This document shows, piece after piece, positions 1 through 64,000 of a stretch of 64,000 nt of DNA. The first letter of the stretch is position 1, and every line of letters starts with the position of its first letter. The DNA lies in assembly GCF_030817075.1 (NCBI RefSeq), contig NZ_JAUSYU010000001.1, positions 124,001 through 188,000 on the forward strand. Reading direction: 5' to 3'. The notes beneath the pieces were generated by a model. The model had not been told where the DNA came from. It was given only the letters and a program-made list of their open reading frames with translations, and did not search any database. The translations under genes and the position numbers were made by a program. The DNA is from Arthrobacter sp. V1I9. Lineage in GTDB: Bacteria; Actinomycetota; Actinomycetes; Actinomycetales; Micrococcaceae.

Positions 1-381
1 CGCATGATAGATGGGCCTTGGGGTCACGGTAAGGTCGGTGGACATTCCCATGGCGTACCACCAGCAGATATTGCCCGCGCTGTACCCGGGATGCTGCCGA
101 CGGGCCGCTTCCCAGATGTTCTCGCCGCTGACAAGCCTGTTGTGCTGGCGCCACAGGTAAACATCGCCGAGCTCCCGGAAGTACCAGCCGTTGCCCACGA
201 TTCCGTGCTGCGCGGGCGCCAGGCCCGTCAGCATGGTGGACTGAACGGTGCACGTTACCGCGGGCAGGACCGTGGCCAGTTCGGATGACCATCCCTGTGC
301 AGCAAGCCGCGACAGGCGGGGCATCTGGCCCAGGGCCTTGGCAGTCAGGCCAACGACGTTCAGCAGCAGTACTGGTTTCAC
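1..381 (-). CDS. eboF: EboF-like alkaline phosphatase-superfamily protein (N-terminal part, cut by window edge)
   Basis: Only the first 127 residues are in the window; the rest lies beyond the left edge. The GTG start has an AAGGA ribosome site 6 nt upstream. The stretch PAVTCTVQSTMLTG (about residues 40-53) matches the place where nucleotide pyrophosphatases and phosphodiesterases of the alkaline phosphatase superfamily carry the catalytic Thr (here T43). It is followed by the typical GLAPAQHGIVGNGWYF turn. The gene is the last member of the minus-strand ebo operon seen here, 37 bp after eboE. In other bacteria EboF is the optional phosphoesterase of ebo clusters, and its substrate is unknown. 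The superfamily call is firm; the EboF name rests on position. Confidence 0.75.
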   Translation of the reverse strand, partial: MKPVLLLNVVGLTAKALGQMPRLSRLAAQGWSSELATVLPAVTCTVQSTMLTGLAPAQHGIVGNGWYFRELGDVYLWRQHNRLVSGENIWEAARRQHPGYSAGNICWWYAMGMSTDLTVTPRPIYHA

Positions 382-418
382 GGTTTTTCCTTGTTTGGGG
401 GTGTCATTGGCGTCCGCG

Positions 419-1552
419 TCAGGAGCTTTGAACAGCGGGTGCGGCAGCAAACAGATTCGACTGCGCCCACTGAATCTCCGCTGCAATCCCGTCGGTGATG
501 CCCACCGAGGCACCGGGCAGCACGCTCCAGGTATAGGTCTCGATATCGAGGTGGACCTCTGGCGCGTAGGGCAACCGGCGGACTTCGGTGACGGTCCGGC
601 TCAGCACGTCCACGGTGGTCTCCAGAGGGGCGGAGGGGACGTGATGGAGGGGGATATGGAAGTGAACCCGCCACGCGCTTTCCCCTGGCAGCTCAGTGAG
701 GGCTTCACCGAGATCGTCTGCAGCAACAACGCCTGCCGGCTGGGACTCCCGTACCTGGTGCAGGTATCGGGGTTCAACGAAGGCAGCCAGGGCCTCCCGC
801 GCTGCCGGGTCGGATGGATCCGTGACGTGCAGGGCTGCTGACGCCTGTACCTTAACTATCCGCAAACCAGCGGCATCAATTTCCTGGACAGCGCCCGCCG
901 GGTCCGCGAACGAAACGGCAAGGTGGCAGGTATCCACGCACAAGCCTACGAACTCGGGATCCACGCCGCGTTCAATGCGGGGACGCAGCCAGCCGACCAC
1001 GTCGGACACGGTGTCGAGCACGCACCCAGGTTCGGGTTCGACGGCGACGCGGACGGTCTTTCCCGTACGTTCCCGCAGGTCACGCAACCGGGAGCTCAGC
1101 TCGGCAAAGGCGGAGGTGGCGTCGTCGTCGTCGGCCTGTGTCCATGGCTCACGCCAGGCAAGGGGCAGGGTGGAGATTGACCCGGTTGTGCCCTCCGGCA
1201 GGAGGGCTGCCAGCACCTCGGCGCAGTCCAGCGTGTACTCCAAGCGGGCACGCTCGGCCCACGTCGGCTTGTAGACGTCGAGCTTGACTACCTCATTGTG
1301 GAAGCCGCCGTAGGGGAAGGCATTGATGGTGTGCAGCTGCAGCCCTTCAGCCTGGAGGACGTCGCGGAGCGCGGCGCGGTCCTCTGTGTTGTGGGCCAGC
1401 TGACGGGCCAGTCCGGCGGGCAACCACAGTCCCACGCCGAGGGTTTCCAGCCCGACGGTGCGGCGGATGGGACCGGCGTATTCGCGGAGCTGCCGGATGA
1501 CGCCGTCGAGATCCTCGGCGGGGTGGACGTTGGTGCAGTATGAAAGGAGCAT
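419..1552 (-). CDS. eboE: EboE, xylose-isomerase-like TIM-barrel metabolite traffic protein
   Basis: A 377-residue TIM-barrel protein of the sugar phosphate isomerase/epimerase fold. It opens with the EboE signature LSYCTNVHPAEDLDGV and an early GVGLWLPA segment, followed by LHTINAFPYGGFH (about 75-87). Candidate metal ligands of the fold are E in VAVEPEPG, D/H in LCVDTCHLAVSF and H in HFHIPLHH. In cyanobacteria the ebo genes are needed to deliver a scytonemin precursor to the periplasm; the reaction of EboE itself is not known. The ATG overlaps the stop of the TatD-like gene by one base (TGATG), which suggests translational coupling. Length matches the family. Confidence 0.85.
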   Translation of the reverse strand: MLLSYCTNVHPAEDLDGVIRQLREYAGPIRRTVGLETLGVGLWLPAGLARQLAHNTEDRAALRDVLQAEGLQLHTINAFPYGGFHNEVVKLDVYKPTWAERARLEYTLDCAEVLAALLPEGTTGSISTLPLAWREPWTQADDDDATSAFAELSSRLRDLRERTGKTVRVAVEPEPGCVLDTVSDVVGWLRPRIERGVDPEFVGLCVDTCHLAVSFADPAGAVQEIDAAGLRIVKVQASAALHVTDPSDPAAREALAAFVEPRYLHQVRESQPAGVVAADDLGEALTELPGESAWRVHFHIPLHHVPSAPLETTVDVLSRTVTEVRRLPYAPEVHLDIETYTWSVLPGASVGITDGIAAEIQWAQSNLFAAAPAVQSS

Positions 1553-2430
1553 CAGACCCTGGCCCCCCGCAGGACGGAGTTGCCCTCGAAACCCGCTGCC
1601 GCATCAGGCAGCCCAGCCGCATCGAATCCGGGGATCGGATCAAGGATGAGCTGGCCGCTCTGGCCGTAGAACTCGACTGGGTTGCCCCAAAGCACCTGGT
1701 CGACGTCGTCGGCCGTGAAGCCGGCCGCGAGCATCGCGTTGGCGGTGCTGACGGTTTTCAGGGGGTCCGACCTGCCCCAGTCAGCCGCGGAGTTGACCAG
1801 CACCCTTTCAGTTCCGTACCTGCTGAGGATCGCGACCATCCGCTGCTCATCCATTTTGGTGTCCGGGTAGATGGAAAACCCCATCCACGCGCCGGCGTCT
1901 TTCACCATCTCGACATTCGTTTCATTGAGGTGGTCGACAACCACCATGCCCGGGGCTACGCCTGACTCGCGGACGACGTCGAGCGTCCTTTGGGTGCCCG
2001 CGAGCTTTTCCCTGTGCGGAGTGTGCACCATGGCCGGCAACGAATATTCGAGCGCGAGTTGCAGCTGGCGGCTGAAGGCCTCGTCCTCAGCGGGAGTCAT
2101 GGAGTCATAACCGATTTCACCGATGGCCACCACACCTTCCTTCATCAGGTACCGGGGAATCTCCTCCAGTACGGGGACGCACCGCGGATCGTTTGCCTCC
2201 TTGGGGTTGAGGGCGATCGTTGCGTGATGCCGGATGCCGAACTGGGCGGCGCGGAACCGTTCCCAGCCGAGCAGTGAGTCGAAGTAGTCAATGAAGGAGC
2301 CCACGTTGGTGCGCGGCTGGCCCATCCAGAACGCGGGTTCCACGAGGGCACGCACGCCGTTGGCGTAGAGGGCCTCGTAATCGTTGGTGGTCCGGCTGGT
2401 CATGTGGATGTGCGGGTCGAAAATACGCAT
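1552..2430 (-). CDS. eboB: EboB-type TatD-like metal-dependent hydrolase
   Basis: A 292-residue amidohydrolase-superfamily protein. The N-terminal FDPHIHM (H7 and H9) gives the metal-binding HxH. Further likely ligands are E in IGEIGYD (about 103), H in PAMVHTPH, H in VVVDHLNE and D in VNSAADWGRSDP. This is the TatD-like hydrolase found in ebo clusters as EboB. It lies 12 bp after the isomerase-EboA gene and overlaps eboE at its stop, so it is inside the operon. Natural substrate is unknown. A conventional TatD DNase is less likely, because the sequence lies inside the ebo gene set and differs from housekeeping TatD after the HxH motif. Confidence 0.8.
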   Translation of the reverse strand: MRIFDPHIHMTSRTTNDYEALYANGVRALVEPAFWMGQPRTNVGSFIDYFDSLLGWERFRAAQFGIRHHATIALNPKEANDPRCVPVLEEIPRYLMKEGVVAIGEIGYDSMTPAEDEAFSRQLQLALEYSLPAMVHTPHREKLAGTQRTLDVVRESGVAPGMVVVDHLNETNVEMVKDAGAWMGFSIYPDTKMDEQRMVAILSRYGTERVLVNSAADWGRSDPLKTVSTANAMLAAGFTADDVDQVLWGNPVEFYGQSGQLILDPIPGFDAAGLPDAAAGFEGNSVLRGARV

Positions 2431-2442
2431 GGCTTGCTTCCC

Positions 2443-3951
2443 TTAAGAGGAGGTGGAATAGCTGGATGAGGACTGCAGGAGCAGATGGAGGTCTTCAGGA
2501 ATGGCGCGCCCGGCGGCCTTGCGTTCCGCAGCGAAGTCACGTGCCATCCGCGCCAGCTCGTCATCAGCCCGTTCCTGGAGATCGGTGACCGTGCTGAGGC
2601 TAATGCCCATAAAAACCAGTTTCAGCACGGCATGGCGCCAGCTGTGCTGGTCCAGGTAGGCGGCCGCGAAGGGGCCGGCGCCAGCCGCTACGAGGCTGCT
2701 CTCGTTTGTCCGCAGGGCCTCCGACGTCAGGCGCACTCCTGCCGTGACGACGACGGCCGGAAGTTCCGGCGAGCGCGTTGCCAATGCCCCCAATCCCTTC
2801 AGTACGCCGCGGCGTTCGGCTGAATCGCCGCCGTCGTAGAGCGCTAACAGGGCTTCGGCCAATTCATCCGGCGGAAGGACCTCCCCAAGCCGTCCGATCA
2901 GCTGGCCCCGCGCGTCGTCGCTTACGGTGCCGAACAGAACCCCGGCGGGATCGGCATCCGGCCGCAGGGGGCCGCGGCCCAGGCGGCGGCCGGCCATGGC
3001 AAAGATTTTGCCAAGGCTGGCGGGGTCGGCGGCGATCGCCGCTGTACTTTCCCGCAGCCATCGTTCCGATTCCGCCCTGGTTCCCGCTTTCCGCCACGCG
3101 GTGCCGAGCGCATCCATACTGCGTACCGCCAGCCCCGGCGCGTCGTGGGAGTGCCGCGGAAACTCGACGGCGGCAACACCGCGGTAGCCCAGCTCGGCCA
3201 GGGTTGCGAGTGCGAGCGGCAGGTCGACAGTGCCTTCGCCAAACGGCAGGTGCTCGTGGGCATGTGGGCGCATGTCGTCCAACTGGACGTTTGCCAGGAG
3301 TGGACCTGCCTGCAGCAGTGCGCCCCGCACCCCGCCCGGCTCCACCACTACGCAGTGGCCGATATCCACGGTCACCCGCAGGTTGTCTGGACTGCCGAGT
3401 TCTTCACGAAGGCGCAGCACGTCGGAAACCGTCTCGATCAACATACCCGGTTCGGGTTCGACGGCGAGGAGGACGCCCTTGCCGCGTGCGTACTCAACAG
3501 TGTCAGCGACCCGGGAGGTAAGCCGCTGCCATCCCGTTTCGGGGGTGGCGTCTTCAGGAAGTATGCCGGAGAAGAAGGAGACGCACTCTGCCTGCAGGGC
3601 GGCTGCTATGTCAACAGCACGGCGAAGGAATGCGACCCGGGCTTCGGCCTCTTCATCCACGAGCGCGGGCCGGTGCTTGTGCCGCGGGTCGAGCAGGAAA
3701 CGGGTGCCTGTTTCAATGACGACGCGAAGCCCAAGCTCATCGAGCCGGCTTCGCAGTGCCTGCAGTTGCGCGTCCAGGTCCTCCGCGAACGGATCCAGGT
3801 GGGGGTGGCCCAAGGTCAGGGCCACTGCGTCGTAGCCCTGTTCCGCGAGGAGTTCGAGGGCGATGGGAAGGGGATGGTCGGCAAAACCGTTCGTACCGTA
3901 TCCCAGGCTGAAGGGCATCGTGGGTGCTGAGATGGGTGTAGGTGCTGTCAT
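2443..3951 (-). CDS. eboA: Sugar phosphate isomerase/epimerase fused to an EboA domain
   Basis: A 502-residue two-domain protein. Residues 1 to about 285 form a xylose-isomerase-like TIM barrel, with FSLGYGTNGF at the start, LAVEPEPGMLIETVSDV in the middle, VTVDIGHC (D/H ligands) and the late VAAVEFPRHSHDAP. From about residue 290 to the end it is an EboA domain: helical, with RLGRGPLRP, the alanine-rich middle and the conserved end SWRHAVLKLVFMGISL, then LARMARDFAAERKAAGR. EboA has no known activity. The start overlaps the prenyltransferase stop by 4 nt (ATGA). In many ebo clusters EboA is free-standing, so the fusion suggests that the barrel and EboA act as one unit. Confidence 0.85.
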   Translation of the reverse strand: MTAPTPISAPTMPFSLGYGTNGFADHPLPIALELLAEQGYDAVALTLGHPHLDPFAEDLDAQLQALRSRLDELGLRVVIETGTRFLLDPRHKHRPALVDEEAEARVAFLRRAVDIAAALQAECVSFFSGILPEDATPETGWQRLTSRVADTVEYARGKGVLLAVEPEPGMLIETVSDVLRLREELGSPDNLRVTVDIGHCVVVEPGGVRGALLQAGPLLANVQLDDMRPHAHEHLPFGEGTVDLPLALATLAELGYRGVAAVEFPRHSHDAPGLAVRSMDALGTAWRKAGTRAESERWLRESTAAIAADPASLGKIFAMAGRRLGRGPLRPDADPAGVLFGTVSDDARGQLIGRLGEVLPPDELAEALLALYDGGDSAERRGVLKGLGALATRSPELPAVVVTAGVRLTSEALRTNESSLVAAGAGPFAAAYLDQHSWRHAVLKLVFMGISLSTVTDLQERADDELARMARDFAAERKAAGRAIPEDLHLLLQSSSSYSTSS

Positions 3952-4829
3952 GACTCGCTTATCCTCGAACTCCGGGGACGGGAACGCAGGACCATGCCGA
4001 GCAGGTCCACCGACGCAAGCACTCCGGCAGCGGCCACGTTTCCCTGCCGCAGCGTGAGGGCAACCTGCAGGGGGATCATCGCCCGGATGCCTGCCTTCGT
4101 GGCCTCGAGTGCGTTCGTCGCCACCGGCTTCCGGGCAGCCCGCAGCTGGGCCGGACCGCAGCGGACGGCGTAGGCCGCCGCCGCGGCGAGCACAGCAACG
4201 ACCTGGATGCGGGGTACAGCAGAACCGGCAACTACGGCACCGGCCAGCAGGCCAGTGCCGGCAGCGACGCCGGAAGCCGTCGCCGTCGTTGTTCCCTCGA
4301 CTTCACCGCGGGAAAGGAGGGTGACAGCCACCGTGTGACCGCCCATGATGCCGGCCGCCGCGAGTGCGGGGCGAACGTGCCCGGAGCCTGCGCCCATAAG
4401 AACGTCCAGGGCACGGCAGGACGCCATGGTGAGTGCACCGGCCACCGCATGGCTTTTGGCCAGCAGGTCATAGGTCCAGATTGCCGCGGCCAGGGGAAGC
4501 GCCACGGCGAACGCCCGCCTGCCGCCCCCGGCAGCGCTGAGGCTGAGCCCGGCCAGGGTCAGGGCTGCGGCCGCAGTTAGGGCGCTCCGTTCGCTGACCC
4601 GCCCGGACGGGATGGGCCGTCCCGGCCGCTCGCGCGCATCGATCCCGCGGTCGGCGTAGTCATTCAGGGCCATCCCGCCGGCGTAGAGGCAGGCGCTCGC
4701 AATCGGAAGGATCATCCGGCGGCCGCTGAGCGCGTGCCCGGCGGCGGACCCGCCCACAAGCGTGTCGCCGAGGACGGTAAGGACGGCCGGTGCACGGACC
4801 AGTTCAAGGTAATCGTTGATGCGGCTCAC
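3948..4829 (-). CDS. eboC: EboC / SCO3242-family UbiA-like prenyltransferase
   Basis: A 293-residue integral membrane protein of the UbiA superfamily, which transfers a prenyl chain onto an acceptor at the membrane. The first Asp-rich motif reads NDYADRGIDARERPGRPIPSG. The second, weaker motif is WTYDLLAKSHAVAG. About eight or nine hydrophobic Ala/Leu/Val-rich helices follow one another. The GTG start is chosen because it overlaps the TGA stop of the cyclase gene (GTGA) and because VSRINDYLELVRAPAVLTV matches the usual UbiA N-terminus; the longer frame upstream is only open sequence. Acceptor and prenyl donor are unknown. Its place directly after a cyclitol-phosphate-forming enzyme makes a cyclitol or its derivative a reasonable guess. 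Confidence 0.85.
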   Translation of the reverse strand: MSRINDYLELVRAPAVLTVLGDTLVGGSAAGHALSGRRMILPIASACLYAGGMALNDYADRGIDARERPGRPIPSGRVSERSALTAAAALTLAGLSLSAAGGGRRAFAVALPLAAAIWTYDLLAKSHAVAGALTMASCRALDVLMGAGSGHVRPALAAAGIMGGHTVAVTLLSRGEVEGTTTATASGVAAGTGLLAGAVVAGSAVPRIQVVAVLAAAAAYAVRCGPAQLRAARKPVATNALEATKAGIRAMIPLQVALTLRQGNVAAAGVLASVDLLGMVLRSRPRSSRISES

Positions 4830-6076
4830 TGCTGCTCGGGGCTCCCGGTGCCGGCCGCCAGCTTCGCGCTTGCCGTCTGTGCCCACTCCACGAGGTTGGT
4901 GGTCTGGTTCGCAAACGAGTGCTCATCGCTGCCCCACGGATCCTTGAAGAAGAATCCCAGGGCACCTACGTGGTTTTCTTCTCCGGCAGCATGGGCCAAC
5001 GCCATCAGACGTGAGAGGTCAAGCACCATGGGTGCGGCCAGCATGGAGTCGTAAGCGCTCCAGGTGGTTTGCAGCGTGAGGCGGGAGCCGAGGAAACCTT
5101 CAACGTTGATGTGGTCCCAGGCAACCTTCGTCTCACCGAGATCCTGGACGTTGTCAATGTGAAGCGGGGTAACCGCGCCTCCGGTCAGCTCCTGGAGCCC
5201 CCGGTTCTTCGACTGCAGTTTCCCTGCAACGGCACGCGGGTCAGCAAGCGTCGCTCCGTCACCGCCGCCGAGGAGGTTCGTTCCGGCCCAGGACAGGACA
5301 CGCAGCCCGCGGGCGGCAAAGGCCGGAGCCAGAACGGAGCGCAGCCAGGTCTGGCCCGTCTTGCCATCCTGCCCCGCGGTCGGTACACGGTACCGGGCAG
5401 CCAGCTCGCGCAGCGCAGGCACGTCAAGAGCCGTGGAAGGTGTGAAACACACGTAGGGAGAGCCGGCCAGGACGGCGGCGTAGGCGCTGACGGAGCTGGG
5501 CGGAAGCACCGAGCGTGCGGGGTCCTTCATGGCGGCCAGCAGCAGGTCCGCGTCGCTGAACTCCGGGATGGGTTCAACCGGCGCCTCGGTGGAAGCGACA
5601 TCGAGAACAATGACGCGGTCCAGGCGGTTGGAGTGCTTGAAATCTTTGATGTCCCGGGCAAGCCGTTGCACTACTTCAGCCTGCGACTCCGACTTCTGCG
5701 CATTGTTATAGCCCGGCCGCACGCGCTGGTCGGTTTCCAGAAGCTGGGGCCGGACGGATTCGAGCAGGTGAGGCGGAAGCATCCCCGATTCAACGAGTGC
5801 TTCGGCGCGCTTGGTCATGCATACATCACTGATGTCATGGCCGCCCACCACAAAGTCCGCGAAGCCGGGAAGCGCGACCCCGCGGAAGGGCTCCTGCTCC
5901 GTGACGCACCCGGTGGCGTTCGTGAGGCCGGCGGAAATGGCAGCCAAGCCCACCGCGGCTGTGGTCGCCACTGACCCCCGCGCGCCTATCAGCCAGATGC
6001 CCGTCTTTCCGTAGGCATAGGCGGCCGGTCCTGCGCTCGAGGTCACGCCCGGTGTCCCCTCAGCTGATGTACCCAA
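4826..6076 (-). CDS. Inositol-3-phosphate synthase family protein (ebo-operon cyclase)
   Basis: A 416-residue member of the myo-inositol-1-phosphate synthase family, which cyclises glucose 6-phosphate with NAD. It has the Rossmann glycine motif IGARGSVATT near residue 32, the family motif GQDGKTGQTWLRSVLAPAF (about 239-257), SWAGTNLLGGGDG, and the C-terminal FLGSRLTLQTTWSAYDSMLA with PMVLDLSRL. The TTG start at 6076 has AAAGGA 7 nt upstream. It is the first gene of the coupled ebo operon, in the place where cyanobacterial clusters carry the EboD sugar phosphate cyclase (3-dehydroquinate-synthase type). It may not be the housekeeping enzyme, so I give no symbol. Actual product (inositol or another cyclitol phosphate) is inferred. 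Confidence 0.85.
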   Translation of the reverse strand: MGTSAEGTPGVTSSAGPAAYAYGKTGIWLIGARGSVATTAAVGLAAISAGLTNATGCVTEQEPFRGVALPGFADFVVGGHDISDVCMTKRAEALVESGMLPPHLLESVRPQLLETDQRVRPGYNNAQKSESQAEVVQRLARDIKDFKHSNRLDRVIVLDVASTEAPVEPIPEFSDADLLLAAMKDPARSVLPPSSVSAYAAVLAGSPYVCFTPSTALDVPALRELAARYRVPTAGQDGKTGQTWLRSVLAPAFAARGLRVLSWAGTNLLGGGDGATLADPRAVAGKLQSKNRGLQELTGGAVTPLHIDNVQDLGETKVAWDHINVEGFLGSRLTLQTTWSAYDSMLAAPMVLDLSRLMALAHAAGEENHVGALGFFFKDPWGSDEHSFANQTTNLVEWAQTASAKLAAGTGSPEQQ

Positions 6077-6150
6077 TGTGATGTCCTTTCAAGGTGCGGT
6101 GTGCAAGCCCTCAACGGGCGGGCTTCATGAGCCGGTCGAAAATCTAAGCG

Positions 6151-7101
6151 TCAGTAGGAGTAGCAGGTGAGGAAGTTGAAGCTGTCCTCAGCGAATTCGC
6201 GGGTAGCCGGGGCACCATCACGCTCCACCACGTAGTACTTCACCGTTCCCTGCGCCGCGTCGAGGACCGGGGCCCAGTCGATGTCGCCCTCGCCGACGTC
6301 GGTCGGGATGGCCCGCGCGTCTCCATTCAGGAAACCGTCCTTAACATGCAGGAGTTCGATACGGTCGCCATGCTCCTCGATGAGTTTGACGACGTCGACG
6401 CCGGCGTCAGCAGCCCACAGGACGTCCAGTTGGAAGGTCACATACCGCGGATCGGTGTTCTCCACCAGGATCTCCCAGGCGCTCTTCATTTCCCCGGTTT
6501 CCGGATCGGCGAACTGGTTGGTGAATTCACCCTGGTGGTTATGGACGAAGATTTTGCCGGTGCCCGCCTTCTTTGACATCCCGCCTAAACGGTTCAATGC
6601 CTGCGCTGTCGCCAGGGTGTTCTCATACGTGCCGATGCCAGGCGACGCGGATCCACCCGATCCGGTGTACTTCTGGCCAATAACCTTCGCGTAGGCGAGT
6701 GTCTCGCCGAACTGCGCTTCGTTGGTGCTGCCGTGGGACGTGGGCGCCTTCAGGCTGTACCTGCCGAGCAGGTCGGCGAACTCAGCCGCAGTCCGGCCCT
6801 CGTAGGTGCCGCCGAAGGGCTCCACATTTTGGTAGCCGATGTCGCTCAACTCGGCGAGGACGGTCTCGGTGCCTACCTCGCGCGTCCAACCCCAGTAGCT
6901 GAACATCTGAATCGAAATCTTGCTGGCGGGAACGCTTCTGCCTGCACAGTCAGCAGCCGTGTACGAGTTGGGGGAAGCGGGAGCCGCGGCAACCGGACCG
7001 GCGAGTGCTGCAGTTGCCGTGATGGCCAGTGCCGCAGCTGCAGCGGCCCTGCGGAGGCCCCGGCGCCGGTGGGCCCGGCCGAAGTTGATGTCGTTGATCA
7101 A
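6151..7101 (-). CDS. Exported xylose-isomerase-like TIM-barrel protein
   Basis: A 316-residue sugar phosphate isomerase/epimerase-fold protein with an export signal. The start is taken as TTG at 7101, because a perfect AAGGAGG lies 5 nt upstream (7107-7113); an in-frame ATG at 7128 lacks such a site. The N-terminus has an Arg-rich stretch (AHRRRGLRR), a long Ala/Leu core and AxA sites (GPVAAAPA); no clear RRxF[LI] Tat motif is seen, so Sec is likely. The mature part has ISIQMFSYWGW, VFVHNHQGEFT, FQLDVLWAADAG, LLHVKDGF and the late YYVVERDG, giving the fold's E/D/H metal ligands. It ends 74 bp before the cyclase gene on the same strand and may share its transcript. Substrate unknown; related folds act on 3-keto sugars and glycosides. 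Confidence 0.8.
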   Translation of the reverse strand: MINDINFGRAHRRRGLRRAAAAAALAITATAALAGPVAAAPASPNSYTAADCAGRSVPASKISIQMFSYWGWTREVGTETVLAELSDIGYQNVEPFGGTYEGRTAAEFADLLGRYSLKAPTSHGSTNEAQFGETLAYAKVIGQKYTGSGGSASPGIGTYENTLATAQALNRLGGMSKKAGTGKIFVHNHQGEFTNQFADPETGEMKSAWEILVENTDPRYVTFQLDVLWAADAGVDVVKLIEEHGDRIELLHVKDGFLNGDARAIPTDVGEGDIDWAPVLDAAQGTVKYYVVERDGAPATREFAEDSFNFLTCYSY

Positions 7102-7413
7102 ATCTTCCTCCTTGAAGTGATGCTGCATCTGCCCTGTCGGCGCCCCTTCGAATGGGGCGTCGCCCTGTGAGGCGTCGATCACAACGAACCTAACACGACT
7201 AATGACGTCAAACAACGAATGTCGTCCACTGCTCGATATATTCGCGCTTCCGGTGACGCGTCTTAGACCGAAACCGGGCGCAGTTATGCGGATTGCTCGA
7301 AGGGGGCGTTCGCTTGGTGCCTTTGGTGAGCGCTTATTTTGGGGGAGCAGGGCGTCAGCCTTCAGGCACGCGCTCGCGGACCCTTTTGTCGAAAGGTGTG
7401 CTTTAATTAGTCG
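7102..7413. other. Divergent regulatory region between exported isomerase and ROK gene
   Basis: This gap of about 310 bp separates two divergent genes and should hold both promoters and any ROK operator. I see an 8-bp palindrome TGACGTCA at 7203-7210 and an AT-rich TTTAATTA close to the ROK start (7402-7409). I see no convincing -35/-10 pair and no coding sequence. Confidence 0.4.
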
Positions 7414-8622
7414 ATGAGTGACATAAGTACTTTCAACGGCTTAGGTTCATCCGGAGCGAGCGAACTGTTCCAGATCCTGCGCGACGGGCGCCCGCGTACG
7501 AGAACTGAACTCGCGGAGCAGATGGGGCTCGCACGTTCCACCATCACGCTCCGTATCGAGGCGCTTATGGAACTTGGGCTGGTCGGCTTCGTAGACGATG
7601 CTGTTTCCACTGGCGGGCGCCCCTCCTCACGTATTGCGTTGAAGGCCGGCAGCAAAGTTGTCCTCGGTGTGGACATCGGAGCATCGCACCTGAGTGTGGC
7701 GGTAACGGATCTCACCGGTCACCGCTTGCGTGAGGCCGCGCGCAGCATCGAAGTAACCCAGGGTCCGGACATAGTGCTGGAGGCTGTTGTCGAACTGGGT
7801 ACCGAGCTGCTCAAGGACTCCGGGCGGGCAATGACGGATCTCCTGGCAATCGGCATCGGCCTGCCCGGCCCGGTGGAGCATAGGACCGGCAGGCCCATCA
7901 ATCCCCCGATCATGCCCGGCTGGAACGGCTTCGACGTCCCGGGCCACCTGCAGGCCCACTTCCATGTTCCGATTCTTGTAGACAATGATGTGAACATCAT
8001 GGCACTGGGGGAACGCAATGTTGCGTGGCCAAACATCGACAATCTCATCTTCGTCAAAGTGGCCACTGGCATCGGGTCGGGCATCGTGTCCAGCGGCATG
8101 CTACAGCGTGGCGCGGACGGAGTTGCCGGGGATATCGGGCACATCAGGGTGCACAACGGCGCCGGCGTTCCGTGCCATTGCGGAAATTTGGACTGCCTTG
8201 AAGCCGTAGCGTCAGGACCAGCCGTTGCGGCCAAGCTTCGCGAACACGGCGTGGAAGCGAACACCAGCGAAGACGTAGTACGGCTTGTCGGGGCCGGCAG
8301 TGCTGAGGCCGTGCGGGCGGTGCGGCAGGCAGGAAGGGACGTGGGTGAGGTTCTCTCCGCCTGCGTTAGCCTCATGAACCCATCTGTCATCGTCATTGGC
8401 GGCTCCATGGCATTGACGGGCGAGCACTTCATCGCAGGCATCCGGGAGGTCGTGTACTCCCGCACCATCCCGCTGGCAACCCAGCACCTCCAAATCGTCC
8501 AGTCCAGTTCAGGACTCGATGCCGGAGTGCTCGGCGCCAGCATGCTGGCTATTCACCACGCCATGTCTCCGCAGCGCATCGATGCCATGGTTTTGGGCTT
8601 GTCCGGTGCCGTGAGCGTCTAG
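7414..8622 (+). CDS. ROK-family transcriptional regulator
   Basis: A 402-residue repressor-type ROK protein. Residues about 15-65 form a winged helix-turn-helix (ELAEQMGLARSTITLRIEAL, then GGRPSSRIAL). The sugar-kinase-like part starts with VLGVDIGASHLSVAVTDL, the ATP/phosphate motif, and holds the DNDVN segment. The ROK zinc signature CHCGNLDCLEAVASG lies at about 251-265. ROK regulators respond to sugars or sugar phosphates. It stands divergent to the exported isomerase and ebo operon and precedes a second exported TIM-barrel gene, so it is the best candidate regulator of these genes. The ATG is only weakly preceded by a ribosome site. Confidence 0.9.
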   Translation: MSDISTFNGLGSSGASELFQILRDGRPRTRTELAEQMGLARSTITLRIEALMELGLVGFVDDAVSTGGRPSSRIALKAGSKVVLGVDIGASHLSVAVTDLTGHRLREAARSIEVTQGPDIVLEAVVELGTELLKDSGRAMTDLLAIGIGLPGPVEHRTGRPINPPIMPGWNGFDVPGHLQAHFHVPILVDNDVNIMALGERNVAWPNIDNLIFVKVATGIGSGIVSSGMLQRGADGVAGDIGHIRVHNGAGVPCHCGNLDCLEAVASGPAVAAKLREHGVEANTSEDVVRLVGAGSAEAVRAVRQAGRDVGEVLSACVSLMNPSVIVIGGSMALTGEHFIAGIREVVYSRTIPLATQHLQIVQSSSGLDAGVLGASMLAIHHAMSPQRIDAMVLGLSGAVSV

Positions 8623-9081
8623 CTCGTCACCTTCTTTCAATCTCCCTCCGACTTTTGCTTGACAGGCAACAAAACCGGCGATTAGTCTCAAACCCAAAGC
8701 CCGGTCGACGGCGACGCTACTTTTAGTTCGAGGCGCCGATGGCCGGTCAGGCTGAAAGCGAACATCACTTTCTGCCTGGGTTTCAGGCGCCAAACGTGCG
8801 CGTGAGATCAAGGAATTCATGGCAGCGAAAGGGTGCATCACAGCTGCACCATGAGTTCCAGTCGCCATCGCATCTGATGCTTATTGACGGCAACGGTGGA
8901 GCGGGAAGCTCACGGCGAAGACGCTGTGGGTGAAACAACCAACCGTGGGCGGCGTTGCCGCCTGGCCGTGGAAAGCCTCTGCCGCGAGCCCTCGTAAACA
9001 ACCCGCTGCGTTGCAGCTTCGCATGCTTCCCCTCACCAATGCCGGTGGAGGAACGCATTACCTGCCAGGAAAGGCAAACAT
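8623..9081 (+). other. 459-bp non-coding gap upstream of Tat-exported isomerase
   Basis: No credible gene is seen on either strand; short open frames lack ribosome sites and family features. A promoter-like pair lies near its left end (see separate entry), which would leave an unusually long leader of about 390 nt for the downstream gene. Small inverted repeats occur, such as GAAAG/CTTTC at about 8756-8774, but I recognise no known riboswitch. Confidence 0.4.
8659..8688 (+). promoter_or_regulatory. Possible sigma-70-type promoter
   Basis: A perfect -35 TTGACA at 8659-8664 is followed after 18 nt by TAGTCT at 8683-8688, a fair actinobacterial -10. It points to the Tat-exported isomerase gene about 390 nt downstream. 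Perfect -35 boxes are rare in this GC-rich DNA, but one match alone is weak evidence. Confidence 0.35.
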
Positions 9082-10023
9082 ATGTGCTTCGGATTCAATG
9101 CCCCAGGCGCCCTTCGTCGTTCATTGGAAGAGAAGGGTGTCGACCGGCGCGGCTTCCTGAGGGGAGCGATGGCGGCAGGCGTGGGTGTCGGGCTTGCCGG
9201 GTTCGGCGGGACTGCTGCAATGGCCGCTCCGGCTGCCAAAGCGGCAGGCCGCCCGGTGCCGCCCGGACTGATCAGCATCCAGCTGTACACCCTGCGTTCG
9301 ATCATGCGGGGCGAGGGCGTGGATGCCACGCTGGCAAGCCTCGCCAACTTCGGCTTCACCAAGGTTGAACTCGCCGGATTGTACGGCCGAACGGCCGAGG
9401 CGATGCGCTCGACGCTTGATTCACTCGGCATTACGCCCTCCTCGAGCCATGACGGAATCAGTGCCACCCCTGCCGCGCTCGAGACGAAGATCGCCAATGC
9501 CGTGACTCTCGGCCAGACCCACATCAACGTCCCGTACCTGGTTTCCAGCTCTGCAGCTGACTGGTACGGCTGGGCGAAGCAGATGAACGCGGAGGCCGCT
9601 GTTGCCCGGCAGGCCGGCCTCAAGTACGGCTACCACAACCACGCCCACGAGTTCACTACCGATCTCGGTGGCGGCCTGACCCCGTGGGACATCTTCACCA
9701 AGCACCTCGATCCAGAACTGGTCCACCTCGAGGTGGACCTGTACTGGGCAGTGACCGCAGGTGTTGGAGTGGGTGCAAAAGATCCTGTCCAGTTTGCCAT
9801 CGATACCATCCTCCAGGCTCCGCAAAAGGTCCTGCAGTACCACGTGAAGGACCGCGCCCCCGCGGGCGATTTTGCAGACCTCGGAACCGGAACGATCGAC
9901 TTTGCACGCATCTTCCGGGCACACACGCCGAAGGAATTTATCGTCGAGAACGACCAGCCCGATGTCACGCCGCTGCAGACGGCGGAGGTGGGCTACAAGT
10001 ACCTTCGCGGGCTCCGCTTCTAA
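9082..10023 (+). CDS. Tat-exported xylose-isomerase-like TIM-barrel protein
   Basis: A 313-residue protein with a twin-arginine signal: GVDRRGFLRGAMAAG (about 19-33) fits the RRxFL motif, followed by a Gly/Ala hydrophobic core and AMAAPAAKA cleavage region. The mature domain is a sugar phosphate isomerase/epimerase barrel, with LISIQLYTLRSI, GYHNHAHEF, LEVDLYWAVTAG, VLQYHVKDR and FIVENDQP supplying the usual metal ligands. AGGAAAGG lies 7 nt before the ATG. It is a distant paralogue of the exported protein on the other side of the ROK gene. Tat export suggests folding with a metal cofactor before export. Substrate unknown. Confidence 0.85.
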   Translation: MCFGFNAPGALRRSLEEKGVDRRGFLRGAMAAGVGVGLAGFGGTAAMAAPAAKAAGRPVPPGLISIQLYTLRSIMRGEGVDATLASLANFGFTKVELAGLYGRTAEAMRSTLDSLGITPSSSHDGISATPAALETKIANAVTLGQTHINVPYLVSSSAADWYGWAKQMNAEAAVARQAGLKYGYHNHAHEFTTDLGGGLTPWDIFTKHLDPELVHLEVDLYWAVTAGVGVGAKDPVQFAIDTILQAPQKVLQYHVKDRAPAGDFADLGTGTIDFARIFRAHTPKEFIVENDQPDVTPLQTAEVGYKYLRGLRF

Positions 10024-10370
10024 CGGGGACCGTTCATATTTGAGAGTCGGGCCTGTGCTATTGGGGAGTGCAGGCCCGGCTCGGCCGTCCGCAGCCCGTC
10101 AGCCCGCTCTTCGTTCCGGAATTGCCTTATCTGCTGATGCCGGAAAATCGAAGAGGATCCCAATCTCCGCCTGGAGCAGGGATAGTTGTTGGTGCCAGCC
10201 TCGCCGTCAATCATGTGAAGGCCCGCCAGGTTGAAGGGCCGCGCCTGAAAGGAATGCCCCTGTGAATGCTTCAGCCTTAGGAACCCACCTATGACTGGCA
10301 CTACAACGTCCGGGCAATGCGATGCCGTTCCTGATGATGCCCTGCGTGGCTTTATAGGCAGGACGTGGGC
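10024..10370. other. Non-coding gap between exported isomerase and idi
   Basis: About 350 bp without a supported gene. Its left end holds a terminator-like hairpin (10048-10078). The rest shows no clear promoter; only the ribosome site of idi (AGGCAGGA, 10356-10363) is distinct. Confidence 0.4.
10048..10078 (+). terminator. Hairpin after exported isomerase gene
   Basis: Perfect 8-bp arms CGGGCCTG and CAGGCCCG enclose a 15-nt loop, starting 24 nt after the stop codon. There is no T-run, so it is either a factor-assisted terminator or only an mRNA-end stabiliser. Confidence 0.4.
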
Positions 10371-10898
10371 ATGACTGATAAGGAGTTAGTGGTTCTCCTG
10401 GACGCGAACGGCCAGCCCTGCGGGACAGCGCCGAAGCAGGATATCCATGATCAACAAACCCCGCTTCATCTGGCGTTTTCCTGCTACGTGTTCGATCGGA
10501 TGGGGCGGCTTCTTGTGACCCGGCGCGCCCTCGTGAAAGCTGCCTGGCCCGGGGTCTGGACCAATTCCTTCTGCGGACATCCGGCTCCAGGCGAGGACAT
10601 GGTGGACGCGATCCGGCGACGAGGCCAGTGGGAACTCGGAATAGAGGTCCTGAATGTGGAGCAGCGACTGCCGCAGTTCAGGTACAGAGCTGTTGACCCG
10701 AATGGCATTGTGGAAAACGAGCTGTGCCCTGTCTTCACAGCCCTGACTGATGATTCGGTAGCGCCCCGACAATCTGAGGTGTGCGAGTACCAGTGGGTTT
10801 CCATGTCAAGCCTCGAGGCGGCAGCGGAGTCCGTTCCATGGGCTTTCAGCCCCTGGCTGGTCCTGCAGCTAAAGGAGCTGCGCAGCAGCCTCCTGTAA
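10371..10898 (+). CDS. idi: Isopentenyl-diphosphate delta-isomerase, type I
   Basis: A 175-residue Nudix-fold enzyme that interconverts isopentenyl and dimethylallyl diphosphate. Catalytic and metal residues can be placed by the conserved blocks: two His in HDQQTPLHLAF, Cys and His in TNSFCGHP, Glu in RRRGQWELGIEV and the ENELCPVF pair. ATG at 10371 is preferred over GTG at 10365 because AGGCAGGA ends 7 nt upstream of it. The gene stands alone, not in a carotenoid or MEP operon. Nearby is the ebo prenyltransferase, a possible consumer of prenyl diphosphate, but the link is only by position. Confidence 0.93.
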   Translation: MTDKELVVLLDANGQPCGTAPKQDIHDQQTPLHLAFSCYVFDRMGRLLVTRRALVKAAWPGVWTNSFCGHPAPGEDMVDAIRRRGQWELGIEVLNVEQRLPQFRYRAVDPNGIVENELCPVFTALTDDSVAPRQSEVCEYQWVSMSSLEAAAESVPWAFSPWLVLQLKELRSSLL

Positions 10899-10935
10899 GG
10901 CGCTCCTGGGAATAATAGAGCCCGAAGTCACCCGT

Positions 10936-11586
10936 TCAGGGATTGGACGTGCTGGCTGGCCCGGCGTCGTCTGCCGGAACAAGGCCCGTAAGGAGCACCG
11001 TTCTGCCCTCGCGGCGGGCCAGTATGAACGCCGCTGCAAAGAGCACCGCCAGGATGGCAGCCGCAAGCCAGGCCGGCCCAGGCGTTCCGGGCCAAATTCC
11101 CGCCAGGCCGAGGAAGGCGGGGATGGTGGCAGTCGCCTGGCTGGCCAGAACCAGGCCCCACCCGATGATCGGGTCCAGGCGTCCCAGGCCCAGGGCCATC
11201 GAGGCGAACATCAAGCCCCAGAGAGCTGCCCATGCCACCCACAGCACGGCGAGGAGGGGATTGGAATGCAGCCAAACGGCGGCCAGCAGCAGCCCGACGA
11301 ATGAAGCCATGCCGGAGAACCATCCCAACCCCTTGGACCCGAGGCCCAGCAGCACGTCCAGACCCACGTAGACGTAGGTCAGAGCGAACAGGAACATGCC
11401 CGCGGCAGTCGGCAACGGGCCTGCGCCGCCGTCGTCATTCGTCACGTATACGACGGCGAGGACCAGTTGGATGGACCCCACCACCAGGCTGAGCACGGCT
11501 GCATCGCGGCGCGGCACATGCGCGAGCATGGCAAGGCCGTTAATCAGCAGTGCGGCGCCGGAAAGGAGGAGGCATACGTGTGGCAT
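10936..11586 (-). CDS. AmiS/UreI-family amide/urea transporter
   Basis: A 216-residue integral membrane protein with six to seven hydrophobic segments. The family N-terminus VCLLLSGAALLINGLAML and the FLFALTYVYVGLD segment mark the AmiS/UreI family, whose members form proton-gated urea channels or short-chain amide transporters. ATG at 11586 is chosen because it places the family N-terminus first; the longer frame from GTG 11607 has no better ribosome site. No amidase or urease lies beside it. It is divergent to glutamate dehydrogenase and near an ammonium transporter, so a nitrogen-scavenging role is likely. Confidence 0.8.
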   Translation of the reverse strand: MPHVCLLLSGAALLINGLAMLAHVPRRDAAVLSLVVGSIQLVLAVVYVTNDDGGAGPLPTAAGMFLFALTYVYVGLDVLLGLGSKGLGWFSGMASFVGLLLAAVWLHSNPLLAVLWVAWAALWGLMFASMALGLGRLDPIIGWGLVLASQATATIPAFLGLAGIWPGTPGPAWLAAAILAVLFAAAFILARREGRTVLLTGLVPADDAGPASTSNP

Positions 11587-11787
11587 CAGGACATCTCGCA
11601 GGTACACCGTGACGCGACAGGAGTTTTCATGAAGTGGAAGTTGTTTGTCACAATACGGACAATAGAGTCAAGCTCGCGTCCCCGCCTAACGGTACCCGGT
11701 CGTAATCCGATAGGTTGAAACGTAAACTTTCTGGGACAGTGCTGCCTCCGCGTCGCCGTCCCGCGTTCGGCCCACGGTAAGGAATAG

Positions 11788-13128
<1,341 letters not shown>

Positions 13129-13137
13129 CCGGACCGT

Positions 13138-14235
13138 CTATCGGTTCCTGCCCCTGGCAGCCACCCTCCACCGGTCCACGAGTTGTCCCTGCTGTACGAC
13201 GGCCACTTCGTCCACGAGGTTGATAGCCAGGCACACATGGTTGGGGATGACCCTCAGCTGGGTGCCGATGGGCGGCGGCGTTCCGCCGTCGTGCCATTCC
13301 ACGGTGGCGTGGTGCTCCGAGAGGGCGGTGATCCGGGCATCGATATGGTCGATCAACCGGCCAAATCCAGTTGCCCAGGACGGGCGGTCGCTGCCCAGGA
13401 TCTTGCTGCCGGCGTCAACGATAAAGCGCGCAGGGGTTCCGTGCGGAGTGCTGTGGTGGCTGACCACTGTGGTGGCAACGGTGAGGGCGATGTCTTCGAG
13501 GGCGCACCGGCCCAGCTCAAGTTGCTGGGCGTCACCGAATACGTAGACGCCAGGACGTACTTCGGTGGCAGCGGAACCCTCGGTGAGCAGCGCCGTCGGC
13601 GTGGATCCGCCACTGCGGACCTGCGCCTCGAACCCAGCCTCGGCAAGGGCCTCTGCCGCATGCTTCAAAGCTGCCTGCTCCTGCACCGCCGCCTCGATCG
13701 GCATCCCCGGGGCGTAGCTGTGGCCTGGGAAGGTGAACACACCTGCCACCTTCAAACCGGCGTCGGAGGCTGCCCGGGCCACCGTTGCCGCGGCTTCCGG
13801 CCGGACGCCGCTGCGGTGGTGGCCGCTGTCGATCTCAACAAGGACGGCAACTTCCCCTGCCGCATCACCCAGGCCCTTTCCGAGCATTGCGGCACCGGCC
13901 GCAGAGTCCACGCCGACCGAAATGACTGCCGTTGCCACCAGCCGCCGGAGACGTTCAGCCTTCTCCGGAGAGAGCCACAGGGGGTAGGCAATGAAGAAGT
14001 TGTCCACACCCCTCGCTGCGAACACCTCCGCCTCGCCGATGGTCGCCACGGTCAATCCCGCTGCACCGGCGGCGAGCTGCCGGGCTGCGATCTCGGGAAT
14101 CTTGTGGGTCTTGCCATGCGGTCGCAAGGCAAGGCCCTTGGCCTGGACTGCGCGGGCCATCCGCTCGATGTTGCGGTCCAGTACATCCACGTCAACCAGG
14201 ATTTCGGGTGTGTCAATCAATAAAGGAATGGTCAT
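13138..14235 (-). CDS. PLP-dependent D-threonine aldolase / D-serine dehydratase-like enzyme
   Basis: A 365-residue enzyme of the fold-type III (alanine racemase-like) DSD1/D-threonine aldolase family. The PLP Lys lies in RPHGKTHK near residue 42; a second signature is [12 protein letters not shown], and the C-terminal metal site is suggested by NHVCLAINL. Such enzymes cleave D-beta-hydroxy amino acids or dehydrate D-serine. Its start overlaps the ThuA stop (ATGA), so it is the last gene of a three-gene operon with ThuA and a Gfo/Idh/MocA oxidoreductase. It converges closely with gdhA (9 bp). Confidence 0.85.
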
Positions 14236-14978
14236 TCGGCGAACCAGTTCCGGGCCGGGTTGGTCACTTCCGGGGCCGCGCGGTGCAGTTCAGGCTGGGC
14301 CGCCCAGCGCACACCGTTCGCCAGGACCCGCTGGATCTGCGGGTGGTGGTACACCGGGTATTCCTGGTCGCCGGGGCTGAAGTAGAAGATGCGCCCCTTG
14401 CCGCGGGTGAAGGTGACGCCGGAGCGGAACACCTCGCCGCCGGCGAAGGAGCTGATGAAGATCAGGTCGTCCGGGTCCGGGATGTCGAACAGCTCGCCGT
14501 ACATCTCCTGCTCGGGGATCACGATGGGGCTGTCCACGCCCTCAGCTATGGGGTGCGACGGTTTCACGGTCCACACCAGCTCGCGCTCGCCGTCGTTCCG
14601 CCAGGCGAGGGAGCAGGTGGTGCCCAGCAGCCTGGTGAAGACCTTGGCGAAGTGCCCGGAGTGGAGCACGATCAGTCCCATTCCGCAAAGGACGTGGCGG
14701 TGAACGCGTTCGACGACAGCGTCGCTCACCTCTTGATGTGCCATGTGTCCCCACCAGAGCAGGACGTCCGTTTCCGCGAGCGCCTCCTCGTCAAGGCCGT
14801 GCTCATCGTCTGTGGCGAGGACCGCCGTCGTGATTTCCGCTTCCGGGTAGTACGAGCGGAGACCCGCGGCAATGGCGCCGTGAATGCCGTCAGGGTAGAT
14901 TTCCCCGATGTGGGACGGCTCGTTGATGGCCTCGTGGACGCCCTCGTTCCACACCCGGATCCTCAGTTTGCCGTTCAT
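14232..14978 (-). CDS. ThuA-domain protein (trehalose-utilisation type)
   Basis: A 248-residue ThuA-like glutamine-amidotransferase-fold protein. Family marks are RVWNEGVHE near the start, [13 protein letters not shown], a [13 protein letters not shown] segment and [21 protein letters not shown] at the end (read as two blocks). ThuA proteins accompany Gfo/Idh/MocA dehydrogenases in pathways that pass through 3-keto sugars, such as trehalose and sucrose use in rhizobia. ATG at 14978 overlaps the stop of the oxidoreductase gene (TAATG), with GGAGG just upstream. The exact reaction is not known. Confidence 0.85.
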
Positions 14979-16132
14979 TAGAGGCGAACCTCCCTCTGCT
15001 CCCGCGCGGACTGGTAGCACGCGTCGATAATCTGTGCCCGGTAGAGGGCCAGCGATCCGTCGTGCCCGCCCCAGACTGCCGTTCCACCGCGCACTGCCGT
15101 TACAAAATCTTCCACAACTCCGTCATGGGCGCGCCCCGGCAGCACCGGCGGCACGTAATCGGCGCTTTCCCCGTCCCTTTCCGTGAAAACCCGAAGCTGG
15201 CCGACAGGCGGGAAAGGTGCCCCCTGGACCTTAAGTTCCGCGCCACCGTCGGTGCCGTAGACGGTGAAGTCCAGCAGGTCGTCCGTTTCCCGGTACGTGG
15301 CCCAGCTCGCCTCGATCAACAGCGTTCCGCCGCCCTCAAGGCGGAGGAACGCGGAGGCGAAGTCTTCCACCTCGAAGGCGTGGCTCGAGGCCAGGGCGGA
15401 GTAGGCGCTTCCGCCGCCGCGCCCCTGCGGGCCCAGCTCTGAATGTGTGGCAGCCGAGACTGCCACCACCTTCGGTTCGCCGAGCAAGTGCAGCGCGTAA
15501 TCCAGGGCGTGGACTCCGATGTCCGCGAGCGGTCCGCCGCCTGCCAGTTCGGGGTTGGTGAACCAGCTGCCCAGCGTCGGGATGCCCGAACGGCGCAGCC
15601 AGGATGCCTTCGCGTAATACGGCCGGCCCAGGCCGCCGTCGTCAATGACACCCTTCAGCGCCTGGATGTCGCCGCGGCGGCGGTGGTTGAAGGCCACGTC
15701 CAGGACGCGCCCCGCTTTTCGTGCCGCGTCCACCATTGCCTGGCCTTCGACGGCGTTGCGTGCGATGGGCTTCTCGCTGAGCACGTGGATTCCCCGCTCC
15801 AGGGCGGCGACGGCAATGGGTGCGTGCAGGAAGGTGGGCACCGCAACGCTGATGGCATCCAGGCCGCCGTGCTCCAGCATGTCCTCCCAATCGGCGAAGG
15901 CGTTGGGAATCGAGAAGTCGGCCTGCAGGGAGTTACGCAGTTCCTGCTCCATCCCCGCCAGCGACACGATGCGGACGCCAGGCAGCGAAGCGTAGGCCTT
16001 GAGGTGCTGCTGTCCCGCCCAGCCGATGCCGACGACGCCCACACGCAGTTCCTGGCTACCTTCCCGGAGTTCTTCTGCCGGCGCTTTCTGAGGGGTCGGG
16101 GGCTGCTGGCCGGACGACTGCTCGTTCTTCAC
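14978..16132 (-). CDS. Gfo/Idh/MocA-family NAD(P)-dependent oxidoreductase
   Basis: A 384-residue two-domain dehydrogenase. The Rossmann motif is [15 protein letters not shown], the catalytic Lys lies in [10 protein letters not shown], and the C-terminal sheet domain has [16 protein letters not shown] with the family's conserved Asp/His. Start is taken as GTG 16132, with AAGGAAG (16138-16144) 5 nt upstream; an open frame extends further but lacks a ribosome site. It leads the operon with ThuA and a D-threonine-aldolase-like enzyme. The pairing with ThuA suggests oxidation of a sugar or cyclitol hydroxyl, but the substrate cannot be read from sequence. Confidence 0.88.
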
Positions 16133-16276
16133 GGATGCTTCCTTTTCCTTGGCGGTAGACGGTTGTGACCGGTGCTCTTGGAATCGATTCTTCGTGCTGC
16201 TGCGGGTTTTCCCCAGCATAACTGCCTTCGAGGGGACGATCATCGGGGCCCTCCATCGGGAATGCCGCCACCCCCT

Positions 16277-16314
16277 GAAACAACGATTTAACAATTCCGC
16301 GCGACGCCTGAAAC
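16277..16314 (+). promoter_or_regulatory. GlnR-like box, distal
   Basis: Reads GAAAC, 6 nt, TTAAC, 6 nt, a non-matching 5-mer, 6 nt, GAAAC. The known actinobacterial GlnR box alternates gTnAC and GaAAC half sites at 6-nt spacing. Three of four half sites fit. It is about 370 nt before amt and close to the divergent oxidoreductase operon. Confidence 0.4.
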
Positions 16315-16508
16315 ATGAGCTTGGCTACTCTGAGCACGGTCCGCTGGAGCTGCTCGACCTGCCCATCAAGTTCCTGGCCGTCTCAGCCAAGTAGAACCCT
16401 GCGGGGCGCCAAGTTAATCGGGCGTGGACCCTTGCCGCCTTTGTCCGCACCCCACCTGGCTGCCCGCGTGCAATCAGTGGGACTGCTGAAACTCGCAGGT
16501 GGATGACT

Positions 16509-16535
16509 GAAACCATCATTTAACACGCCTGAAAC
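16509..16535 (+). promoter_or_regulatory. GlnR-like box, proximal to amt
   Basis: GAAAC (16509-16513), 6 nt, TTAAC (16520-16524), 6 nt, GAAAC (16531-16535): three half sites in exact 11-bp phase, as in the GlnR consensus. The core is nearly the same as in the distal copy. It lies about 145 nt before amt, a classic target of GlnR under nitrogen limitation. Confidence 0.55.
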
Positions 16536-16680
16536 CTACCCAAAAATGGCAGCCATACAGTTGGAGCACGACGGCAATAGCTGCCCTCCGATGAACGTGG
16601 TACTGACCCCGCGTCCCTCCTCCGGAGCGGCTCTGACGGCAACTTACCGTTCTCTCTTCGCATCACGAAAGGGGTTTCCC

Positions 16681-17970
16681 ATGGATTCGGGAAATGTCGC
16701 ATGGATTCTGGCCAGCTCGGCGCTGGTCTGCATGATGATCCCCGCCCTGGCCCTGTTTTACGGGGGCATGGTGGGGTCGCGCCGCATTCTCAACATGATG
16801 ATGATGTGCTTCGGCGGCGCCAGCCTGGTGGCTGTCCTCTGGGCACTGTTCGGCTACTCGATGGCCTTCGGAAACTCCGTAGGCGGCTTGGGACTCATCG
16901 GTGACGTCACCGAGTTCCCCGGCATGGCGCAGCTGCTCCCGGCTGATGAGGGTGCCTCCATCCCGGTGGTCCTGTTCGCCGCGTTCCAGCTGTTCTTCGC
17001 CTGCGTTACAACTGCCCTGGTTGCTGGAGCCGCAGCGGGCCGCATGAAGTTCGGTGCCTGGATGCTGTTCGCCGGGATTTGGGCCACCATCGTCTACTTT
17101 CCCATCGCGCACTGGGTGTTCGCCTTCTCCTCCGCGGACGGCAGCACGGTTGGCGGCTGGATCGCCAGCGGCATCAAGGCCATCGACTTCGCTGGTGGCA
17201 CCGCCGTCCACATGAACGCCGGCGCCGCCGCCCTGGCCCTTGCCTTGGTCCTGGGCAAGAGCTCGGGCTGGCCCAAGGTGGAGCACGCCAAACCGCACAG
17301 CCGGCCGCTGGTCCTCATCGGCGCAGGGCTGCTGTGGGTGGGCTGGTTCGGCTTCAACGCCGGTTCCGCTCTTTCGGCCGGCCAGTCGGCGTCGGTGGTT
17401 TTCCTGAACACCGCCGTTGCCGCTTCCGCCGGCCTCCTCGCCTGGGCGCTCGTTGAGCGGCTGCGCCGCGGCGCAGCCACCAGCATGGGCGCGGCATCCG
17501 GCCTGATCTCGGCACTGGTGGCCATCACACCCGCCTGTGGTGCCGTCAGCCCTCTCGGGGCGGTTGCCATCGGCGCCATCGCCGGGGCCGTCTGCTCCCT
17601 GGCCATCGAGCTGAAGTTCCGGCTGGGCTATGACGACTCGCTCGACGTCGTAGGCGTCCACCTGGTGGGCGGCATCCTCGGCACGCTGCTGATCGGCCTG
17701 TTCGCAACCGACGCCGCACCCAACGCCGTCAACGGCCTGTTCTACGGGGGCGGCGTTGAACTGCTGGGTGTCCAGTCGCTGGCAACCGTCACGGTGCTTG
17801 CCTACTCCTTCGGCATTACCTGGATCCTGGCGAAGATCCTGGACAAGACCATTGGCCTGCGCATCAAGCCGGAGGACGAGTTGCGGGGCATCGACCTTGC
17901 CGCCCACTCGGAACTGGCCTACCTCACGGATGAAGATCCGGTGGAGCTTGGTTCGCCCCAGCGGGCCTAG
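16681..17970 (+). CDS. amt: Ammonium transporter, Amt/MEP/Rh family
   Basis: A 429-residue channel with about 11 membrane segments. N-terminal LALFYGGMVGSRRILNMMMM is the Amt hallmark. The twin pore His can be placed in FAGGTAVHMNAGAA and in VGVHLVGGILGTLLIG. ATG 16681 has GAAAGGGG upstream and fits the family start; a longer open frame in the leader is not supported. It has no glnK/glnD partner after it here: a strong hairpin follows the stop. GlnR-like boxes upstream suggest induction under nitrogen limitation. Confidence 0.95.
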   Translation: MDSGNVAWILASSALVCMMIPALALFYGGMVGSRRILNMMMMCFGGASLVAVLWALFGYSMAFGNSVGGLGLIGDVTEFPGMAQLLPADEGASIPVVLFAAFQLFFACVTTALVAGAAAGRMKFGAWMLFAGIWATIVYFPIAHWVFAFSSADGSTVGGWIASGIKAIDFAGGTAVHMNAGAAALALALVLGKSSGWPKVEHAKPHSRPLVLIGAGLLWVGWFGFNAGSALSAGQSASVVFLNTAVAASAGLLAWALVERLRRGAATSMGAASGLISALVAITPACGAVSPLGAVAIGAIAGAVCSLAIELKFRLGYDDSLDVVGVHLVGGILGTLLIGLFATDAAPNAVNGLFYGGGVELLGVQSLATVTVLAYSFGITWILAKILDKTIGLRIKPEDELRGIDLAAHSELAYLTDEDPVELGSPQRA

Positions 17971-17984
17971 CAGGCATTAAGCGG

Positions 17985-18004
17985 TCCGGGTGGAGGCACC
18001 CGGA
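17985..18004 (+). terminator. Hairpin after amt
   Basis: Perfect 8-bp arms TCCGGGTG and CACCCGGA around a 4-nt loop GAGG, 15 nt after the stop codon. No T-run follows. Confidence 0.5.
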
Positions 18005-18020
18005 GCACGCGTCAGGCAGA

Positions 18021-18081
18021 GGGCCAAGCCTTGGACCGGTGCCAGCAGCAGCTGGCTTATAGTTCCAAGGTTTGGCCCTTT
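18021..18081. terminator. Nested hairpin between convergent amt and GH43-like genes
   Basis: Outer 15-nt arms (18021-18035 and 18064-18078) pair with a single G-U type mismatch; inside them lies a second perfect stem GCCAGC/GCTGGC with loop AGCA. A TTT follows on the plus strand. It most likely ends transcription from both sides. Confidence 0.6.
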
Positions 18082-18111
18082 GTTGTGCTGTCCAGTAGCC
18101 GGAATCCAGGG

Positions 18112-19122
18112 TCATTGCCCGGTGCAGACCAGATTGCCGCCCCGAACTTCCAATACTGCTGCCCTGACGTGGCTGAGGCGGGTCTTCGGGTCATCGGCCA
18201 TGGTGTCGATGTCCTCGCCGCCCCAGTGCGGGTGCGTGAAGTAGACCAGCAGGGCCTGTTCCTTCCCGTCTTCCCGGGCTGCGAGGGGAACCACATCTGC
18301 GTGGCGTCCGACGACGGGCCTTCCGTCCACTGATTCCGGTTGCGTGAGGATGAGCCCGCCCAGGTGTTCCTGCCGGACCCAGTTGCCGGTGGCGTCACCT
18401 GAGCGGTAAATGGCCTGGCCCCGCCATTCGTCAACGATCATCCAGTAGGTCCCCTCGAGCCGGAAGACTTTGGGTCCTTCGTGGGGACGGCCGGGGATGG
18501 TGAGGCCTTCCCGGATCCACGACGACGGGTCCTGGGGCGTCTCGCTCACCGCGCTGCAGGTATTGGAGCCGCGGGCCTCATCTTTGTACCAGAGCCGGTA
18601 GCGGCCGTCCCCGCACAAGGCGACGGCGGCGTCGATGACCCGTGGCGAGTCCAGGTCGATGGCGCCGAGGTACTCCCACCTGACCAGGTCCCGGCTGGCC
18701 AGCTGGACGATGGATGCATTGCCGGTCCAGTCTGTCCGGACTCCGCCCAGGACCGTCAGGTACATGATCCACCGGTCACGGATTCTTACGACGTCGGGAG
18801 CCCACAGGGTTGCCGGCAGTTCAGTTTCCGGCGGCACCAGTCCGTCCACGGTGCCTTGGTAGCTCCAGCTTCGTCCGCCGTCGGACGACCTCGCCACGCC
18901 GATCGCTGTGGCGTGCACCCACTCAACACCGGTCAGTCCCGGTGCCGTAGCCCGGCGCTGCGTGTAGAAGAGGACCCACTCGCCGGTGAGGTGGTCCGGA
19001 ACCAGGACGGGATCGGTAGGCCCGTCCCAGACCGGATCGCGGTACGGACTCCGGAAGGCATCAGCGCGCAGGGGAGGCAGGCTCGAAGATGGAAGGATTC
19101 CGGGGGCCTGCTGCTGCTGCAC
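18112..19122 (-). CDS. GH43/GH117-like five-bladed beta-propeller glycosidase
   Basis: A 336-residue cytoplasmic-looking protein without a signal peptide. The start is taken as GTG 19122 with GGAGA 4 nt upstream. Likely acidic residues of a GH43-type site are D in GPTDPVLVPD, D in SPRVIDAAVAL and E in GRPHEGPKVFR. Repeated blade-like segments (YTQRRATAPG, WIMYLTVLGG, YWMIVDEWRG, LLVYFTHPHWGG) support a propeller fold. Such enzymes remove arabinose, xylose or galactose units. The substrate cannot be told and the neighbours do not help. Confidence 0.7.
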   Translation of the reverse strand: MQQQQAPGILPSSSLPPLRADAFRSPYRDPVWDGPTDPVLVPDHLTGEWVLFYTQRRATAPGLTGVEWVHATAIGVARSSDGGRSWSYQGTVDGLVPPETELPATLWAPDVVRIRDRWIMYLTVLGGVRTDWTGNASIVQLASRDLVRWEYLGAIDLDSPRVIDAAVALCGDGRYRLWYKDEARGSNTCSAVSETPQDPSSWIREGLTIPGRPHEGPKVFRLEGTYWMIVDEWRGQAIYRSGDATGNWVRQEHLGGLILTQPESVDGRPVVGRHADVVPLAAREDGKEQALLVYFTHPHWGGEDIDTMADDPKTRLSHVRAAVLEVRGGNLVCTGQ

Positions 19123-19179
19123 GTCTTCTCCAACGTTGTACTTTTCAGTTAGCCCCAAGCATACTGGCACCACTCCTGT

Positions 19180-22100
19180 TTACTCCTGGAACAGCCCTGC
19201 CAGGTCCTCTGCGGTGATGGAGCCACCGGCCAAGGCATCGCCTTCCAGCACGTCGGCGAACAGCTGCGACTTCCGGGCCTTCAGCGCCATAACCTTTTCT
19301 TCGATCGTGTCCTTGGCGACAAGCCGGTAGACCATGACGTTCCGCTCCTGCCCGATCCTGTGCGTCCGGTCCACAGCCTGCGCCTCGGACGCCGGGTTCC
19401 ACCATGGATCCAGCAGGAACACGTAATCGGCCTCCGTAAGGTTCAGCCCAAACCCGCCGGCCTTCAGCGAGATCAGGAACACCGGTGCACTGCCGTTTTT
19501 GAACTCGCTGACAACGTCGGCCCGGTTGCGGGTTCCGCCGTCGAGGTAGCAGTACTCAATCTTCTCCTCGTCCAGCCGCTCCCTGACCTTGCCGAGGAAG
19601 CCCGTGAACTGGCTGAAGATCAGGGCCCGGTGGCCCTCCGCCACCAGGTCCTCCAGCTGCTCGAACAGCACGTCCAGCTTGCTGGACCGGACCGACGACA
19701 ACGCCGGATCAACAAGCGATGCGTCCAGGCTGAGCTGCCGCAAAAGGGTCAGCGACTGGAAGATGGTGAAGCGGTTCTTGTTGACGTCCTCGATCAGCCC
19801 CAGGATCTTCTGCCGTTCCCGCTGCAGGTGCGTCTGGTACACCTTCTGGTGGCGCGGGTTCAGCACCACTTCCAGGATCTGCTCCTGCTTGGGCGGCAGG
19901 TCCTTGATGACCTGGTCCTTGGTGCGGCGCATCATCAGCGGACGGACCCGACGGCGGAGCTTGTCCAGCTGCCCCTTATCACCGTTTTTTTCCACAGGCT
20001 TCTGGTAGTACTCCGCGAAACGCTTGGGACTGGAGAACAGCCCCGGCGCGACGATCGAGGTGAGCGCCCAGAATTCCATAAGGTTGTTTTCCAGCGGTGT
20101 GCCTGTGATTGCGAGCTTAAAAGCGGCCGGCAGTTTCCGGGCACACTGGTACGCCTTGGACTGGTGGTTTTTTACAAACTGGGCCTCGTCCAAAACCAGG
20201 CCCGCCCACTCGCGGGAGGCGTATGCCTCGTAATCGATCCGGAACAGGGCATAGGACGTGATCACGATGTCCACCCCGGCGAGCGATTCTGCCGGGACCT
20301 GGCTGCTCTTCGCGAAGGTTTCACTGATGGCTTGGATCTTTAAACCGGGAGCGAAGCGCGCTGCTTCCAGGGCCCAGTTGCCCACGACGCTGGTGGGCGC
20401 CACCACTAAGAAGGGAGCGCCGGCGCCGGGCGCCGGGACCAAGGTGCCGGGTGCGGGTTCCCCAGAAGCAACCGACAGCGCCAGTTCCTTTGCCGCGCAC
20501 ATCAGGGCGAGCGCCTGCACGGTCTTGCCAAGGCCCATGTCGTCGGCCAGGATGCCGCCCAGGCTGTGCCGGTACAGGAAGGTGAGCCAGTTAAAGCCCT
20601 CCAGCTGGTACGGACGCAGTTCGGCGTTCAGGGTGGACGGGAGCGGCAGGCCGTCCACGCCACCCTCAAGCAGGCCGCCAACCGCCGAGCGCCAGGCCGC
20701 CGCCTGCTCATCTACGATTCCCAGCTGGGCCAGCTCATCCCACAGGCCTGCCTGGAAGCGGCTGATCTGCAGCGGTGCGTCCTTGTTGTCCTGCAGCGAG
20801 CGGGCCTCCTCGATCAGCGCCCGCAGCTGGTGCAGTTCGGGGAGGTCCAACGAGAAGTAGGCGCCGCTGGGCAGCAGCATCTTGGTTTGCCCCGCCGCGA
20901 GCGCGGAGAACACGGCGGCGAAGGAAACCGGCTGTCCCTCAAGGGAGATCTGGATGCCGAGGTCGAACCAGTCGCGCTGCTCGGTGGCCTTGGTGGAGAT
21001 GGAAACCACCGGCGCTTCTTCAGCCTCGCGGTAGTCGGCGATGTCGCCCGCGGTGTCCACGTCGACGTCGGGAGCCTGGCGCAGGCGGGGCAGTACTTCC
21101 TCGGTGAACCCCAGGGTGTCCAGGCCCTTCAGCTCTACCGAAGCCGCGAGCCGGGGAGTGCCCCAGCCGCCGGTTGCGGATTCGCCCAGGGCCGGGACCA
21201 CGTCCCAGGGCTGGCCGATCCCTTCAAGGATCCGGGCCTCGGCGGTGTCGTCTCGGTAGCCGTGGTCGCCGGGGTGCCGCCACAGCGGTTGGGCCGTGAC
21301 CAGGTTTCCTGTTTTGTAGTGCCATTCCCAGTGGAGCCGCACCTTGTGGTCGGCGCCGTAATTTGCCAGCAGGGAGAGGGTGGGGAGGGCCAGGGTGGGA
21401 AGTTCAACAGACTCATCGCGGGCAGTGACGCGGGCCGCCTGCTTCAGCCTGGGGTAGAACCCGGTGAGGAAGCGCGACTCGTCCTTGGCGGGAATGTGGA
21501 GGGTGCTGCCCGCAGTAACAAAGGCCAGCAGCTCCTCGCTCAGGCCACTTTCCAGCGGCGCCAGCGTGATGACACCGTCGGGGTCCGGGACGCCCGGCAA
21601 GGCCGCCTCCCCGGACGTTACAAAAATGCCGTGCGCCGGACGGCCGATGGTGCCTATCGACGCCGGATCAACCTCAACGCCCTCAACGGTGACGGTGGGC
21701 GCAAGCTCCAGCCCGCCGTCCGAAGTTTGAGCTTTGGCGGGCGTACCGTTTGACTCCACGGCAGCAGCGGAAGGTTTAGTGACGGGCGAGCCGTAACGGC
21801 TGAGGTTAAGGCCGACGGCGGCGGGGGACTCCGCGAGCCGGACCGGTTCGGTGCCGCGCGAGTGGACCAGTGCCAGGCCGATCTTTTTGGCGTCCGCCAG
21901 CAGGCTCCAGAGATTCTTTCCGGAGTAGGTGTTCAGGCCCAGCCAGAGGCCTGATGAGTTCTGCATCCGGGCGGCCGAGGCGGAGTGCGCAGCCAGGAAC
22001 TCCTGCATCCACTCGACGTGCGACTCGTTGCACTCACGGCGGAAGTTCAGGTAGCTCAGGGTGTTCCAGGAGACGTCGCCGCGGATCCACTTGCCCTTGG

Positions 22101-22719
22101 CGCCCATGATGACCGGGCGGGCCTTGAGCTGGCGGACACTGCGCAGCGGGTCCCGGCGGCCTGTGTAGGAAAAGTGCGGCGCGGGCTCTTCAATCTCGAA
22201 CTGGAGCGCCAGGGGCACGCCGTTGGTCGAGGGCGCAATTCCCGGCTGGGAGATCAGCGGGCTGAGGGCCCGTTCCCAATCAGAAACGGCGGTGGCCGGT
22301 GCGTGCGAGACTTGGGTGGCGGTGGCCGGCGAAAGCAGCTGCACGCGGGTGGCCGGATTATCCTCGGCGGCGAAGAGCAGCGCCGCCACATGCTTGCAGT
22401 CCTTCCGCACCGGGCAGCTGCACACCCCTACGGTGCAGCTCCAGCCGCCACCCTTGCGGACCAGCTTGGCGGTGGTCGAATACGGAAGGTCCGCGCCGCC
22501 GCGGACCTTGCCCAGCATGAGTCCGGTGGCGGCGTCGAACGAAATTCCCGAGACGCGGCTTCCCATGGCATACGCCAGTCCGGCCGCCAGCGAACGGTCG
22601 TTGATGGCGGGAGTCTGTATTGCCAGTGCCGCACTCTCGTCCGGTTGGGATGGCATGGTGCGCGCTACTTTCAGCAGGCCACGGCGGGGCCGGGGCCGGT
22701 GGTTGGTTATCTGATCCAT
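19180..22719 (-). CDS. SWIM-zinc-finger SNF2-family DEAD/DEAH helicase
   Basis: A 1179-residue ATP-dependent DNA translocase of the bacterial SNF2 (HepA/RapA-like) group. Near the N-terminus CSCPVRKDCKHVAALLF forms a SWIM zinc finger (CxCxnCxH). A long middle domain follows. The SNF2 ATPase starts near residue 690: Walker A ILADDMGLGKTVQALAL, DEAQ box LVLDEAQFVKN and the TGTPLENNLMEFW block. The C-terminal helicase domain has LIFSQFTGFL, LKAGGFGLNLTEADYVF and the final WWNPASEAQAVDRTHRIGQ. Such proteins act in DNA repair or transcription recycling. It is a single-gene unit here, and length is normal for the family. Confidence 0.93.
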   Translation of the reverse strand: MDQITNHRPRPRRGLLKVARTMPSQPDESAALAIQTPAINDRSLAAGLAYAMGSRVSGISFDAATGLMLGKVRGGADLPYSTTAKLVRKGGGWSCTVGVCSCPVRKDCKHVAALLFAAEDNPATRVQLLSPATATQVSHAPATAVSDWERALSPLISQPGIAPSTNGVPLALQFEIEEPAPHFSYTGRRDPLRSVRQLKARPVIMGAKGKWIRGDVSWNTLSYLNFRRECNESHVEWMQEFLAAHSASAARMQNSSGLWLGLNTYSGKNLWSLLADAKKIGLALVHSRGTEPVRLAESPAAVGLNLSRYGSPVTKPSAAAVESNGTPAKAQTSDGGLELAPTVTVEGVEVDPASIGTIGRPAHGIFVTSGEAALPGVPDPDGVITLAPLESGLSEELLAFVTAGSTLHIPAKDESRFLTGFYPRLKQAARVTARDESVELPTLALPTLSLLANYGADHKVRLHWEWHYKTGNLVTAQPLWRHPGDHGYRDDTAEARILEGIGQPWDVVPALGESATGGWGTPRLAASVELKGLDTLGFTEEVLPRLRQAPDVDVDTAGDIADYREAEEAPVVSISTKATEQRDWFDLGIQISLEGQPVSFAAVFSALAAGQTKMLLPSGAYFSLDLPELHQLRALIEEARSLQDNKDAPLQISRFQAGLWDELAQLGIVDEQAAAWRSAVGGLLEGGVDGLPLPSTLNAELRPYQLEGFNWLTFLYRHSLGGILADDMGLGKTVQALALMCAAKELALSVASGEPAPGTLVPAPGAGAPFLVVAPTSVVGNWALEAARFAPGLKIQAISETFAKSSQVPAESLAGVDIVITSYALFRIDYEAYASREWAGLVLDEAQFVKNHQSKAYQCARKLPAAFKLAITGTPLENNLMEFWALTSIVAPGLFSSPKRFAEYYQKPVEKNGDKGQLDKLRRRVRPLMMRRTKDQVIKDLPPKQEQILEVVLNPRHQKVYQTHLQRERQKILGLIEDVNKNRFTIFQSLTLLRQLSLDASLVDPALSSVRSSKLDVLFEQLEDLVAEGHRALIFSQFTGFLGKVRERLDEEKIEYCYLDGGTRNRADVVSEFKNGSAPVFLISLKAGGFGLNLTEADYVFLLDPWWNPASEAQAVDRTHRIGQERNVMVYRLVAKDTIEEKVMALKARKSQLFADVLEGDALAGGSITAEDLAGLFQE

Positions 22720-22887
22720 CTTAGTTCGCCCGCGGGGGAGGGAGTGCCGCCGTCGATTTCCCAGGCAGGGACAACTGGCCCCACAATCTTCGCCGGACGT
22801 TCACTTCCCCCTCAACGCCGTTGGTACCGGGCCCACGTAGCGTGAAAACTGTTCGAGCACCACCCGCTTACCGCAGTGAGGATTGCC

Positions 22888-23739
22888 ATGATCACCAGCC
22901 AGCAGCCTGTCGTTTTGACCAGCAGCAGCATAGAATCCAGCGACGAGGACGTCGTGGAGGCCAACGTCAGCATCGTGGATGCCATGCACACTGCCCTGCT
23001 CCGCTCCGAAGAGATGTCGCCCGTCGCCGTGTGCAGCTACTACGTGGACTTCTACCTCACCCAGGCACTCGAGGGTGGCTTCGCGCAGTACGTCTTCACC
23101 GCCGTCGACAGGGCCGAAACGGACGCGCTGATCCGCGAAGGCATGGCAGGAATGGGAGCCACCACGCACCTGGACCTCTTCAACCGGTCTGTCGAGGCAT
23201 TTGCTGACCTGTCCGAAGAAGAAGAAGAGCATTACCTCGACGGCGGCCTGGAGGACTCCGGGGACACGCCCGACGGCGTCCTCCGGGTGGAGGAGCTCGA
23301 CGGCGAGTTCGAGGAGCTGCTGGAGACGGAGAACATCACCGCACTCAACGCTGCCTGGCTGCGTGGCCAGCCCGAACTGCTGGTGCTGGACGACGAGGAA
23401 ATCGGTGCGTACATCGAGCGGCTCGTGGCCCGGATTCCGGACCTGCCGGAGCGCCAGGCACAGGCTGACGCCGAGGCCCTTGAGGATGCCCCCGACTTCG
23501 AAATCATCATCCGCGAACTTTGCAGCATCGCCGGGTACGAGCTGATCAGGATCACGATGGGCGACCCCAATTACCTGCACGCCGGCGGGAAGGCCCTGGC
23601 CTGGCACTTCTCCACGGACCACGGTGACTTCCTGATGGTTGAGGAGGACGACGAGGCCTTTATGATCAACCCCGCAACCCAGGAAATCGTCGCGGCGGTG
23701 GAGTTCGAAGAAGCCGACGCCGAACTGGCCGACGCTTAG
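22888..23739 (+). CDS. DUF4375 (DMP19-like) acidic protein
   Basis: A 283-residue, strongly acidic, soluble protein. The segment YYVDFYLTQALEGGFAQYVF (about 50-69) resembles the DMP19/DUF4375 family, known in other bacteria for a DNA-mimic member. Acidic clusters such as LSEEEEEHYLDGG and VEEDDEAF fit a mimic but do not prove it. ATG 22888 has GAGGA (22878-22882) 5 nt upstream and is preferred to GTG 22876. Function is unknown. A strong terminator follows. Confidence 0.6.
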   Translation: MITSQQPVVLTSSSIESSDEDVVEANVSIVDAMHTALLRSEEMSPVAVCSYYVDFYLTQALEGGFAQYVFTAVDRAETDALIREGMAGMGATTHLDLFNRSVEAFADLSEEEEEHYLDGGLEDSGDTPDGVLRVEELDGEFEELLETENITALNAAWLRGQPELLVLDDEEIGAYIERLVARIPDLPERQAQADAEALEDAPDFEIIIRELCSIAGYELIRITMGDPNYLHAGGKALAWHFSTDHGDFLMVEEDDEAFMINPATQEIVAAVEFEEADAELADA

Positions 23740-23752
23740 GCTCTCAAAACGG

Positions 23753-23778
23753 GGGGCGCCCGCAACGGGGCGCCCCTT
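23753..23778. terminator. GC-rich hairpin between convergent genes
   Basis: Arms GGGGCGCCC and GGGCGCCCC with a 6-nt loop, followed by TT. The right end abuts the stop codon of the minus-strand gene, so it can serve both genes. Confidence 0.55.
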
Positions 23779-24370
23779 AGCTGTTCTGCTTTAGGGCCAG
23801 CGCAAGAATTTCCAGCAGTCGGTCGTCCACGTGTTCGGTCGAGGTGAGGCGGACCCGGCGGGCGAAAGGGTCGTCAGCCCGGGTCTTGACGGTTTCGATC
23901 CGGCCCTCAGCAGGGGCCTCGAGCCTGAGTGTCACGTCCACTGCGGTGTTGGTGGTCCGGGTGACCTGGGCGAATTTCCGCCGGGGGCTGTGGAGCGACA
24001 CGTAGCCCTTCCGCATCTGGATATCCACTCCCTCTGTCGCGGACGCCCACGCCAGGATGGCGTCCGCGATGGGCCTCAAGTGCGGGTGATTGATGTACTG
24101 CCCGTCCATCAGCTCGTCGGCGTCCCGCAGCATGAACTCCGGGTAGCCGAACATTTCCCAGGAGACTGCGTACTGGGCGTACCCCGTCACCCCGAAGCCG
24201 TCGCGCATCCAGGTGCGGAGCTCGCCGTCGTTCCGGATGCCGGCGGCGCGGGCCTTTTCGACCCAGTGGGCGGTGTCTTCGCCGGTCTTCCTGACAAGGA
24301 GGGCTTTGTTGCTGTCCACCATCGATTGCCAGGTGCTGGGCTTTTTCCGGGACTCTGGAACCGTAGGCAT
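23777..24370 (-). CDS. DUF4287/DUF5655 protein
   Basis: A 197-residue soluble protein. The N-terminal part (WQSMVDSNKALLVRKTGED, then WVEKARAAGIRNDGELRTWM) resembles DUF4287. The C-terminal part has the DUF5655-like block MRKGYVSLHSPRRKFAQV and ends in a basic/acidic tail. Both are small domains of unknown function found widely in soil bacteria. The start at 24370 lacks a clear ribosome site. It converges with the DMP19-like gene and is divergent from the Ala-rich protein. Confidence 0.6.
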   Translation of the reverse strand: MPTVPESRKKPSTWQSMVDSNKALLVRKTGEDTAHWVEKARAAGIRNDGELRTWMRDGFGVTGYAQYAVSWEMFGYPEFMLRDADELMDGQYINHPHLRPIADAILAWASATEGVDIQMRKGYVSLHSPRRKFAQVTRTTNTAVDVTLRLEAPAEGRIETVKTRADDPFARRVRLTSTEHVDDRLLEILALALKQNS

Positions 24371-24448
24371 GCATCGATCGTAGCGCCGTGAAAAAAGATT
24401 CCGGACACCCGTAACTTTTCCTCCGTCCCTCGCGATGCAGGAGGTGAT

Positions 24449-24467
24449 GGGTCCGCCCGACGGACCC
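24449..24467. repeat. Small perfect inverted repeat in divergent promoter region
   Basis: GGGTCCG and CGGACCC arms, 5-nt spacer, about 35 nt before the Ala-rich gene. It may be an operator or a leader hairpin; nothing else identifies it. Confidence 0.35.
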
Positions 24468-24502
24468 GAATCAAACGTATCGTCTAGGTTTTGGAGTGTC
24501 TT

Positions 24503-25213
24503 ATGTCGTTGTTCACCGTCCTCGCCACCAGCAAAGTCGCCGCCGGAGTACTGGCAGCAGGCACCATCGCCGTGGGTGGGACCGGCGCCGCAGCTGTTTC
24601 CGGTGTCCTCCCCGTCGAGGCACAGCAGACCGCGCACGAACTCCTCGGCGCACCGGCTCCGGAACTCGTTGGAGAAGCAGCCGCTGACACGCAGGCAGTC
24701 GCCGGTGACGCTGTGGATGCCAGCACGGACGCCGCCGTTGACGCTGGAGCAGAAGCCGCAGGAACCGCCGCTGTTTCGGAGGACGGCATCGCTGCCCAGG
24801 CCTCCGCCTCCGCTGGTGCCGGCACGGCCGTTGATGCGGCCGGCGCCGCCGCCCTCGGCCTTTGCACCGCTTTCGCCAATGGTGGCCTGAACGCTTCCTC
24901 CGAGGGCTTCTCCTCCCTGGTCCTTGCTGCACAGGGTGAAGCGAATGTCGGAAGCTTCTGCGCCGACGTCGTAGCCCAGGCTGACGCTGCCGCAGAAGCA
25001 AGCGCCGCAGCCACCGGGTCGGCCGCTGTTGAGGTCGGGAGCCCCGAGCTTCCTGCTGTTCCGGCCATCCCCGCTGTCCCGGCGGTCCCCGCTCTTCCGG
25101 GTATCGACGGCGAGCCGGCAGTTCCCGCTGTACCTGCCGTTCCCGAGGTCCCGGCTGCTTCCGTCGACGGCGGCAGCGCAGCTGTGGATGCCCCGTCCGT
25201 TTCGGTCCGCTAG
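24503..25213 (+). CDS. Exported or membrane-anchored Ala-rich protein with Pro-Ala-Val repeats
   Basis: A 236-residue protein with very high Ala/Val content. An N-terminal hydrophobic stretch (TSKVAAGVLAAGTIAVGG) can be a signal peptide or anchor. A long Ala/Asp/Glu-rich spacer follows. A small conserved-looking module with two Cys comes next (LGLCTAFANGGLNASS, then GSFCADVVAQ, about 121-160). The tail repeats the unit PAVPA(I/V) about eight times. GGAG lies 6 nt before the ATG. No function is known. It lies just upstream of a sigma factor gene and a Pro/Ala-rich membrane protein, and may be part of the same cell-envelope response. Composition bias makes homology by eye unreliable. Confidence 0.6.
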   Translation: MSLFTVLATSKVAAGVLAAGTIAVGGTGAAAVSGVLPVEAQQTAHELLGAPAPELVGEAAADTQAVAGDAVDASTDAAVDAGAEAAGTAAVSEDGIAAQASASAGAGTAVDAAGAAALGLCTAFANGGLNASSEGFSSLVLAAQGEANVGSFCADVVAQADAAAEASAAATGSAAVEVGSPELPAVPAIPAVPAVPALPGIDGEPAVPAVPAVPEVPAASVDGGSAAVDAPSVSVR

Positions 25214-25231
25214 GCGGCATTAGCTAGTGTG

Positions 25232-25269
25232 TACTGCGGGAAACGGCAGGAAGTCCGTTTCCCGCAGTA
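25232..25269 (+). terminator. Long perfect hairpin after the Ala-rich gene
   Basis: Perfect 15-bp arms TACTGCGGGAAACGG and CCGTTTCCCGCAGTA with an 8-nt loop, 18 nt after the stop. The left arm has three As and the right arm three Ts; no T-run follows the stem. It isolates the gene from the sigma factor gene downstream. Confidence 0.65.
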
Positions 25270-25448
25270 GGGCAATCCTGACCCTTGGGACTTCATCCTT
25301 CAGGAAAATCGCCGCCCTCGAGGAGGCCGGTCCGGGATTTTCAGCCCGGAACACCTGCCAGGCAGCGGGGGGAAGTAAGAGCAGGACCCGTAGACCGCAC
25401 CGTAAACCGGGATGGGCATTGCCCTGTTCCGGGATGGAGGAGCCGCCG

Positions 25449-26012
25449 GTGCTAGACACTTTGGCCCAAGAAGAGATCGACATATTCGACGACGCAGCCG
25501 GAACCGACCCGGCAGCGCTGTTCGGCGTCGCTTACCGGTCCTTTGCAGGTCCAGTGCTGGGTTACCTTAAGGCACGGGGCGTCGACGATCCCGAAGCGGT
25601 GACCCAGGACGTGTTCCTGGCGTTCTTTCCGAAGATCAGCGGCCTCACCGGAGGGCTGCAGGGCGCCAAGTCATTACTGTTTTCCATCGCCCACGCCCGG
25701 ATGGTTGACCACTATCGGCGGCAGGAACGCAGGCCCCAGCTGACTCCTTACGACCCTCAGGAGGACAGCCGGAGTACCCCCTCCGCAGAGCACTGTGTGG
25801 TGGAGCTGAACGGCGCTGCTGCCGCCTTGCTGGACGGACTCAGCGACGAACACCAGGAAGTGCTGGCCCTGCGGGTGGTGGCCGACCTTTCCATAGAACA
25901 GGTGGCCGGAATCATGGGCAAAAGCGAAGGGGCGGTCAAGCAGCTCCAGCGCAGGGCCCTTCAGAATCTCAAGGCACAGACGCTCAAAAGAAACCAGGCA
26001 AACAATGAGTGA
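25449..26012 (+). CDS. Sigma-70-family (ECF-type) RNA polymerase sigma factor
   Basis: A 187-residue sigma factor. Region 2 spans about 25-95 (YRSFAGPVLGYLKARGVDD, DPEAVTQDVFLAFF, AHARMVDHYRRQER); region 4 spans about 125-180 (LSDEHQEVLALRVVADLSIE and VAGIMGKSEGAVKQLQRRA). Start is taken as GTG 25449 because GGAGGAG lies 6 nt upstream; ATG 25434 lies inside that ribosome site region. It overlaps the next gene by 8 nt, a sigma/anti-sigma style arrangement. No matching promoter of its own type was found upstream. Confidence 0.85.
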   Translation: MLDTLAQEEIDIFDDAAGTDPAALFGVAYRSFAGPVLGYLKARGVDDPEAVTQDVFLAFFPKISGLTGGLQGAKSLLFSIAHARMVDHYRRQERRPQLTPYDPQEDSRSTPSAEHCVVELNGAAAALLDGLSDEHQEVLALRVVADLSIEQVAGIMGKSEGAVKQLQRRALQNLKAQTLKRNQANNE

Positions 26013-26736
26013 CACCGCAGGATCCCGCCGTGACGGCTCCGTTGACCAGCTGCTGTTGGAGGCGGACCTGGACGGCGACACGCGGCTCCGCCCCGTCCTT
26101 TTGGAACTCCGGGCGTTGGGATCTGTTGCACCGGAACCAACAGCTGAGCTGCTTGCCCTGATGGCCGGAGCAACCGCGACGCCTGCGGCCGTCGAACCCC
26201 CATCAGGTCCTGCTGACGAGCTGGCTGCCCGCCGCAGGGCCAGACGCCGGGCCACCCTCACGGCGCTGTCCGTGGCGGTTTCCTTGAGCGCCGGCGGTGC
26301 CATTGCCGCGGCGTCCGACCAAACCTTCCGGGAATCATTCAGTCAGCTCAACCAGGCGGTCACTTCCTTTATCACCACTTCCGGCGGCGCAACTGCGGAC
26401 CATCCTGCCGAACAGCCCGCGACACCTCTGCCCGCAGCCACCTCCGGTACGGCGCCCACCAGCGCTTCACCCGCCGGCGACCCGGCATCGATACCGGCAG
26501 GCCCCGCCGCAGCCACGCAGCCGACGGCGGGTCAGCCGTCGGACGGCCCGGCCGCGGAAGGGCCCGCCACACGCCAGCCAACTTCCCCGGGTAAGCCCGG
26601 GGAAGTCCCCGCTTCAAAGACCCTGCCCGGGGTTGTTCCCGGACGTATCGACGATGGACTGGGCGGCTCGCCGGAAGTGCCGGTTCCTTCACAGGTTCCC
26701 TTGCCGGCGACGCTGCCGGCAGTTCCGCTCCCGTGA
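26005..26736 (+). CDS. Single-pass membrane protein with Pro/Ala/Thr-rich tail, possible anti-sigma factor
   Basis: A 243-residue protein. Residues 1 to about 75 are soluble and Leu/Asp-rich (SVDQLLLEADLDGDTRLRP), then RRRARRRATLTALSVAV leads into one membrane helix. The rest is a Pro/Ala/Ser/Thr-rich low-complexity extracellular segment. There is no HxxxCxxC zinc motif, so it is not a classical ZAS anti-sigma factor. Overlap with the sigma gene and topology suggest it holds or modulates that sigma factor, but this is inference. Strong Pro/Ala bias resembles the neighbouring exported Ala-rich protein. Confidence 0.55.
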   Translation: MSDTAGSRRDGSVDQLLLEADLDGDTRLRPVLLELRALGSVAPEPTAELLALMAGATATPAAVEPPSGPADELAARRRARRRATLTALSVAVSLSAGGAIAAASDQTFRESFSQLNQAVTSFITTSGGATADHPAEQPATPLPAATSGTAPTSASPAGDPASIPAGPAAATQPTAGQPSDGPAAEGPATRQPTSPGKPGEVPASKTLPGVVPGRIDDGLGGSPEVPVPSQVPLPATLPAVPLP

Positions 26737-26767
26737 CGGCGCCGGCACCCGGCTCACCGTCCCCCAG

Positions 26768-27307
26768 TTATTTGGCAGCCGTCTTGATCATTTCGCCGGC
26801 CGGATCCGCAAGGTACCAGACATCATTGACGCCCTGACCGAGGATGTCACCGGCCTTGGTGTCCTTCTGGAAGTAGTACAGCGGCATGCCGTTCAAGGTC
26901 ACCTGCTTGGCACCCTCCGGCGTGGTTATGGTGCCCACGGTTCCGGTTACCCCCTCCACCTTGGGCTCGTCCGCAGTGGTGAGAAGCGGCGGCCAGGCGG
27001 TCAGGCAACCTCCCGTGCAGGCACTGGTGCCGGAATCCTTCACATCCTTGGTGAAGTAGTAGAGGCTCATCCCCTTTGAATCGACCACAATGTCACCCAG
27101 GCTGGAGGAACCGATCATCAGGTCGACTCCGGCGGCTGCAGTTGACGCTGAAGACGTGGCAGTGGGATCGGCCGAGGTCGTCGCGGGAGCGGCAGTGGTG
27201 GCCGCGGGCGTGCTGGCTGCAGGGGTGGTTCCGCTGCCGCCGGCGCAGCCTGCCAGGGCCGCCGTCAGGGCGAGGATGGTAAGGCCTGTTCCCAGATGCT
27301 TTTTCAT
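26768..27307 (-). CDS. Lipoprotein with two COG4315 secreted repeats
   Basis: A 179-residue lipoprotein. The signal MKKHLGTGLTILALTAALAG ends in a lipobox with the lipidated Cys at about 21 (LAGC). A Thr/Ala/Ser linker follows. Two copies of the secreted repeat of unknown function come next: LYYFTKDVKDSG with CTGGCLTAWPPLL, and LYYFQKDTKAGD with VWYLADP. These repeats are common in actinobacterial and proteobacterial secreted proteins that are thought to handle stress or redox. It is divergent from the SigL-like operon, and its promoter mirrors the sigma gene's promoter, so it is a likely member of that regulon. Confidence 0.85.
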   Translation of the reverse strand: MKKHLGTGLTILALTAALAGCAGGSGTTPAASTPAATTAAPATTSADPTATSSASTAAAGVDLMIGSSSLGDIVVDSKGMSLYYFTKDVKDSGTSACTGGCLTAWPPLLTTADEPKVEGVTGTVGTITTPEGAKQVTLNGMPLYYFQKDTKAGDILGQGVNDVWYLADPAGEMIKTAAK

Positions 27308-27357
27308 AGGTTTGCTCCTTGGCTCGTGCCCGGCGTCGATGCCGGACGCTAACGAGT

Positions 27358-27385
27358 AATACGCTTCCGGGTGAAGAATGGTTCA
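27358..27385 (-). promoter_or_regulatory. SigL-type ECF promoter for the lipoprotein gene
   Basis: On the minus strand, TGAACC (27385-27380), exactly 16 nt, then CGTATT (27363-27358). Mycobacterial SigL recognises TGAACC with a CGT-type -10 at 16-17 nt. Predicted start of transcription is about 27350, giving a leader of about 45 nt. Confidence 0.7.
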
Positions 27386-27387
27386 AA

Positions 27388-27415
27388 TGAACCAAATTCC
27401 GGCTGCGGACGTCGT
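27388..27415 (+). promoter_or_regulatory. SigL-type ECF promoter for the sigma/anti-sigma operon
   Basis: TGAACC (27388-27393), exactly 16 nt, then CGTCGT (27410-27415). It is the mirror image of the lipoprotein promoter, and the two -35 boxes form one palindrome with a 2-nt spacer. It implies autoregulation and a transcript start near 27422, which supports the sigma start at 27474. Confidence 0.7.
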
Positions 27416-27473
27416 ACCAGCCGGAAGCAGCACGGAGGCGAGCGTGCTGCAGGCCGGGACGGGAGGTCCTGAA

Positions 27474-27974
27474 ATGCCTCTGGATGAGGATGTGGTGGAG
27501 TCCATTTACCGTGAACACGGCCCGGCCCTGCGCCGCTTCGTGCTCAGTGCGTCCCGGGACCCGCAACTGGCCGAAGATGTTGTCCAGGAAACCGTGCTCC
27601 GTGTATGGCAGCACGCGCCGGAGGTCACCGGAAGCCTCCGCAGCTATCTTTTCCGGACGGCCAGGAACATCATGATCGACAATTACCGCCGGGCGCAGCG
27701 CCGCCCGGCCGAAACCCTCGACGACGGCCTTGCCGATTCTGCGGATGCTGTGGAACGCGTGGATGAGCTGTTGAACAGGGTGCTGATCGAGGAAGCGCTG
27801 CTCCGCCTCAGCTCGGAACACCGGGACGTGCTGGTTGCCCTGCACTACCGCCGCTTCACCGTGAATGAGGCAGCGGTGCAGTTGAACGTCCCGAGCGGAA
27901 CGGTGAAGTCCCGTGCCTTCTACGCTGTGCGGGCGTTGCGGACCATTCTGGACGAGATGGGGGTGGAACGGTGA
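27474..27974 (+). CDS. sigL: SigL-like ECF sigma factor
   Basis: A 166-residue ECF sigma factor. Region 2 is about 8-75 (VESIYREHGPALRRFVLSA, LAEDVVQETVLRVWQHA, LFRTARNIMIDNYRR); region 4 is about 105-160 (LSSEHRDVLVALHYRRFTV and VPSGTVKSRAFYAVRAL). ATG 27474 is chosen over ATG 27378: GGAGG lies 7 nt upstream, the family start MPLDEDVVE follows, and the predicted promoter lies between the two candidates. It overlaps the anti-sigma gene by 4 nt (GTGA). The assignment as SigL-like rests on the TGAACC promoter and RslA-like partner. Confidence 0.8.
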   Translation: MPLDEDVVESIYREHGPALRRFVLSASRDPQLAEDVVQETVLRVWQHAPEVTGSLRSYLFRTARNIMIDNYRRAQRRPAETLDDGLADSADAVERVDELLNRVLIEEALLRLSSEHRDVLVALHYRRFTVNEAAVQLNVPSGTVKSRAFYAVRALRTILDEMGVER

Positions 27975-28639
27975 ACGCTTCCGAGCAGCACCAGTTGCTG
28001 GGCGCCTACCTTCTGGGCGGACTGGACGCCGAGGATTTGAAGGGTTTCGAAGCGCACCTGCAGGGTTGCGTGAAATGCCGGGATGAGCTTGCCCGGCTTG
28101 AGAAAGTGCCCGCCTTGCTGGACGCCCTTCCGGTGCCGGACGCTGTGGCGCTCACCGTGGTCCCGGCTGGATTGGGTGCGCCGCCCGCCCCTGCAGCCGG
28201 GGCGCCGGTGTACCTCCTGTCCAAACTGGCGAACCGCCGCCGTAAGGCGCGACGGCGGTGGGCGGCTCTGGTAGGCGCTGTGGCCGCAGCGTGCCTCGCC
28301 GTGGGGATGGCGGTGGGTCCGCTGCTGAACCGGCCCGCGCAACCGGACGCCACATATTCAGTGCAGTCCGGAGGCGGCCTGCAGTTCAGCATCGACCTGG
28401 CCCGGAAGAACTGGGGAACCGAGCTGGCCGTGAACGGCAGCAGCCTCCCCTCCGACGGGACATTGTCGCTGTGGGTGCGGGACCGTGCCGGCGGCGAGGA
28501 CCGTGCGTGCGCCTGGACGGCCACCCCGAGCGGCAGGGTCAAGGTTACCGGTGCCACGCCCATCCAGCTGACCAGCATTTCGAGTGTGGAACTGCGGGAC
28601 GGCACGCAGCAGGCCGTCGCGGTGATCACCGTACCCTAG
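27971..28639 (+). CDS. Zinc-dependent membrane anti-sigma factor (RslA/RskA type)
   Basis: A 222-residue protein. The N-terminal zinc anti-sigma domain has the HxxxCxxC motif in FEAHLQGCVKCRDEL (about 27-41). A basic stretch (NRRRKARRR) precedes one membrane helix (ALVGAVAAACLAVGMAVG), then comes an RskA-like extracellular domain with ARKNWGTELAVNG and TPIQLTSISSVEL. Known members release their sigma factor on oxidation of the Cys or by regulated proteolysis. GTG start overlaps the sigma stop. It should bind the sigma factor encoded just before. Confidence 0.88.
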   Translation: MNASEQHQLLGAYLLGGLDAEDLKGFEAHLQGCVKCRDELARLEKVPALLDALPVPDAVALTVVPAGLGAPPAPAAGAPVYLLSKLANRRRKARRRWAALVGAVAAACLAVGMAVGPLLNRPAQPDATYSVQSGGGLQFSIDLARKNWGTELAVNGSSLPSDGTLSLWVRDRAGGEDRACAWTATPSGRVKVTGATPIQLTSISSVELRDGTQQAVAVITVP

Positions 28640-28663
28640 CGTCTGGACCCTGACTCGAGGCGC

Positions 28664-28681
28664 TGGGCCGGCACTGGCCCA
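28664..28681 (+). terminator. Weak hairpin after the sigma operon
   Basis: Arms TGGGCC and GGCCCA with a 6-nt loop, about 25 nt after the stop and before a convergent gene. Short, no T-run. Confidence 0.3.
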
Positions 28682-28715
28682 ACGACACCGGTGAAGCCGC
28701 GCGGGAGCGGGCGGT

Positions 28716-29519
28716 CTACTGGGTCATCTTCCCGAGGCGTGCGCGGACGGTCATAAAGACGCCGTAGCAGATCAGCCCCGCGCCGACCGCTGCCAGGAGA
28801 TAGACGCCGAACGGCTGGTCACGGAGCCCCCGAAGCCCGCCGTCAAGCCCGGTGGACTCCTCTGGGTGCGCTTGCAGGGTGGCTATGGCAATCAGCAGCC
28901 CGGTCAGCAACAGCACAGTGCCCTTGGCCACGTACCCTGTCACGCCCAGGACGGTGACGGCCGTTCTTGGGGTGGAGGATGCAGGCATCACCAGATGTTT
29001 TTCGAAGGACTTTCGCAGCCCACGGATCCCGTAGACGACACCGGTAACGGCAATGCCGATGCCCAGCAGGACCAGCAGCGCCACGCCGCCCGGAGCCTTC
29101 ATCACGGAAGCGGTAAAGTCGCTGGCCGCCTGTTGGTTGTCCCCGCCGGAACCGGTACCCCGCGCGAAGGACATCAGCGTGAGGGCCAGCCCCGCGAACA
29201 CCAGAGCCTGTGCCGCTGCCTTGGCCTTCTTCCCGGCCTTTTCCTTGGTGGGCAGCCGGTTGTAATCAAAGATGGCATCGCTGGTCTGCCACAGCGCGAG
29301 GGCTGCGCAGGCGGCAAAGCTGGCCCACAACAGGAAAGGCCCCGCCGGCTGGGTGGCGAGCTCAGCTACCGCACCGCTGAAATCAGCGTTGCCGGTACCG
29401 CCCATGGCCAGCCGGATCGCGATGGCGCCCACCAGCAGATGCAGGATGCCGCTCGCCGCAAACCCCGCCCTGGCCAGCAGTTCCAGACTGCGGGAGTTGG
29501 TTGACACTCTCCGCTGCAT
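28716..29519 (-). CDS. DUF1206 membrane protein
   Basis: A 267-residue protein made of three DUF1206 units, each with two membrane helices. The unit starts are recognisable at LELLARAGFAASGILHLLVG (about 13), at the middle unit around AAAQALVFAGLALTLMSFA, and VTGYVAKGTVLLLTGLLIA (about 197). The internal repetition and the length fit the family. No function is known for DUF1206. It is convergent with the anti-sigma gene and stands alone. Confidence 0.8.
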   Translation of the reverse strand: MQRRVSTNSRSLELLARAGFAASGILHLLVGAIAIRLAMGGTGNADFSGAVAELATQPAGPFLLWASFAACAALALWQTSDAIFDYNRLPTKEKAGKKAKAAAQALVFAGLALTLMSFARGTGSGGDNQQAASDFTASVMKAPGGVALLVLLGIGIAVTGVVYGIRGLRKSFEKHLVMPASSTPRTAVTVLGVTGYVAKGTVLLLTGLLIAIATLQAHPEESTGLDGGLRGLRDQPFGVYLLAAVGAGLICYGVFMTVRARLGKMTQ

Positions 29520-29672
29520 CAGCGGCCTGTCTTAATTCTCTTTTGATGGCTGTTCCCTCTATGCAGGCGCCGATGCGCTGATGTTTCGTGCCTCGGCATA
29601 AGGGCAATCGTGCCACGCCGGGATGCCACGTGCCAGTGATCCAGCAGTGCTGAATGTGTGAAGGCGCTGGAA

Positions 29673-30596
29673 TTATCGGCGGCGGTAGCAGAGGTCGAAG
29701 ATGAGCCGCCCGGCTTCGTGGGCCTTGCCCTCGAAGCTGGTCCTGATCCGGCCCTCGAACCGCGGCGCCCAACCACCCGTTTCGTCCACACCCTCGTTGG
29801 GCCCGGTGTGTTCTGTGCTGACGGGAGCGCGGCCTTCACGGACCGGGGCTCCGCCCACCACCGATTCCACGCCGGACTGCCACACCTGGGTCAGTGGGCT
29901 TTCCGGTCCGCGGCGCTCGCCGGTGTGCAGGTTCTCAAAGTCTTCCGAATCCGCCAGGACGTCGCGGACGTGGACCGCGTAGTTGGACCAGTCAGTGGCA
30001 ATCCGCCAGAGCCCGCCCTGCTTAAGCGCGCGGGCGGCGAGGTCCGCGAATTCCGGCTGGATAAGGCGCCGCTTGTGATGCCGGGACTTGTGCCACGGGT
30101 CGGGAAAGAAAACCCACAGTTCACTGACGGAACCTGCCGGAAGCATGCTGGCCAGCACCTCCGGCGCATTGGCCTCCACCACACGGACATTGTTCAGCCC
30201 GCGGCTGTTGATCTTGATGATCGTGTTCGCAAGTCCGGGGGTGTAGACCTCCACTGCCAGGAAATCAGTGTCCGGGTTCTCTTCGGCGGCATGGCAAATG
30301 GCGTCACCCAGGCCGGAACCGATCTCCACGATGAGGGGTGCCTTGCGGCCGAACTCCGCCTCGGAGTCGAAAGTGTAGTCCGGGTGGACCGACGTGTTCG
30401 CGACGTGGCGGGGCACGTCGACAGCCCAACGCTCGGCGTGCTCTTCCCATGCGGCCTGCCGGCGGCCCTGCAGCCTGGTTCCGCGGCGAACAAAGCTGAC
30501 GGGCCGGCCTCCGTAGGTGCCGAACGACGCCTGCGTGCCCGGGGTCACCGGCCTCGGGACGTGTTCCGGCTGCGGTGATTCTGGGGATTCGCTCAT
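29673..30596 (-). CDS. trmB: tRNA (guanine-N7)-methyltransferase
   Basis: A 307-residue SAM enzyme that makes m7G46 in tRNA. The N-terminal SFVRRGTRLQGRRQAAWEE is typical of actinobacterial TrmB. SAM binding is at LIVEIGSGLGDAICHAA, and the FFPDPWHKSRHHKRRLIQ block is the family signature with the catalytic Asp. The C-terminal end has GGWAPRFEGRIRTSFEGKA. ATG 30596 follows GGAAGGG and is chosen over an upstream ATG that lacks a site. Somewhat longer than E. coli TrmB because of the N-terminal extension. Confidence 0.92.
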   Translation of the reverse strand: MSESPESPQPEHVPRPVTPGTQASFGTYGGRPVSFVRRGTRLQGRRQAAWEEHAERWAVDVPRHVANTSVHPDYTFDSEAEFGRKAPLIVEIGSGLGDAICHAAEENPDTDFLAVEVYTPGLANTIIKINSRGLNNVRVVEANAPEVLASMLPAGSVSELWVFFPDPWHKSRHHKRRLIQPEFADLAARALKQGGLWRIATDWSNYAVHVRDVLADSEDFENLHTGERRGPESPLTQVWQSGVESVVGGAPVREGRAPVSTEHTGPNEGVDETGGWAPRFEGRIRTSFEGKAHEAGRLIFDLCYRRR

Positions 30597-30632
30597 CCCT
30601 TCCAGAATACCGGCGTAAGAATGGCTCAAGCA

Positions 30633-31052
30633 TCAGTTCCCCAACTGGTCCAGCGCCGGTCCGATGGCCAGGGCAACGACCAAGCCGGCGACGCACAACG
30701 CAAACGCGACGGATGACCGGTCCGGCGAGGGGTCCGGGGAGTTCCTCATGACGGAAATTGCCAGCCCGAGGGAGGGCAAAGCAAACAGAAGCGGCAGGCT
30801 GAAGAACACCAGGGGTGCCACCCAGGGAGTGGGGGATGGGCCGTCGGATGGGTAGGTGCCAAGGATGGCAAACATCGCCAACGGGGCAGTGACAATCATG
30901 CTGAGCACTGCGAGGACCGCCAGTACCACGCTGGCTGTTGCATTGCGCTCGCAGCGACCGGCCCTGGTTTCCTGGGATCCAGCGACATGAGGTGCTTCGG
31001 GTTGGAGTTCCCCATCTGCCGCTGGAGGCTCATCTGGTGGCGGAATACCCAT
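30633..31052 (-). CDS. Small membrane protein, DUF4190-like
   Basis: A 139-residue protein with a Pro/Glu-rich N-terminus and three hydrophobic segments (VVLAVLAVLSMIVTAPLAMF, PLVFFSLPLLFALPSLGLAI, ALCVAGLVVALAIGPAL). The start at 31052 has GAGGAG upstream; the longer frame has none. It resembles DUF4190-type proteins in size and topology only. It lies 36 bp upstream of trmB on the same strand and may be cotranscribed. Function unknown. Confidence 0.6.
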   Translation of the reverse strand: MGIPPPDEPPAADGELQPEAPHVAGSQETRAGRCERNATASVVLAVLAVLSMIVTAPLAMFAILGTYPSDGPSPTPWVAPLVFFSLPLLFALPSLGLAISVMRNSPDPSPDRSSVAFALCVAGLVVALAIGPALDQLGN

Positions 31053-31131
31053 TACTCTCCTCTGATCGGGCCGTTGGCTGCTGTCCCAACGGAGGCAGGC
31101 GGCGAGGGCTTCAACAGCGTAGACCGCCGCT

Positions 31132-32517
31132 ATGTGGATAATTCGTCCGTCAGCCTCCTGCAAGAATGGGCAGGTGACGGAAGCGACGAACGCTGCGGCT
31201 AAAAGGCAGCAGGCGGGAAAGCCCCAGCCGGACAATCTGCCCCGGCCCGGCAACCTGGTGGACGCTGAAATTGATGAGCTGCCGGCGCCGGAACCAACCC
31301 GGGTAGGAAGCCGGAGGGGCCTGGTTTACCTGGGCCTGTGCCTTGTCCTGATCGGTCTGAACCTGCGCACGGTCTTCTCCAGTTTCTCGGCGGTGCTTCC
31401 CGAGGTCACCTCGCAGGCCGCACTTCCAGGTTGGGCGGTGGTAGTGCTGACCACTGTTCCGGTGACGCTGTTGGGCGTCTTCGCGCCCCTGGCCCCGGTC
31501 CTGGCCCGACGCTTCGGCGCCGAACGCGTACTCCTCGGTGCGATGGCGGTCCTCACTGCGGGGCTCCTGCTCCGGCCGGTCGAGCTCCCATGGCTGCAGG
31601 TTTCCGGCCCGCCGGGACCGGCCCACCTGACCGCACTGCTGGCAGGAACAGCGGCCTGCGGTGCCGCCATCGCCCTGTGCAATGTGCTGTTGCCAGGGCT
31701 GGTCAAACGCGACTTCCCGCACCGCCTTGGCCTGATGGGCGGGCTGTACACCACGGCCATCTGCGCCTCTGCCGCCCTCGGCGCCGGCTTCACCTACCCG
31801 CTGTACAAGGCGACGGGGGAGTGGGCTTTGGCGCTGTGGTTCTGGGCGTTGCCTGCCGCCGTCGTCCTTGTCCTGTTCCTGCCGGTGGCAGTCCGGCAGG
31901 ACCCAATCCGGCACCAGGCGGTGAGGGAGGGGGTAAACGTCTGGCGGTCGGCAGTCGCGTGGCAGGTCACGATCTTTATGGTGCTCCAGGCGATGATGTC
32001 CTTCAGTGTGTTCGCCTGGCTGGCACCCATCCTGCGGGAAAGGGGTGTGGACGGCGCCACCGCGGGGCTGGTTGTGTCCGCATGTATTGTGCTGCAGATG
32101 CTCGGCTCGCTCTTTGCGCCCGCGCTGGCTGCACGCGTCCGGGACCAGCGGGCCATCAACATGGTGGTGGCGCTGATGACCGGCGGTGGCTTCGCACTCA
32201 GCATCTTCGGGCCGCTTGAGCTGATTTGGGTGTGGGCCGGACTCCTGGGGCTCGGCCAGGGGAGCCTCACCGCCGTGGCGCTGACCATGATCATGCTCCG
32301 GACCCGGGACGGGCACACGGCGGCGCACCTGTCCGGAATGATGCAGGGCGTGGGCTACGGCCTTGGTTCATCGGGAACGCTTCTGGTGGGACAGTTGCAC
32401 CAGGCCACCGGATCGTTCACAGCGGCCGGCGTCCTTTTTCTGGCCGTGGGCCTGCTCGCGGCGGTTTTCGGCTACCGCGCCGGCCGGAACCGGTTCGTCG
32501 GGGACCCAACTGGGTAG
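31132..32517 (+). CDS. MFS transporter, CynX/NimT-like
   Basis: A 461-residue transporter with 12 membrane segments after a polar N-terminus of about 60 residues. LVYLGLCLVLIGLNLRTVF and PEVTSQAALPGWAVVVLTT are typical of the cyanate/nitroimidazole (CynX/NimT) group. LMGGLYTTAICASAALG and the late AHLSGMMQGVGYGLGSSGT also fit. GTG 31174 is an alternative start that would remove an atypical N-terminus. No cyn genes are near, so substrate is open. The stop codon lies inside a long hairpin. Confidence 0.8.
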   Translation: MWIIRPSASCKNGQVTEATNAAAKRQQAGKPQPDNLPRPGNLVDAEIDELPAPEPTRVGSRRGLVYLGLCLVLIGLNLRTVFSSFSAVLPEVTSQAALPGWAVVVLTTVPVTLLGVFAPLAPVLARRFGAERVLLGAMAVLTAGLLLRPVELPWLQVSGPPGPAHLTALLAGTAACGAAIALCNVLLPGLVKRDFPHRLGLMGGLYTTAICASAALGAGFTYPLYKATGEWALALWFWALPAAVVLVLFLPVAVRQDPIRHQAVREGVNVWRSAVAWQVTIFMVLQAMMSFSVFAWLAPILRERGVDGATAGLVVSACIVLQMLGSLFAPALAARVRDQRAINMVVALMTGGGFALSIFGPLELIWVWAGLLGLGQGSLTAVALTMIMLRTRDGHTAAHLSGMMQGVGYGLGSSGTLLVGQLHQATGSFTAAGVLFLAVGLLAAVFGYRAGRNRFVGDPTG

Positions 32518-32561
32518 CAGTAGGTGTCGTTATGAGCGCTCATAACGACACCTGCTGCTAC
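32514..32561. terminator. 48-nt near-perfect palindrome between convergent MFS genes
   Basis: A perfect 32-bp palindrome at 32522-32553 (arms AGGTGTCGTTATGAGC and GCTCATAACGACACCT, no loop) is extended by GTAGCAG/CTGCTAC arms with one T-G wobble. The stop codon of the plus-strand gene is in the left arm. Most likely a two-way terminator, although a site for a dimeric protein is possible. Confidence 0.6.
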
Positions 32562-32574
32562 TTACGTGGGAAAA

Positions 32575-33865
32575 CTAGTGCGTCAGGTCCTTGCCCTTCG
32601 TTTCCGGGATGGTGAACACGAACAGGGCACTGACCACGAGCAGCAGCACGGCGTAAACGTTGAACAGGTCCGGCAGTTGGAGGGTAGTGCCCAGCCACTG
32701 CTGCAGGTACGGCGCGGTGCCGCCGAACAGCGCCACGCAGATGGAGTACGGGACGCCCACGCCCACCGTGCGGATGCTGGTGGGGAAAAGTTCGGCATAC
32801 ACGGCCGGAACAATGGCGGCGCTCGCGGCAATGAAGATCAGCATCACGGACATGCCGACAGCCAGCTGCCACGCGGAATCCTTGAGCAGCCAGGTCATGG
32901 GGAAGTGCATGACGGCGGACCCGATGGCGCCGGACCAGAGCACTTTCTTGCGGCCGATGCGGTCCGACAGTTTGCCCCAGAAGGGCAGCGCCGCGATGAA
33001 CTACGATGTTGCCGATGACGCCGGCCCAGAGGGCTTCGCCGCGGTCGATCTTCAGTGCGGTGGTGGCGTAGCTCGGGGCAACTACGCCCCAGATGTAGTA
33101 AATCACCGTAAGCCCGACGGTCAGGCCGATGACTTGCAGGGCCTGCCTGCGGTGGCGGACAATCTGCGGCCAGATCGGCGCGCGCTTCTCGCCGGCGGAT
33201 TCGCTTTCGAAGGCCTCGGTCTCGTGCAGCCTGGACCGCATGATTAGGGCGTAGAGCCCCAGCGCCGCGCCGATCAGGAACGGGATGCGCCAGCCCCACG
33301 CGTTCATGGCCTCCGTGCTGAGCACCATGTTCAGGACGGCGCCAAGAAGCGTGCCGAACAGGATGCCCACCGTCCCGGACGTGTAGATCAGGGTGGCCCA
33401 GAATCCGCGCTTTTCCTTCGGCGCCATCTCGGAGAGATACGTCTGCGACGACGGCAGCTCACCGCCGTGCGCAAGGCCCTGGACCAGCCGGGCCACCAGC
33501 AGCATCAGTGACGCCCAGGCGCCGATGCTCGCGAACGTGGGCGCAATGCCGATCATCAGGCTGCCCAGCGATGCCAGGCCCACGGCCAAGGTCATGGACG
33601 TCTTGCGGCCCACCCGGTCGCCGATCCAGCCGAACAGGAATCCGCCGAAGGGCCGGGCAACGAAACCGACGGCGAAGATCGCCAGCGTGGACAGAACGGC
33701 CGACGCCGGGTCCGCCTTGCTGAACAGTTGGCTGGCGATGAAGGGGGTGAAGGTTGCATAGATGGCCCAGTCGTACCATTCAACGGCATTGCCGATCCCG
33801 GTACCCACGAGGGTCTTCCGCATTGCTGCGCGCTCAGTGCGCTGGGTGCTGATGGTGGACGTCAT
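32575..33865 (-). pseudogene. MHS-family MFS metabolite:proton symporter, frameshifted
   Basis: The first about 288 residues are intact: GNAVEWYDWAIYATFTPF, the loop RPFGGFLFGWIGDRVGRK and six N-terminal helices are typical of the metabolite:H+ symporter group (ShiA/ProP-like). At about 33001 an extra base breaks the frame within the motif that should read NIVFIAALPFWGK. Past it the correct sequence continues in another frame to a normal end (FVFTIPETKGKDLTH, stop at 32575). Read through the shift, the product loses its last third. Start ATG 33865 has AGGAAGAG upstream. It lies 27 bp after the M20 amidohydrolase gene and likely shares its transcript. Real mutation or sequencing error cannot be told. 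Confidence 0.8.
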
Positions 33866-33891
33866 CGAAGTTCTCTTCCTGGAAAGGTGGA

Positions 33892-35154
33892 TCAGGAGTT
33901 CGTGGGGGACTGCGAAAGCGCGGCGAGGCGCTGCGTGGCGAGCTCCGCGTAGAGGGCGGCACCGTCCGCCAGCACGCCGTCGTCGAACGTTGCGTACGGT
34001 GAGTGGTTGAACGGTGAGGCGGCGTGGTCAACGCCGCGGGGGACGGCGCTGAGGCCAATGAACGTGCCGGGCACCTCGGCCAGGACCCTGGAGAAGTCCT
34101 CCGAACCGCTCAGCGGCGTGGCCCAGCGGGAAAGCCGGGAATCGCCGAACATTTCGGTGATGACGTTCTCGGCTGTGTGGGTTTCATCCTCGTCCGTGAT
34201 GGTGAGCGGGTACTCCTGCTGGTAGTCGACGTCGACCTCAAGGCCGTGCGCCGATGCGATCCCCCGCAGGAGTCGGGGAATGGAGTCCATCAGTTTTTGC
34301 CGCGAGGCTTCGGAAAAGGTCCGGATGGTGGCCTCGATCCGTGCCGTTTCCGGGATGACGTTCCGCTTGGTCCCGGCGTGCAGGACGCCGACGGAGAGGA
34401 CTACGGGATCGAACATGTTGAACTGGCGGGTGATCATCACCTGCAGCGCAGTGACCATTTCGGCGGCCGCGGTCACGGGATCCTTGGCAGCGTGTGGGGC
34501 GGAACCGTGGCCGCCTGCGCCGAGTACGGTGACCACCAGGCCGTCGGAGGCGCTAAGCATCACGCCGGGTTTGGTAGCGAAGGTGCCGTGCGGTTCCAGG
34601 GCGGAGAACACGTGCATGCCGTACGCGGCGTCGACGCGCCGGCCGGGCGCCTCCAGCACACCCTCCCGGATCATGTAGCTGGCGCCGTCGAAGCCTTCCT
34701 CGCCGGGCTGGAACATCAGGACGACGTCGCCCGCAAGGCGGTGCCGGTTCTCGGCCAGCAGGGTGGCCGCGCCCGTAAGCATCGCGGTGTGGAGGTCATG
34801 GCCGCAGGCGTGCATGGTTCCGTCCACGCGGGAGGTGTAGTCCACGCCGGACTTTTCCTGGACCGGCAGGCCGTCCATGTCGGCGCGGAGCAAGACGGAC
34901 GGCCGCGCGGGCTGAGCCGCGCCGGCTGCCTCAGCGTCCCTGGCAGCAGCCGAGGGCCCCGTGCCGCGCAGCACGGCCGTAACCGACGTCGTTTCCTTGC
35001 CCAGGGTGATTTCGTAGGGCAACCCGTCCAATGCCTTGAGGACTTTCTCCTGCGTCCGCGGCAGGTCCAGGCCGATTTCCGGCTCCTGGTGCATCGCATG
35101 GCGGAACCGGATCAATTCGGGCTGAAGTTCCCTGGCCGCGGGCATGATGGTCAT
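33892..35154 (-). CDS. M20-family amidohydrolase (aminoacylase/hippurate hydrolase type)
   Basis: A 420-residue zinc peptidase-family hydrolase. Metal ligands are in HACGHDLHTAM (about 114-124), the EE pair in QPGEEGFDGASYM, and the late His in PFNHSPYATFDD. FRHAMHQEPEIGLDL is the usual N-terminal block. Such enzymes split N-acyl amino acids, hippurate or auxin conjugates. ATG 35154 has GGAGGAG 5 nt upstream. It is followed by a symporter gene and divergent from a Lrp-type regulator, so the set looks like a small uptake/hydrolysis unit for an acylated amino acid. Confidence 0.88.
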   Translation of the reverse strand: MTIMPAARELQPELIRFRHAMHQEPEIGLDLPRTQEKVLKALDGLPYEITLGKETTSVTAVLRGTGPSAAARDAEAAGAAQPARPSVLLRADMDGLPVQEKSGVDYTSRVDGTMHACGHDLHTAMLTGAATLLAENRHRLAGDVVLMFQPGEEGFDGASYMIREGVLEAPGRRVDAAYGMHVFSALEPHGTFATKPGVMLSASDGLVVTVLGAGGHGSAPHAAKDPVTAAAEMVTALQVMITRQFNMFDPVVLSVGVLHAGTKRNVIPETARIEATIRTFSEASRQKLMDSIPRLLRGIASAHGLEVDVDYQQEYPLTITDEDETHTAENVITEMFGDSRLSRWATPLSGSEDFSRVLAEVPGTFIGLSAVPRGVDHAASPFNHSPYATFDDGVLADGAALYAELATQRLAALSQSPTNS

Positions 35155-35178
35155 TTCTACTCCTCCAAAGAATGGTTT

Positions 35179-35207
35179 AGTCCAGTGTGGGGTGACATGA
35201 CTCACAA
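35179..35207 (-). promoter_or_regulatory. Promoter of the amidohydrolase operon
   Basis: Minus strand TTGTGA (35207-35202), 17 nt, TGGACT (35184-35179). Predicted start near 35172, 18 nt before the amidohydrolase start codon and in the divergent gap with the Lrp-type regulator. Confidence 0.4.
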
Positions 35208-35285
35208 GCAACACATCTCCTCGAAAAATGCAGCGGCACCCCTTCTGCTGCTGCATTCATGCACACCTGCGGAAGAATGGGGACC

Positions 35286-36317
35286 ATGGACCTAACCGAG
35301 GAGGACCTCGCGCTCATCAACGCGCTGGAAATCGCGCCGAGGATCAGCTGGGCGGACGCCGGTGAGATTCTCGGCGTTCACGCCACCACGCTGGCCACGC
35401 GGTGGGAAAGGGTGCGCCAGTCCGGCGCGGCGTGGGTGACGGCGCACCTGATGGGGGACCCCAAGCAGATGTGCCTGGCGCTCGTCGACGTCGACTGTGA
35501 AATGCACCGCCGCGAAGAGGTGACCGAGGCCCTCGCAGCGGTGCCGCAGATTGTCACCATCGAGGAGGCGGCCAGCAACCGTGACCTGATGCTGACGGTC
35601 CTGACGCAGTCCCTTGAGGAGTTCACCACGGCCGTGGCTTCCCGGCTCAAGGACATCGATGGACTGCTGAAGTACCAGACGGCGCTCTGCACCAGGCTGC
35701 ACTCCGGCGGTTACGCCTGGCGCCTCAACGTGCTCAACCGGGCGCAGACCTCGGCGCTGCAGGCCAAGGCCGGACCGGAAGCAGCAGGGTCGGCACCTCC
35801 GGAGTCCGTCATTGAGCCCCTGCCGGAGAGCCACCTGGCGCTGCTTCCTTTCCTGGCGAGGGACGGGCGGGCGACGGCGGCCGAGATCGCACGGGCGCTT
35901 GGCCGGCATCCGGCCACCGTGCAGCGCCAGTTGAACCGGGTCCTCGCCAGCAGGGTCCTCTCCTTCCGCTGCGAAGTGGCCCAGAAGTTCTCGGGCTATC
36001 CGGTGACCTGCCAATGGTTCGCCAACGTCCCCGCCGGCCACCATGAGGCGGCTGCCGCCGAGCTCCGCGGTCTCCGCAATGTACGGCTCAGCGCCTCCAC
36101 CACCGGCCGCACCAACTTTGTGATCATCATGTGGCTGCAGTCGCTGGCTGACGTGCTGAATGCGGAACTTGCCCTGCAGCAGCGGATTCCCGGGATCGAA
36201 CTCGTCGAAAGCGTGGTGATGCTCAGCACCGTCAAGCGGGTGGGCTGGATGCTGAACCAGGACTCCACGGCCACAGGCCGGGTCATCGTCCCCGCGGCGG
36301 TGGCCAGCGCCGGCTAG
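35286..36317 (+). CDS. Lrp/AsnC-family regulator with duplicated HTH halves
   Basis: A 343-residue regulator, about twice the normal Lrp length. First half: HTH ISWADAGEILGVHATTLATR, then an effector-like domain. Second half: HTH GRATAAEIARALGRHPATVQRQLNRV (about 194-219, read as two blocks) and a second RAM-like domain. Double-Lrp proteins are known in actinobacteria. It probably controls the divergent amidohydrolase-symporter unit. ATG 35286 is taken because MDLTEEDLALINAL matches the family start; 35259 and 35277 are alternatives. Confidence 0.85.
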   Translation: MDLTEEDLALINALEIAPRISWADAGEILGVHATTLATRWERVRQSGAAWVTAHLMGDPKQMCLALVDVDCEMHRREEVTEALAAVPQIVTIEEAASNRDLMLTVLTQSLEEFTTAVASRLKDIDGLLKYQTALCTRLHSGGYAWRLNVLNRAQTSALQAKAGPEAAGSAPPESVIEPLPESHLALLPFLARDGRATAAEIARALGRHPATVQRQLNRVLASRVLSFRCEVAQKFSGYPVTCQWFANVPAGHHEAAAAELRGLRNVRLSASTTGRTNFVIIMWLQSLADVLNAELALQQRIPGIELVESVVMLSTVKRVGWMLNQDSTATGRVIVPAAVASAG

Positions 36318-36366
36318 GCCTGCCAGAAGCCGGGCCTCCGGGCCGGGCTTGTCAGTGCCGGCCGTT

Positions 36367-37830
36367 ATGCTGTGGAGCACATCCAAAACAACCGATCGGG
36401 CCAGAAGCGTGCGCGAGACAACCCTTTCAGCCACCGGCCCCCACGCCGGCATCCTGCAGAGACCGTACCTGTGGGTGACCATCGGTGCCTGCGCGCTGGT
36501 GTTCCTGGCCGCGTTCGAGTCCCTCGCGGTGACCACCATCATGCCGGTGGTGAGCCGCGAACTGAACGGCGCAGGACTCTACGCCCTGGCTTTCGCGGGG
36601 CCGCTCGCAACCGGCGTGATCGGCATGGTCGCGGCCGGAAACTGGTCCGACCGCCGTGGACCCACCCTCCCCCTCTACGCATCCGTGGCCTTGTTTGTGG
36701 TTGGCCTGCTGATCGCGGGCACCGCGGTCTCCATGCCGCTGCTCGTGGCCGGGCGGCTGGTGCAGGGGCTCGGCGGCGGCGCCCTGACAGTGGCGCTGTA
36801 CGTCCTGGTGGCACGCATCTATCCAGCGCTGCTCCACCCTAAGATCTTCGCTGCCTTCTCCGCGGCCTGGGTGATCCCGTCCTTGGTGGGCCCGTTTGCT
36901 GCCGGCATTGTGGCGCAGGTGTTCAGTTGGCACTGGGTGTTCCTGGGTGTGGTGGGCCTGGTCATTCCGGCGCTGGTGATGATCGCGCCGGTGTTGCGGG
37001 GCGTGCCGCCAGTTAAGGGACAGGGCGCCAAGGAACGTACCAATGCGCAGCAGCCACCCATCCCGGTGGCCTTCGACCGGCTTGCCTGGGCCACCCTCGC
37101 GGCGCTCGCGGTACTGGGGCTCAACCTCTCGCGGGAGGTTCATGTCCCGGGGTTCGGCGCAGCGCCGGCGCTCCTGGCGGTGGCCGCCGTCGTGATTGCC
37201 CTGGTGTCCGTGCGGCCGCTGGTGCCGCTGGGTACGCTCACCGCCCGGCGCGGACTGCCCAGCGTCATCCTGGTCCGCGGGCTCGCCTCGGCTGCGTTCT
37301 TCGGCGCCGAGGTCTATCTGCCGTACCTGCTGATAGAGCAGTACGACTTTTCGCCAACCTTTGCCGGTCTCACCCTTACCGGTGGAGCGCTCGCCTGGGC
37401 AGGCGCGTCGGCAGTACAGGGCCGGCTCGGTGCACGGTTGCCCCATCGCCGCGCCATCCGCATCGGCGCATTTATGGTGCTGGGCGCTGTTGTCCTCGCC
37501 CTGGCCACCACCGCGCTGCACTGGCCGGCCGCCGTCGCCATCATGGGATGGATCTTCGCCGGCGGCGGCATGGGACTGCTCTATCCCCGGCTGAGCGTGA
37601 TGACCCTGGCCCTGTCCGCCAAGGAAGACGAGGGTTTCAACAGCTCCGCCATGTCGATTTCGGACTCCCTGGGCGGCGCGCTGGCGCTGGCCACCACGGG
37701 CATCGTGTTCGCAGTTTTTACGACGACGAAGGAATCCTTCGCAGGGGTCTTCGGACTGGCCGCCGTGGTCGCCGTAGCCGCGGTGGGGGTTGCTCCCAGG
37801 GTCACCAGCAAAGACCAGCTCGGGGCTTGA
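36367..37830 (+). CDS. MFS transporter, DHA2-like drug/metabolite exporter
   Basis: A 487-residue protein with about 14 hydrophobic segments, as in DHA2 drug exporters. VTTIMPVVSRELNGAGLYA, GNWSDRRGPTLPL (loop 2-3 motif A) and GRLVQGLGGGALTVALYVLV (motif C-like, read as pieces) are visible. The C-terminus ends in APRVTSKDQLGA. It starts about 50 bp after the Lrp gene on the same strand and may be cotranscribed. The start is uncertain: TTG 36349, ATG 36367 or GTG 36409. Substrate unknown. Confidence 0.82.
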   Translation: MLWSTSKTTDRARSVRETTLSATGPHAGILQRPYLWVTIGACALVFLAAFESLAVTTIMPVVSRELNGAGLYALAFAGPLATGVIGMVAAGNWSDRRGPTLPLYASVALFVVGLLIAGTAVSMPLLVAGRLVQGLGGGALTVALYVLVARIYPALLHPKIFAAFSAAWVIPSLVGPFAAGIVAQVFSWHWVFLGVVGLVIPALVMIAPVLRGVPPVKGQGAKERTNAQQPPIPVAFDRLAWATLAALAVLGLNLSREVHVPGFGAAPALLAVAAVVIALVSVRPLVPLGTLTARRGLPSVILVRGLASAAFFGAEVYLPYLLIEQYDFSPTFAGLTLTGGALAWAGASAVQGRLGARLPHRRAIRIGAFMVLGAVVLALATTALHWPAAVAIMGWIFAGGGMGLLYPRLSVMTLALSAKEDEGFNSSAMSISDSLGGALALATTGIVFAVFTTTKESFAGVFGLAAVVAVAAVGVAPRVTSKDQLGA

Positions 37831-37832
37831 CG

Positions 37833-38594
37833 TCAGGTCAGCCGGCTGGCACGGACCACCACGTCTGCGATGGTGGCGTGCTGCCCGTCCGGGCCGGTCA
37901 CCGGCCGCTCCCTGCTGGTCTGCACTTCTACCTGCCAGTCAGGCCCATCCAGTCCCAGCTCCTGCACCAGCTGCTCCCCGGTGTAGAACATTTCGTGCGT
38001 TGTGTGGCCACCGCCCCACGGCGGAAGCCGGTCCGGATGGTGGCCCACCACCAGCAAGGTCCCGCCCGGTTTGACCGCTGCCGCGGCCGTTTTCAGGGGC
38101 CGCTGCCAGGCGAGCTCCTGGGAGTGGAGGAACTGCGAGGTCACCAGGTCGTACGACCCGTCGGGCTGCCATTCCTCGAGGTCGGCCTGCTGCCAGCGGA
38201 TCCGGCTGGCGATGGCGCCCTCGGCAGCGTGCACACTCTCCCGCGCCAGGGCGGCCTTCTCGTGCCCGTGCGCCCGCTCCAGCGCAACGGTGGAAACGTC
38301 GACGGCGGTGACCGTCCAGCCGTGCTGGGCAAGCCAGATAGCGTCCGCACCTTCGCCGCAGCCCAGGTCCAGCGCATGTCCCGCCCGGAGTCCGCCGGCC
38401 TCCCGGACCAGCTGCGGGTTTGGTTTGCCGCTCCAGATCTGGGGTTTGCTGCGGTATCGCTCATCCCACAGGGCGGCGGCGTCCCTGATTCCCCGGCCGT
38501 CGCCGTTTCCCGAAAGGCCCGGGCCGGCGTCGTGCGCTGCCTGGTGTGAGCCGGGAGAATCCGCTTCATGCTGGTGGAACGCGTGTTCAGTCAT
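37833..38594 (-). CDS. Class I SAM-dependent methyltransferase
   Basis: A 253-residue methyltransferase with a His-rich N-terminus (MTEHAFHQHEADSPGSHQAA). Motif I is ALDLGCGEGADAIWLAQ, motif II VTAVDVSTVALERA, and acidic post-motif QADLEEW. ALWDERYRSKPQIWSGKPN resembles the WD-Y-G-PN block of tellurite-resistance/thiopurine-type methyltransferases. It converges with the MFS gene (2 bp apart). ATG 38594 follows GGTGGAGG. Substrate not predictable. Confidence 0.82.
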   Translation of the reverse strand: MTEHAFHQHEADSPGSHQAAHDAGPGLSGNGDGRGIRDAAALWDERYRSKPQIWSGKPNPQLVREAGGLRAGHALDLGCGEGADAIWLAQHGWTVTAVDVSTVALERAHGHEKAALARESVHAAEGAIASRIRWQQADLEEWQPDGSYDLVTSQFLHSQELAWQRPLKTAAAAVKPGGTLLVVGHHPDRLPPWGGGHTTHEMFYTGEQLVQELGLDGPDWQVEVQTSRERPVTGPDGQHATIADVVVRASRLT

Positions 38595-38934
38595 GCCTCC
38601 ACCCTGCCCCGCGAAGACAGTGATGGCAACGCCCACCGGAAGGCGTTGGGAAGAGGGTGGAAAGGGGGAGGACAAGGGGAGTGGGCGCGGGATGCTAGAC
38701 TGGTGGAACTTGATGTGCAGTGATGCCCATGTCTCCCTTCATTGAGGGACTGGGCTTTTTTCATGTGAGAGGCACATCCTGCGTCGATGAACGCGTTCCA
38801 TTTGGTCCCGGCCGCCGCTTTGCATAAGCGGCAGCAGGCTGGTTGATCACCTGAATTTTCTTCGGCGAACCCCCTTGGCCAACCGGCGTCGGGGGCCGAT
38901 ATCCGCACGGATACCGCCTGAAAGACCTTTGACT
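38595..38934 (+). other. Structured leader region upstream of DEAD-box helicase
   Basis: A 340-bp gap between divergent genes. It holds a possible -10 (TAGACT, 38696-38701), an intrinsic-terminator-like hairpin with six Ts (38725-38761), and a 7-bp hairpin GCCGCTT/AAGCGGC (38814-38832). This layout fits a short attenuated leader or small RNA, but no known family is recognised and no gene is seen. Confidence 0.45.
38725..38761 (+). terminator. Intrinsic terminator inside the helicase leader
   Basis: GCCCA and TC/CCCT on the left pair with AGGGA and TGGGC on the right, with small bulges, and six Ts follow at once. It lies about 170 nt before the helicase gene and after the possible promoter, so it would stop transcription early unless overcome. 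Confidence 0.5.
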
Positions 38935-40836
38935 TTGACTACTTTTGCTGCCCTCGGCACGCCCAAAGCCCTTGCCGAAACCCTCACCGCACAGGGAATC
39001 ACCGAGCCGTTCCCCATCCAGGTGAAGACCCTCCCTGACACCCTGGCCGGACGCGACGTCCTGGGCCGCGGCCGCACCGGCTCCGGCAAGACCATCGCCT
39101 TTGCCATCCCGCTTGTGGCACGACTCGCTGAGCGGGAAGCCAAGCACTTCCGTAAGCCCGGCCGTCCCATGGGCCTGGTCCTTGCACCCACCCGCGAGCT
39201 GGCCACCCAGATCAACGCCACCATCGAGCCGCTGGCCAAGGCTGCAGGCCTGAACACCACCGTGATCTACGGCGGTATCTCCCAGGCCCGCCAGGAAAAG
39301 GCCCTGCGTGCCGGCGTCGACATCGTCATCGCCTGCCCCGGCCGCCTGGAGGACCTGATCCGCCAACGCATCCTCACCCTTGAGGCCGTGGAAATCACCG
39401 TCCTGGACGAGGCCGACCACATGGCCGACCTCGGCTTCCTGCCCGTGGTCAAGAAGCTCATGGACATGACCCCCAGCCAGGGCCAGCGCCTGCTCTTCTC
39501 CGCCACCCTGGACAACGGCGTGGACAAGATCGTCCAGCGCTACCTGTCCAACCCGCTGACCCACTCCGTGGACGATCCGCAGGCCGCGGTGACCACCATG
39601 GAGCACCACGTCCTGGTGGTCAACGACCAGACCGTCAAGAAGCAGCTGATCGTGGAGCTCGCCTCCGGCGCCGGCCGCCGCGTCCTGTTCATGCGGACCA
39701 AGCACCACGCCCGCAAGCTGGCCAAGACCCTGACCGACGCCGGGATCCCCGCCGTCGACCTGCACGGCAACCTGTCGCAGAACGCCCGCGACCGCAACCT
39801 CGCCGAGTTCTCCTCCGGTGACGTGCGCGTCCTGGTGGCCACCGACGTCGCAGCCCGCGGCGTGCACGTGGACGACGTTGAACTGGTCATCCACGTTGAC
39901 CCGCCCACAGAACACAAGGCTTACCTGCACCGCTCAGGCCGTACTGCACGAGCCGGTTCCGACGGCACAGTGGTCACGCTGACCCTCCCCGAGCAGCAGA
40001 CCGACGTCAAGAAGCTGATGAAGGCCGCCGGCGTCGAGGTCAACTTCGAACGCGTCACCGCCAACTCGCCGCTGGTTGCCCAACTGGTCGGGGAAATGGC
40101 TGACAAGATCGATCCCCGCACGCGGGCTGCACTGCTGGCCAAAAAAGCCGCGCAGCAGGGCGGCGGTACCTCCACCGGTGCCAACGCCGAGCGAAAGCGC
40201 GCCCGTCGCCAGGCTGCACCCACCGCTGGTGGACGTGGCGGACGCGGTGGACGAGGCCGGGTTTCCGCCGAGCCCACGCGTACCGATGTTCCGCGTGCCG
40301 AGCGCCGCGCAGCAGCTTTCGAGGGCCGGACCGAAGCCCGCGCAGCCTTCGACCGCGTCAGCGAGCAGAACGAGGACCGCGCCATCGCAGCAGCAGCTGC
40401 CCGCCGCAACGCACGTGGCCGCGGCACCGCGTCCACCCACAGCAATGACGTCCCGGCGGCAGGTGGCCGTGCAGCCTCCGGCCGCGGTTCGGACGGACGC
40501 GCTGATTCACGCGTAACCCGCAGCGACGCTCCCCGCGGCGGGACCGGCCGTCCGGCTTCCTCAGGTCGTCCGGCAACCTCGGGTGGCCAGCGCGGCGGAC
40601 GCCCGGCAACGGGCCAGCGTGCCGCAGCCGGTGCAGGTGCCCGGACCGGCGGCGGTTCCCGTTCCGCCGGTGCAGGTGCAGCCACCGGCGGCAACAAGGC
40701 TGTCTGGTCCTCCAACACGGGTGGAACCTCCGGCGGGTCCTACTCCGCCGGCAACGGCGGCGGCTCCGGCCGTCCCGCCCGCAGCGGCCCGCGCCGCGCT
40801 TCGGCTCCGGCTTCGAACGAACGCCGCAGCCGCTAG
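38935..40836 (+). CDS. DEAD-box RNA helicase with Gly/Arg/Ala-rich tail
   Basis: A 633-residue ATP-dependent RNA helicase, likely acting in ribosome assembly or cold adaptation. The core has the Q motif (ITEPFPIQ), GRGRTGSGKTIAF, PTRELATQ, LDEADHMADLGF (DEAD), FSATL, and the C-terminal VATDVAARGVHVDD and HRSGRTARAG. From about 400 on it is a low-complexity, basic RGG/Ala/Ser tail for RNA contact. The start is a TTG: 38935 (giving the family start TTFAALGTPKAL) or 38929; GAAAGA precedes them. The leader may regulate it. Confidence 0.9.
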   Translation: MTTFAALGTPKALAETLTAQGITEPFPIQVKTLPDTLAGRDVLGRGRTGSGKTIAFAIPLVARLAEREAKHFRKPGRPMGLVLAPTRELATQINATIEPLAKAAGLNTTVIYGGISQARQEKALRAGVDIVIACPGRLEDLIRQRILTLEAVEITVLDEADHMADLGFLPVVKKLMDMTPSQGQRLLFSATLDNGVDKIVQRYLSNPLTHSVDDPQAAVTTMEHHVLVVNDQTVKKQLIVELASGAGRRVLFMRTKHHARKLAKTLTDAGIPAVDLHGNLSQNARDRNLAEFSSGDVRVLVATDVAARGVHVDDVELVIHVDPPTEHKAYLHRSGRTARAGSDGTVVTLTLPEQQTDVKKLMKAAGVEVNFERVTANSPLVAQLVGEMADKIDPRTRAALLAKKAAQQGGGTSTGANAERKRARRQAAPTAGGRGGRGGRGRVSAEPTRTDVPRAERRAAAFEGRTEARAAFDRVSEQNEDRAIAAAAARRNARGRGTASTHSNDVPAAGGRAASGRGSDGRADSRVTRSDAPRGGTGRPASSGRPATSGGQRGGRPATGQRAAAGAGARTGGGSRSAGAGAATGGNKAVWSSNTGGTSGGSYSAGNGGGSGRPARSGPRRASAPASNERRSR

Positions 40837-40842
40837 TTTCAT

Positions 40843-40904
40843 CATCGAGTGCTCCGTGAACGCCCTTTAGAAGGTTCAAAAGGGCGATTGCGGAGCACTC
40901 GATG
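40843..40904. terminator. 62-nt two-stage hairpin between convergent helicase and MBL genes
   Basis: Outer perfect 14-bp arms CATCGAGTGCTCCG and CGGAGCACTCGATG enclose a symmetric 4+4 internal loop and an inner 8-bp stem CGCCCTTT/AAAGGGCG with a 10-nt loop. It begins 6 nt after the helicase stop and ends 9 nt before the MBL gene's stop, so it suits a two-way terminator. Confidence 0.65.
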
Positions 40905-40913
40905 GGACAAGTG

Positions 40914-41564
40914 TCACCAGCCGCGGGCGCGCCACTCCGCGAGGTGCGGCCGCTCAGCACCCAGGGTTGTGCCTTTCCCATGGCCCGGGTGTACGAGAGC
41001 GGAGTCCGGGTAGGCGTCAAACAGCCGCTCGCTGACATCGGTGATCAGCTGGTTGAACCGCCCTGGATCCTGCTGCGTGTTGCCCACGCCGCCGGGGAAG
41101 AGTGAGTCTCCGGAGAAAATGTGCGTGGGGCCTTCCGGGTCCCGGTACACAAACGCGATTGAGCCCGGTGTGTGCCCACGCAGGTGGATTGCCGTCAGCT
41201 CAAAGCCATCCACGGCCACGATGTCCCCGTGCTCAAGGTGCCGCTCAACTGCGACAGGCAACGCGTCGGCGTCGTCCTTTCCTGCAGCCGTGGGCGCACC
41301 CGTGGCTGCCGCCAACTCCTCCAGCGCCCGGACGTGGTCCCAGTGCTGGTGCGTGGTGGCAATCAGGGCGAGCCGGGGCTCGGCGGACGTGTCCCCGGCG
41401 GCACCCCGCAGCAGCTGCTGGATGGCCGGAAGGTCATCTGCGGCGTCGATCAGCACCTGTTCGCCGCTGGTTTTGGCCGTCAGCAGGTACACGTTGTTGT
41501 TCATCCCGCTGACTGAGATCCGGCGGATGGTCAGGGCCGGCAGGTCGTAAAGAAGTGAGTCCAT
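40914..41564 (-). CDS. MBL-fold metallo-hydrolase (glyoxalase II-like)
   Basis: A 216-residue metallo-beta-lactamase-fold hydrolase. The metal motif HxHxDH appears as TTHQHWDHV (about 71-79), further ligands are H in LRGHTPGS, D in FSGDSLFPGG and H in LVHPGHGKGT. Such actinobacterial proteins resemble hydroxyacylglutathione/mycothiol-thioester hydrolases. A -10 lies so close to the ATG that the mRNA is probably leaderless. Confidence 0.88.
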   Translation of the reverse strand: MDSLLYDLPALTIRRISVSGMNNNVYLLTAKTSGEQVLIDAADDLPAIQQLLRGAAGDTSAEPRLALIATTHQHWDHVRALEELAAATGAPTAAGKDDADALPVAVERHLEHGDIVAVDGFELTAIHLRGHTPGSIAFVYRDPEGPTHIFSGDSLFPGGVGNTQQDPGRFNQLITDVSERLFDAYPDSALVHPGHGKGTTLGAERPHLAEWRARGW

Positions 41565-41571
41565 AGGCTTC

Positions 41572-41577
41572 AGTCTA
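41572..41577 (-). promoter_or_regulatory. -10 box, probable leaderless start of MBL gene
   Basis: Minus strand TAGACT, then 7 nt, then the ATG at 41564. No Shine-Dalgarno site can fit between them. The -35 is not evident. Confidence 0.4.
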
Positions 41578-41600
41578 GGGACGCCCGTCTGCAGCCCTGG

Positions 41601-42596
41601 TTACTCGCGGCCCTGGGACACCCACTTGGGGTCGGCGGAGCGGGAGCCGACGACGGCGTCCGACGCTTCGCCAAGCGCGTCCAGTTGCGGCGGGGTCAGT
41701 TCCAGGGCGAGGGCGCCGAGGTTTTCGTCGATCCGGTGCCTTTTGCGGGTGCCGGGGATGGGGACCACCGGCAGGTTCAGCCGCTTGCCCTGGGCCAACA
41801 ACCAGGCCAAGGCCACCTGGGCGGGTGTCGCATCAAGCTCGTCCGCCACGGACCGGACCGTGGCCACCACAGCCTCGTTGGCGCTGGCAGCGTCCGGGGC
41901 GAAGCGGGGGATCCGGCGCCGGAAGTCTTTTTCCCCCAGGCTGGAGGCGTCAACGGTGCCGGTGAGGAATCCCCGGCCCAGCGGCGAGTACGGCACAAAA
42001 CCCACGCCGAGGGCGGCGGCGGCAGGAACAACGTTGCGTTCCACGTCGCGGCTCCAGATGGACCATTCACTCTGGACCGCCGCAATGGGGTGGACTGCGG
42101 TGGCTTCCTCGAGCTCCTGGGCAGTCACCTCCGACAGTCCCAGGTGCTTGACCTTGCCTTGCTGCACAAGCTCCGCCATGGCCTCCACGGTTTCCACAAT
42201 CGGAACGCGGAGGTCACGGCGGTGCATGTAGTAAAGGTCAATAACCTCCGTACCCAGCCGTTGCAGGCTGCGGTCCACTGCCTGCCGGATGTGCGCGGCG
42301 TCGCCCCGGATGTCCGTGTACCCGTCCGCCGGCGAGCCCACCAGCCCGAACTTCGTGGCCAGCTGCACCTCGTCCCGCCGCTCCTTCAGCAGCTGCGCGA
42401 TCAGTTCCTCGTTGCTGCCCCCGCCGTAGATATCCGCTGTGTCAATGAAGCTGACTCCGGAATCGACGGCGTGGTGCAGCGTCCGGAGTGCGTCAGCCGG
42501 ATCCACGTCCCCGTAAACCGGTGTCAGTGCCATGCCGCCAAAGCCAAGCGGGCTGACGTTGAGGCCATCGCCGAGGTGAACCATCGGTGCTGCCAT
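41601..42596 (-). CDS. Aldo/keto reductase
   Basis: A 331-residue NADP(H)-dependent TIM-barrel reductase. The catalytic tetrad can be placed as D in SFIDTADIYGGGSNE, the Tyr of the same motif, K in QLATKFGLVG and H in YYMHRRD. The C-terminal cofactor region has PVVPIPGTRKRHRIDEN. It matches the YajO/AKR13-like group with broad aldehyde/ketone activity. ATG 42596 has GGGAG 7 nt upstream. Confidence 0.9.
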   Translation of the reverse strand: MAAPMVHLGDGLNVSPLGFGGMALTPVYGDVDPADALRTLHHAVDSGVSFIDTADIYGGGSNEELIAQLLKERRDEVQLATKFGLVGSPADGYTDIRGDAAHIRQAVDRSLQRLGTEVIDLYYMHRRDLRVPIVETVEAMAELVQQGKVKHLGLSEVTAQELEEATAVHPIAAVQSEWSIWSRDVERNVVPAAAALGVGFVPYSPLGRGFLTGTVDASSLGEKDFRRRIPRFAPDAASANEAVVATVRSVADELDATPAQVALAWLLAQGKRLNLPVVPIPGTRKRHRIDENLGALALELTPPQLDALGEASDAVVGSRSADPKWVSQGRE

Positions 42597-42665
42597 GAAT
42601 GTGCTCCCATCATTGAAGTTATCCAAGCCAGGAACCCCGTCCCGGGTTGCTGTATTCCGTCAGTC

Positions 42666-43292
42666 CTAGTGCCAGGGGATGATCCGGTCCGCTGCCGGAC
42701 GCGTGGCCTGGATCAGGACGGCGTTGGCTTCGTCCGGTCCGTGCGCCCACGCCTCCGCTGCTGCCGGTTCCATGCCGAACGAGATGTGCCTTTGCACCAG
42801 GCGTCGCAGCCGCAACGCGTGTGGTGTGTCCACAAACCAGACCTCGTCCAGCTGCGCCCGGATGTCCTTCCAGGGTTCCTGCTCCACCAGCAGGTAGTTG
42901 CCCTCGGTGATCACCAGCGGCACTTCCGCGGGGATCGGGATGGAGGCTGCGACGGGTTCATCCAGGGTGCGCCGGAATTCAGGGGCGTAGACAACTGGCT
43001 CATCCCGGCGGACCAGGCGGCGCAGCAGCGACAGGTAGCCGCCGGCGTCGAACGTATCGATGGCTCCCTTGCGCTGCCGCAGCGGCGTGCCGTCGATGAT
43101 GGTGTTGCCCAGGTGGAAACCGTCCATGGGCACCACCACGGCCTCGTCGGGACCGAACTGCTGCCAAATCAATTCCGCGAAGGTGGACTTTCCGGAACCC
43201 GGCGCACCGGCGATGCCCAGCAGTATCCGCCGGCCTCCGTCCAAGGACTGGCGGAGGGCAGCGACAGCCTCAGTGATCTCGGGTGCTTCCAT
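42666..43292 (-). CDS. P-loop nucleoside/sugar kinase (uridine kinase-like)
   Basis: A 208-residue kinase. Walker A is LLGIAGAPGSGKSTFAE (about 24-40); VVVPMDGFHLGN holds the substrate Asp; DTFDAGGYLSLLRRLV and VITEGNYLLVEQEPW follow, as in the FrcK / nucleoside-kinase-like group related to pantothenate and uridine kinases. RRLVQRHISFGMEP is the lid. Members phosphorylate sugars such as fructose, or nucleosides; the substrate is not clear here. It stands 69 bp upstream of the aldo/keto reductase gene on the same strand. Confidence 0.85.
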   Translation of the reverse strand: MEAPEITEAVAALRQSLDGGRRILLGIAGAPGSGKSTFAELIWQQFGPDEAVVVPMDGFHLGNTIIDGTPLRQRKGAIDTFDAGGYLSLLRRLVRRDEPVVYAPEFRRTLDEPVAASIPIPAEVPLVITEGNYLLVEQEPWKDIRAQLDEVWFVDTPHALRLRRLVQRHISFGMEPAAAEAWAHGPDEANAVLIQATRPAADRIIPWH

Positions 43293-43460
43293 GGCAAAAG
43301 CCTAAACGCCCCACCCGCAGCCAGGATTCCGCTGATCCTCCCCACCTATTGCGTCCGGGAAGGCGAGTTCGACGGCGTTTTGCCGGGACACGCCGTCGCC
43401 GCCCTGAAACGTGGGGAAACTCAGCGGGCGGTGGAGCTGGAAGGGGCTGCAGTTTCAGGT

Positions 43461-43808
43461 TTATCGGCGTCCGAGCCGCCGGGCAGAACCTTGAGCCCGG
43501 CCCGCACAGCCCACAATCCCGGCAATAAAGAGCACCTTGAGCACACTGAACGGTTCGACGCCGGTGGCCATTGCCCAGCCCACGGTGAGCGCGGCTCCGA
43601 TTCCTACCCAGACGGCGTACGCGGTGCCGAGCGGGATGCTGCGGATGGCCATGCCCAGGCCCAGCATGCTCAGGGTTGCTGTCACTGCGAAAACCAGTGT
43701 GGGCATGGGCTCGGTGAAACCGTCGGACAGGCCAAGGGCTGTTGCCCAGACTGCTTCGAGGACGGCCGAGGCCAGCAGTACCAGCCAGGGAATCGAACGC
43801 CGCAGCAT
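43461..43808 (-). CDS. Small multidrug resistance (SMR) subunit, likely frameshifted at the C-terminus
   Basis: A 115-residue SMR protein with four helices. WLVLLASAVLEAVWATALG carries the key Glu14-type residue, and GTAYAVWVGIGAALTVG is the SMR signature. The last residues (after FIAGIVGC) are atypical: removing one base near 43501-43503 would restore a GLKV-type end and a longer tail with a stop at 43421. The four helices are intact, so activity may remain. Its ATG overlaps the stop of its partner SMR gene (TGATG). Confidence 0.8.
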   Translation of the reverse strand: MLRRSIPWLVLLASAVLEAVWATALGLSDGFTEPMPTLVFAVTATLSMLGLGMAIRSIPLGTAYAVWVGIGAALTVGWAMATGVEPFSVLKVLFIAGIVGCAGRAQGSARRLGRR

Positions 43809-44131
43809 CACGCCACCACCTTCAGGCCCACCACGCACACGGCGATGCCGGACAACAGGAGGAGGCGTGCCGCCGTCGGGCGTTCCACCTTGGTGGCGAT
43901 GGCGTACGCGGAGGTCAGCACTACGCCCACCCCCACCCAGACGGCGTAAGCGGTGCCGGTGTGGATGGACTGCATAGCGATTGCGAGGCCGCCGGTGCTG
44001 GCGGCCACGGAGACCAGGAACAGCAATGTGGGGGCGACGCGGCGCTGGCCGGACACCTGGAAGGCGCGGTGCAGGGCTGCCGCCCAGACGGCTTCAAGGG
44101 CACCGGAAACAATGAGTATTAACCACGGCAT
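43808..44131 (-). CDS. Small multidrug resistance (SMR) subunit, partner of the next gene
   Basis: A 107-residue SMR protein. MPWLILIVSGALEAVWAAAL has the essential membrane Glu, GTAYAVWVGVGVVLTSAYA is the family signature and it ends VVGLKVVA. Two SMR genes in tandem usually form a heterodimer (EbrAB/YkkCD-like) that exports cations such as quaternary ammonium compounds or guanidinium. Start 44131 has AAGGA 6 nt upstream; the longer frame has no support. The leader holds a strong 7-bp hairpin. Confidence 0.88.
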   Translation of the reverse strand: MPWLILIVSGALEAVWAAALHRAFQVSGQRRVAPTLLFLVSVAASTGGLAIAMQSIHTGTAYAVWVGVGVVLTSAYAIATKVERPTAARLLLLSGIAVCVVGLKVVA

Positions 44132-44185
44132 GACAGATCCTTTGGCCAGTCTTGTCGCGTGCCGGGTACTGAACCGTCGTCCGGA

Positions 44186-44202
44186 GGCTCCGCCGCGGAG
44201 CC
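44186..44202 (-). repeat. Hairpin in the leader of the SMR pair
   Basis: Perfect arms GGCTCCG and CGGAGCC with a 3-nt loop, about 55 nt before the SMR start. A second small stem (GCCCG/CGGGC) lies upstream. It may be part of a leader structure; no known riboswitch is recognised. Confidence 0.3.
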
Positions 44203-44282
44203 TTGGCTTCCAGCGTAGCAACGCCCGACGCCGGGCGGCCAATGATGGTGCCCAACCTCACCAGTTGGGGCGGGACGGGACC

Positions 44283-44813
44283 CTACAGCGCGCCGCCGGC
44301 AGCTTCGGGGGCGGAAGCGTCACGGCCGCCGTCGCCGATGGTTTCCCGGGCGATGAAGTTCTCGATGTCGAACAGGTTGTCCGCACGCTCGGCGATGTTC
44401 AGCAGCGTGGTCATGGACGCGACTTCCTCCACCTGCTCCTTCAGGAACCAGAGCATAAACTGCTCGCCCAGCGCGTCGTTCTCGCCGCGGGCAGCCCGGA
44501 AGAGGTCCTCGATGTTGCGGGTGACTTCCTTTTCCTGCTGCAGCGCAAGTGCCAGCGGCTCCGTTACGGAGGAGAAGTCGTTGCGGACCGCAGGGACGCC
44601 GGGAATGGTGAAGGGGATATCCCGGTCCAGCATGTACTGCACCATCATCATGGCGTGGTTCCGTTCCTCCACGGACTGGCGGTAGAAGTACCGGGCCAGC
44701 TGGGGGAGGTCCTGGTTGGCGAACCAGGTGGCCACGGCAATGTACTGCTGCGATGCCGTGAACTCGTTGCCGATCTGGGTGGACAGGAGCGCATTGAACG
44801 TTGAAGTGGTCAT
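44283..44813 (-). CDS. Ferritin
   Basis: A 176-residue iron-storage protein of the non-haem bacterial ferritin group. Ferroxidase residues can be placed in GNEFTASQQYIA (Glu17 and Tyr), QSVEERNHAMMMVQYM (E and H), and EKEVTRNIEDL and EQVEEVASM later on. The C-terminal Gly/Ala tail is disordered. It oxidises and stores iron and protects from oxidative damage. A promoter sits so close upstream that the mRNA is probably leaderless. Confidence 0.92.
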   Translation of the reverse strand: MTTSTFNALLSTQIGNEFTASQQYIAVATWFANQDLPQLARYFYRQSVEERNHAMMMVQYMLDRDIPFTIPGVPAVRNDFSSVTEPLALALQQEKEVTRNIEDLFRAARGENDALGEQFMLWFLKEQVEEVASMTTLLNIAERADNLFDIENFIARETIGDGGRDASAPEAAGGAL

Positions 44814-44819
44814 AGGCCG

Positions 44820-44848
44820 AGTTTAGGGACGGCTGCGGGGAGTGACCA
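44820..44848 (-). promoter_or_regulatory. Promoter of ferritin gene, probably leaderless
   Basis: Minus strand TGGTCA (44848-44843), 17 nt, TAAACT (44825-44820), then 6 nt to the ATG at 44813. Too short for a ribosome site. No iron-regulator box was recognised nearby. Confidence 0.45.
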
Positions 44849-44885
44849 GTGTGGAAAGGCTCTGCTTCCCAAAGGCGAGGCTTCC

Positions 44886-45476
44886 CTATTCCCCGTCTGG
44901 CCCCTCCTCGACCGGGTCGATCGACACGACGGCCAGGAAGCCGCGGCCCAGGATGTCAGGGGTGTCGACGTCGGAACCCACCACGGCGTCGTACCGCGCC
45001 AGGGTTTCGGGATCATTTGTCCCGACGGCGGCTGTTGCCTGTCCCTGCAGCAGGATCCCCAGCTGCCCCTCGAAGAGGGGTTTCGCGCGCTTTTTGGACA
45101 GCTCAATGATGGACGTGAAGCCCTTGAAGCTTCCGGTCCGCGTGATGACATTTAGGTTCCGGATGTCGCCCGTGGGCAGGGAGGCGTGTGTGCTGGCACC
45201 GCCCGGAAAGCGGAATGCGCGGTACTTCTCGAGTGGGTGTTCGGCGCCGTCCACGGTGAGCAGCAGGAGTTCACCGTCGATCACGGTCAGGACCCGTTCC
45301 ATGCCGGGGAACGGCGAGTAGTCTCCGGCCTTGCTGACGTCCGCGATGCTTACCTGCCAGTCCCAGGATCCGTCCTGTGTGGAAGCGGCTTTGGGGTGGG
45401 TGGCGAGTTGGCGTGTCACCCCGCCGCCGTTGCGCCAGGATTGGGGCTTGAGGTCTGCAAAGCGGATAATCTCCAT
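44886..45476 (-). CDS. HutD/Ves-family cupin
   Basis: A 196-residue protein of the HutD/Ves family. WRNGGGVTRQLATHP near the start, WDWQVSIADVSKAGDYSPFPG, and the cupin-like LTVIDGELLLLTVDG are the family blocks. HutD accompanies histidine utilisation in many bacteria and may limit pathway flux, but no hut genes are seen here. The C-terminal part ends RGFLAVVSIDPVEEG. Alone on its strand between ferritin and trpF. Confidence 0.85.
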   Translation of the reverse strand: MEIIRFADLKPQSWRNGGGVTRQLATHPKAASTQDGSWDWQVSIADVSKAGDYSPFPGMERVLTVIDGELLLLTVDGAEHPLEKYRAFRFPGGASTHASLPTGDIRNLNVITRTGSFKGFTSIIELSKKRAKPLFEGQLGILLQGQATAAVGTNDPETLARYDAVVGSDVDTPDILGRGFLAVVSIDPVEEGPDGE

Positions 45477-45572
45477 CAGCCCAGCCTAATTGCCGCGGGT
45501 GCCTCCGCGCCCCAGGGTTCCTGCTACTCTCCTCCGGGGGGATAACACCAAAGCAGCCTCAAGGAGCCGGGA

Positions 45573-46187
45573 ATGTTTGTCAAAGTGTGTGGTCTCAGTA
45601 CGCCCGAATCCGTCCGTGAAGCGGTGCAGGCCGGCGCGGATGCCGTCGGTTTTGTCCTCACCGCCAGCCCCCGCGTTGTCACGCCGTCCCAGGCGTCCTC
45701 GTTGTTGGCGGAGGTCCCCGCGGGAGTCTCGCCCATCGGCGTCTTCCGCCACGAACCCGTGGCCGACGCCGTGGCCATCGCCCGCGCTGCCGGGCTCGAA
45801 TGGATCCAGCTGCACGGCCCGCGCTCCCGCCAGGACGTAACAACAGTGCACGACGCCGGCATGAAGCTGATCAGGGCAGTCACCATGGGCGCCGCTCCGG
45901 AGGAATTCGAAGACTGGGGCGAGGACCTCCTGCTGATCGACGCCGCGGTGCCCGGCTCGGGTGAGGCCTGGGATTACGCCTCCGTTGCCGCAATGCCCGT
46001 ACTTCAGGGACGCCACTGGCTGCTTGCGGGCGGGCTGGACCCGGCCAACGTCGGTGGCGCATCCACGGCCGCCCATGCCTGGGGCGTGGACGTCTCTTCC
46101 GGCGTGGAGGCATCCCGGGGCGTCAAGGACCTGGCCAAGGTGCGCGCCTTCGTCCAGGCAGCGAAGAGCGAAGCGGCCCCGGTTTAG
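45573..46187 (+). CDS. trpF: Phosphoribosylanthranilate isomerase
   Basis: A 204-residue TIM-barrel enzyme of tryptophan synthesis. The catalytic Cys is in FVKVCGLSTPE (about residue 6), then GADAVGFVLTASPR, IQLHGPRS, LLLIDAAVPGSG with the catalytic Asp, LLAGGLDPANV and the phosphate site VDVSSGVEASRG. AAGGAG lies upstream of the ATG. It stands alone, away from other trp genes, which is common in actinobacteria that often use PriA instead; a separate TrpF is therefore worth noting. Confidence 0.9.
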   Translation: MFVKVCGLSTPESVREAVQAGADAVGFVLTASPRVVTPSQASSLLAEVPAGVSPIGVFRHEPVADAVAIARAAGLEWIQLHGPRSRQDVTTVHDAGMKLIRAVTMGAAPEEFEDWGEDLLLIDAAVPGSGEAWDYASVAAMPVLQGRHWLLAGGLDPANVGGASTAAHAWGVDVSSGVEASRGVKDLAKVRAFVQAAKSEAAPV

Positions 46188-46257
46188 CAGCTGAGTCAGG
46201 GGCCAGTCAGGGAAGGCCCCCATCCTTTTGTCAGACCCCCGGGGGCACAATGGATGA

Positions 46258-46659
46258 ATGAAGACACTGCTCAACATCATCTGGCTGGTTTTCGGGGGAT
46301 TCTGGCTTGCGCTGGGCTATTTCGTGGCCGGCATCATCTGCTGCCTGCTGATCGTCACCATCCCGTGGGGAATCGCCTCGTTCAGGATTGCGGAGTACAC
46401 ACTGTGGCCGTTCGGCCGGACGGTGGTGGACAAGCCCGGCGGGACAGGGGTTTTCTCGCTCCTGGGCAACGTAATCTGGCTGCTGGTGGCGGGCATCTGG
46501 ATCGCGATCGGCCATGTGGTGACTGCCTTTGCCATGGCCGTCACCATCATCGGAATCCCGCTGGCCATCGCCAACCTGAAGCTCATCCCGGTATCCCTGA
46601 TGCCCCTGGGTAAGCAGATCGTTCCCACCAGCGCGCCGTTCGTCACGGCCTACCGGTAG
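46258..46659 (+). CDS. YccF-domain inner membrane protein
   Basis: A 133-residue membrane protein with two copies of the YccF (DUF307) unit: LLNIIWLVFGGFWLALGYF with VTIPWGIASFRIAEYTLWPFG, and LLGNVIWLLVAGIWIAIGHV with IIGIPLAIANLKLIPVSLMP. Function unknown. The start is close to a CACAAT -10-like element, so it may be leaderless. It stands alone after trpF. Confidence 0.88.
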   Translation: MKTLLNIIWLVFGGFWLALGYFVAGIICCLLIVTIPWGIASFRIAEYTLWPFGRTVVDKPGGTGVFSLLGNVIWLLVAGIWIAIGHVVTAFAMAVTIIGIPLAIANLKLIPVSLMPLGKQIVPTSAPFVTAYR

Positions 46660-46711
46660 ACAGTCGTCGCTGTTCCATGGGACCTGGGCAGCGGGGGGAG
46701 GGGACGCCCGG

Positions 46712-47098
46712 TCATTCAGCCTGTTCTTCGGGTTGAAGTGCCCGCAGGACGCAGAACTCGTTGCCGTCCGGATCCGCCAGCACCACCCAGGTCACCTCCG
46801 GACCCTGGCCGACAGAAATGCGCTCGGCGCCAAGACCCTCCAGCCTTGCAACCTCCGCGTCCCGGTCCTTGGGCCGCAGGTCCAGGTGGAGCCTGTTTTT
46901 GACCTCCTTGCGCTCGGGCACCTTCAGGAAGAGCAGGTCCGGGGATACTCCCTCCTCAGGGCTGCCGGCCGGCGGCTCGAGCACAATCTCGTCGTCCGCC
47001 TCATAGGTCCGGCGCCAGCCCAGCGCTTTCTCCCAGAAGTCCGCGGCCACTTTCGGATCAGTCGAATCAATGCAGAGGGATTGGATGCGCAAGGTCAT
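46712..47098 (-). CDS. VOC-family (glyoxalase/bleomycin-resistance-like) protein
   Basis: A 128-residue vicinal-oxygen-chelate-fold protein with two beta-alpha-beta-beta-beta modules. SLCIDSTDPKVAADFWEKAL is the first, and NRLHLDLRPKDRDAEVARLE (His ligand) with WVVLADPDGNEFCVL the second. Such proteins bind a metal and small ligands; the activity is not predictable. ATG 47098 is chosen because MTLRIQSLCID matches the fold start; the longer frame is unsupported. Confidence 0.82.
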   Translation of the reverse strand: MTLRIQSLCIDSTDPKVAADFWEKALGWRRTYEADDEIVLEPPAGSPEEGVSPDLLFLKVPERKEVKNRLHLDLRPKDRDAEVARLEGLGAERISVGQGPEVTWVVLADPDGNEFCVLRALQPEEQAE

Positions 47099-47193
47099 CC
47101 GAGCAGTCTTGCATCCGCTGCCGGCGGCGGTAAAGGGTCCAGCCGTCAGGCATTCCGAGCGGCCGGCGCACCACCAGAAAAACGGGGCCACCG

Positions 47194-48003
47194 TCAGTGG
47201 GGGCTGAATGCCCCGTCCACCAGGATGGCCACAGCACCGCTGTCGTCCAGTTCAGCAGCGATATCGACGTCGTTCCCGTAGCCGGCACCAGCCAGCTCGC
47301 GGCCACTGGAACAGCTGTGCAGCATCTCGCGGAGCCGCGGCTCAGCGGACTCGAAGACTGCCATGGCCGCCACAGCCTCCGGTGAGTAGCCGTGCCTGCC
47401 GTCTTCGGCCTCATAGCCGCCCTTGCCTGCGGCCACCAGGCCGGCGATGAAGGCGCCCGCCCCGATCTGGTCCTCCACAGCCGGGCGGAGGGTGCCGTCA
47501 GGCCAGCGCTCACCGGCAGCTATTACTGCGATGACAGCATCCTCTGGCAGGTTGGCCGCCACCCAGTCCGCAGTTGCGGCGGCGTTGCGCAGGGACACGG
47601 CGGCTACCAACGGGACTTCGCCTGCCAGTTTATGGCAGAGGGCGGAACCGTTCGGGGACGGCAGGACCACCCGCTCCAGGGACGCCGCAGCCCGGATGCT
47701 GGCGGGGGAGAGGCTGAGCCCGCCGCCGTTGCGGGGACCGGCCAGCTGGGCGTCGTGGTGGGCGGCGAAGTCCTCGGCGCCGGTGTCCTTCCAGGGAAAG
47801 GGAAAAACAACGGCACGCCGGTCGAGGGCGACGCTGACGCAGGTGCTGAAGGACAGGATGTCCACCACCACCGCGAGGTCGGCGCCGGGCGCTACTGTCC
47901 TGGCGCCGTCGAGCCCCCACTCCAGCCGCACGGTGTAGGGCAGTTGCCGGTGGGCTGCGCTCGCCGTCAGCGTGTGGCGGGGGGTTGAGCCGGGTGCGTT
48001 CAC
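47194..48003 (-). CDS. 2-phosphosulfolactate phosphatase family (ComB-like)
   Basis: A 269-residue ComB-family protein. VVVDILSFSTCVSVALDR, VVLPSPNGSALCHKLAG and VIAAGERWPDGTLRPAVED with IGAGAFI are the family blocks. In archaea ComB makes sulfolactate for coenzyme M; in actinobacteria, which lack coenzyme M, the role is unclear. GTG 48003 overlaps the stop of the DUF4031-HD gene (GTGA), which decides the start and indicates coupling. Confidence 0.82.
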   Translation of the reverse strand: MNAPGSTPRHTLTASAAHRQLPYTVRLEWGLDGARTVAPGADLAVVVDILSFSTCVSVALDRRAVVFPFPWKDTGAEDFAAHHDAQLAGPRNGGGLSLSPASIRAAASLERVVLPSPNGSALCHKLAGEVPLVAAVSLRNAAATADWVAANLPEDAVIAVIAAGERWPDGTLRPAVEDQIGAGAFIAGLVAAGKGGYEAEDGRHGYSPEAVAAMAVFESAEPRLREMLHSCSSGRELAGAGYGNDVDIAAELDDSGAVAILVDGAFSPH

Positions 48004-48869
48004 GCCAATTCGCCTTTCAGGTTCCGGTGTGCGGCGTCCAGCCACAGCTCCCGCGCACGGCCGCTGTGGAACAGCGGGTCAAGTTCCAGCAGGCGGCGTA
48101 CGACGGCGGTTCGCCCGGCAACGAAGTCAGCGTCGCCGATGTGCGCATAATCTTGGCGGACGTCAGCCACGTACCTCGCATACTGGTCCGGTTCCCCGCC
48201 GAGAACGGAAAGATCGGCATCACAAAGGAGCGCGCCGTCGCCGTCCCCCGGTTCCGGGCGGTGATCCGATGTCAGCCGCACCAGCCGTCCCACCTCAGCC
48301 ACCTCCGCGTCGGGAAGGCCGGCGTGCTGCAGCCGGTCCTCTGCCAGGCGTGCCGACTCCTCCTCATCCTGGTCCGCCACGCCCCGATAGACGGCGTCGT
48401 GGAACCAGGCGGCCAGCAGCACGGTGCGGGGAGGATCGGCGGGATCGGTGAGCAGGTCGAGGGCTTCCAGCACCGAGAGCAGGTGGGTGCAGCCGTGGTA
48501 CCGGCGGTGCGGCTCGCTCCACCGGTCAAGCAGGTCTAGGAACAGTGCGTCGTGCCCCGGCATGATGGCCTCCCACCGGTTGAACAGCGGAACCTTGAGT
48601 GACTTGTTCCGCTGCCGGGCGGGGATGCGCAGGCCGCTGGCGATCAGCTTGCGGACCAGGACCCGCGCCTCCACAGGGATGGCTCCAGCTGCCACCAGGT
48701 CATCGAAGCGGCGCTCCGCGACGTCGTAGTGGTCGCCGTCGAAAGCGCGCTCAGGAATCCCGGCCGCGGAAGCGAATCCGTGCAGTTCCGCCAGCGACGA
48801 GTCCGATACCAGGTGCGAAAAGTGGGTCCCGTGCGCAGGCCAGAGCGGCGGGTCAATGTAGATGGCCAT
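48000..48869 (-). CDS. DUF4031 domain fused to an HD-like phosphohydrolase domain
   Basis: A 289-residue two-domain protein. Residues 1 to about 85 are DUF4031: AIYIDPPLWPAHGTHFSHLV and AFDGDHYDVAERRFDDLVAAG (read as two blocks). From about 105 on it is a predicted metal-dependent HD phosphohydrolase: RRYHGCTHLLSVLEAL, AAWFHDAVYRG (HD pair) and LLCDADLSVLGG. It is coupled by a 4-nt overlap to the ComB-like gene. Substrate of the HD domain may be a nucleotide or phosphoester. Function of the pair unknown. Confidence 0.82.
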   Translation of the reverse strand: MAIYIDPPLWPAHGTHFSHLVSDSSLAELHGFASAAGIPERAFDGDHYDVAERRFDDLVAAGAIPVEARVLVRKLIASGLRIPARQRNKSLKVPLFNRWEAIMPGHDALFLDLLDRWSEPHRRYHGCTHLLSVLEALDLLTDPADPPRTVLLAAWFHDAVYRGVADQDEEESARLAEDRLQHAGLPDAEVAEVGRLVRLTSDHRPEPGDGDGALLCDADLSVLGGEPDQYARYVADVRQDYAHIGDADFVAGRTAVVRRLLELDPLFHSGRARELWLDAAHRNLKGELA

Positions 48870-48976
48870 GGAGGAAGTCTAGTGGGACGCCCGTCAAGGG
48901 GTGCCGGGTAGCAGCTGCTGAAGCGGCGATTCCGAAGGTGCGGTGTAATTCTGCTGCTTCTTCCGCAAGTGCGCCC

Positions 48977-48982
48977 TAGACT
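48977..48982 (+). promoter_or_regulatory. -10 box, probable leaderless start of the HTH-TOBE/mod operon
   Basis: TAGACT ends 6 nt before the GTG start at 48989, and no ribosome site is present. A -35 is not clear. This would be the promoter for the regulator and modABC. Confidence 0.45.
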
Positions 48983-48988
48983 TACGTC

Positions 48989-49396
48989 GTGACCACTATT
49001 CGCGTTGCCGAGGCTGCCCGGTTCCTGGGTGTCAGTGACGATACCGTGCGCCGCTGGCTGGACAACGGGTCCCTCACCGCGGTGAAGGACGACGGCGGGC
49101 GGCTTGCGGTGGACGGCCTGGACCTTGCCCGGCATGCGCAGAAAATGGCGCAGCTTCCGGACGATCCGCACCGCACCGGCAGTTCGGCACGGAACCGCTT
49201 CGTGGGCTTGGTCACCGGCATCACCGCGGACAAGGTCATGGCCCAGGTGGAGCTGCAGTGCGGCCCTTTCCGGGTGGTATCCCTGATGAGCAGTGAGGCC
49301 GTACGGGAACTGGGACTGGAACTCGGCTCCGTGGCCACCGCAGTGGTCAAAGCCACCACTGTCATCATCGAAACGCCGCAGGGCAAGGCGCTGTGA
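48989..49396 (+). CDS. HTH-TOBE molybdate-responsive regulator
   Basis: A 135-residue protein. Residues 1-60 form a MerR/excisionase-like helix-turn-helix (RVAEAARFLGVSDDTVRRWL). Residues 65-133 form one TOBE (mop-like) molybdate/tungstate-binding domain (ARNRFVGLVTGITADKVMA). This is the small actinobacterial alternative to ModE. The start is GTG, and its stop overlaps modA (GTGA), so regulator and transporter are translated together. It likely senses molybdate and controls this operon. Confidence 0.88.
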   Translation: MTTIRVAEAARFLGVSDDTVRRWLDNGSLTAVKDDGGRLAVDGLDLARHAQKMAQLPDDPHRTGSSARNRFVGLVTGITADKVMAQVELQCGPFRVVSLMSSEAVRELGLELGSVATAVVKATTVIIETPQGKAL

Positions 49397-50172
49397 AAAA
49401 GAGCCAAAAGTTGGCCGCTCTGGTGCTGGCGGTCCTGATGGCGGCCACACTGTCAGCCTGCGGTGGCAGTGGCCGGGCCTCGGGCAACGAGGGCGGGTCG
49501 CTGACCGTGTTCGCTGCCGCGTCCCTTAAAGCCAGCTTTACGGAACTGGCAAAGACCTTCGAGGCCCGGCACCCCGGCACCACCGTCACGCTCAGCTTCG
49601 CCGGATCGGCCGACCTGGCCGCGCAGATCAACCAGGGTGCACCAGCCGATGTCTTCGCCTCCGCCGACACCAGAAACATGGAAAAACTGCAGGAAGCCGG
49701 GTTGGTGGACGGCGAACCCCAGGTCTTCGCCACCAACACGCTCGCCATCGCCGTCCCGCCGGGAAACCCGGCCGGCATCCGCTCCTTCTCGGACCTCAGC
49801 AAACAAGGACTACGGCTGGTGCAGTGTGCGCAGCAGGTGCCGTGCGGTGCCGCCGCCGCCGCCATCGAGCAGAAAACCGGAACGGAACCGACCCCGGTCA
49901 GCGAGGAAAACTCCGTGACGGACGTACTCGGCAAAGTCGTCTCCGGGGAGGCCGACGCCGGGCTGGTCTATGTCACCGACGTCCGGTCCGCTGCGGGAAA
50001 GGTGGAGGGGGTTCCCTTCCCGGAAGCTGCCCGCGCCGTCAACAGCTATCCCGCCGCCGTGCTGTCCGGCAGCCGGAACGGCGCAGAGGCGCGCGCATTC
50101 CTGGAACTGCTGTCCACCCGCGAAGGCCAGCAGGTGCTGGCAGCCGCGGGCTTCGGCAGTGGCCGGAATTGA
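49393..50172 (+). CDS. modA: Molybdate ABC transporter substrate-binding lipoprotein
   Basis: A 259-residue lipoprotein that captures molybdate outside the membrane. The lipobox is LSAC at about 18-21. [36 protein letters not shown], and [16 protein letters not shown] are the ModA blocks with the oxyanion-binding Ser residues; [16 protein letters not shown] supplies the late ligand. The GTG start overlaps the HTH-TOBE stop. Confidence 0.94.
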
Positions 50173-50182
50173 GCGGCGCCGC

Positions 50183-51031
50183 ATGAACCGCCAGGCCTAC
50201 AGCGGGGTTCCGCGCGGGATCTATGCCCTCGCGGTCCTGGCTGCCCTGGTAGCGGTCCTTCCGCTGTTCGCCATGGTGGCGAGGGTCAACTGGGCCAACT
50301 TCCTTCCGCTCGTCACTTCAGAGTCAGCGCTGTCGGCCCTGGGCCTGAGCCTGCGGACGTCCGCCGCCAGCACCGTCCTGTGCATTGTGCTCGGCGTGCC
50401 GCTGGCGCTGGTCCTGGCCCGCGGCAGGTTTCCGCTGCAGGGCCTGCTGCGTTCGCTGGTGCTCCTTCCCCTTGTGCTGCCGCCGGTTGTGGGCGGCATA
50501 GCGCTCCTTTACACCTTCGGCCGCCAGGGACTCCTGGGCCAGACCCTGGAATTCCTCGGCCTCCAGATTGCCTTCTCCACCACGGCCGTTGTCCTGGCAC
50601 AGACGTTTGTGGCACTGCCGTTCCTGGTGGTGAGCCTGGAGGGGGCCCTGCGGACCGGCGGCGAACGCTACGAAGCCGTGGCGGCCACTCTTGGCGCCTC
50701 ACCCGGGCGGGTGTTCAGGCGCGTGACCCTGCCGCTGGTGCTGCCGGGGCTGGCCTCGGGCGCCGTGCTCTCCTTTGCCCGCAGCCTGGGCGAGTTCGGC
50801 GCCACCCTCACGTTCGCGGGCAGCCTGCAGGGGGTGACCCGGACCCTGCCGCTGGAAATCTACCTGCAGCGTGAAACGGACCCGGACGCCGCCGTCGCAC
50901 TCTCCCTGGTGCTGGTGGCCGTGGCGGTCGCCGTCGTGGCACTTGCGTACCGGCGGCCCGGCGGAGCCGCCTGGCGGCCTTCCTTGAAGCGGACGACGAC
51001 GGCGGCTGCGCCGGGCGGGAACGCCGCGTGA
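50183..51031 (+). CDS. modB: Molybdate ABC transporter permease
   Basis: A 282-residue inner membrane permease with six to seven helices. The EAA loop is [22 protein letters not shown], read as EAVAATLG plus the coupling helix. [17 protein letters not shown] and [15 protein letters not shown] are typical of ModB/CysTW. ATG 50183 lies 10 nt after the modA stop; a longer open frame through modA is not real. Ends overlapping modC. Confidence 0.93.
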
Positions 51032-52086
51032 CGTTCACATTCGAGGCAGCCGTGGCTGAGCGGGGATTTGACGTCGCCCTGCGTGTAGGCCCCGGCGAAA
51101 CGGTAGCCGTGATGGGGCCGAACGGGGCGGGCAAATCGACGCTGCTGTCCGTGATCGCGGGCCTGCTTCGGCCGGACAGCGGCCGGGCAGAACTCAGTGG
51201 AAAGACACTGTTCGATCTCTCACAGGCCAGGAGCACCTGGGTGCCGCCGCATCACCGCGGCACCGCCCTGCTTGCCCAGGAACCCCTGCTGTTCCCCCAC
51301 CTCAGCGCCCTGGAAAACGTGGCCTTCGGTCCGCGGAGCACCGGGGCTTCAAGGCAACAGGCAAAGTCCCAAGCCGTCCGTTGGCTGGCTGAGGTGGAAG
51401 CGCAGGACCTCCACGAACGCCGTCCGGCGGAACTTTCGGGTGGCCAGGCCCAGCGGGTTGCAGTGGCACGGGCACTGGCAGCGGATCCGGCACTTCTCCT
51501 CCTGGACGAGCCCATGGCCGCCCTCGACATCCACTCCGCACCGCTCCTCCGCCGCCTGCTGAAGCGGGTCCTCGCGGACAGGCCGGCCATCATCATCACC
51601 CACGACGTCCTGGACGCGCTGATACTGGCCGACCGTGTAGTCATCCTGGAAAGGGGCCGGATTTCAGAGGAAGGGCCCACCCGGGAGGTACTCGAGCGGC
51701 CCCGGAGCAGGTTCGCCGCCGGGCTGGCGGGGCTGAACCTGATTCCTGGAAGCCTCACCGCCGACGGACTCAAAACGGCCGACGGCCAGACCATCTCCGG
51801 CCACGTTGAGGACCCCGGCGCGGCAGGAGAGGAGGACCTTGCAGCGGTGGCCGTTTTCCCGCCGTCGGCCGTCTCGGTATTCCTCGACGACGCCCACGGC
51901 AGTCCCCGCAACTACTTCCAGGTGGCCATCACGGACTTGGAGCCGCACGGTGACCTCATCCGGGTCCGCGCGGGAAGCCTTGCTGCGGACATTACGCCTG
52001 CCGCTTCAGCGGACCTGGGCCTGGTCCCCGGCTTGCCCGTGCATTTTGTGGTGAAGGCGATGGCGGTGGCCATCTACCGGGCCTGA
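51028..52086 (+). CDS. modC: Molybdate ABC transporter ATP-binding protein
   Basis: A 352-residue ATPase. Walker A is [14 protein letters not shown] (about 28-41), signature [15 protein letters not shown], Walker [13 protein letters not shown] and the H-loop ITHDVLDAL. After about residue 235 comes a regulatory C-terminal part with a TOBE/mop domain ([19 protein letters not shown]). GTG overlaps the modB stop (GTGA). A strong terminator follows the gene. Confidence 0.94.
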
Positions 52087-52168
52087 TCAACTCCGTGGCC
52101 CGAAACCTGAGCTGGATCACCAGCGTTTCCGGGGTCGGGGCCTCCTGACGACCGCGGCATCGAAAGGG

Positions 52169-52208
52169 CCGGCGGGTGGCTTTGCTGGGGGAGCCGCCCG
52201 CCGGTTTC
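52169..52208 (+). terminator. Terminator of the mod operon
   Basis: 13-nt arms (52169-52181 and 52192-52204) pair with one G-U and a 10-nt loop, and TTTCTTAT follows. It also suits the convergent YciI gene. Confidence 0.7.
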
Positions 52209-52242
52209 TTATGCCCTGTTCCGCGCTGGTTTGGCTCCTTGC

Positions 52243-52578
52243 CTACATCCCGGGCACGTCCAGGCATTCGTACACTTGAATGCTCGCACCCGGCATCATG
52301 AGGTGCGGGTGCCCGTCCAGCAGTGCCTGGGCGCCGGCGAGGTCCTCGGCCTGGAGAATCCCATAACCCGCCACGCCGGTGTTGGTGTCGGTTGTGCCGG
52401 TTGACGTAATCTCCTTCCCCGCCCCGAGCGGGTTCCCCAGGTCCACGATGCCGTCGCCGGCGCTCTCGGCCCACGCCATCCAAGCCTTCATACCCTCCTG
52501 GGCGGCCTCGGGCGAGCTTTCGGCCATTTGCGCCTGGGCTGACTGTGCTGCGATGTAGAGAACAACAAACTTCTTCAT
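52243..52578 (-). CDS. YciI-family protein
   Basis: A 111-residue protein of the YciI/DGPF fold: KKFVVLYIAAQSAQAQMAES at the start, MKAWMAWAESAGDGIVDLG, then TGVAGYGILQAEDLAGAQAL and DGHPHLMMPGASIQVYEC at the end. Related dimeric proteins bind small molecules or act as dehalogenase-like enzymes; the typical actinobacterial members have no known role. ATG 52578 fits the family start; an ATG further up is in the leader. Confidence 0.85.
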   Translation of the reverse strand: MKKFVVLYIAAQSAQAQMAESSPEAAQEGMKAWMAWAESAGDGIVDLGNPLGAGKEITSTGTTDTNTGVAGYGILQAEDLAGAQALLDGHPHLMMPGASIQVYECLDVPGM

Positions 52579-52729
52579 TGCCTGTCCCGTCTCCCGCGCG
52601 CCGGCGGCACTGTGCTCCCCGGTCACAAGGCGATCCTAGGGTGGATCGGACGGGTTGAAAACGGGGTGGGCGGGTCGTCTGCGCTGGTTCGCCCTCGGCA
52701 AACAGGAAATAAAAGGTACCCCGCCCAAA

Positions 52730-52750
52730 GTTGAGCGTAGTAGACTCAAC
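52730..52750. promoter_or_regulatory. HAIR operator (HspR box) upstream of clpB
   Basis: GTTGAGC, 7 nt, ACTCAAC: an inverted repeat that fits the HspR operator CTTGAGT-N7-ACTCAAG at 12 of 14 arm positions. HspR represses dnaK and clpB operons in actinobacteria until heat stress. It lies about 32 nt before the clpB start. Confidence 0.8.
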
Positions 52751-52781
52751 CTAGATCAATTGCCCTTGAAAGGAGCTCTCT

Positions 52782-55439
52782 TTGGACGTCAAATTCACTA
52801 CCAAGAGCCAGGAGGCTCTTTCGGCTGCGGCCATGAATGCCTCCACCGCCGGCAACCCGCAGGTGGAGCCCGCCCATTTGCTCAAGGCGTTGATGGACCA
52901 GCGTGAAGGCGTCGCCGTGGCGCTTCTCCGTGCAACCGGGGCTGACCCGGACGCCGTCAGCGTTCAGGCGAGCAGTGCCATCAAAGCGCTGCCTGCCACC
53001 TCAGGTGCGTCCAGCCAGCAGGCACAGCTGTCCCGGCCCGCCCTGCAGGCCATCCAGAACGCCAAAGGGGAGGCGGAGCGGCTGGGCGACACTTTTGTCT
53101 CCACCGAAGTACTCCTCCTGGGTCTTTCGGCCGGAAGTGACGCCGCGGGCCGATTGCTGCGCGACGCCGGCGCCTCCCATGAAGCGCTCCTCGCCGCCCT
53201 GCCGGGCGTCCGGGGCGATCGGAAAGTCACCAGCCCGGACCCCGAGAACACCTTCCAGTCCCTGGAAAAGTTCGGCACGGACCTCACCGCCATGGCCAGG
53301 TCCGGCAAGTTGGACCCGGTGATCGGCCGCGACACGGAAATCCGCCGGATCGTCCAGGTCCTCAGCCGCCGCACCAAGAACAACCCCGTGATCATCGGCG
53401 AGCCCGGCGTCGGCAAGACCGCCGTCGTCGAGGGGCTGGCCCAGCGCATGGTGGCCGGGGACGTGCCGGAAAGCCTGCGCGGCAAGACCCTCATCGCCCT
53501 GGACCTCGCTTCCATGGTGGCCGGCGCAAAGTACCGCGGCGAGTTCGAGGAGCGGCTCAAGGCAGTCCTCGAGGAGATCAAAAACTCCGACGGCCAAATC
53601 GTCACCTTCATCGACGAGATCCACACGGTGGTGGGTGCAGGAGCCACCGGCGAGTCCTCCATGGATGCTGGCAACATGCTCAAGCCCATGCTGGCACGCG
53701 GTGAGCTGCGGCTGATCGGCGCCACCACCCTGGATGAGTACCGCGAAAACATCGAAAAGGACCCTGCGTTGGAGCGCCGCTTCCAGCAGGTGTATGTGGG
53801 CGAGCCCAGCGTCGAGGACACCATCGGCATCCTCCGTGGGCTGAAGGAGCGCTATGAGGCACACCACAAGGTGGCCATCGCTGACTCTGCCCTGGTGGCC
53901 GCCGCGACGCTCTCGAACCGCTACATCTCCGGGCGCCAGCTGCCGGACAAGGCCATCGACCTGGTGGACGAGGCCGCGTCCCGGCTGCGCATGGAGATTG
54001 ACTCGGCCCCTGAGGAAATCGACCAGCTCCGGCGCGCCGTCGACCGGCTCACCATGGAGGAGCTGGCCCTGGAAGGCGAGACGGACGCCGCCTCCGTGGA
54101 GCGCCTCGCGGCTCTCCGTGCGGACAAGGCGGACCGGGAAGAGGAACTCGCTGCCCTGAACGCGCGCTGGGAGGCCGAAAAGGCCGGCCTCAACCGGGTG
54201 GGCGACCTCAAGGCCAAGCTGGACGAGCTCCGTTCCACGTACGACAAGGCCGCCCGTGAAGGCGACCTGGAGACGGCTTCACGGATCCTCTATGGCGAAA
54301 TTCCGGCCCTGGAGCGCGAGCTGAACGCCGCCGCGGAGGCCGAAGCCGCCGTCACGGACAAGTCCGCGCAGATGGTGGCGGAACAGGTGACCGCCGACGA
54401 CATTGCCGAGGTCATCTCCGCCTGGACCGGCATCCCCGCCGGCCGCATGCTGCAAGGCGAAAGCCAGAAGCTGCTGCACATGGAGGAGGAACTGGGGCGG
54501 CGGCTGATCGGCCAGAAGAAGGCTGTCACCGCTGTGTCCGATGCCGTCCGCCGCGCCCGTGCCGGCATTAGCGATCCCAACCGTCCCACCGGTTCGTTCC
54601 TGTTCCTTGGGCCCACCGGCGTCGGTAAGACCGAACTGGCCAAGGCCCTCGCGGACTTCCTGTTCGACGACGAACGTGCCATGGTACGGATCGACATGTC
54701 CGAGTACAGCGAGAAGCATTCCGTGGCGCGGCTTGTGGGTGCGCCTCCGGGCTACGTGGGCTATGAGGAGGGCGGCCAGCTCACTGAAGCCGTCCGCCGC
54801 CGCCCGTACTCGGTGGTGCTGCTGGACGAGGTGGAGAAGGCCCACCCTGAGGTCTTCGACATCCTCCTGCAGGTGCTCGACGACGGTCGCCTCACCGACG
54901 GCCAGGGCCGCACCGTGGACTTCCGCAACACGATCCTGGTGCTGACGTCCAATCTGGGCAGCCAGTTCCTGGTGGATCCGTCGCTGGATGCCGAGGCCAA
55001 GCGGAACGCCGTGATGGCCACCGTCAACGCCTCCTTCAAGCCGGAGTTCCTGAACCGGCTGGACGAAGTGGTGCTGTTCGATCCGCTGTCCGTCGAAGAG
55101 CTGGCCCGCATCGTTGAACTGCAGGTAGCCGAACTTGGCCGGAGGCTGCACGAGCGCCGGCTGACCCTCGATGTCACCGAAGCCGCCCGGGCCTGGCTGG
55201 CCATGTCCGGCTTCGACTCCGCCTACGGAGCCCGGCCGCTGCGCCGTCTGGTCCAACGGGAAATCGGCGACCGCCTCGCCAAGGCCATCCTGTCCGGCGA
55301 AATTGCGGACGGCGACACCGTGCTGGTGGATACGGCCACCGACGTCGACGAACTCACCATCGAAGGGCTGGAGGCGCTCGCCGGGCCCAACGGCGGCGCT
55401 GCCCTGGGAACGGGGCTGGTGGTCCGCCGGAAGGACTAA
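52782..55439 (+). CDS. clpB: ATP-dependent disaggregase ClpB
   Basis: An 885-residue Hsp100 chaperone that rescues aggregated proteins with DnaK. N-domain 1-145; first AAA module with Walker [14 protein letters not shown] (about 205-217); a coiled-coil M domain at about 410-525 ([18 protein letters not shown] and [14 protein letters not shown]); second Walker [14 protein letters not shown] (about 606-618); [19 protein letters not shown] follows, and a D2 small domain ends it. The start is TTG with AAAGGAG 6 nt upstream. Heat-shock control by the HAIR box. Confidence 0.95.
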
Positions 55440-55464
55440 GCCGGCCCGAGTTGAGCTAACGCGG

Positions 55465-55495
55465 GCTGCCCTGGTGCCACAAGCACTAGGGCAGC
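55465..55495. terminator. Hairpin between convergent clpB and septum-formation gene
   Basis: 13-nt arms GCTGCCCTGGTGC and GCACTAGGGCAGC with one mismatch and a 5-nt loop. The stop codon of the minus-strand gene lies in the right arm. Serves both genes. Confidence 0.55.
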
Positions 55496-56205
55496 ACGCT
55501 CGCTTTAACATTGTTGCCGCCGGGGGACGTTACGTAGCAGTCCAGCCTGCGGTCCCCGGAGTCCCAGCTCGTGGAGCTGGGGAAACTGCGCTCGAAGTTC
55601 AGCTTGTAGTCGTTCGCTGCCGGGCCCAGTTTTGCCGCCTGGCATGCTTCCAGGGCCTTGGCCTTCAGCGCTTCGGCCCCCGGGTAGGGCTCGCCTTCCG
55701 GGTAGTGGAACAAGGCAACCAGCTGCGCGGAATGGCCGGTATTGCATGGCACAACGGTGGACTTCAGCGCCTCCGGGCTGAAGTCCTTGAAGCAGTCGCC
55801 CAGAGCATAGGCGGCAGGCTCCACCACGCGGGGCAGGGGCAGGGGGGTCGCCGGGGGCGTGACAGCGGTTTGCAGTACGCCGGGAACCGCGCCTGCGGAC
55901 GCTTCCTGGTTCCCGTTGTCGTTCAGCCACAGGACAAGCCACACCAGCGAGCCGATAACCGCCAGGAGGACGACGACGAAAAACGCCTTCCACAATGTCC
56001 GCTGGTTGACGCTGCCACGGCCGGCTGCGGGCCTTTCGGCCCGGATCGAGGGGTCCTGGTCCCAAGCCTCGCCCCGATCCCGCGATGGTCCCTTGCTGCG
56101 TGCCGGTGGCTCGGCTGCCGGGACTCCGTGCTCGGCCGCGGGAACTGTGGGCAGGCCAGCGGTGGGCGGGGAGGCGGGCTTGGGCGGAACGTCCTGGTGG
56201 TTCAC
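55486..56205 (-). CDS. Membrane-anchored septum-formation-domain protein
   Basis: A 239-residue protein with a Pro-rich cytoplasmic N-terminus, one membrane helix (AFFVVVLLAVIGSLVWLVLW) and an extracellular domain with the septum-formation family pattern: YALGDCFKDFSPEAL, STVVPCNTGHSAQLVALF and a Cys near RRLDCYVTS. Such proteins are frequent in actinobacteria; cell-division roles are only suggested. GTG 56205 is taken because AGGAGG lies 9 nt upstream; ATG 56214 is directly next to that site and so less likely. Confidence 0.7.
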   Translation of the reverse strand: MNHQDVPPKPASPPTAGLPTVPAAEHGVPAAEPPARSKGPSRDRGEAWDQDPSIRAERPAAGRGSVNQRTLWKAFFVVVLLAVIGSLVWLVLWLNDNGNQEASAGAVPGVLQTAVTPPATPLPLPRVVEPAAYALGDCFKDFSPEALKSTVVPCNTGHSAQLVALFHYPEGEPYPGAEALKAKALEACQAAKLGPAANDYKLNFERSFPSSTSWDSGDRRLDCYVTSPGGNNVKASVLP

Positions 56206-56478
56206 GGGGTGCATCCTCCTGCGTTTCGTCCGCACGGTCAGCCGGATTTCCTGCCAGCATCAGTAGTTCTTAGGCGACTCTACAGAAGAAAAACGCCGGA
56301 TTCCGGCCCCGGAGGGGCAGGAATGGTACTGCATGTGACCGCCACGCGCCGAGGCTGGCAAGCGGGGGCAGTCGAAAGCATGTAATCTAGGTGTACGACA
56401 AATTGACCAAACATTCCGGGGCCTCACCATAGCCAAAGGTGACCACCTCCGGTCCGAGTACAAAAAGGGGGTCACGCC

Positions 56479-56712
56479 ATGGGGCGCGGCCGTCAAAAGG
56501 CAAAAGCTACCAAACAGGCTCGGGACATCAAGTACTACTCCCCGAACACTGACTACACCGCTCTCCAGCGTGAGCTCAAGAGTTCAGAAGTCCGCGCTCC
56601 CAGCCGTTTCGCCAACGAGCCGGTTGAACCGGACTATTCGGCTTACGTGGACAAGTACGCGGATGATTTGGAAGAGGACGACGACGAGGTACACACTCGT
56701 CGCATCGGCTAG
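56479..56712 (+). CDS. DUF3073 small conserved actinobacterial protein
   Basis: A 77-residue hydrophilic protein that starts with the basic MGRGRQKAKATKQARDIKY and has YSPNTDYTALQRELKS and an acidic YADDLEEDDDEV. It is the full DUF3073 family length. In actinobacteria the gene usually lies next to purM; here it is about 6.7 kb away, with an ABC/MFS operon between. Function unknown. Preceded by AAAGGGG. Confidence 0.88.
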   Translation: MGRGRQKAKATKQARDIKYYSPNTDYTALQRELKSSEVRAPSRFANEPVEPDYSAYVDKYADDLEEDDDEVHTRRIG

Positions 56713-56821
56713 CTGTCGCAAGGTGCTGTTGCCATAACCGGACAGCCCTGTGGCGCCGTCGCACTCCGGATTCAGCTGATGGATCCTGGTCGTTTTGTTG
56801 GACCAGTGCAGCGCTTCTTTT

Positions 56822-56857
56822 CAGCACACCGGCGATCCAGAAGGATCACGGGTGCTG
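56822..56857. terminator. Imperfect hairpin between DUF3073 and the permease gene
   Basis: Arms CAGCAC/GTGCTG and an inner GATCC/GGATC with a 4-nt loop AGAA, separated by an unpaired part. CTTTCAGTTTA follows on the plus strand. Probable end of DUF3073 or of the ABC operon. Confidence 0.4.
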
Positions 56858-56932
56858 ACTTTCAGTTTATGAAGCCCGCCCCCTGCGCCCTGAACCGGTG
56901 CCGGGAGCGGGCTTCCTGCTGTCTTCCGGGAA

Positions 56933-58732
56933 TCAGCGGAATGCCGCCCGTTGCCGGCCGGTTCCGGCAGGAGCTGTTGGCAGTTTTCCTGTTTTTTGCG
57001 GCGGTGGCACCCGGACAGCAGCGCCGCCGGCGCCCGCAAGGCTCACCGCCAGCACCGACGCCAGCACCAGCGCGGTTGCCGGTGCCAGGACCGTCCAAGG
57101 TGCCCGCTCAACATAACCGATGCCCTCGGCAAGGATGAGTCCCCACTCGGGCGACGGCTGTTGAGGGCCCAGCCCCAGGAACCCGAGTGCTGCGAGGGCA
57201 AGGGCTACACCGGGCAGCCGGAGCATCGCGTGGCGCAGGAGCGGCCGCACCACTGCCGGCAGGATGTAGCGGAGCAGGATGCGCGCCCTGCCCACCCCCA
57301 GCACCGGGAGGATCTGCACGTAGGACTGTGCCCGCGCCTCCTGGGCCAACGCGGCGGTATGCGCCGCCAGCGGCGCCCAACTTACGGCGGCGACAGCCAG
57401 TGCAGCTCCCTGCGCCGAAGGCCCCGTGATGGCTGCGGCCACCAGTCCAGCCAGGATGGGCGGCGCTGCGTTGGCCACCTCAACCGGCCCCGTGGCAGCC
57501 AAGGGGAACAGGCCGACCGCGATTCCCACGGCCAGACAGACCAGCACCACTACCAGCGCAGTCCCCAGCGTCCCCACTGCCCCATGACTCACGCGGGCCA
57601 GGAGGTCGCGGCCGCTGGCGTCGGCCCCGAACGGCAGCGCCCAGGTGGGCACCGCGAGTCTTGGGTGTGCGGAGGTGAAGGGGTCACGCAGCAGGCCGGC
57701 CACAACAATGAGCAGCAACGTGGCCGCCGCAAGTGCCGGTACTGCCAGCCCACGGCGGCTCCCTGACCGCGCTGGTTCCGGCAGCGGAAATGTGCCGAAG
57801 CGGACCGCAGGGCCGATCAGTACGTAACGCACCGCCGTCGTCAGCGTTCCCGCCAGCAGTGCCAGCGCCAGAAGTGCCAGCATGCCGGCCTGGAGCGCGG
57901 GAATGTCCTGGGCGCTGGCAGCGCCCAGGAGCGCCCGGCCGAGCCCTGGAATCGCGTAGACCTTTTCAACCGCGACAGCCCCGCCGGTCAGCCCAATGAG
58001 GACCAGCCCGAACTGGGGCAGCACTGACGGCAGCGCGCGCCGCAGCACAGCCCGCACCAGCTGCCCGGGTTGCGCGCCGGCCAGGCGCCAGGTTGCCACC
58101 CACGTCTCTCCAAAGCCGGCACGGACGGCGTCGGACAGGAGCAGGCCCATCAGGCCGCCGGCCGGGATGCCGAGGGCGAGTGCCGGCAGGACGGCGTACT
58201 CCGGGCCCTTCCAGCCGAAGGGCGGAAACCACCGGAGCCAGATGGCACCCACTACCAGCAGTACGGCGGCCAGCAGGAACTCCGGCAGGGAGGTGAGCGC
58301 AGCAGACAGGGCACCGGACGCTGGCTTCCGCCGCTGCCGGAACCCGTCCACCACCGCGGGTACGCAGATCAGCAGGGCAATGATGGACGCGGTGGCGAGG
58401 GCAAAGCCCATCAGGGTCGCCGAGACGGTGAGGGCTGCCACGACACCGGGGGCCACAGGCGTATTGCTGATCCAGGACGTGCCGAGGTCTCCCGCGAAGA
58501 CCCGCTGGACCCAGGTTACGAGCATTGCCAGCGGGCCCTGTTCCAGGCCGAGCTCTGCGCGGATGGCGGCCAGGGTTTCGGGTGTGGGCTCGCGGTCCGA
58601 GTATCTGGCCCGGAGGATGGTGTACTCGGCGCCATGGCCTGAAAGCCACGGCATCATGCCGATCAGCACCACGAGTCCGAGGAGGGCGACGATCCGCGAA
58701 GCAGTGACTTTCAGGAAGGCCGGAGTGTGCAT
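56933..58732 (-). CDS. Fused ABC transporter permease (DppB-DppC type in one chain)
   Basis: A 599-residue permease made of two normally separate subunits of family-5 (dipeptide/nickel/opine) ABC systems. Residues 1 to about 310 are DppB/NikB-like (RIVALLGLVVLIGMMPWL, TWRLAGAQPGQLVRAVLRRA with the coupling loop, VEKVYAIPGLGRALLGAA). Residues from about 335 on are DppC/NikC-like (LPFGADASGRDLLARVSHGA, then LGVGRARILLRYILPAV and LGFLGLGPQQPSPEWG). The Ala/Pro-rich tail varies. The start overlaps the stop of the solute-binding protein gene (TGATG). It is the last gene of the operon. The fusion is unusual for this family. Confidence 0.88.
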   Translation of the reverse strand: MHTPAFLKVTASRIVALLGLVVLIGMMPWLSGHGAEYTILRARYSDREPTPETLAAIRAELGLEQGPLAMLVTWVQRVFAGDLGTSWISNTPVAPGVVAALTVSATLMGFALATASIIALLICVPAVVDGFRQRRKPASGALSAALTSLPEFLLAAVLLVVGAIWLRWFPPFGWKGPEYAVLPALALGIPAGGLMGLLLSDAVRAGFGETWVATWRLAGAQPGQLVRAVLRRALPSVLPQFGLVLIGLTGGAVAVEKVYAIPGLGRALLGAASAQDIPALQAGMLALLALALLAGTLTTAVRYVLIGPAVRFGTFPLPEPARSGSRRGLAVPALAAATLLLIVVAGLLRDPFTSAHPRLAVPTWALPFGADASGRDLLARVSHGAVGTLGTALVVVLVCLAVGIAVGLFPLAATGPVEVANAAPPILAGLVAAAITGPSAQGAALAVAAVSWAPLAAHTAALAQEARAQSYVQILPVLGVGRARILLRYILPAVVRPLLRHAMLRLPGVALALAALGFLGLGPQQPSPEWGLILAEGIGYVERAPWTVLAPATALVLASVLAVSLAGAGGAAVRVPPPQKTGKLPTAPAGTGRQRAAFR

Positions 58733-60297
58733 CAGCCTGCGGCGCGTGTGCTGGTGGACGCGCTGCTGCTGATCCCGGTGATGCCCGTGATCAGTGCCCT
58801 CTCGCGCGGATCCCGCTCCACGCCACGGACCCGGGTGGACTCTCCTTGGATGACGCGTTCGTGGAGCAGCGGGACGGCGGCGTCCCGGGCGAGAATGAGG
58901 CTTTCCGCGGCTGCGATCGCGGTACGGCGTTCAGGGCCGGCAGGGATGCCGGCGGCTTTGGCCAAGGCTGCGTCCACTGCAGGGTCGCAGAACTGGGAGA
59001 TATTGAAGGAGCCGGCGCAGGAGAAGTCGCTGTAGAGGTATGCCACGGGATCGCCGGAGTCCAGCACCGTGGCGCGCGAGAGGATGAAGGCATCGAATTT
59101 GCCGGCCAGGGCGTCCGCTTCGATGTGCTGGTACTCGCGGACGTCCTGCTCGACGGTAAAGCCGGCGGCTTCCAGCTGCTGCTCGAGCTGGACTGCTACC
59201 TCCGGCAGCTCGGCGCGGTCCGTGAAGGTTCCAAGTCGGATGGGCGTTCCCTTGACGGTGGCTGCGGCAACGCGGGTGGCCAGCGCTGCGGCGTAGCTTT
59301 TGTTTCGCCGCTCGTCTGCTGCCCACGGAAGCGCCGGGCCAAGCAGCCCGGCCGCCTTGTCCGCGCGGCCTTCATAAACCCGGTCCACAATGGCGCCGGC
59401 ATCGATCGCTTCGCGGGCTGCGGCGCGGACTGTGGGATCGGCGAACGGACCCGATGCCGTGTTGAGATACAGTGTGTTGGTCCGCGGCATCGGGACCTCA
59501 TGCACCAAGGCCGGATCGATCTGCGCCACCTGGCCCACCGGGATGGCTTCTACGATGTCCGCGTTCCCGGTGCGCAGCGCCGCTGCCCGGGCAGTGCCGT
59601 CCGGAACAAACTGGACATCCACGCCGTCGGCTTCCGCTTTTTCGCCCCAGTACCCGTCGAAGCGGTCCAGCCGGGCGGAGGTGGTGCCGTCCACCGAAAC
59701 CAGCCGGTACGGCCCGGTTCCGGCATTCACGGGGTCAACCACGCCGCGGTCCTTGTATGCCGAGGCCGCGAGGATGGCCAGCTGGGGGCTGGACAGCCGC
59801 TGGGGCAGGAGCGGATCGGGCGTCGCCGTCCTGATGATCACGGCTCCGGGACCATCAGCGGCGGCAGTCAACTCCACGCCGTCGAGGATTCTCGGCTTGG
59901 GGCTGGCCTGCACGGCGGCTGACACCGAGGCGACGACTTCCGCCGACGTCATGGCCGTTCCATCGTGAAACTCGACGCCGTTCCTCAGGGTGAAGCGCCA
60001 GGAGGTCTGATCGACCTGCCGCCACCCGGTGGCCAGTGCGGGTTTAGCTTCGCCGAGCTCGTCCAGCATCACGAGAGTTTCCGTGGTCTTCCAGCGGGAG
60101 AGTTTAAAGGCGTCGTCGCTCAGCGGCGACAACCCGGACCGCGGCGGCTGAAGCATGGCCAGTTTGATCCGGCCGTCACCGTCACCGTCACCGCCCTCCG
60201 CCGCCGGCTCGGCGCCGGAAAAGCATCCGGTCAGACCGGCAGCAAGCAGCAGGGTCGAGAGGGCGGTTACACCTGTTTTGTATCGAATTTTGGGCAC
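58732..60297 (-). CDS. Family-5 ABC solute-binding lipoprotein (nickel/opine-metallophore-like)
   Basis: A 521-residue lipoprotein with lipobox LTGC at about 22-25. SBP_bac_5 blocks include WRFTLRNGVEFHDGTAMTSA (about 99-118), NAGTGPYRLVSVDG, TNTLYLNTASGPFADPTVRAA (read as pieces) and a late SFNISQFCDPAVDAALAKA. Such proteins bind peptides, nickel or metal-opine complexes such as staphylopine. A GTG start; the AGGTC upstream is weak. Surrounding MFS exporter, ATPases and Zur-like box favour a metal-chelate substrate, but this is inference. Confidence 0.85.
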   Translation of the reverse strand: MPKIRYKTGVTALSTLLLAAGLTGCFSGAEPAAEGGDGDGDGRIKLAMLQPPRSGLSPLSDDAFKLSRWKTTETLVMLDELGEAKPALATGWRQVDQTSWRFTLRNGVEFHDGTAMTSAEVVASVSAAVQASPKPRILDGVELTAAADGPGAVIIRTATPDPLLPQRLSSPQLAILAASAYKDRGVVDPVNAGTGPYRLVSVDGTTSARLDRFDGYWGEKAEADGVDVQFVPDGTARAAALRTGNADIVEAIPVGQVAQIDPALVHEVPMPRTNTLYLNTASGPFADPTVRAAAREAIDAGAIVDRVYEGRADKAAGLLGPALPWAADERRNKSYAAALATRVAAATVKGTPIRLGTFTDRAELPEVAVQLEQQLEAAGFTVEQDVREYQHIEADALAGKFDAFILSRATVLDSGDPVAYLYSDFSCAGSFNISQFCDPAVDAALAKAAGIPAGPERRTAIAAAESLILARDAAVPLLHERVIQGESTRVRGVERDPRERALITGITGISSSASTSTRAAG

Positions 60298-60387
60298 GTT
60301 TATGACCTGTTTCGGGTATGGAGGGGCGGATGGCCAGCTGTTGGCCGGGTTGAGCGTTATGGGTTTTGCGTTTGGTTCTGCGCTGGC

Positions 60388-61656
60388 TTAGCGCTTGGCC
60401 GGCAGGAGCCTTGAAAGTCCGACGGCGGGAATCACCATGAGTGCCGCCATCACCGCCCAAGGCCAGACGGCATCAGGTCCCGGTTGGGAGGCGCCCGAGT
60501 ACAGCGGTCCCAGGGCAAAGTTGCCCAGCAGCACCGCGCAACCGCCCATGCTTGCCAGAAGTCCGTAGTAAATGCCCGTCCGGCGCCCGCGGGCAAAATC
60601 GAGGACCAGGGGCATGGCCACCGGTCCGATGCACATGTGTCCCAGACAGAGCCCCACCACAAGCAGCAGCGGCGGCAGGAGCGGCAGTGTGCCGGTGGCC
60701 GGAAATTGGGCGAGCACCGCCATGGTGGCGAAGGCCAGGCACTTCAGGAGGAAGCCCACTGTCAGTGCCCGTCCTGCACCGATCCGGGTTGTCAGCCGGG
60801 AGATTGGCCATTGCAGCGCAACGGTGAGGATGGAGGCGGCCGCGAACAAACCGGCCAGTGCCGCGGGTCCTGCACCGCTTCTGGTCAGTTCGATGGGCAG
60901 CCCGAAGTACAGCTGGTTGTAGGCCAGCAGGTTCACGCTGTAGAGGGCGGCGAAGGCTACAAAGCGCTTGTCCCGCAGCATCGCCGCGACCCCGTCACCC
61001 GGGGGCCTCGAGGAAGGCGGCACGGATGGGGAATGCTTGTTCGCCTCCCGGTTTGGGGCTCCGGCGGGCACACCGTGCCACAACAGCCCTGTCATCACGG
61101 CGAAGACGGCGGCCCCGGCCAGCGCGGCCCAACTGAAGGAAAGCCCCAGCAGCAGGGCGCCCACCAGGGGGCCGGTCACGGCCCCGATCTCTCCGCAGAT
61201 GGCGAGGAGCGCGAAAAGGGCAGGTGCCTTCCCGCTGGTGTTCCGCCGTCGTTCCTCTGCCTTGCCAACCAACGATTCCAGGGCGGGGGAGAACAGTGCA
61301 CCGCCCATCCCGGTCAGCACGGCGCCCAGGAGGAACAGCGGAAAGCTGCCGGCCATGGCCAGCGTGAGGTAACCGGAGATGCGGACCAGGCAGCCCACCA
61401 GCATGGCCCGCCGTGGCCCAAACTGGTCGGTGATCATGCCGCCCACCAGGAAGAGCCCCTGCTGGCTGAAGACGCGGGCGCCCAGGACCACACCCACGGC
61501 GGTGGCCGTCATGCCGAAGTCCTTGGTCATGACCAGCGCGAGGAACGGGACCACGGCATAAAAGCCAATGTTGAAGATGAGCTGGCTGGCGAGCAGGAGT
61601 CCAGTGGCCGGGCGGGACTTCGTTGCTGCCGGGTCTATGGCGCTGAGTGCAGTCAC
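60388..61656 (-). CDS. MFS exporter inside the ABC operon
   Basis: A 422-residue MFS protein with 12 helices: FYAVVPFLALVMTKDFGMT, GGMITDQFGPRRAMLVG (motif A) and GMGGALFSPALESLVGKAEE (two pieces). It resembles multidrug/siderophore exporters of the MdtH/EntS kind. The GTG start overlaps the ATPase stop (GTGA), so it is truly part of the operon; ABC importers seldom carry an MFS gene unless they handle a self-made metallophore. 90 bp separate it from the lipoprotein gene. Confidence 0.85.
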   Translation of the reverse strand: MTALSAIDPAATKSRPATGLLLASQLIFNIGFYAVVPFLALVMTKDFGMTATAVGVVLGARVFSQQGLFLVGGMITDQFGPRRAMLVGCLVRISGYLTLAMAGSFPLFLLGAVLTGMGGALFSPALESLVGKAEERRRNTSGKAPALFALLAICGEIGAVTGPLVGALLLGLSFSWAALAGAAVFAVMTGLLWHGVPAGAPNREANKHSPSVPPSSRPPGDGVAAMLRDKRFVAFAALYSVNLLAYNQLYFGLPIELTRSGAGPAALAGLFAAASILTVALQWPISRLTTRIGAGRALTVGFLLKCLAFATMAVLAQFPATGTLPLLPPLLLVVGLCLGHMCIGPVAMPLVLDFARGRRTGIYYGLLASMGGCAVLLGNFALGPLYSGASQPGPDAVWPWAVMAALMVIPAVGLSRLLPAKR

Positions 61657-62456
61657 AGGGCAGCCGCCGGGACATTGCGGTGGAGCTGCATGCCTGCTGA
61701 CGCCTGCACGAGTTCGACGGCGGCAAGGCTGGCGGGGTTATCCAGCACCTGGCCTGTTGGCCCTTGTTCCACAATGCTGCCTTCCGCCAGGACGGCGGTG
61801 GTGCCGCAGATCCTGGCGGCCGTTGCGAGGTCGTGGGTTACCAGGAGCATTCCCAGGCCTTCCTCCCGCACCAGGCCGTCCAGCAACGAAAGGACGGTAT
61901 CCCGCAGGGGGAGGTCCAGGCCGCTGACGGGCTCGTCGGCCAACACATACGACGGCGAGACAACCAAAGCGCGAGCGATGGCCACACGCTGGTTTTGACC
62001 GCCGGACAGCTCTCCCGGGCGGCGCTCCGTCAGGGCAGCCGGCACCTCGACGCGTTCCAGGGCTTGGCCGATCAGAGCCCGGTGGTTTCCCTCCACCCGG
62101 AGCTGCCGCAGCGGCTCCATCAGCAGCTGCGAAATGGTCATTCTGGGATCGAGGCTTCCTGCCGGGTTCTGCGGGATGTACTGCACGGCGCGGCGGTACC
62201 AGCGCAGCGTTCGGACAGCGCCGGGCCGTATGGTCTGGCCGTCGAGCGTCACGGAGCCGGCAGAGGGCTTTGCCATGGCCAGGAGAATCCGCACCAGGGT
62301 GGACTTGCCGGAACCGGAACTCCCCACCAGCGCCGTGCTGGTGCCGGGGGCGAGGCTCAAACTGATGTTTCGGAGTGTTTCTACGGGCTGCCGGTTGCGG
62401 AAGCCGCGGGCTGGGTAGGCGAAGGAGATGCTGTCCGCGGCCAGGGCGCCGGTCAT
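61653..62456 (-). CDS. ABC transporter ATP-binding protein (DppF/CntF-like)
   Basis: A 267-residue ATPase. Walker A LVGSSGSGKSTLVRILL (about 37-53), signature LSGGQNQRVAIARAL, Walker B YVLADEPVSGLD and H-loop LVTHDLATAA. The QYIPQNPAGSLDPRMTI block is typical for oligopeptide/nickel systems. ATG 62456 overlaps the stop of the first ATPase gene (ATGA). It energises the fused permease with its partner. Confidence 0.9.
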   Translation of the reverse strand: MTGALAADSISFAYPARGFRNRQPVETLRNISLSLAPGTSTALVGSSGSGKSTLVRILLAMAKPSAGSVTLDGQTIRPGAVRTLRWYRRAVQYIPQNPAGSLDPRMTISQLLMEPLRQLRVEGNHRALIGQALERVEVPAALTERRPGELSGGQNQRVAIARALVVSPSYVLADEPVSGLDLPLRDTVLSLLDGLVREEGLGMLLVTHDLATAARICGTTAVLAEGSIVEQGPTGQVLDNPASLAAVELVQASAGMQLHRNVPAAAL

Positions 62457-63268
62457 GCTGCCACCGCTGTTTTTAGTGTTGCCGGAGCCGCAAGCGGCAG
62501 TGCACCTGTGGCTGCTGCCACCAAGCGCCGCGTGTAGGGGTGGCGCGGAGTGCACAGCAGTTCCGTCATCGGTGCTTCTTCGACGATCCGGCCGCCCTCC
62601 ATCACCAGCGCGCGGCTGCAGAGCGATGCGGCGGCCGAAAGGTCGTGGGTGATGAAGAGGACGCTTCGGCCTTCGGCTCCCCACGTGCGGAGGGTCGCGA
62701 GGACCTTGGCCTGGGTCACGGCGTCCAGCGCCGTAGTGGGCTCGTCTGCTACGAGGACGCGGCTGCCGCACGCCAGGGCCAGGGCGATACAAACTCTCTG
62801 CAGTTGCCCGCCGGAAAGTTCACCGGTGTAGCGGGGAAGGATTGCTGCGGGTTCCGTAATTCCGGCCTGCGCCAGGAACCGGGCAGCGTGCGTCCAGGCG
62901 TCGGTCCGGCGAAACCCAGCCCTGCGTAACGGCATGAGGAGTTGTTTGCCCACGGGAACCAGCGGGTTGAGGGAGCTTTGGGGATCCTGGCGGATGAGTG
63001 CCGCGTTCGCTGCGGTGGCAGTCGTCCTGCCTGCCACCTTCCAGGCGCCTATGCCAGGCTCACCTCCGAAGGAGACCTCCCCGCTGGCGGTGATCCCGTC
63101 CGGAACGGTTCCGGTCAGGGCCGCCGCGGTCAGCGACTTGCCCGATCCCGAGGCGCCCAGCAGCGCGACGCACTCGCCGGCCTGCATGGAGAATGTCAGG
63201 GGGTGCACCAGCCGCTGCCCGTCATACGACAGCGCGAGGTTCGTCACGGAGAGGGCGGGTGCAGGCAT
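62453..63268 (-). CDS. ABC transporter ATP-binding protein (DppD/CntD-like)
   Basis: A 271-residue ATPase, first gene of the operon. Walker A LLGASGSGKSLTAAAL (about 36-51), the ALIRQDPQSSLNPLVPVG Q-loop, signature ELSGGQLQRVCIALA, Walker B VLVADEPTTALD and H-loop FITHDLSAAA. The end LLCTPRHPYTRRLVAA is the family's usual finish. ATG 63268 matches the family start (PALSVTNLALSYDG); ATG 63310, right after the Zur-like box, is an alternative that would need a leaderless mRNA. Confidence 0.88.
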   Translation of the reverse strand: MPAPALSVTNLALSYDGQRLVHPLTFSMQAGECVALLGASGSGKSLTAAALTGTVPDGITASGEVSFGGEPGIGAWKVAGRTTATAANAALIRQDPQSSLNPLVPVGKQLLMPLRRAGFRRTDAWTHAARFLAQAGITEPAAILPRYTGELSGGQLQRVCIALALACGSRVLVADEPTTALDAVTQAKVLATLRTWGAEGRSVLFITHDLSAAASLCSRALVMEGGRIVEEAPMTELLCTPRHPYTRRLVAAATGALPLAAPATLKTAVAA

Positions 63269-63315
63269 CTGGGCATCGTTTCGTGGAAGGACTTCAGGAC
63301 AGGTCCTCATACTAA

Positions 63316-63330
63316 CAATAATCATTCGCA
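63316..63330 (-). promoter_or_regulatory. Zur-like box upstream of the ABC/MFS operon
   Basis: Minus strand reads TGCGAATGATTATTG. The actinobacterial Zur box is TGAAAAT-N-ATTTTCA; here 9 of 14 arm positions agree, and the AAT-G-ATT core is a perfect dyad. It lies just before the first ATPase gene. The match is partial, and a Fur-type or chance site is possible. Confidence 0.4.
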
Positions 63331-63381
63331 ATTAGACAATGGGTGTTTGGTTGACCAGACATCATTCATCCCTTAAAGCCG

Positions 63382-63415
63382 TAACCGCGCTTATGGAGGT
63401 CCATAAGCGCGGTTA
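63382..63415 (-). terminator. Long perfect hairpin after purM
   Basis: Perfect 16-bp arms TAACCGCGCTTATGGA and TCCATAAGCGCGGTTA with a 2-nt centre, 20 bp after the purM stop. It separates purM from the ABC/MFS operon downstream on the same strand. No T-run. Confidence 0.6.
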
Positions 63416-63434
63416 GTGGGACTTCGATGCTGAT

Positions 63435-64000
63435 TTACGCGTAGGCGTTGACCAAGCGGACTGCGCCGCCGTCCACACCCTTGGCGCCCTGTACGTAATC
63501 CGGGCCGGACTTGAGGATCGAGTCCGAATCCTCGGTGACGGTGCCCATGACCCAGGATGGGAGGCCACGGTCGTTCAGGCGCGAGACGGCGGCGTCTGCG
63601 GCGTCGGCAGAGACGATGGCCACCATGCCCACCCCCAGGTTCAGGGTGCGCTCAAGGTCTGCCAGCGGCACGTTGCCCAGTTCAGACACCAGCTTGAAGA
63701 TGGCCGGCAGTTCCCAAGTGGCGCGGTCCACCGTGGCCACGAGGCCCTGGGGGAGGACGCGGGCCAGGTTGGCCGCCAGGCCGCCGCCGGTCACGTGACT
63801 GAAGCCGTGCACTGCGGAAGCGCCGGTGACGGGGAAGGTGCGGGCGAGGTCCAGGCAGTCCGCCGCGTACACACGGGTGGGCTCGAGGAGTTCCTCGCCC
63901 AGGGTGCGGCCGAGTTCGGAGACCTGGCGGTCCAGTGCCCAGCCGGCGTGGTTGATGACGCGGCGCACCAGGGAGTAGCCGTTGGAGTGCAGGCCGGAGG
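63435..64000 (-). CDS. purM: Phosphoribosylformylglycinamidine cyclo-ligase (C-terminal part, cut by window edge)
   Basis: The last 188 residues of PurM (AIR synthetase), an enzyme of purine synthesis. SGLHSNGYSLVRRVI near the edge is the family signature, then VHGFSHVTGGGLAANLARVLP with the Gly-rich ATP site, and the end VAIVSADAADAAVSRLNDRG. The N-terminal part lies beyond the right edge. In actinobacteria purM usually neighbours DUF3073; here the ABC/MFS operon is between them. Confidence 0.95.
   Translation of the reverse strand, partial: SGLHSNGYSLVRRVINHAGWALDRQVSELGRTLGEELLEPTRVYAADCLDLARTFPVTGASAVHGFSHVTGGGLAANLARVLPQGLVATVDRATWELPAIFKLVSELGNVPLADLERTLNLGVGMVAIVSADAADAAVSRLNDRGLPSWVMGTVTEDSDSILKSGPDYVQGAKGVDGGAVRLVNAYA

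Follow-up and report, generated by a model that had tools for sequence, protein, structure and literature searches.

In Arthrobacter sp. V1I9, an intergenic site between an ECF sigma/anti-sigma operon (27474-28639, plus strand) and a gene for a PF03640 lipoprotein (26768-27307, minus strand) is very probably a back-to-back promoter pair belonging to a single ECF sigma factor. The site holds two TGAACC-N16-CGT promoters, back-to-back, in the window, by which we mean the whole 64,000-nt stretch of DNA that was analysed. One arm would drive the sigma/anti-sigma operon and the other the divergent lipoprotein gene, an assignment first proposed in a sequence-only reading of this DNA, which labelled the lipoprotein COG4315, and now supported by conservation in addition to sequence. 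The adjacent sigma factor probably reads both arms.

Architecture of the locus

The genes and promoter elements lie at the following positions.

26768-27307, minus: lipoprotein of 179 aa with PF03640 repeats (domain match) and lipobox LAGC (read by eye)
27357-27363, minus: -10 CGTATTA of the lipoprotein promoter; 16-nt spacer 27379-27364, predicted start 27349 (sequence, base counts)
27369-27379, minus: conserved part of the lipoprotein-side spacer, ATTCTTCACCC (base conservation, 78 loci)
27380-27385, minus: -35 TGAACC of the lipoprotein promoter, the left arm, GGTTCA on the plus strand (sequence)
27386-27387, no strand: gap of 2 nt (AA) between the two -35 hexamers (sequence)
27388-27393, plus: -35 TGAACC of the sigma promoter, the right arm (sequence); TGAAC[C/T] in relatives
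27410-27416, plus: -10 CGTCGTA of the sigma promoter; 16-nt spacer 27394-27409, predicted start 27424 (sequence, base counts)
27461-27466, plus: ribosome-binding site GGGAGG, 7 nt before the sigma ATG (read by eye)
27474-27974, plus: SigL-like ECF sigma factor of 166 aa, start 27474 (Sigma70_r2 and Sigma70_r4 matches)
27971-28639, plus: anti-sigma factor of 222 aa, zf-HC2 with HxxxCxxC, overlapping the sigma stop codon (domain match, motif)

The sequence-only reading had described an inverted repeat, GGTTCA-AA-TGAACC, with a TGAACC in each arm and CGT-type -10 boxes (CGTCGT and CGTATT) exactly 16 nt from each -35. The hexamers are present at 27380-27385 and 27388-27393, and both spacers are as it claimed. 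It had also taken the repeat for a single palindromic -35 shared by the two promoters, which is incorrect: there are two separate hexamers, 2 nt apart, and none is shared. The -35 boxes face each other and the -10 elements of the two arms start 47 nt apart; the overlapping or shared -10 of a bidirectional promoter was not found (27357-27363 versus 27410-27416).

Counting by the numbering of the SigL promoter, with C at -14 in the passages available of the SigL structure paper (PMC6372665), places the predicted transcription starts at 27424 (plus) and 27349 (minus), within 1-2 nt of the 27422 and 27350 proposed earlier. The sigma ATG at 27474 lies 50 nt past the predicted transcription start and follows the Shine-Dalgarno sequence at 27461-27466, and a longer sigma frame from 27378 would start upstream of the predicted transcription start. 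The aligned start column in 36 loci contains 33 ATG and 1 GTG, 2 loci being anchored differently, which bears out the earlier placing of the sigma start at 27474.

Sigma regions 2 and 4, followed by an HxxxCxxC membrane protein (membrane segment read by eye), make up the class I zinc anti-sigma (ZAS) architecture. In the PDB, the sigma factor matched Mycobacterium tuberculosis SigL best, and the anti-sigma factor had a single match, 3hug_B, which we take to be RslA. A second ECF-like sigma gene, with region 4 and no Pfam match for region 2, lies about 2 kb away at 25479-26012. The frame after it (26005-26736) has a hydrophobic stretch and no Pfam match and is perhaps its anti-sigma factor; its protein was matched upstream of the lipoprotein gene in part of the genus loci.

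Conservation of the pair in Arthrobacter and Pseudarthrobacter

The decisive evidence against a chance origin of the pair is its conservation. A lone TGAACC-N15-19-CGT occurs 5 times in the window against 2.46 expected, which is not significant (13 of 100 shuffles were as high), and a back-to-back pair with a gap of 0-90 was contained in 0 of 200 first-order simulated windows. A check of the divergent pair in relatives, suggested in the sequence-only reading, was run on three overlapping sets of 37 loci, 80 named loci and 206 genomes, and the pair proved to be conserved in all three.

The sigma factor was found in 36 of 37 genus genomes (its own included) at 76-100% identity, split into two pieces in G030. 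Both arms with exactly N16 are present in 36 of the 37 loci scanned, the sole exception being L066, a second, 70% copy in G032. The 80 named Arthrobacter/Pseudarthrobacter loci, chosen as the best among 127 relatives found, have the pair in 79 cases, and in 78 of these with N16 on both sides; L187 has 17 nt on the lipoprotein side, and the one miss, L126, has TGATCC, with one base altered, as its lipoprotein -35. By pattern, the pair occurs in 181 of 206 genus genomes, a count of pattern matches in which adjacency to the sigma gene was seen for those genomes whose loci were fetched. Left out of this count were the second places found in G004, G373, G424 and G475, the mirror versions of rows in which both arms match, in G506 the outer of two places that overlap, and duplicates in G457 and G496.

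The 25 genomes without a pattern match comprise 6 without the sigma factor at E 1e-30 and 19 with it. Thirteen of these 19 do carry the pair: in 5 the gap is 61-86 nt, and in 8 the bases or spacing beside the core differ. Another 3 are near misses, with TGAACG on the sigma side (L195 and L203) or a degenerate sigma side (L212). In the remaining 3 (L209-L211) the lipoprotein gene and its promoter are absent together: there is no lipoprotein match within about 1.5 kb on each side and no lipoprotein-side promoter, and the sigma promoter is kept. An apparent decayed remnant (AAGAATGGTCTA) of the lipoprotein -35 can be seen in L210. G024, the only genome of the 37 to lack the sigma factor, also had no pattern match. 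The five further genomes without the sigma factor prove nothing, because this search was restricted to genomes lacking a pattern match. An own-type promoter is found upstream of the sigma operon and is kept in orthologues, as expected of an autoregulated ECF unit, which this operon is predicted to be.

Two closely similar back-to-back matches with a gap of 24 were seen at G424:C1:12442-12499 and G434:C14:817-874; in G424 this match comes in addition to the main place, and a paralogous pair may exist. The sigma, anti-sigma and neighbouring frames of L067 (G030) are fragmented, perhaps through assembly errors.

Consensus of the two arms and the lipoprotein-side spacer

Common to both arms is TGAACCNTT-N13-CGTCGTA. 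In 78 aligned loci, which had been picked by TGAAC[CT]-N16-CGT, the consensus of the sigma arm is TGAAC(C/T)NTT-N13-CGTC(G)TA and that of the lipoprotein arm is TGAACCATT-N13-CGTC(G)TA, the lipoprotein-side -35 being TGAACC in 78 of 78 aligned arms. The window has AAA after the sigma -35, versus NTT in most relatives, and CGTATTA as its lipoprotein -10, where the genus consensus is CGTCGTA.

Conservation of the spacer, calculated over 78 loci per side, is 0.70-1.90 bits per position on the lipoprotein side and 0.15-1.23 at the equivalent positions on the sigma side. The conserved spacer ATTCTTCACCC suggests that something further may act on the lipoprotein arm. This could be a second regulator with ATTCTTCACCC as its site, or the spacer could tune this promoter relative to the sigma arm, a reading that we hold only as a tentative one, well short of an even chance. 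It would account for a lipoprotein spacer that reaches 1.9 bits beside a mostly variable sigma-side spacer, and for a lipoprotein-side TGAACCATT that 9 of 11 loci from other genera (L216-L226) retain. However, the first part of the lipoprotein spacer may instead be an extended -35, because the sigma side, too, favours TT after the -35, and no candidate regulator was found, including no MarR-type protein identified. A second regulator and a pair of promoters of one sigma factor are not exclusive, and the former may add to the latter.

The pair beyond the genus

Among 395 genomes of the family, 54 matched a strict short-gap pattern, and 9 of the 54 belong to other genera. We sampled 38 genomes, 31 taken one per genus and 7 added for having matched this pattern. 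At E 1e-25, 12 of the 31 one-per-genus genomes had a match, which was orthologue-like in 5 and paralogue-like in 7. The orthologues (L215-L226) number 12, with 7 from the pattern-added genomes and 5 drawn without regard to the pattern; the pair is present in 7 of 7 of the former and in 4 of 5 of the latter, which are 55-65% identical and include L220, without a sigma-side match. A PF03640 gene lies upstream of the sigma gene on the opposite strand in 11 of 11 orthologue loci with enough flank.

Ten distant family paralogues (L227-L236) all have TGAAC..CGT before the sigma gene, and 4 of the 10 have a back-to-back pair. The 27 class-level relatives, which are the best-scoring loci from the 127 of 296 genomes that gave a match, include 17 with the sigma-side motif and 2 with the pair, 2 of the 27 (L260 and L263) having less than 50 nt upstream. 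Pairs are also found in L068, L213, L214, L072 and L074. Sets of 1826, 1493 and 4133 random windows drawn from the same loci as controls contained no pair, and the single motif was found in 0-6% of them. The paralogue and class counts suggest that the self-directed motif is widespread and that the conserved back-to-back pair is chiefly a trait of the clade of the window sigma factor.

The paralogues L068, L213, L214 and L227-L236 form a separate clade that contains M. tuberculosis SigL, and they differ from the window in their neighbours. In L227-L236 a PF03640 match lies downstream of the operon in 7 of 10, on the opposite strand in 6 of these 7, and in L213 and L214 the divergent neighbour is another small lipoprotein-like frame. 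A PF03640 match downstream of the sigma/anti-sigma genes was seen in L228, L231-L236, L249, L251 and L252, which belong to other genera or orders. This suggests that the lipoprotein family and SigL-like sigma factors are linked beyond the divergent layout.

Proposed working of the pair and the distance between its -35 boxes

In the mechanism that we propose, the anti-sigma factor would hold the sigma factor until some signal frees it, and the holoenzyme of the freed sigma factor could then bind either arm. Binding to the right arm would produce more sigma and anti-sigma factor (autoregulation), and binding to the left arm would produce the PF03640 lipoprotein. Conservation of the pair would reflect the control of both genes by one sigma factor, which seemingly has few other strong sites. 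The 2-nt gap of the window would make a perfect palindrome out of two inverted -35 boxes, with exclusive occupancy as a by-product: at 2 nt the upstream flank of each promoter is the -35 of the other, so that simultaneous binding is improbable and occupancy in the window genome is probably exclusive.

The gap between the -35 boxes ranges from 2 to 51 nt in the 181 genus genomes (gaps of 0-60 scanned) and from 61 to 86 nt in five more, an overall range of 2-86 nt. Among the 181, it is 7 nt or less in 72, exactly 2 nt in 7, and 0 or 1 nt in none. The fixed distance of a conserved palindromic -35 pair is therefore not found, and a shared or palindromic -35 as a conserved feature is ruled out by the variable gap. 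The window palindrome is best read as the short end of a gap continuum, and the distance between the arms appears to be loosely constrained.

The sigma-gene tree (81 rows, 492 columns) has many weakly supported forks, and gains and losses are indistinguishable in it. Of its 80 rows with a gap, 24 are in the small-gap state (8 nt or less), which must have changed 7 or more times; for the 2-nt state the minimum is 2 changes. At G408:C97:1942-1998 (L081) the gap is widened from 7 to 23 nt by a 16-nt tandem repeat inside it, of which the -35 is a part, which shows one route by which the gap can change. Helical phasing of the gaps, an idea that came from an apparent clustering of the first 36, was rejected: no peak near 10.5 emerged when periods of 6-20 were tried over the 181 gaps, the best periods being 14.5 for the 39 distinct gap values (R 0.19) and 19.75 for all 181 gaps (R 0.43, at the scan edge).

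The claim that only one polymerase binds at a time thus has two parts that fare differently. Exclusion is probably real in this genome; a built-in switch that is conserved, with touching -35 boxes evolved to admit one polymerase and force a choice between autoregulation and lipoprotein, is not supported and we consider it unlikely. Hexamers 2 nt apart, with each -35 forming the region upstream of the other, would suit such a switch, as would the short gaps of the 72 genomes and a small-gap state that changed repeatedly. However, gaps of 11 to 86 nt occur in more than half of the genus, and the passages available on E. coli bidirectional promoters describe marked polymerase competition only at high activity (PMC12825309). 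Given this variation in the gap and the at least 7 changes of the small-gap state, a dedicated steric switch is unlikely to have been the selected function.

A more elaborate proposal, speculative and improbable, is that the genus forms a natural series in which gaps from 2 to 86 nt lead from exclusive to independent occupancy, so that lineages would tune the coupling of autoregulation and lipoprotein expression, with a further factor reading the lipoprotein spacer. The natural spacing variants are usable for measuring polymerase exclusion between back-to-back ECF promoters.

Other occurrences of the motif and the extent of the regulon

Returning to two promoters of one sigma factor, the regulon of this factor is probably very small, with little more than two transcription units, as judged from motif scans. 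Among 150 matches listed to the exact TGAACC-N16-CGTCGTA in 206 genomes, 135 are arms of the pair and 15 lie elsewhere (counted by hand); the reversed control gave 11 matches across all 206 genomes. In the own genome, neither a strict scan (6 versus 5) nor a relaxed pattern (9 matches versus 10) showed an excess over the control, and the top match of the relaxed pattern was the lipoprotein arm. The loose TGAACC-N15-17-CGT is in excess in this genome, with 122 matches versus 66 for the reversed motif, and there may be weaker targets beyond the pair, since weak sites would escape the scans. An extra exact TGAACC-N16-CGTCGTA in the own genome, at G000:C1:1916905-1916933 (L189:1501-1529), sits 61 nt upstream of a 193-aa frame with several hydrophobic stretches, a probable membrane protein; no counterpart of this site was found among the 150 matches listed from the 206 genomes.

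It is very unlikely, in our judgment, that each arm belongs to a different ECF sigma factor and that the two arms only look alike. The own genome (G000) does contain 7 ECF-like matches, the window sigma factor included, and one of them is the gene about 2 kb away; the two arms also deviate from the consensus differently, each being imperfect in the window (AAA after the sigma -35, CGTATTA as the lipoprotein -10), and another similar ECF sigma factor could read one of them. Yet one strict consensus describes both arms, the matches listed in the genus are mostly this pair, and the genome among the 37 that lacks the sigma factor lacks the pattern as well. A role of the palindrome GGTTCAAATGAACC as the operator of a dimeric transcription factor, in place of two -35 boxes, is scarcely credible. 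It is a perfect 14-bp inverted repeat, and in the passages available of one report a mycobacterial MarR protein binds the promoter region of sigL (PMC13002591), but a dimer operator is ruled out by a half-site distance that varies from 2 to 86 nt, and each half keeps its CGT at 16 nt in 36 of 37 loci.

With the pair as promoters of one sigma factor, the sigma clade of Arthrobacter and its kin gains a well-supported promoter consensus and probably a very small regulon. Its main target would be a lipoprotein family of unknown function, which gains a testable link to envelope signalling.

Comparison with known systems

The bidirectional promoters of E. coli likewise give divergent transcription with possible polymerase competition, but in the passages available they share parts of one -10, whereas the -10s are separate here (PMC12825309). 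Marked competition there did not show at first and emerged once transcription was increased, according to the same passages (PMC12825309). Because competition depends on activity in E. coli, the weight of exclusion at the present pair would depend on promoter activity. In Streptomyces coelicolor, passages of one study place SCO0930 in the regulon of the ECF sigma factor SigU (PMC6295645). The present locus is similar in pairing an ECF sigma factor with a putative target, and it differs in that the window lipoprotein scores 117.6 against the NCBIfam SCO0930 model, below the cut-off of 275. No literature on this promoter pair itself was found in the open-licence literature searched.

The window sigma factor resembles SigL in its predicted workings and is not a SigL ortholog. 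In a family tree, which was a quick one with SH-aLRT support only and four long end branches, it falls in a 22-row clade of its own family (support 100), and M. tuberculosis SigL falls in a 20-row set (support 98) with paralogues of the window-sigma family and sigma factors of other groups. Against the NCBIfam model NF007227/PRK09645, which we take to stand for SigL, it scores 172.3 bits, below the cut-off of 202. The -35 of SigL is TGAACC. The passages available of the SigL structure paper give the bases of the -10 and print no -35 sequence; in them, P-sigL of M. tuberculosis is read by SigL itself, its -10 is C-G, then T-G-N-C/A-A-G, and SigL His54 and Asp60 set specificity at -12 and -11 (PMC6372665).

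Compared with these bases, the two arms have C at -11 in 66 of 78 loci on the sigma side and 75 of 78 on the lipoprotein side, and T at -9 in 72 of 78 and 78 of 78, respectively, and they agree with SigL in the A at -8; the SigL -10 consensus as given in those passages is thus not found here. The loop matching the His54/Asp60 loop of SigL is about 3 residues shorter here, and in this region of uncertain alignment Ser occupies the position of Asp60 in 80 of 80 genus sequences, of which 37 have His and 43 have Gln opposite His54. Ser opposite Asp60 fits an altered preference at -11. The earlier claim that the locus uses the same signals as SigL therefore holds for the CGT that starts the -10 and for the A at -8, but -11 and -9 differ and the sigma factors are not orthologous. 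As in the SigL-RslA system of M. tuberculosis, the sigma gene adjoins a gene for a zinc-type membrane anti-sigma factor and has a promoter of its own type before it; unlike in that system, the -10 here reads CGTCGTA, which places C at -11 and T at -9.
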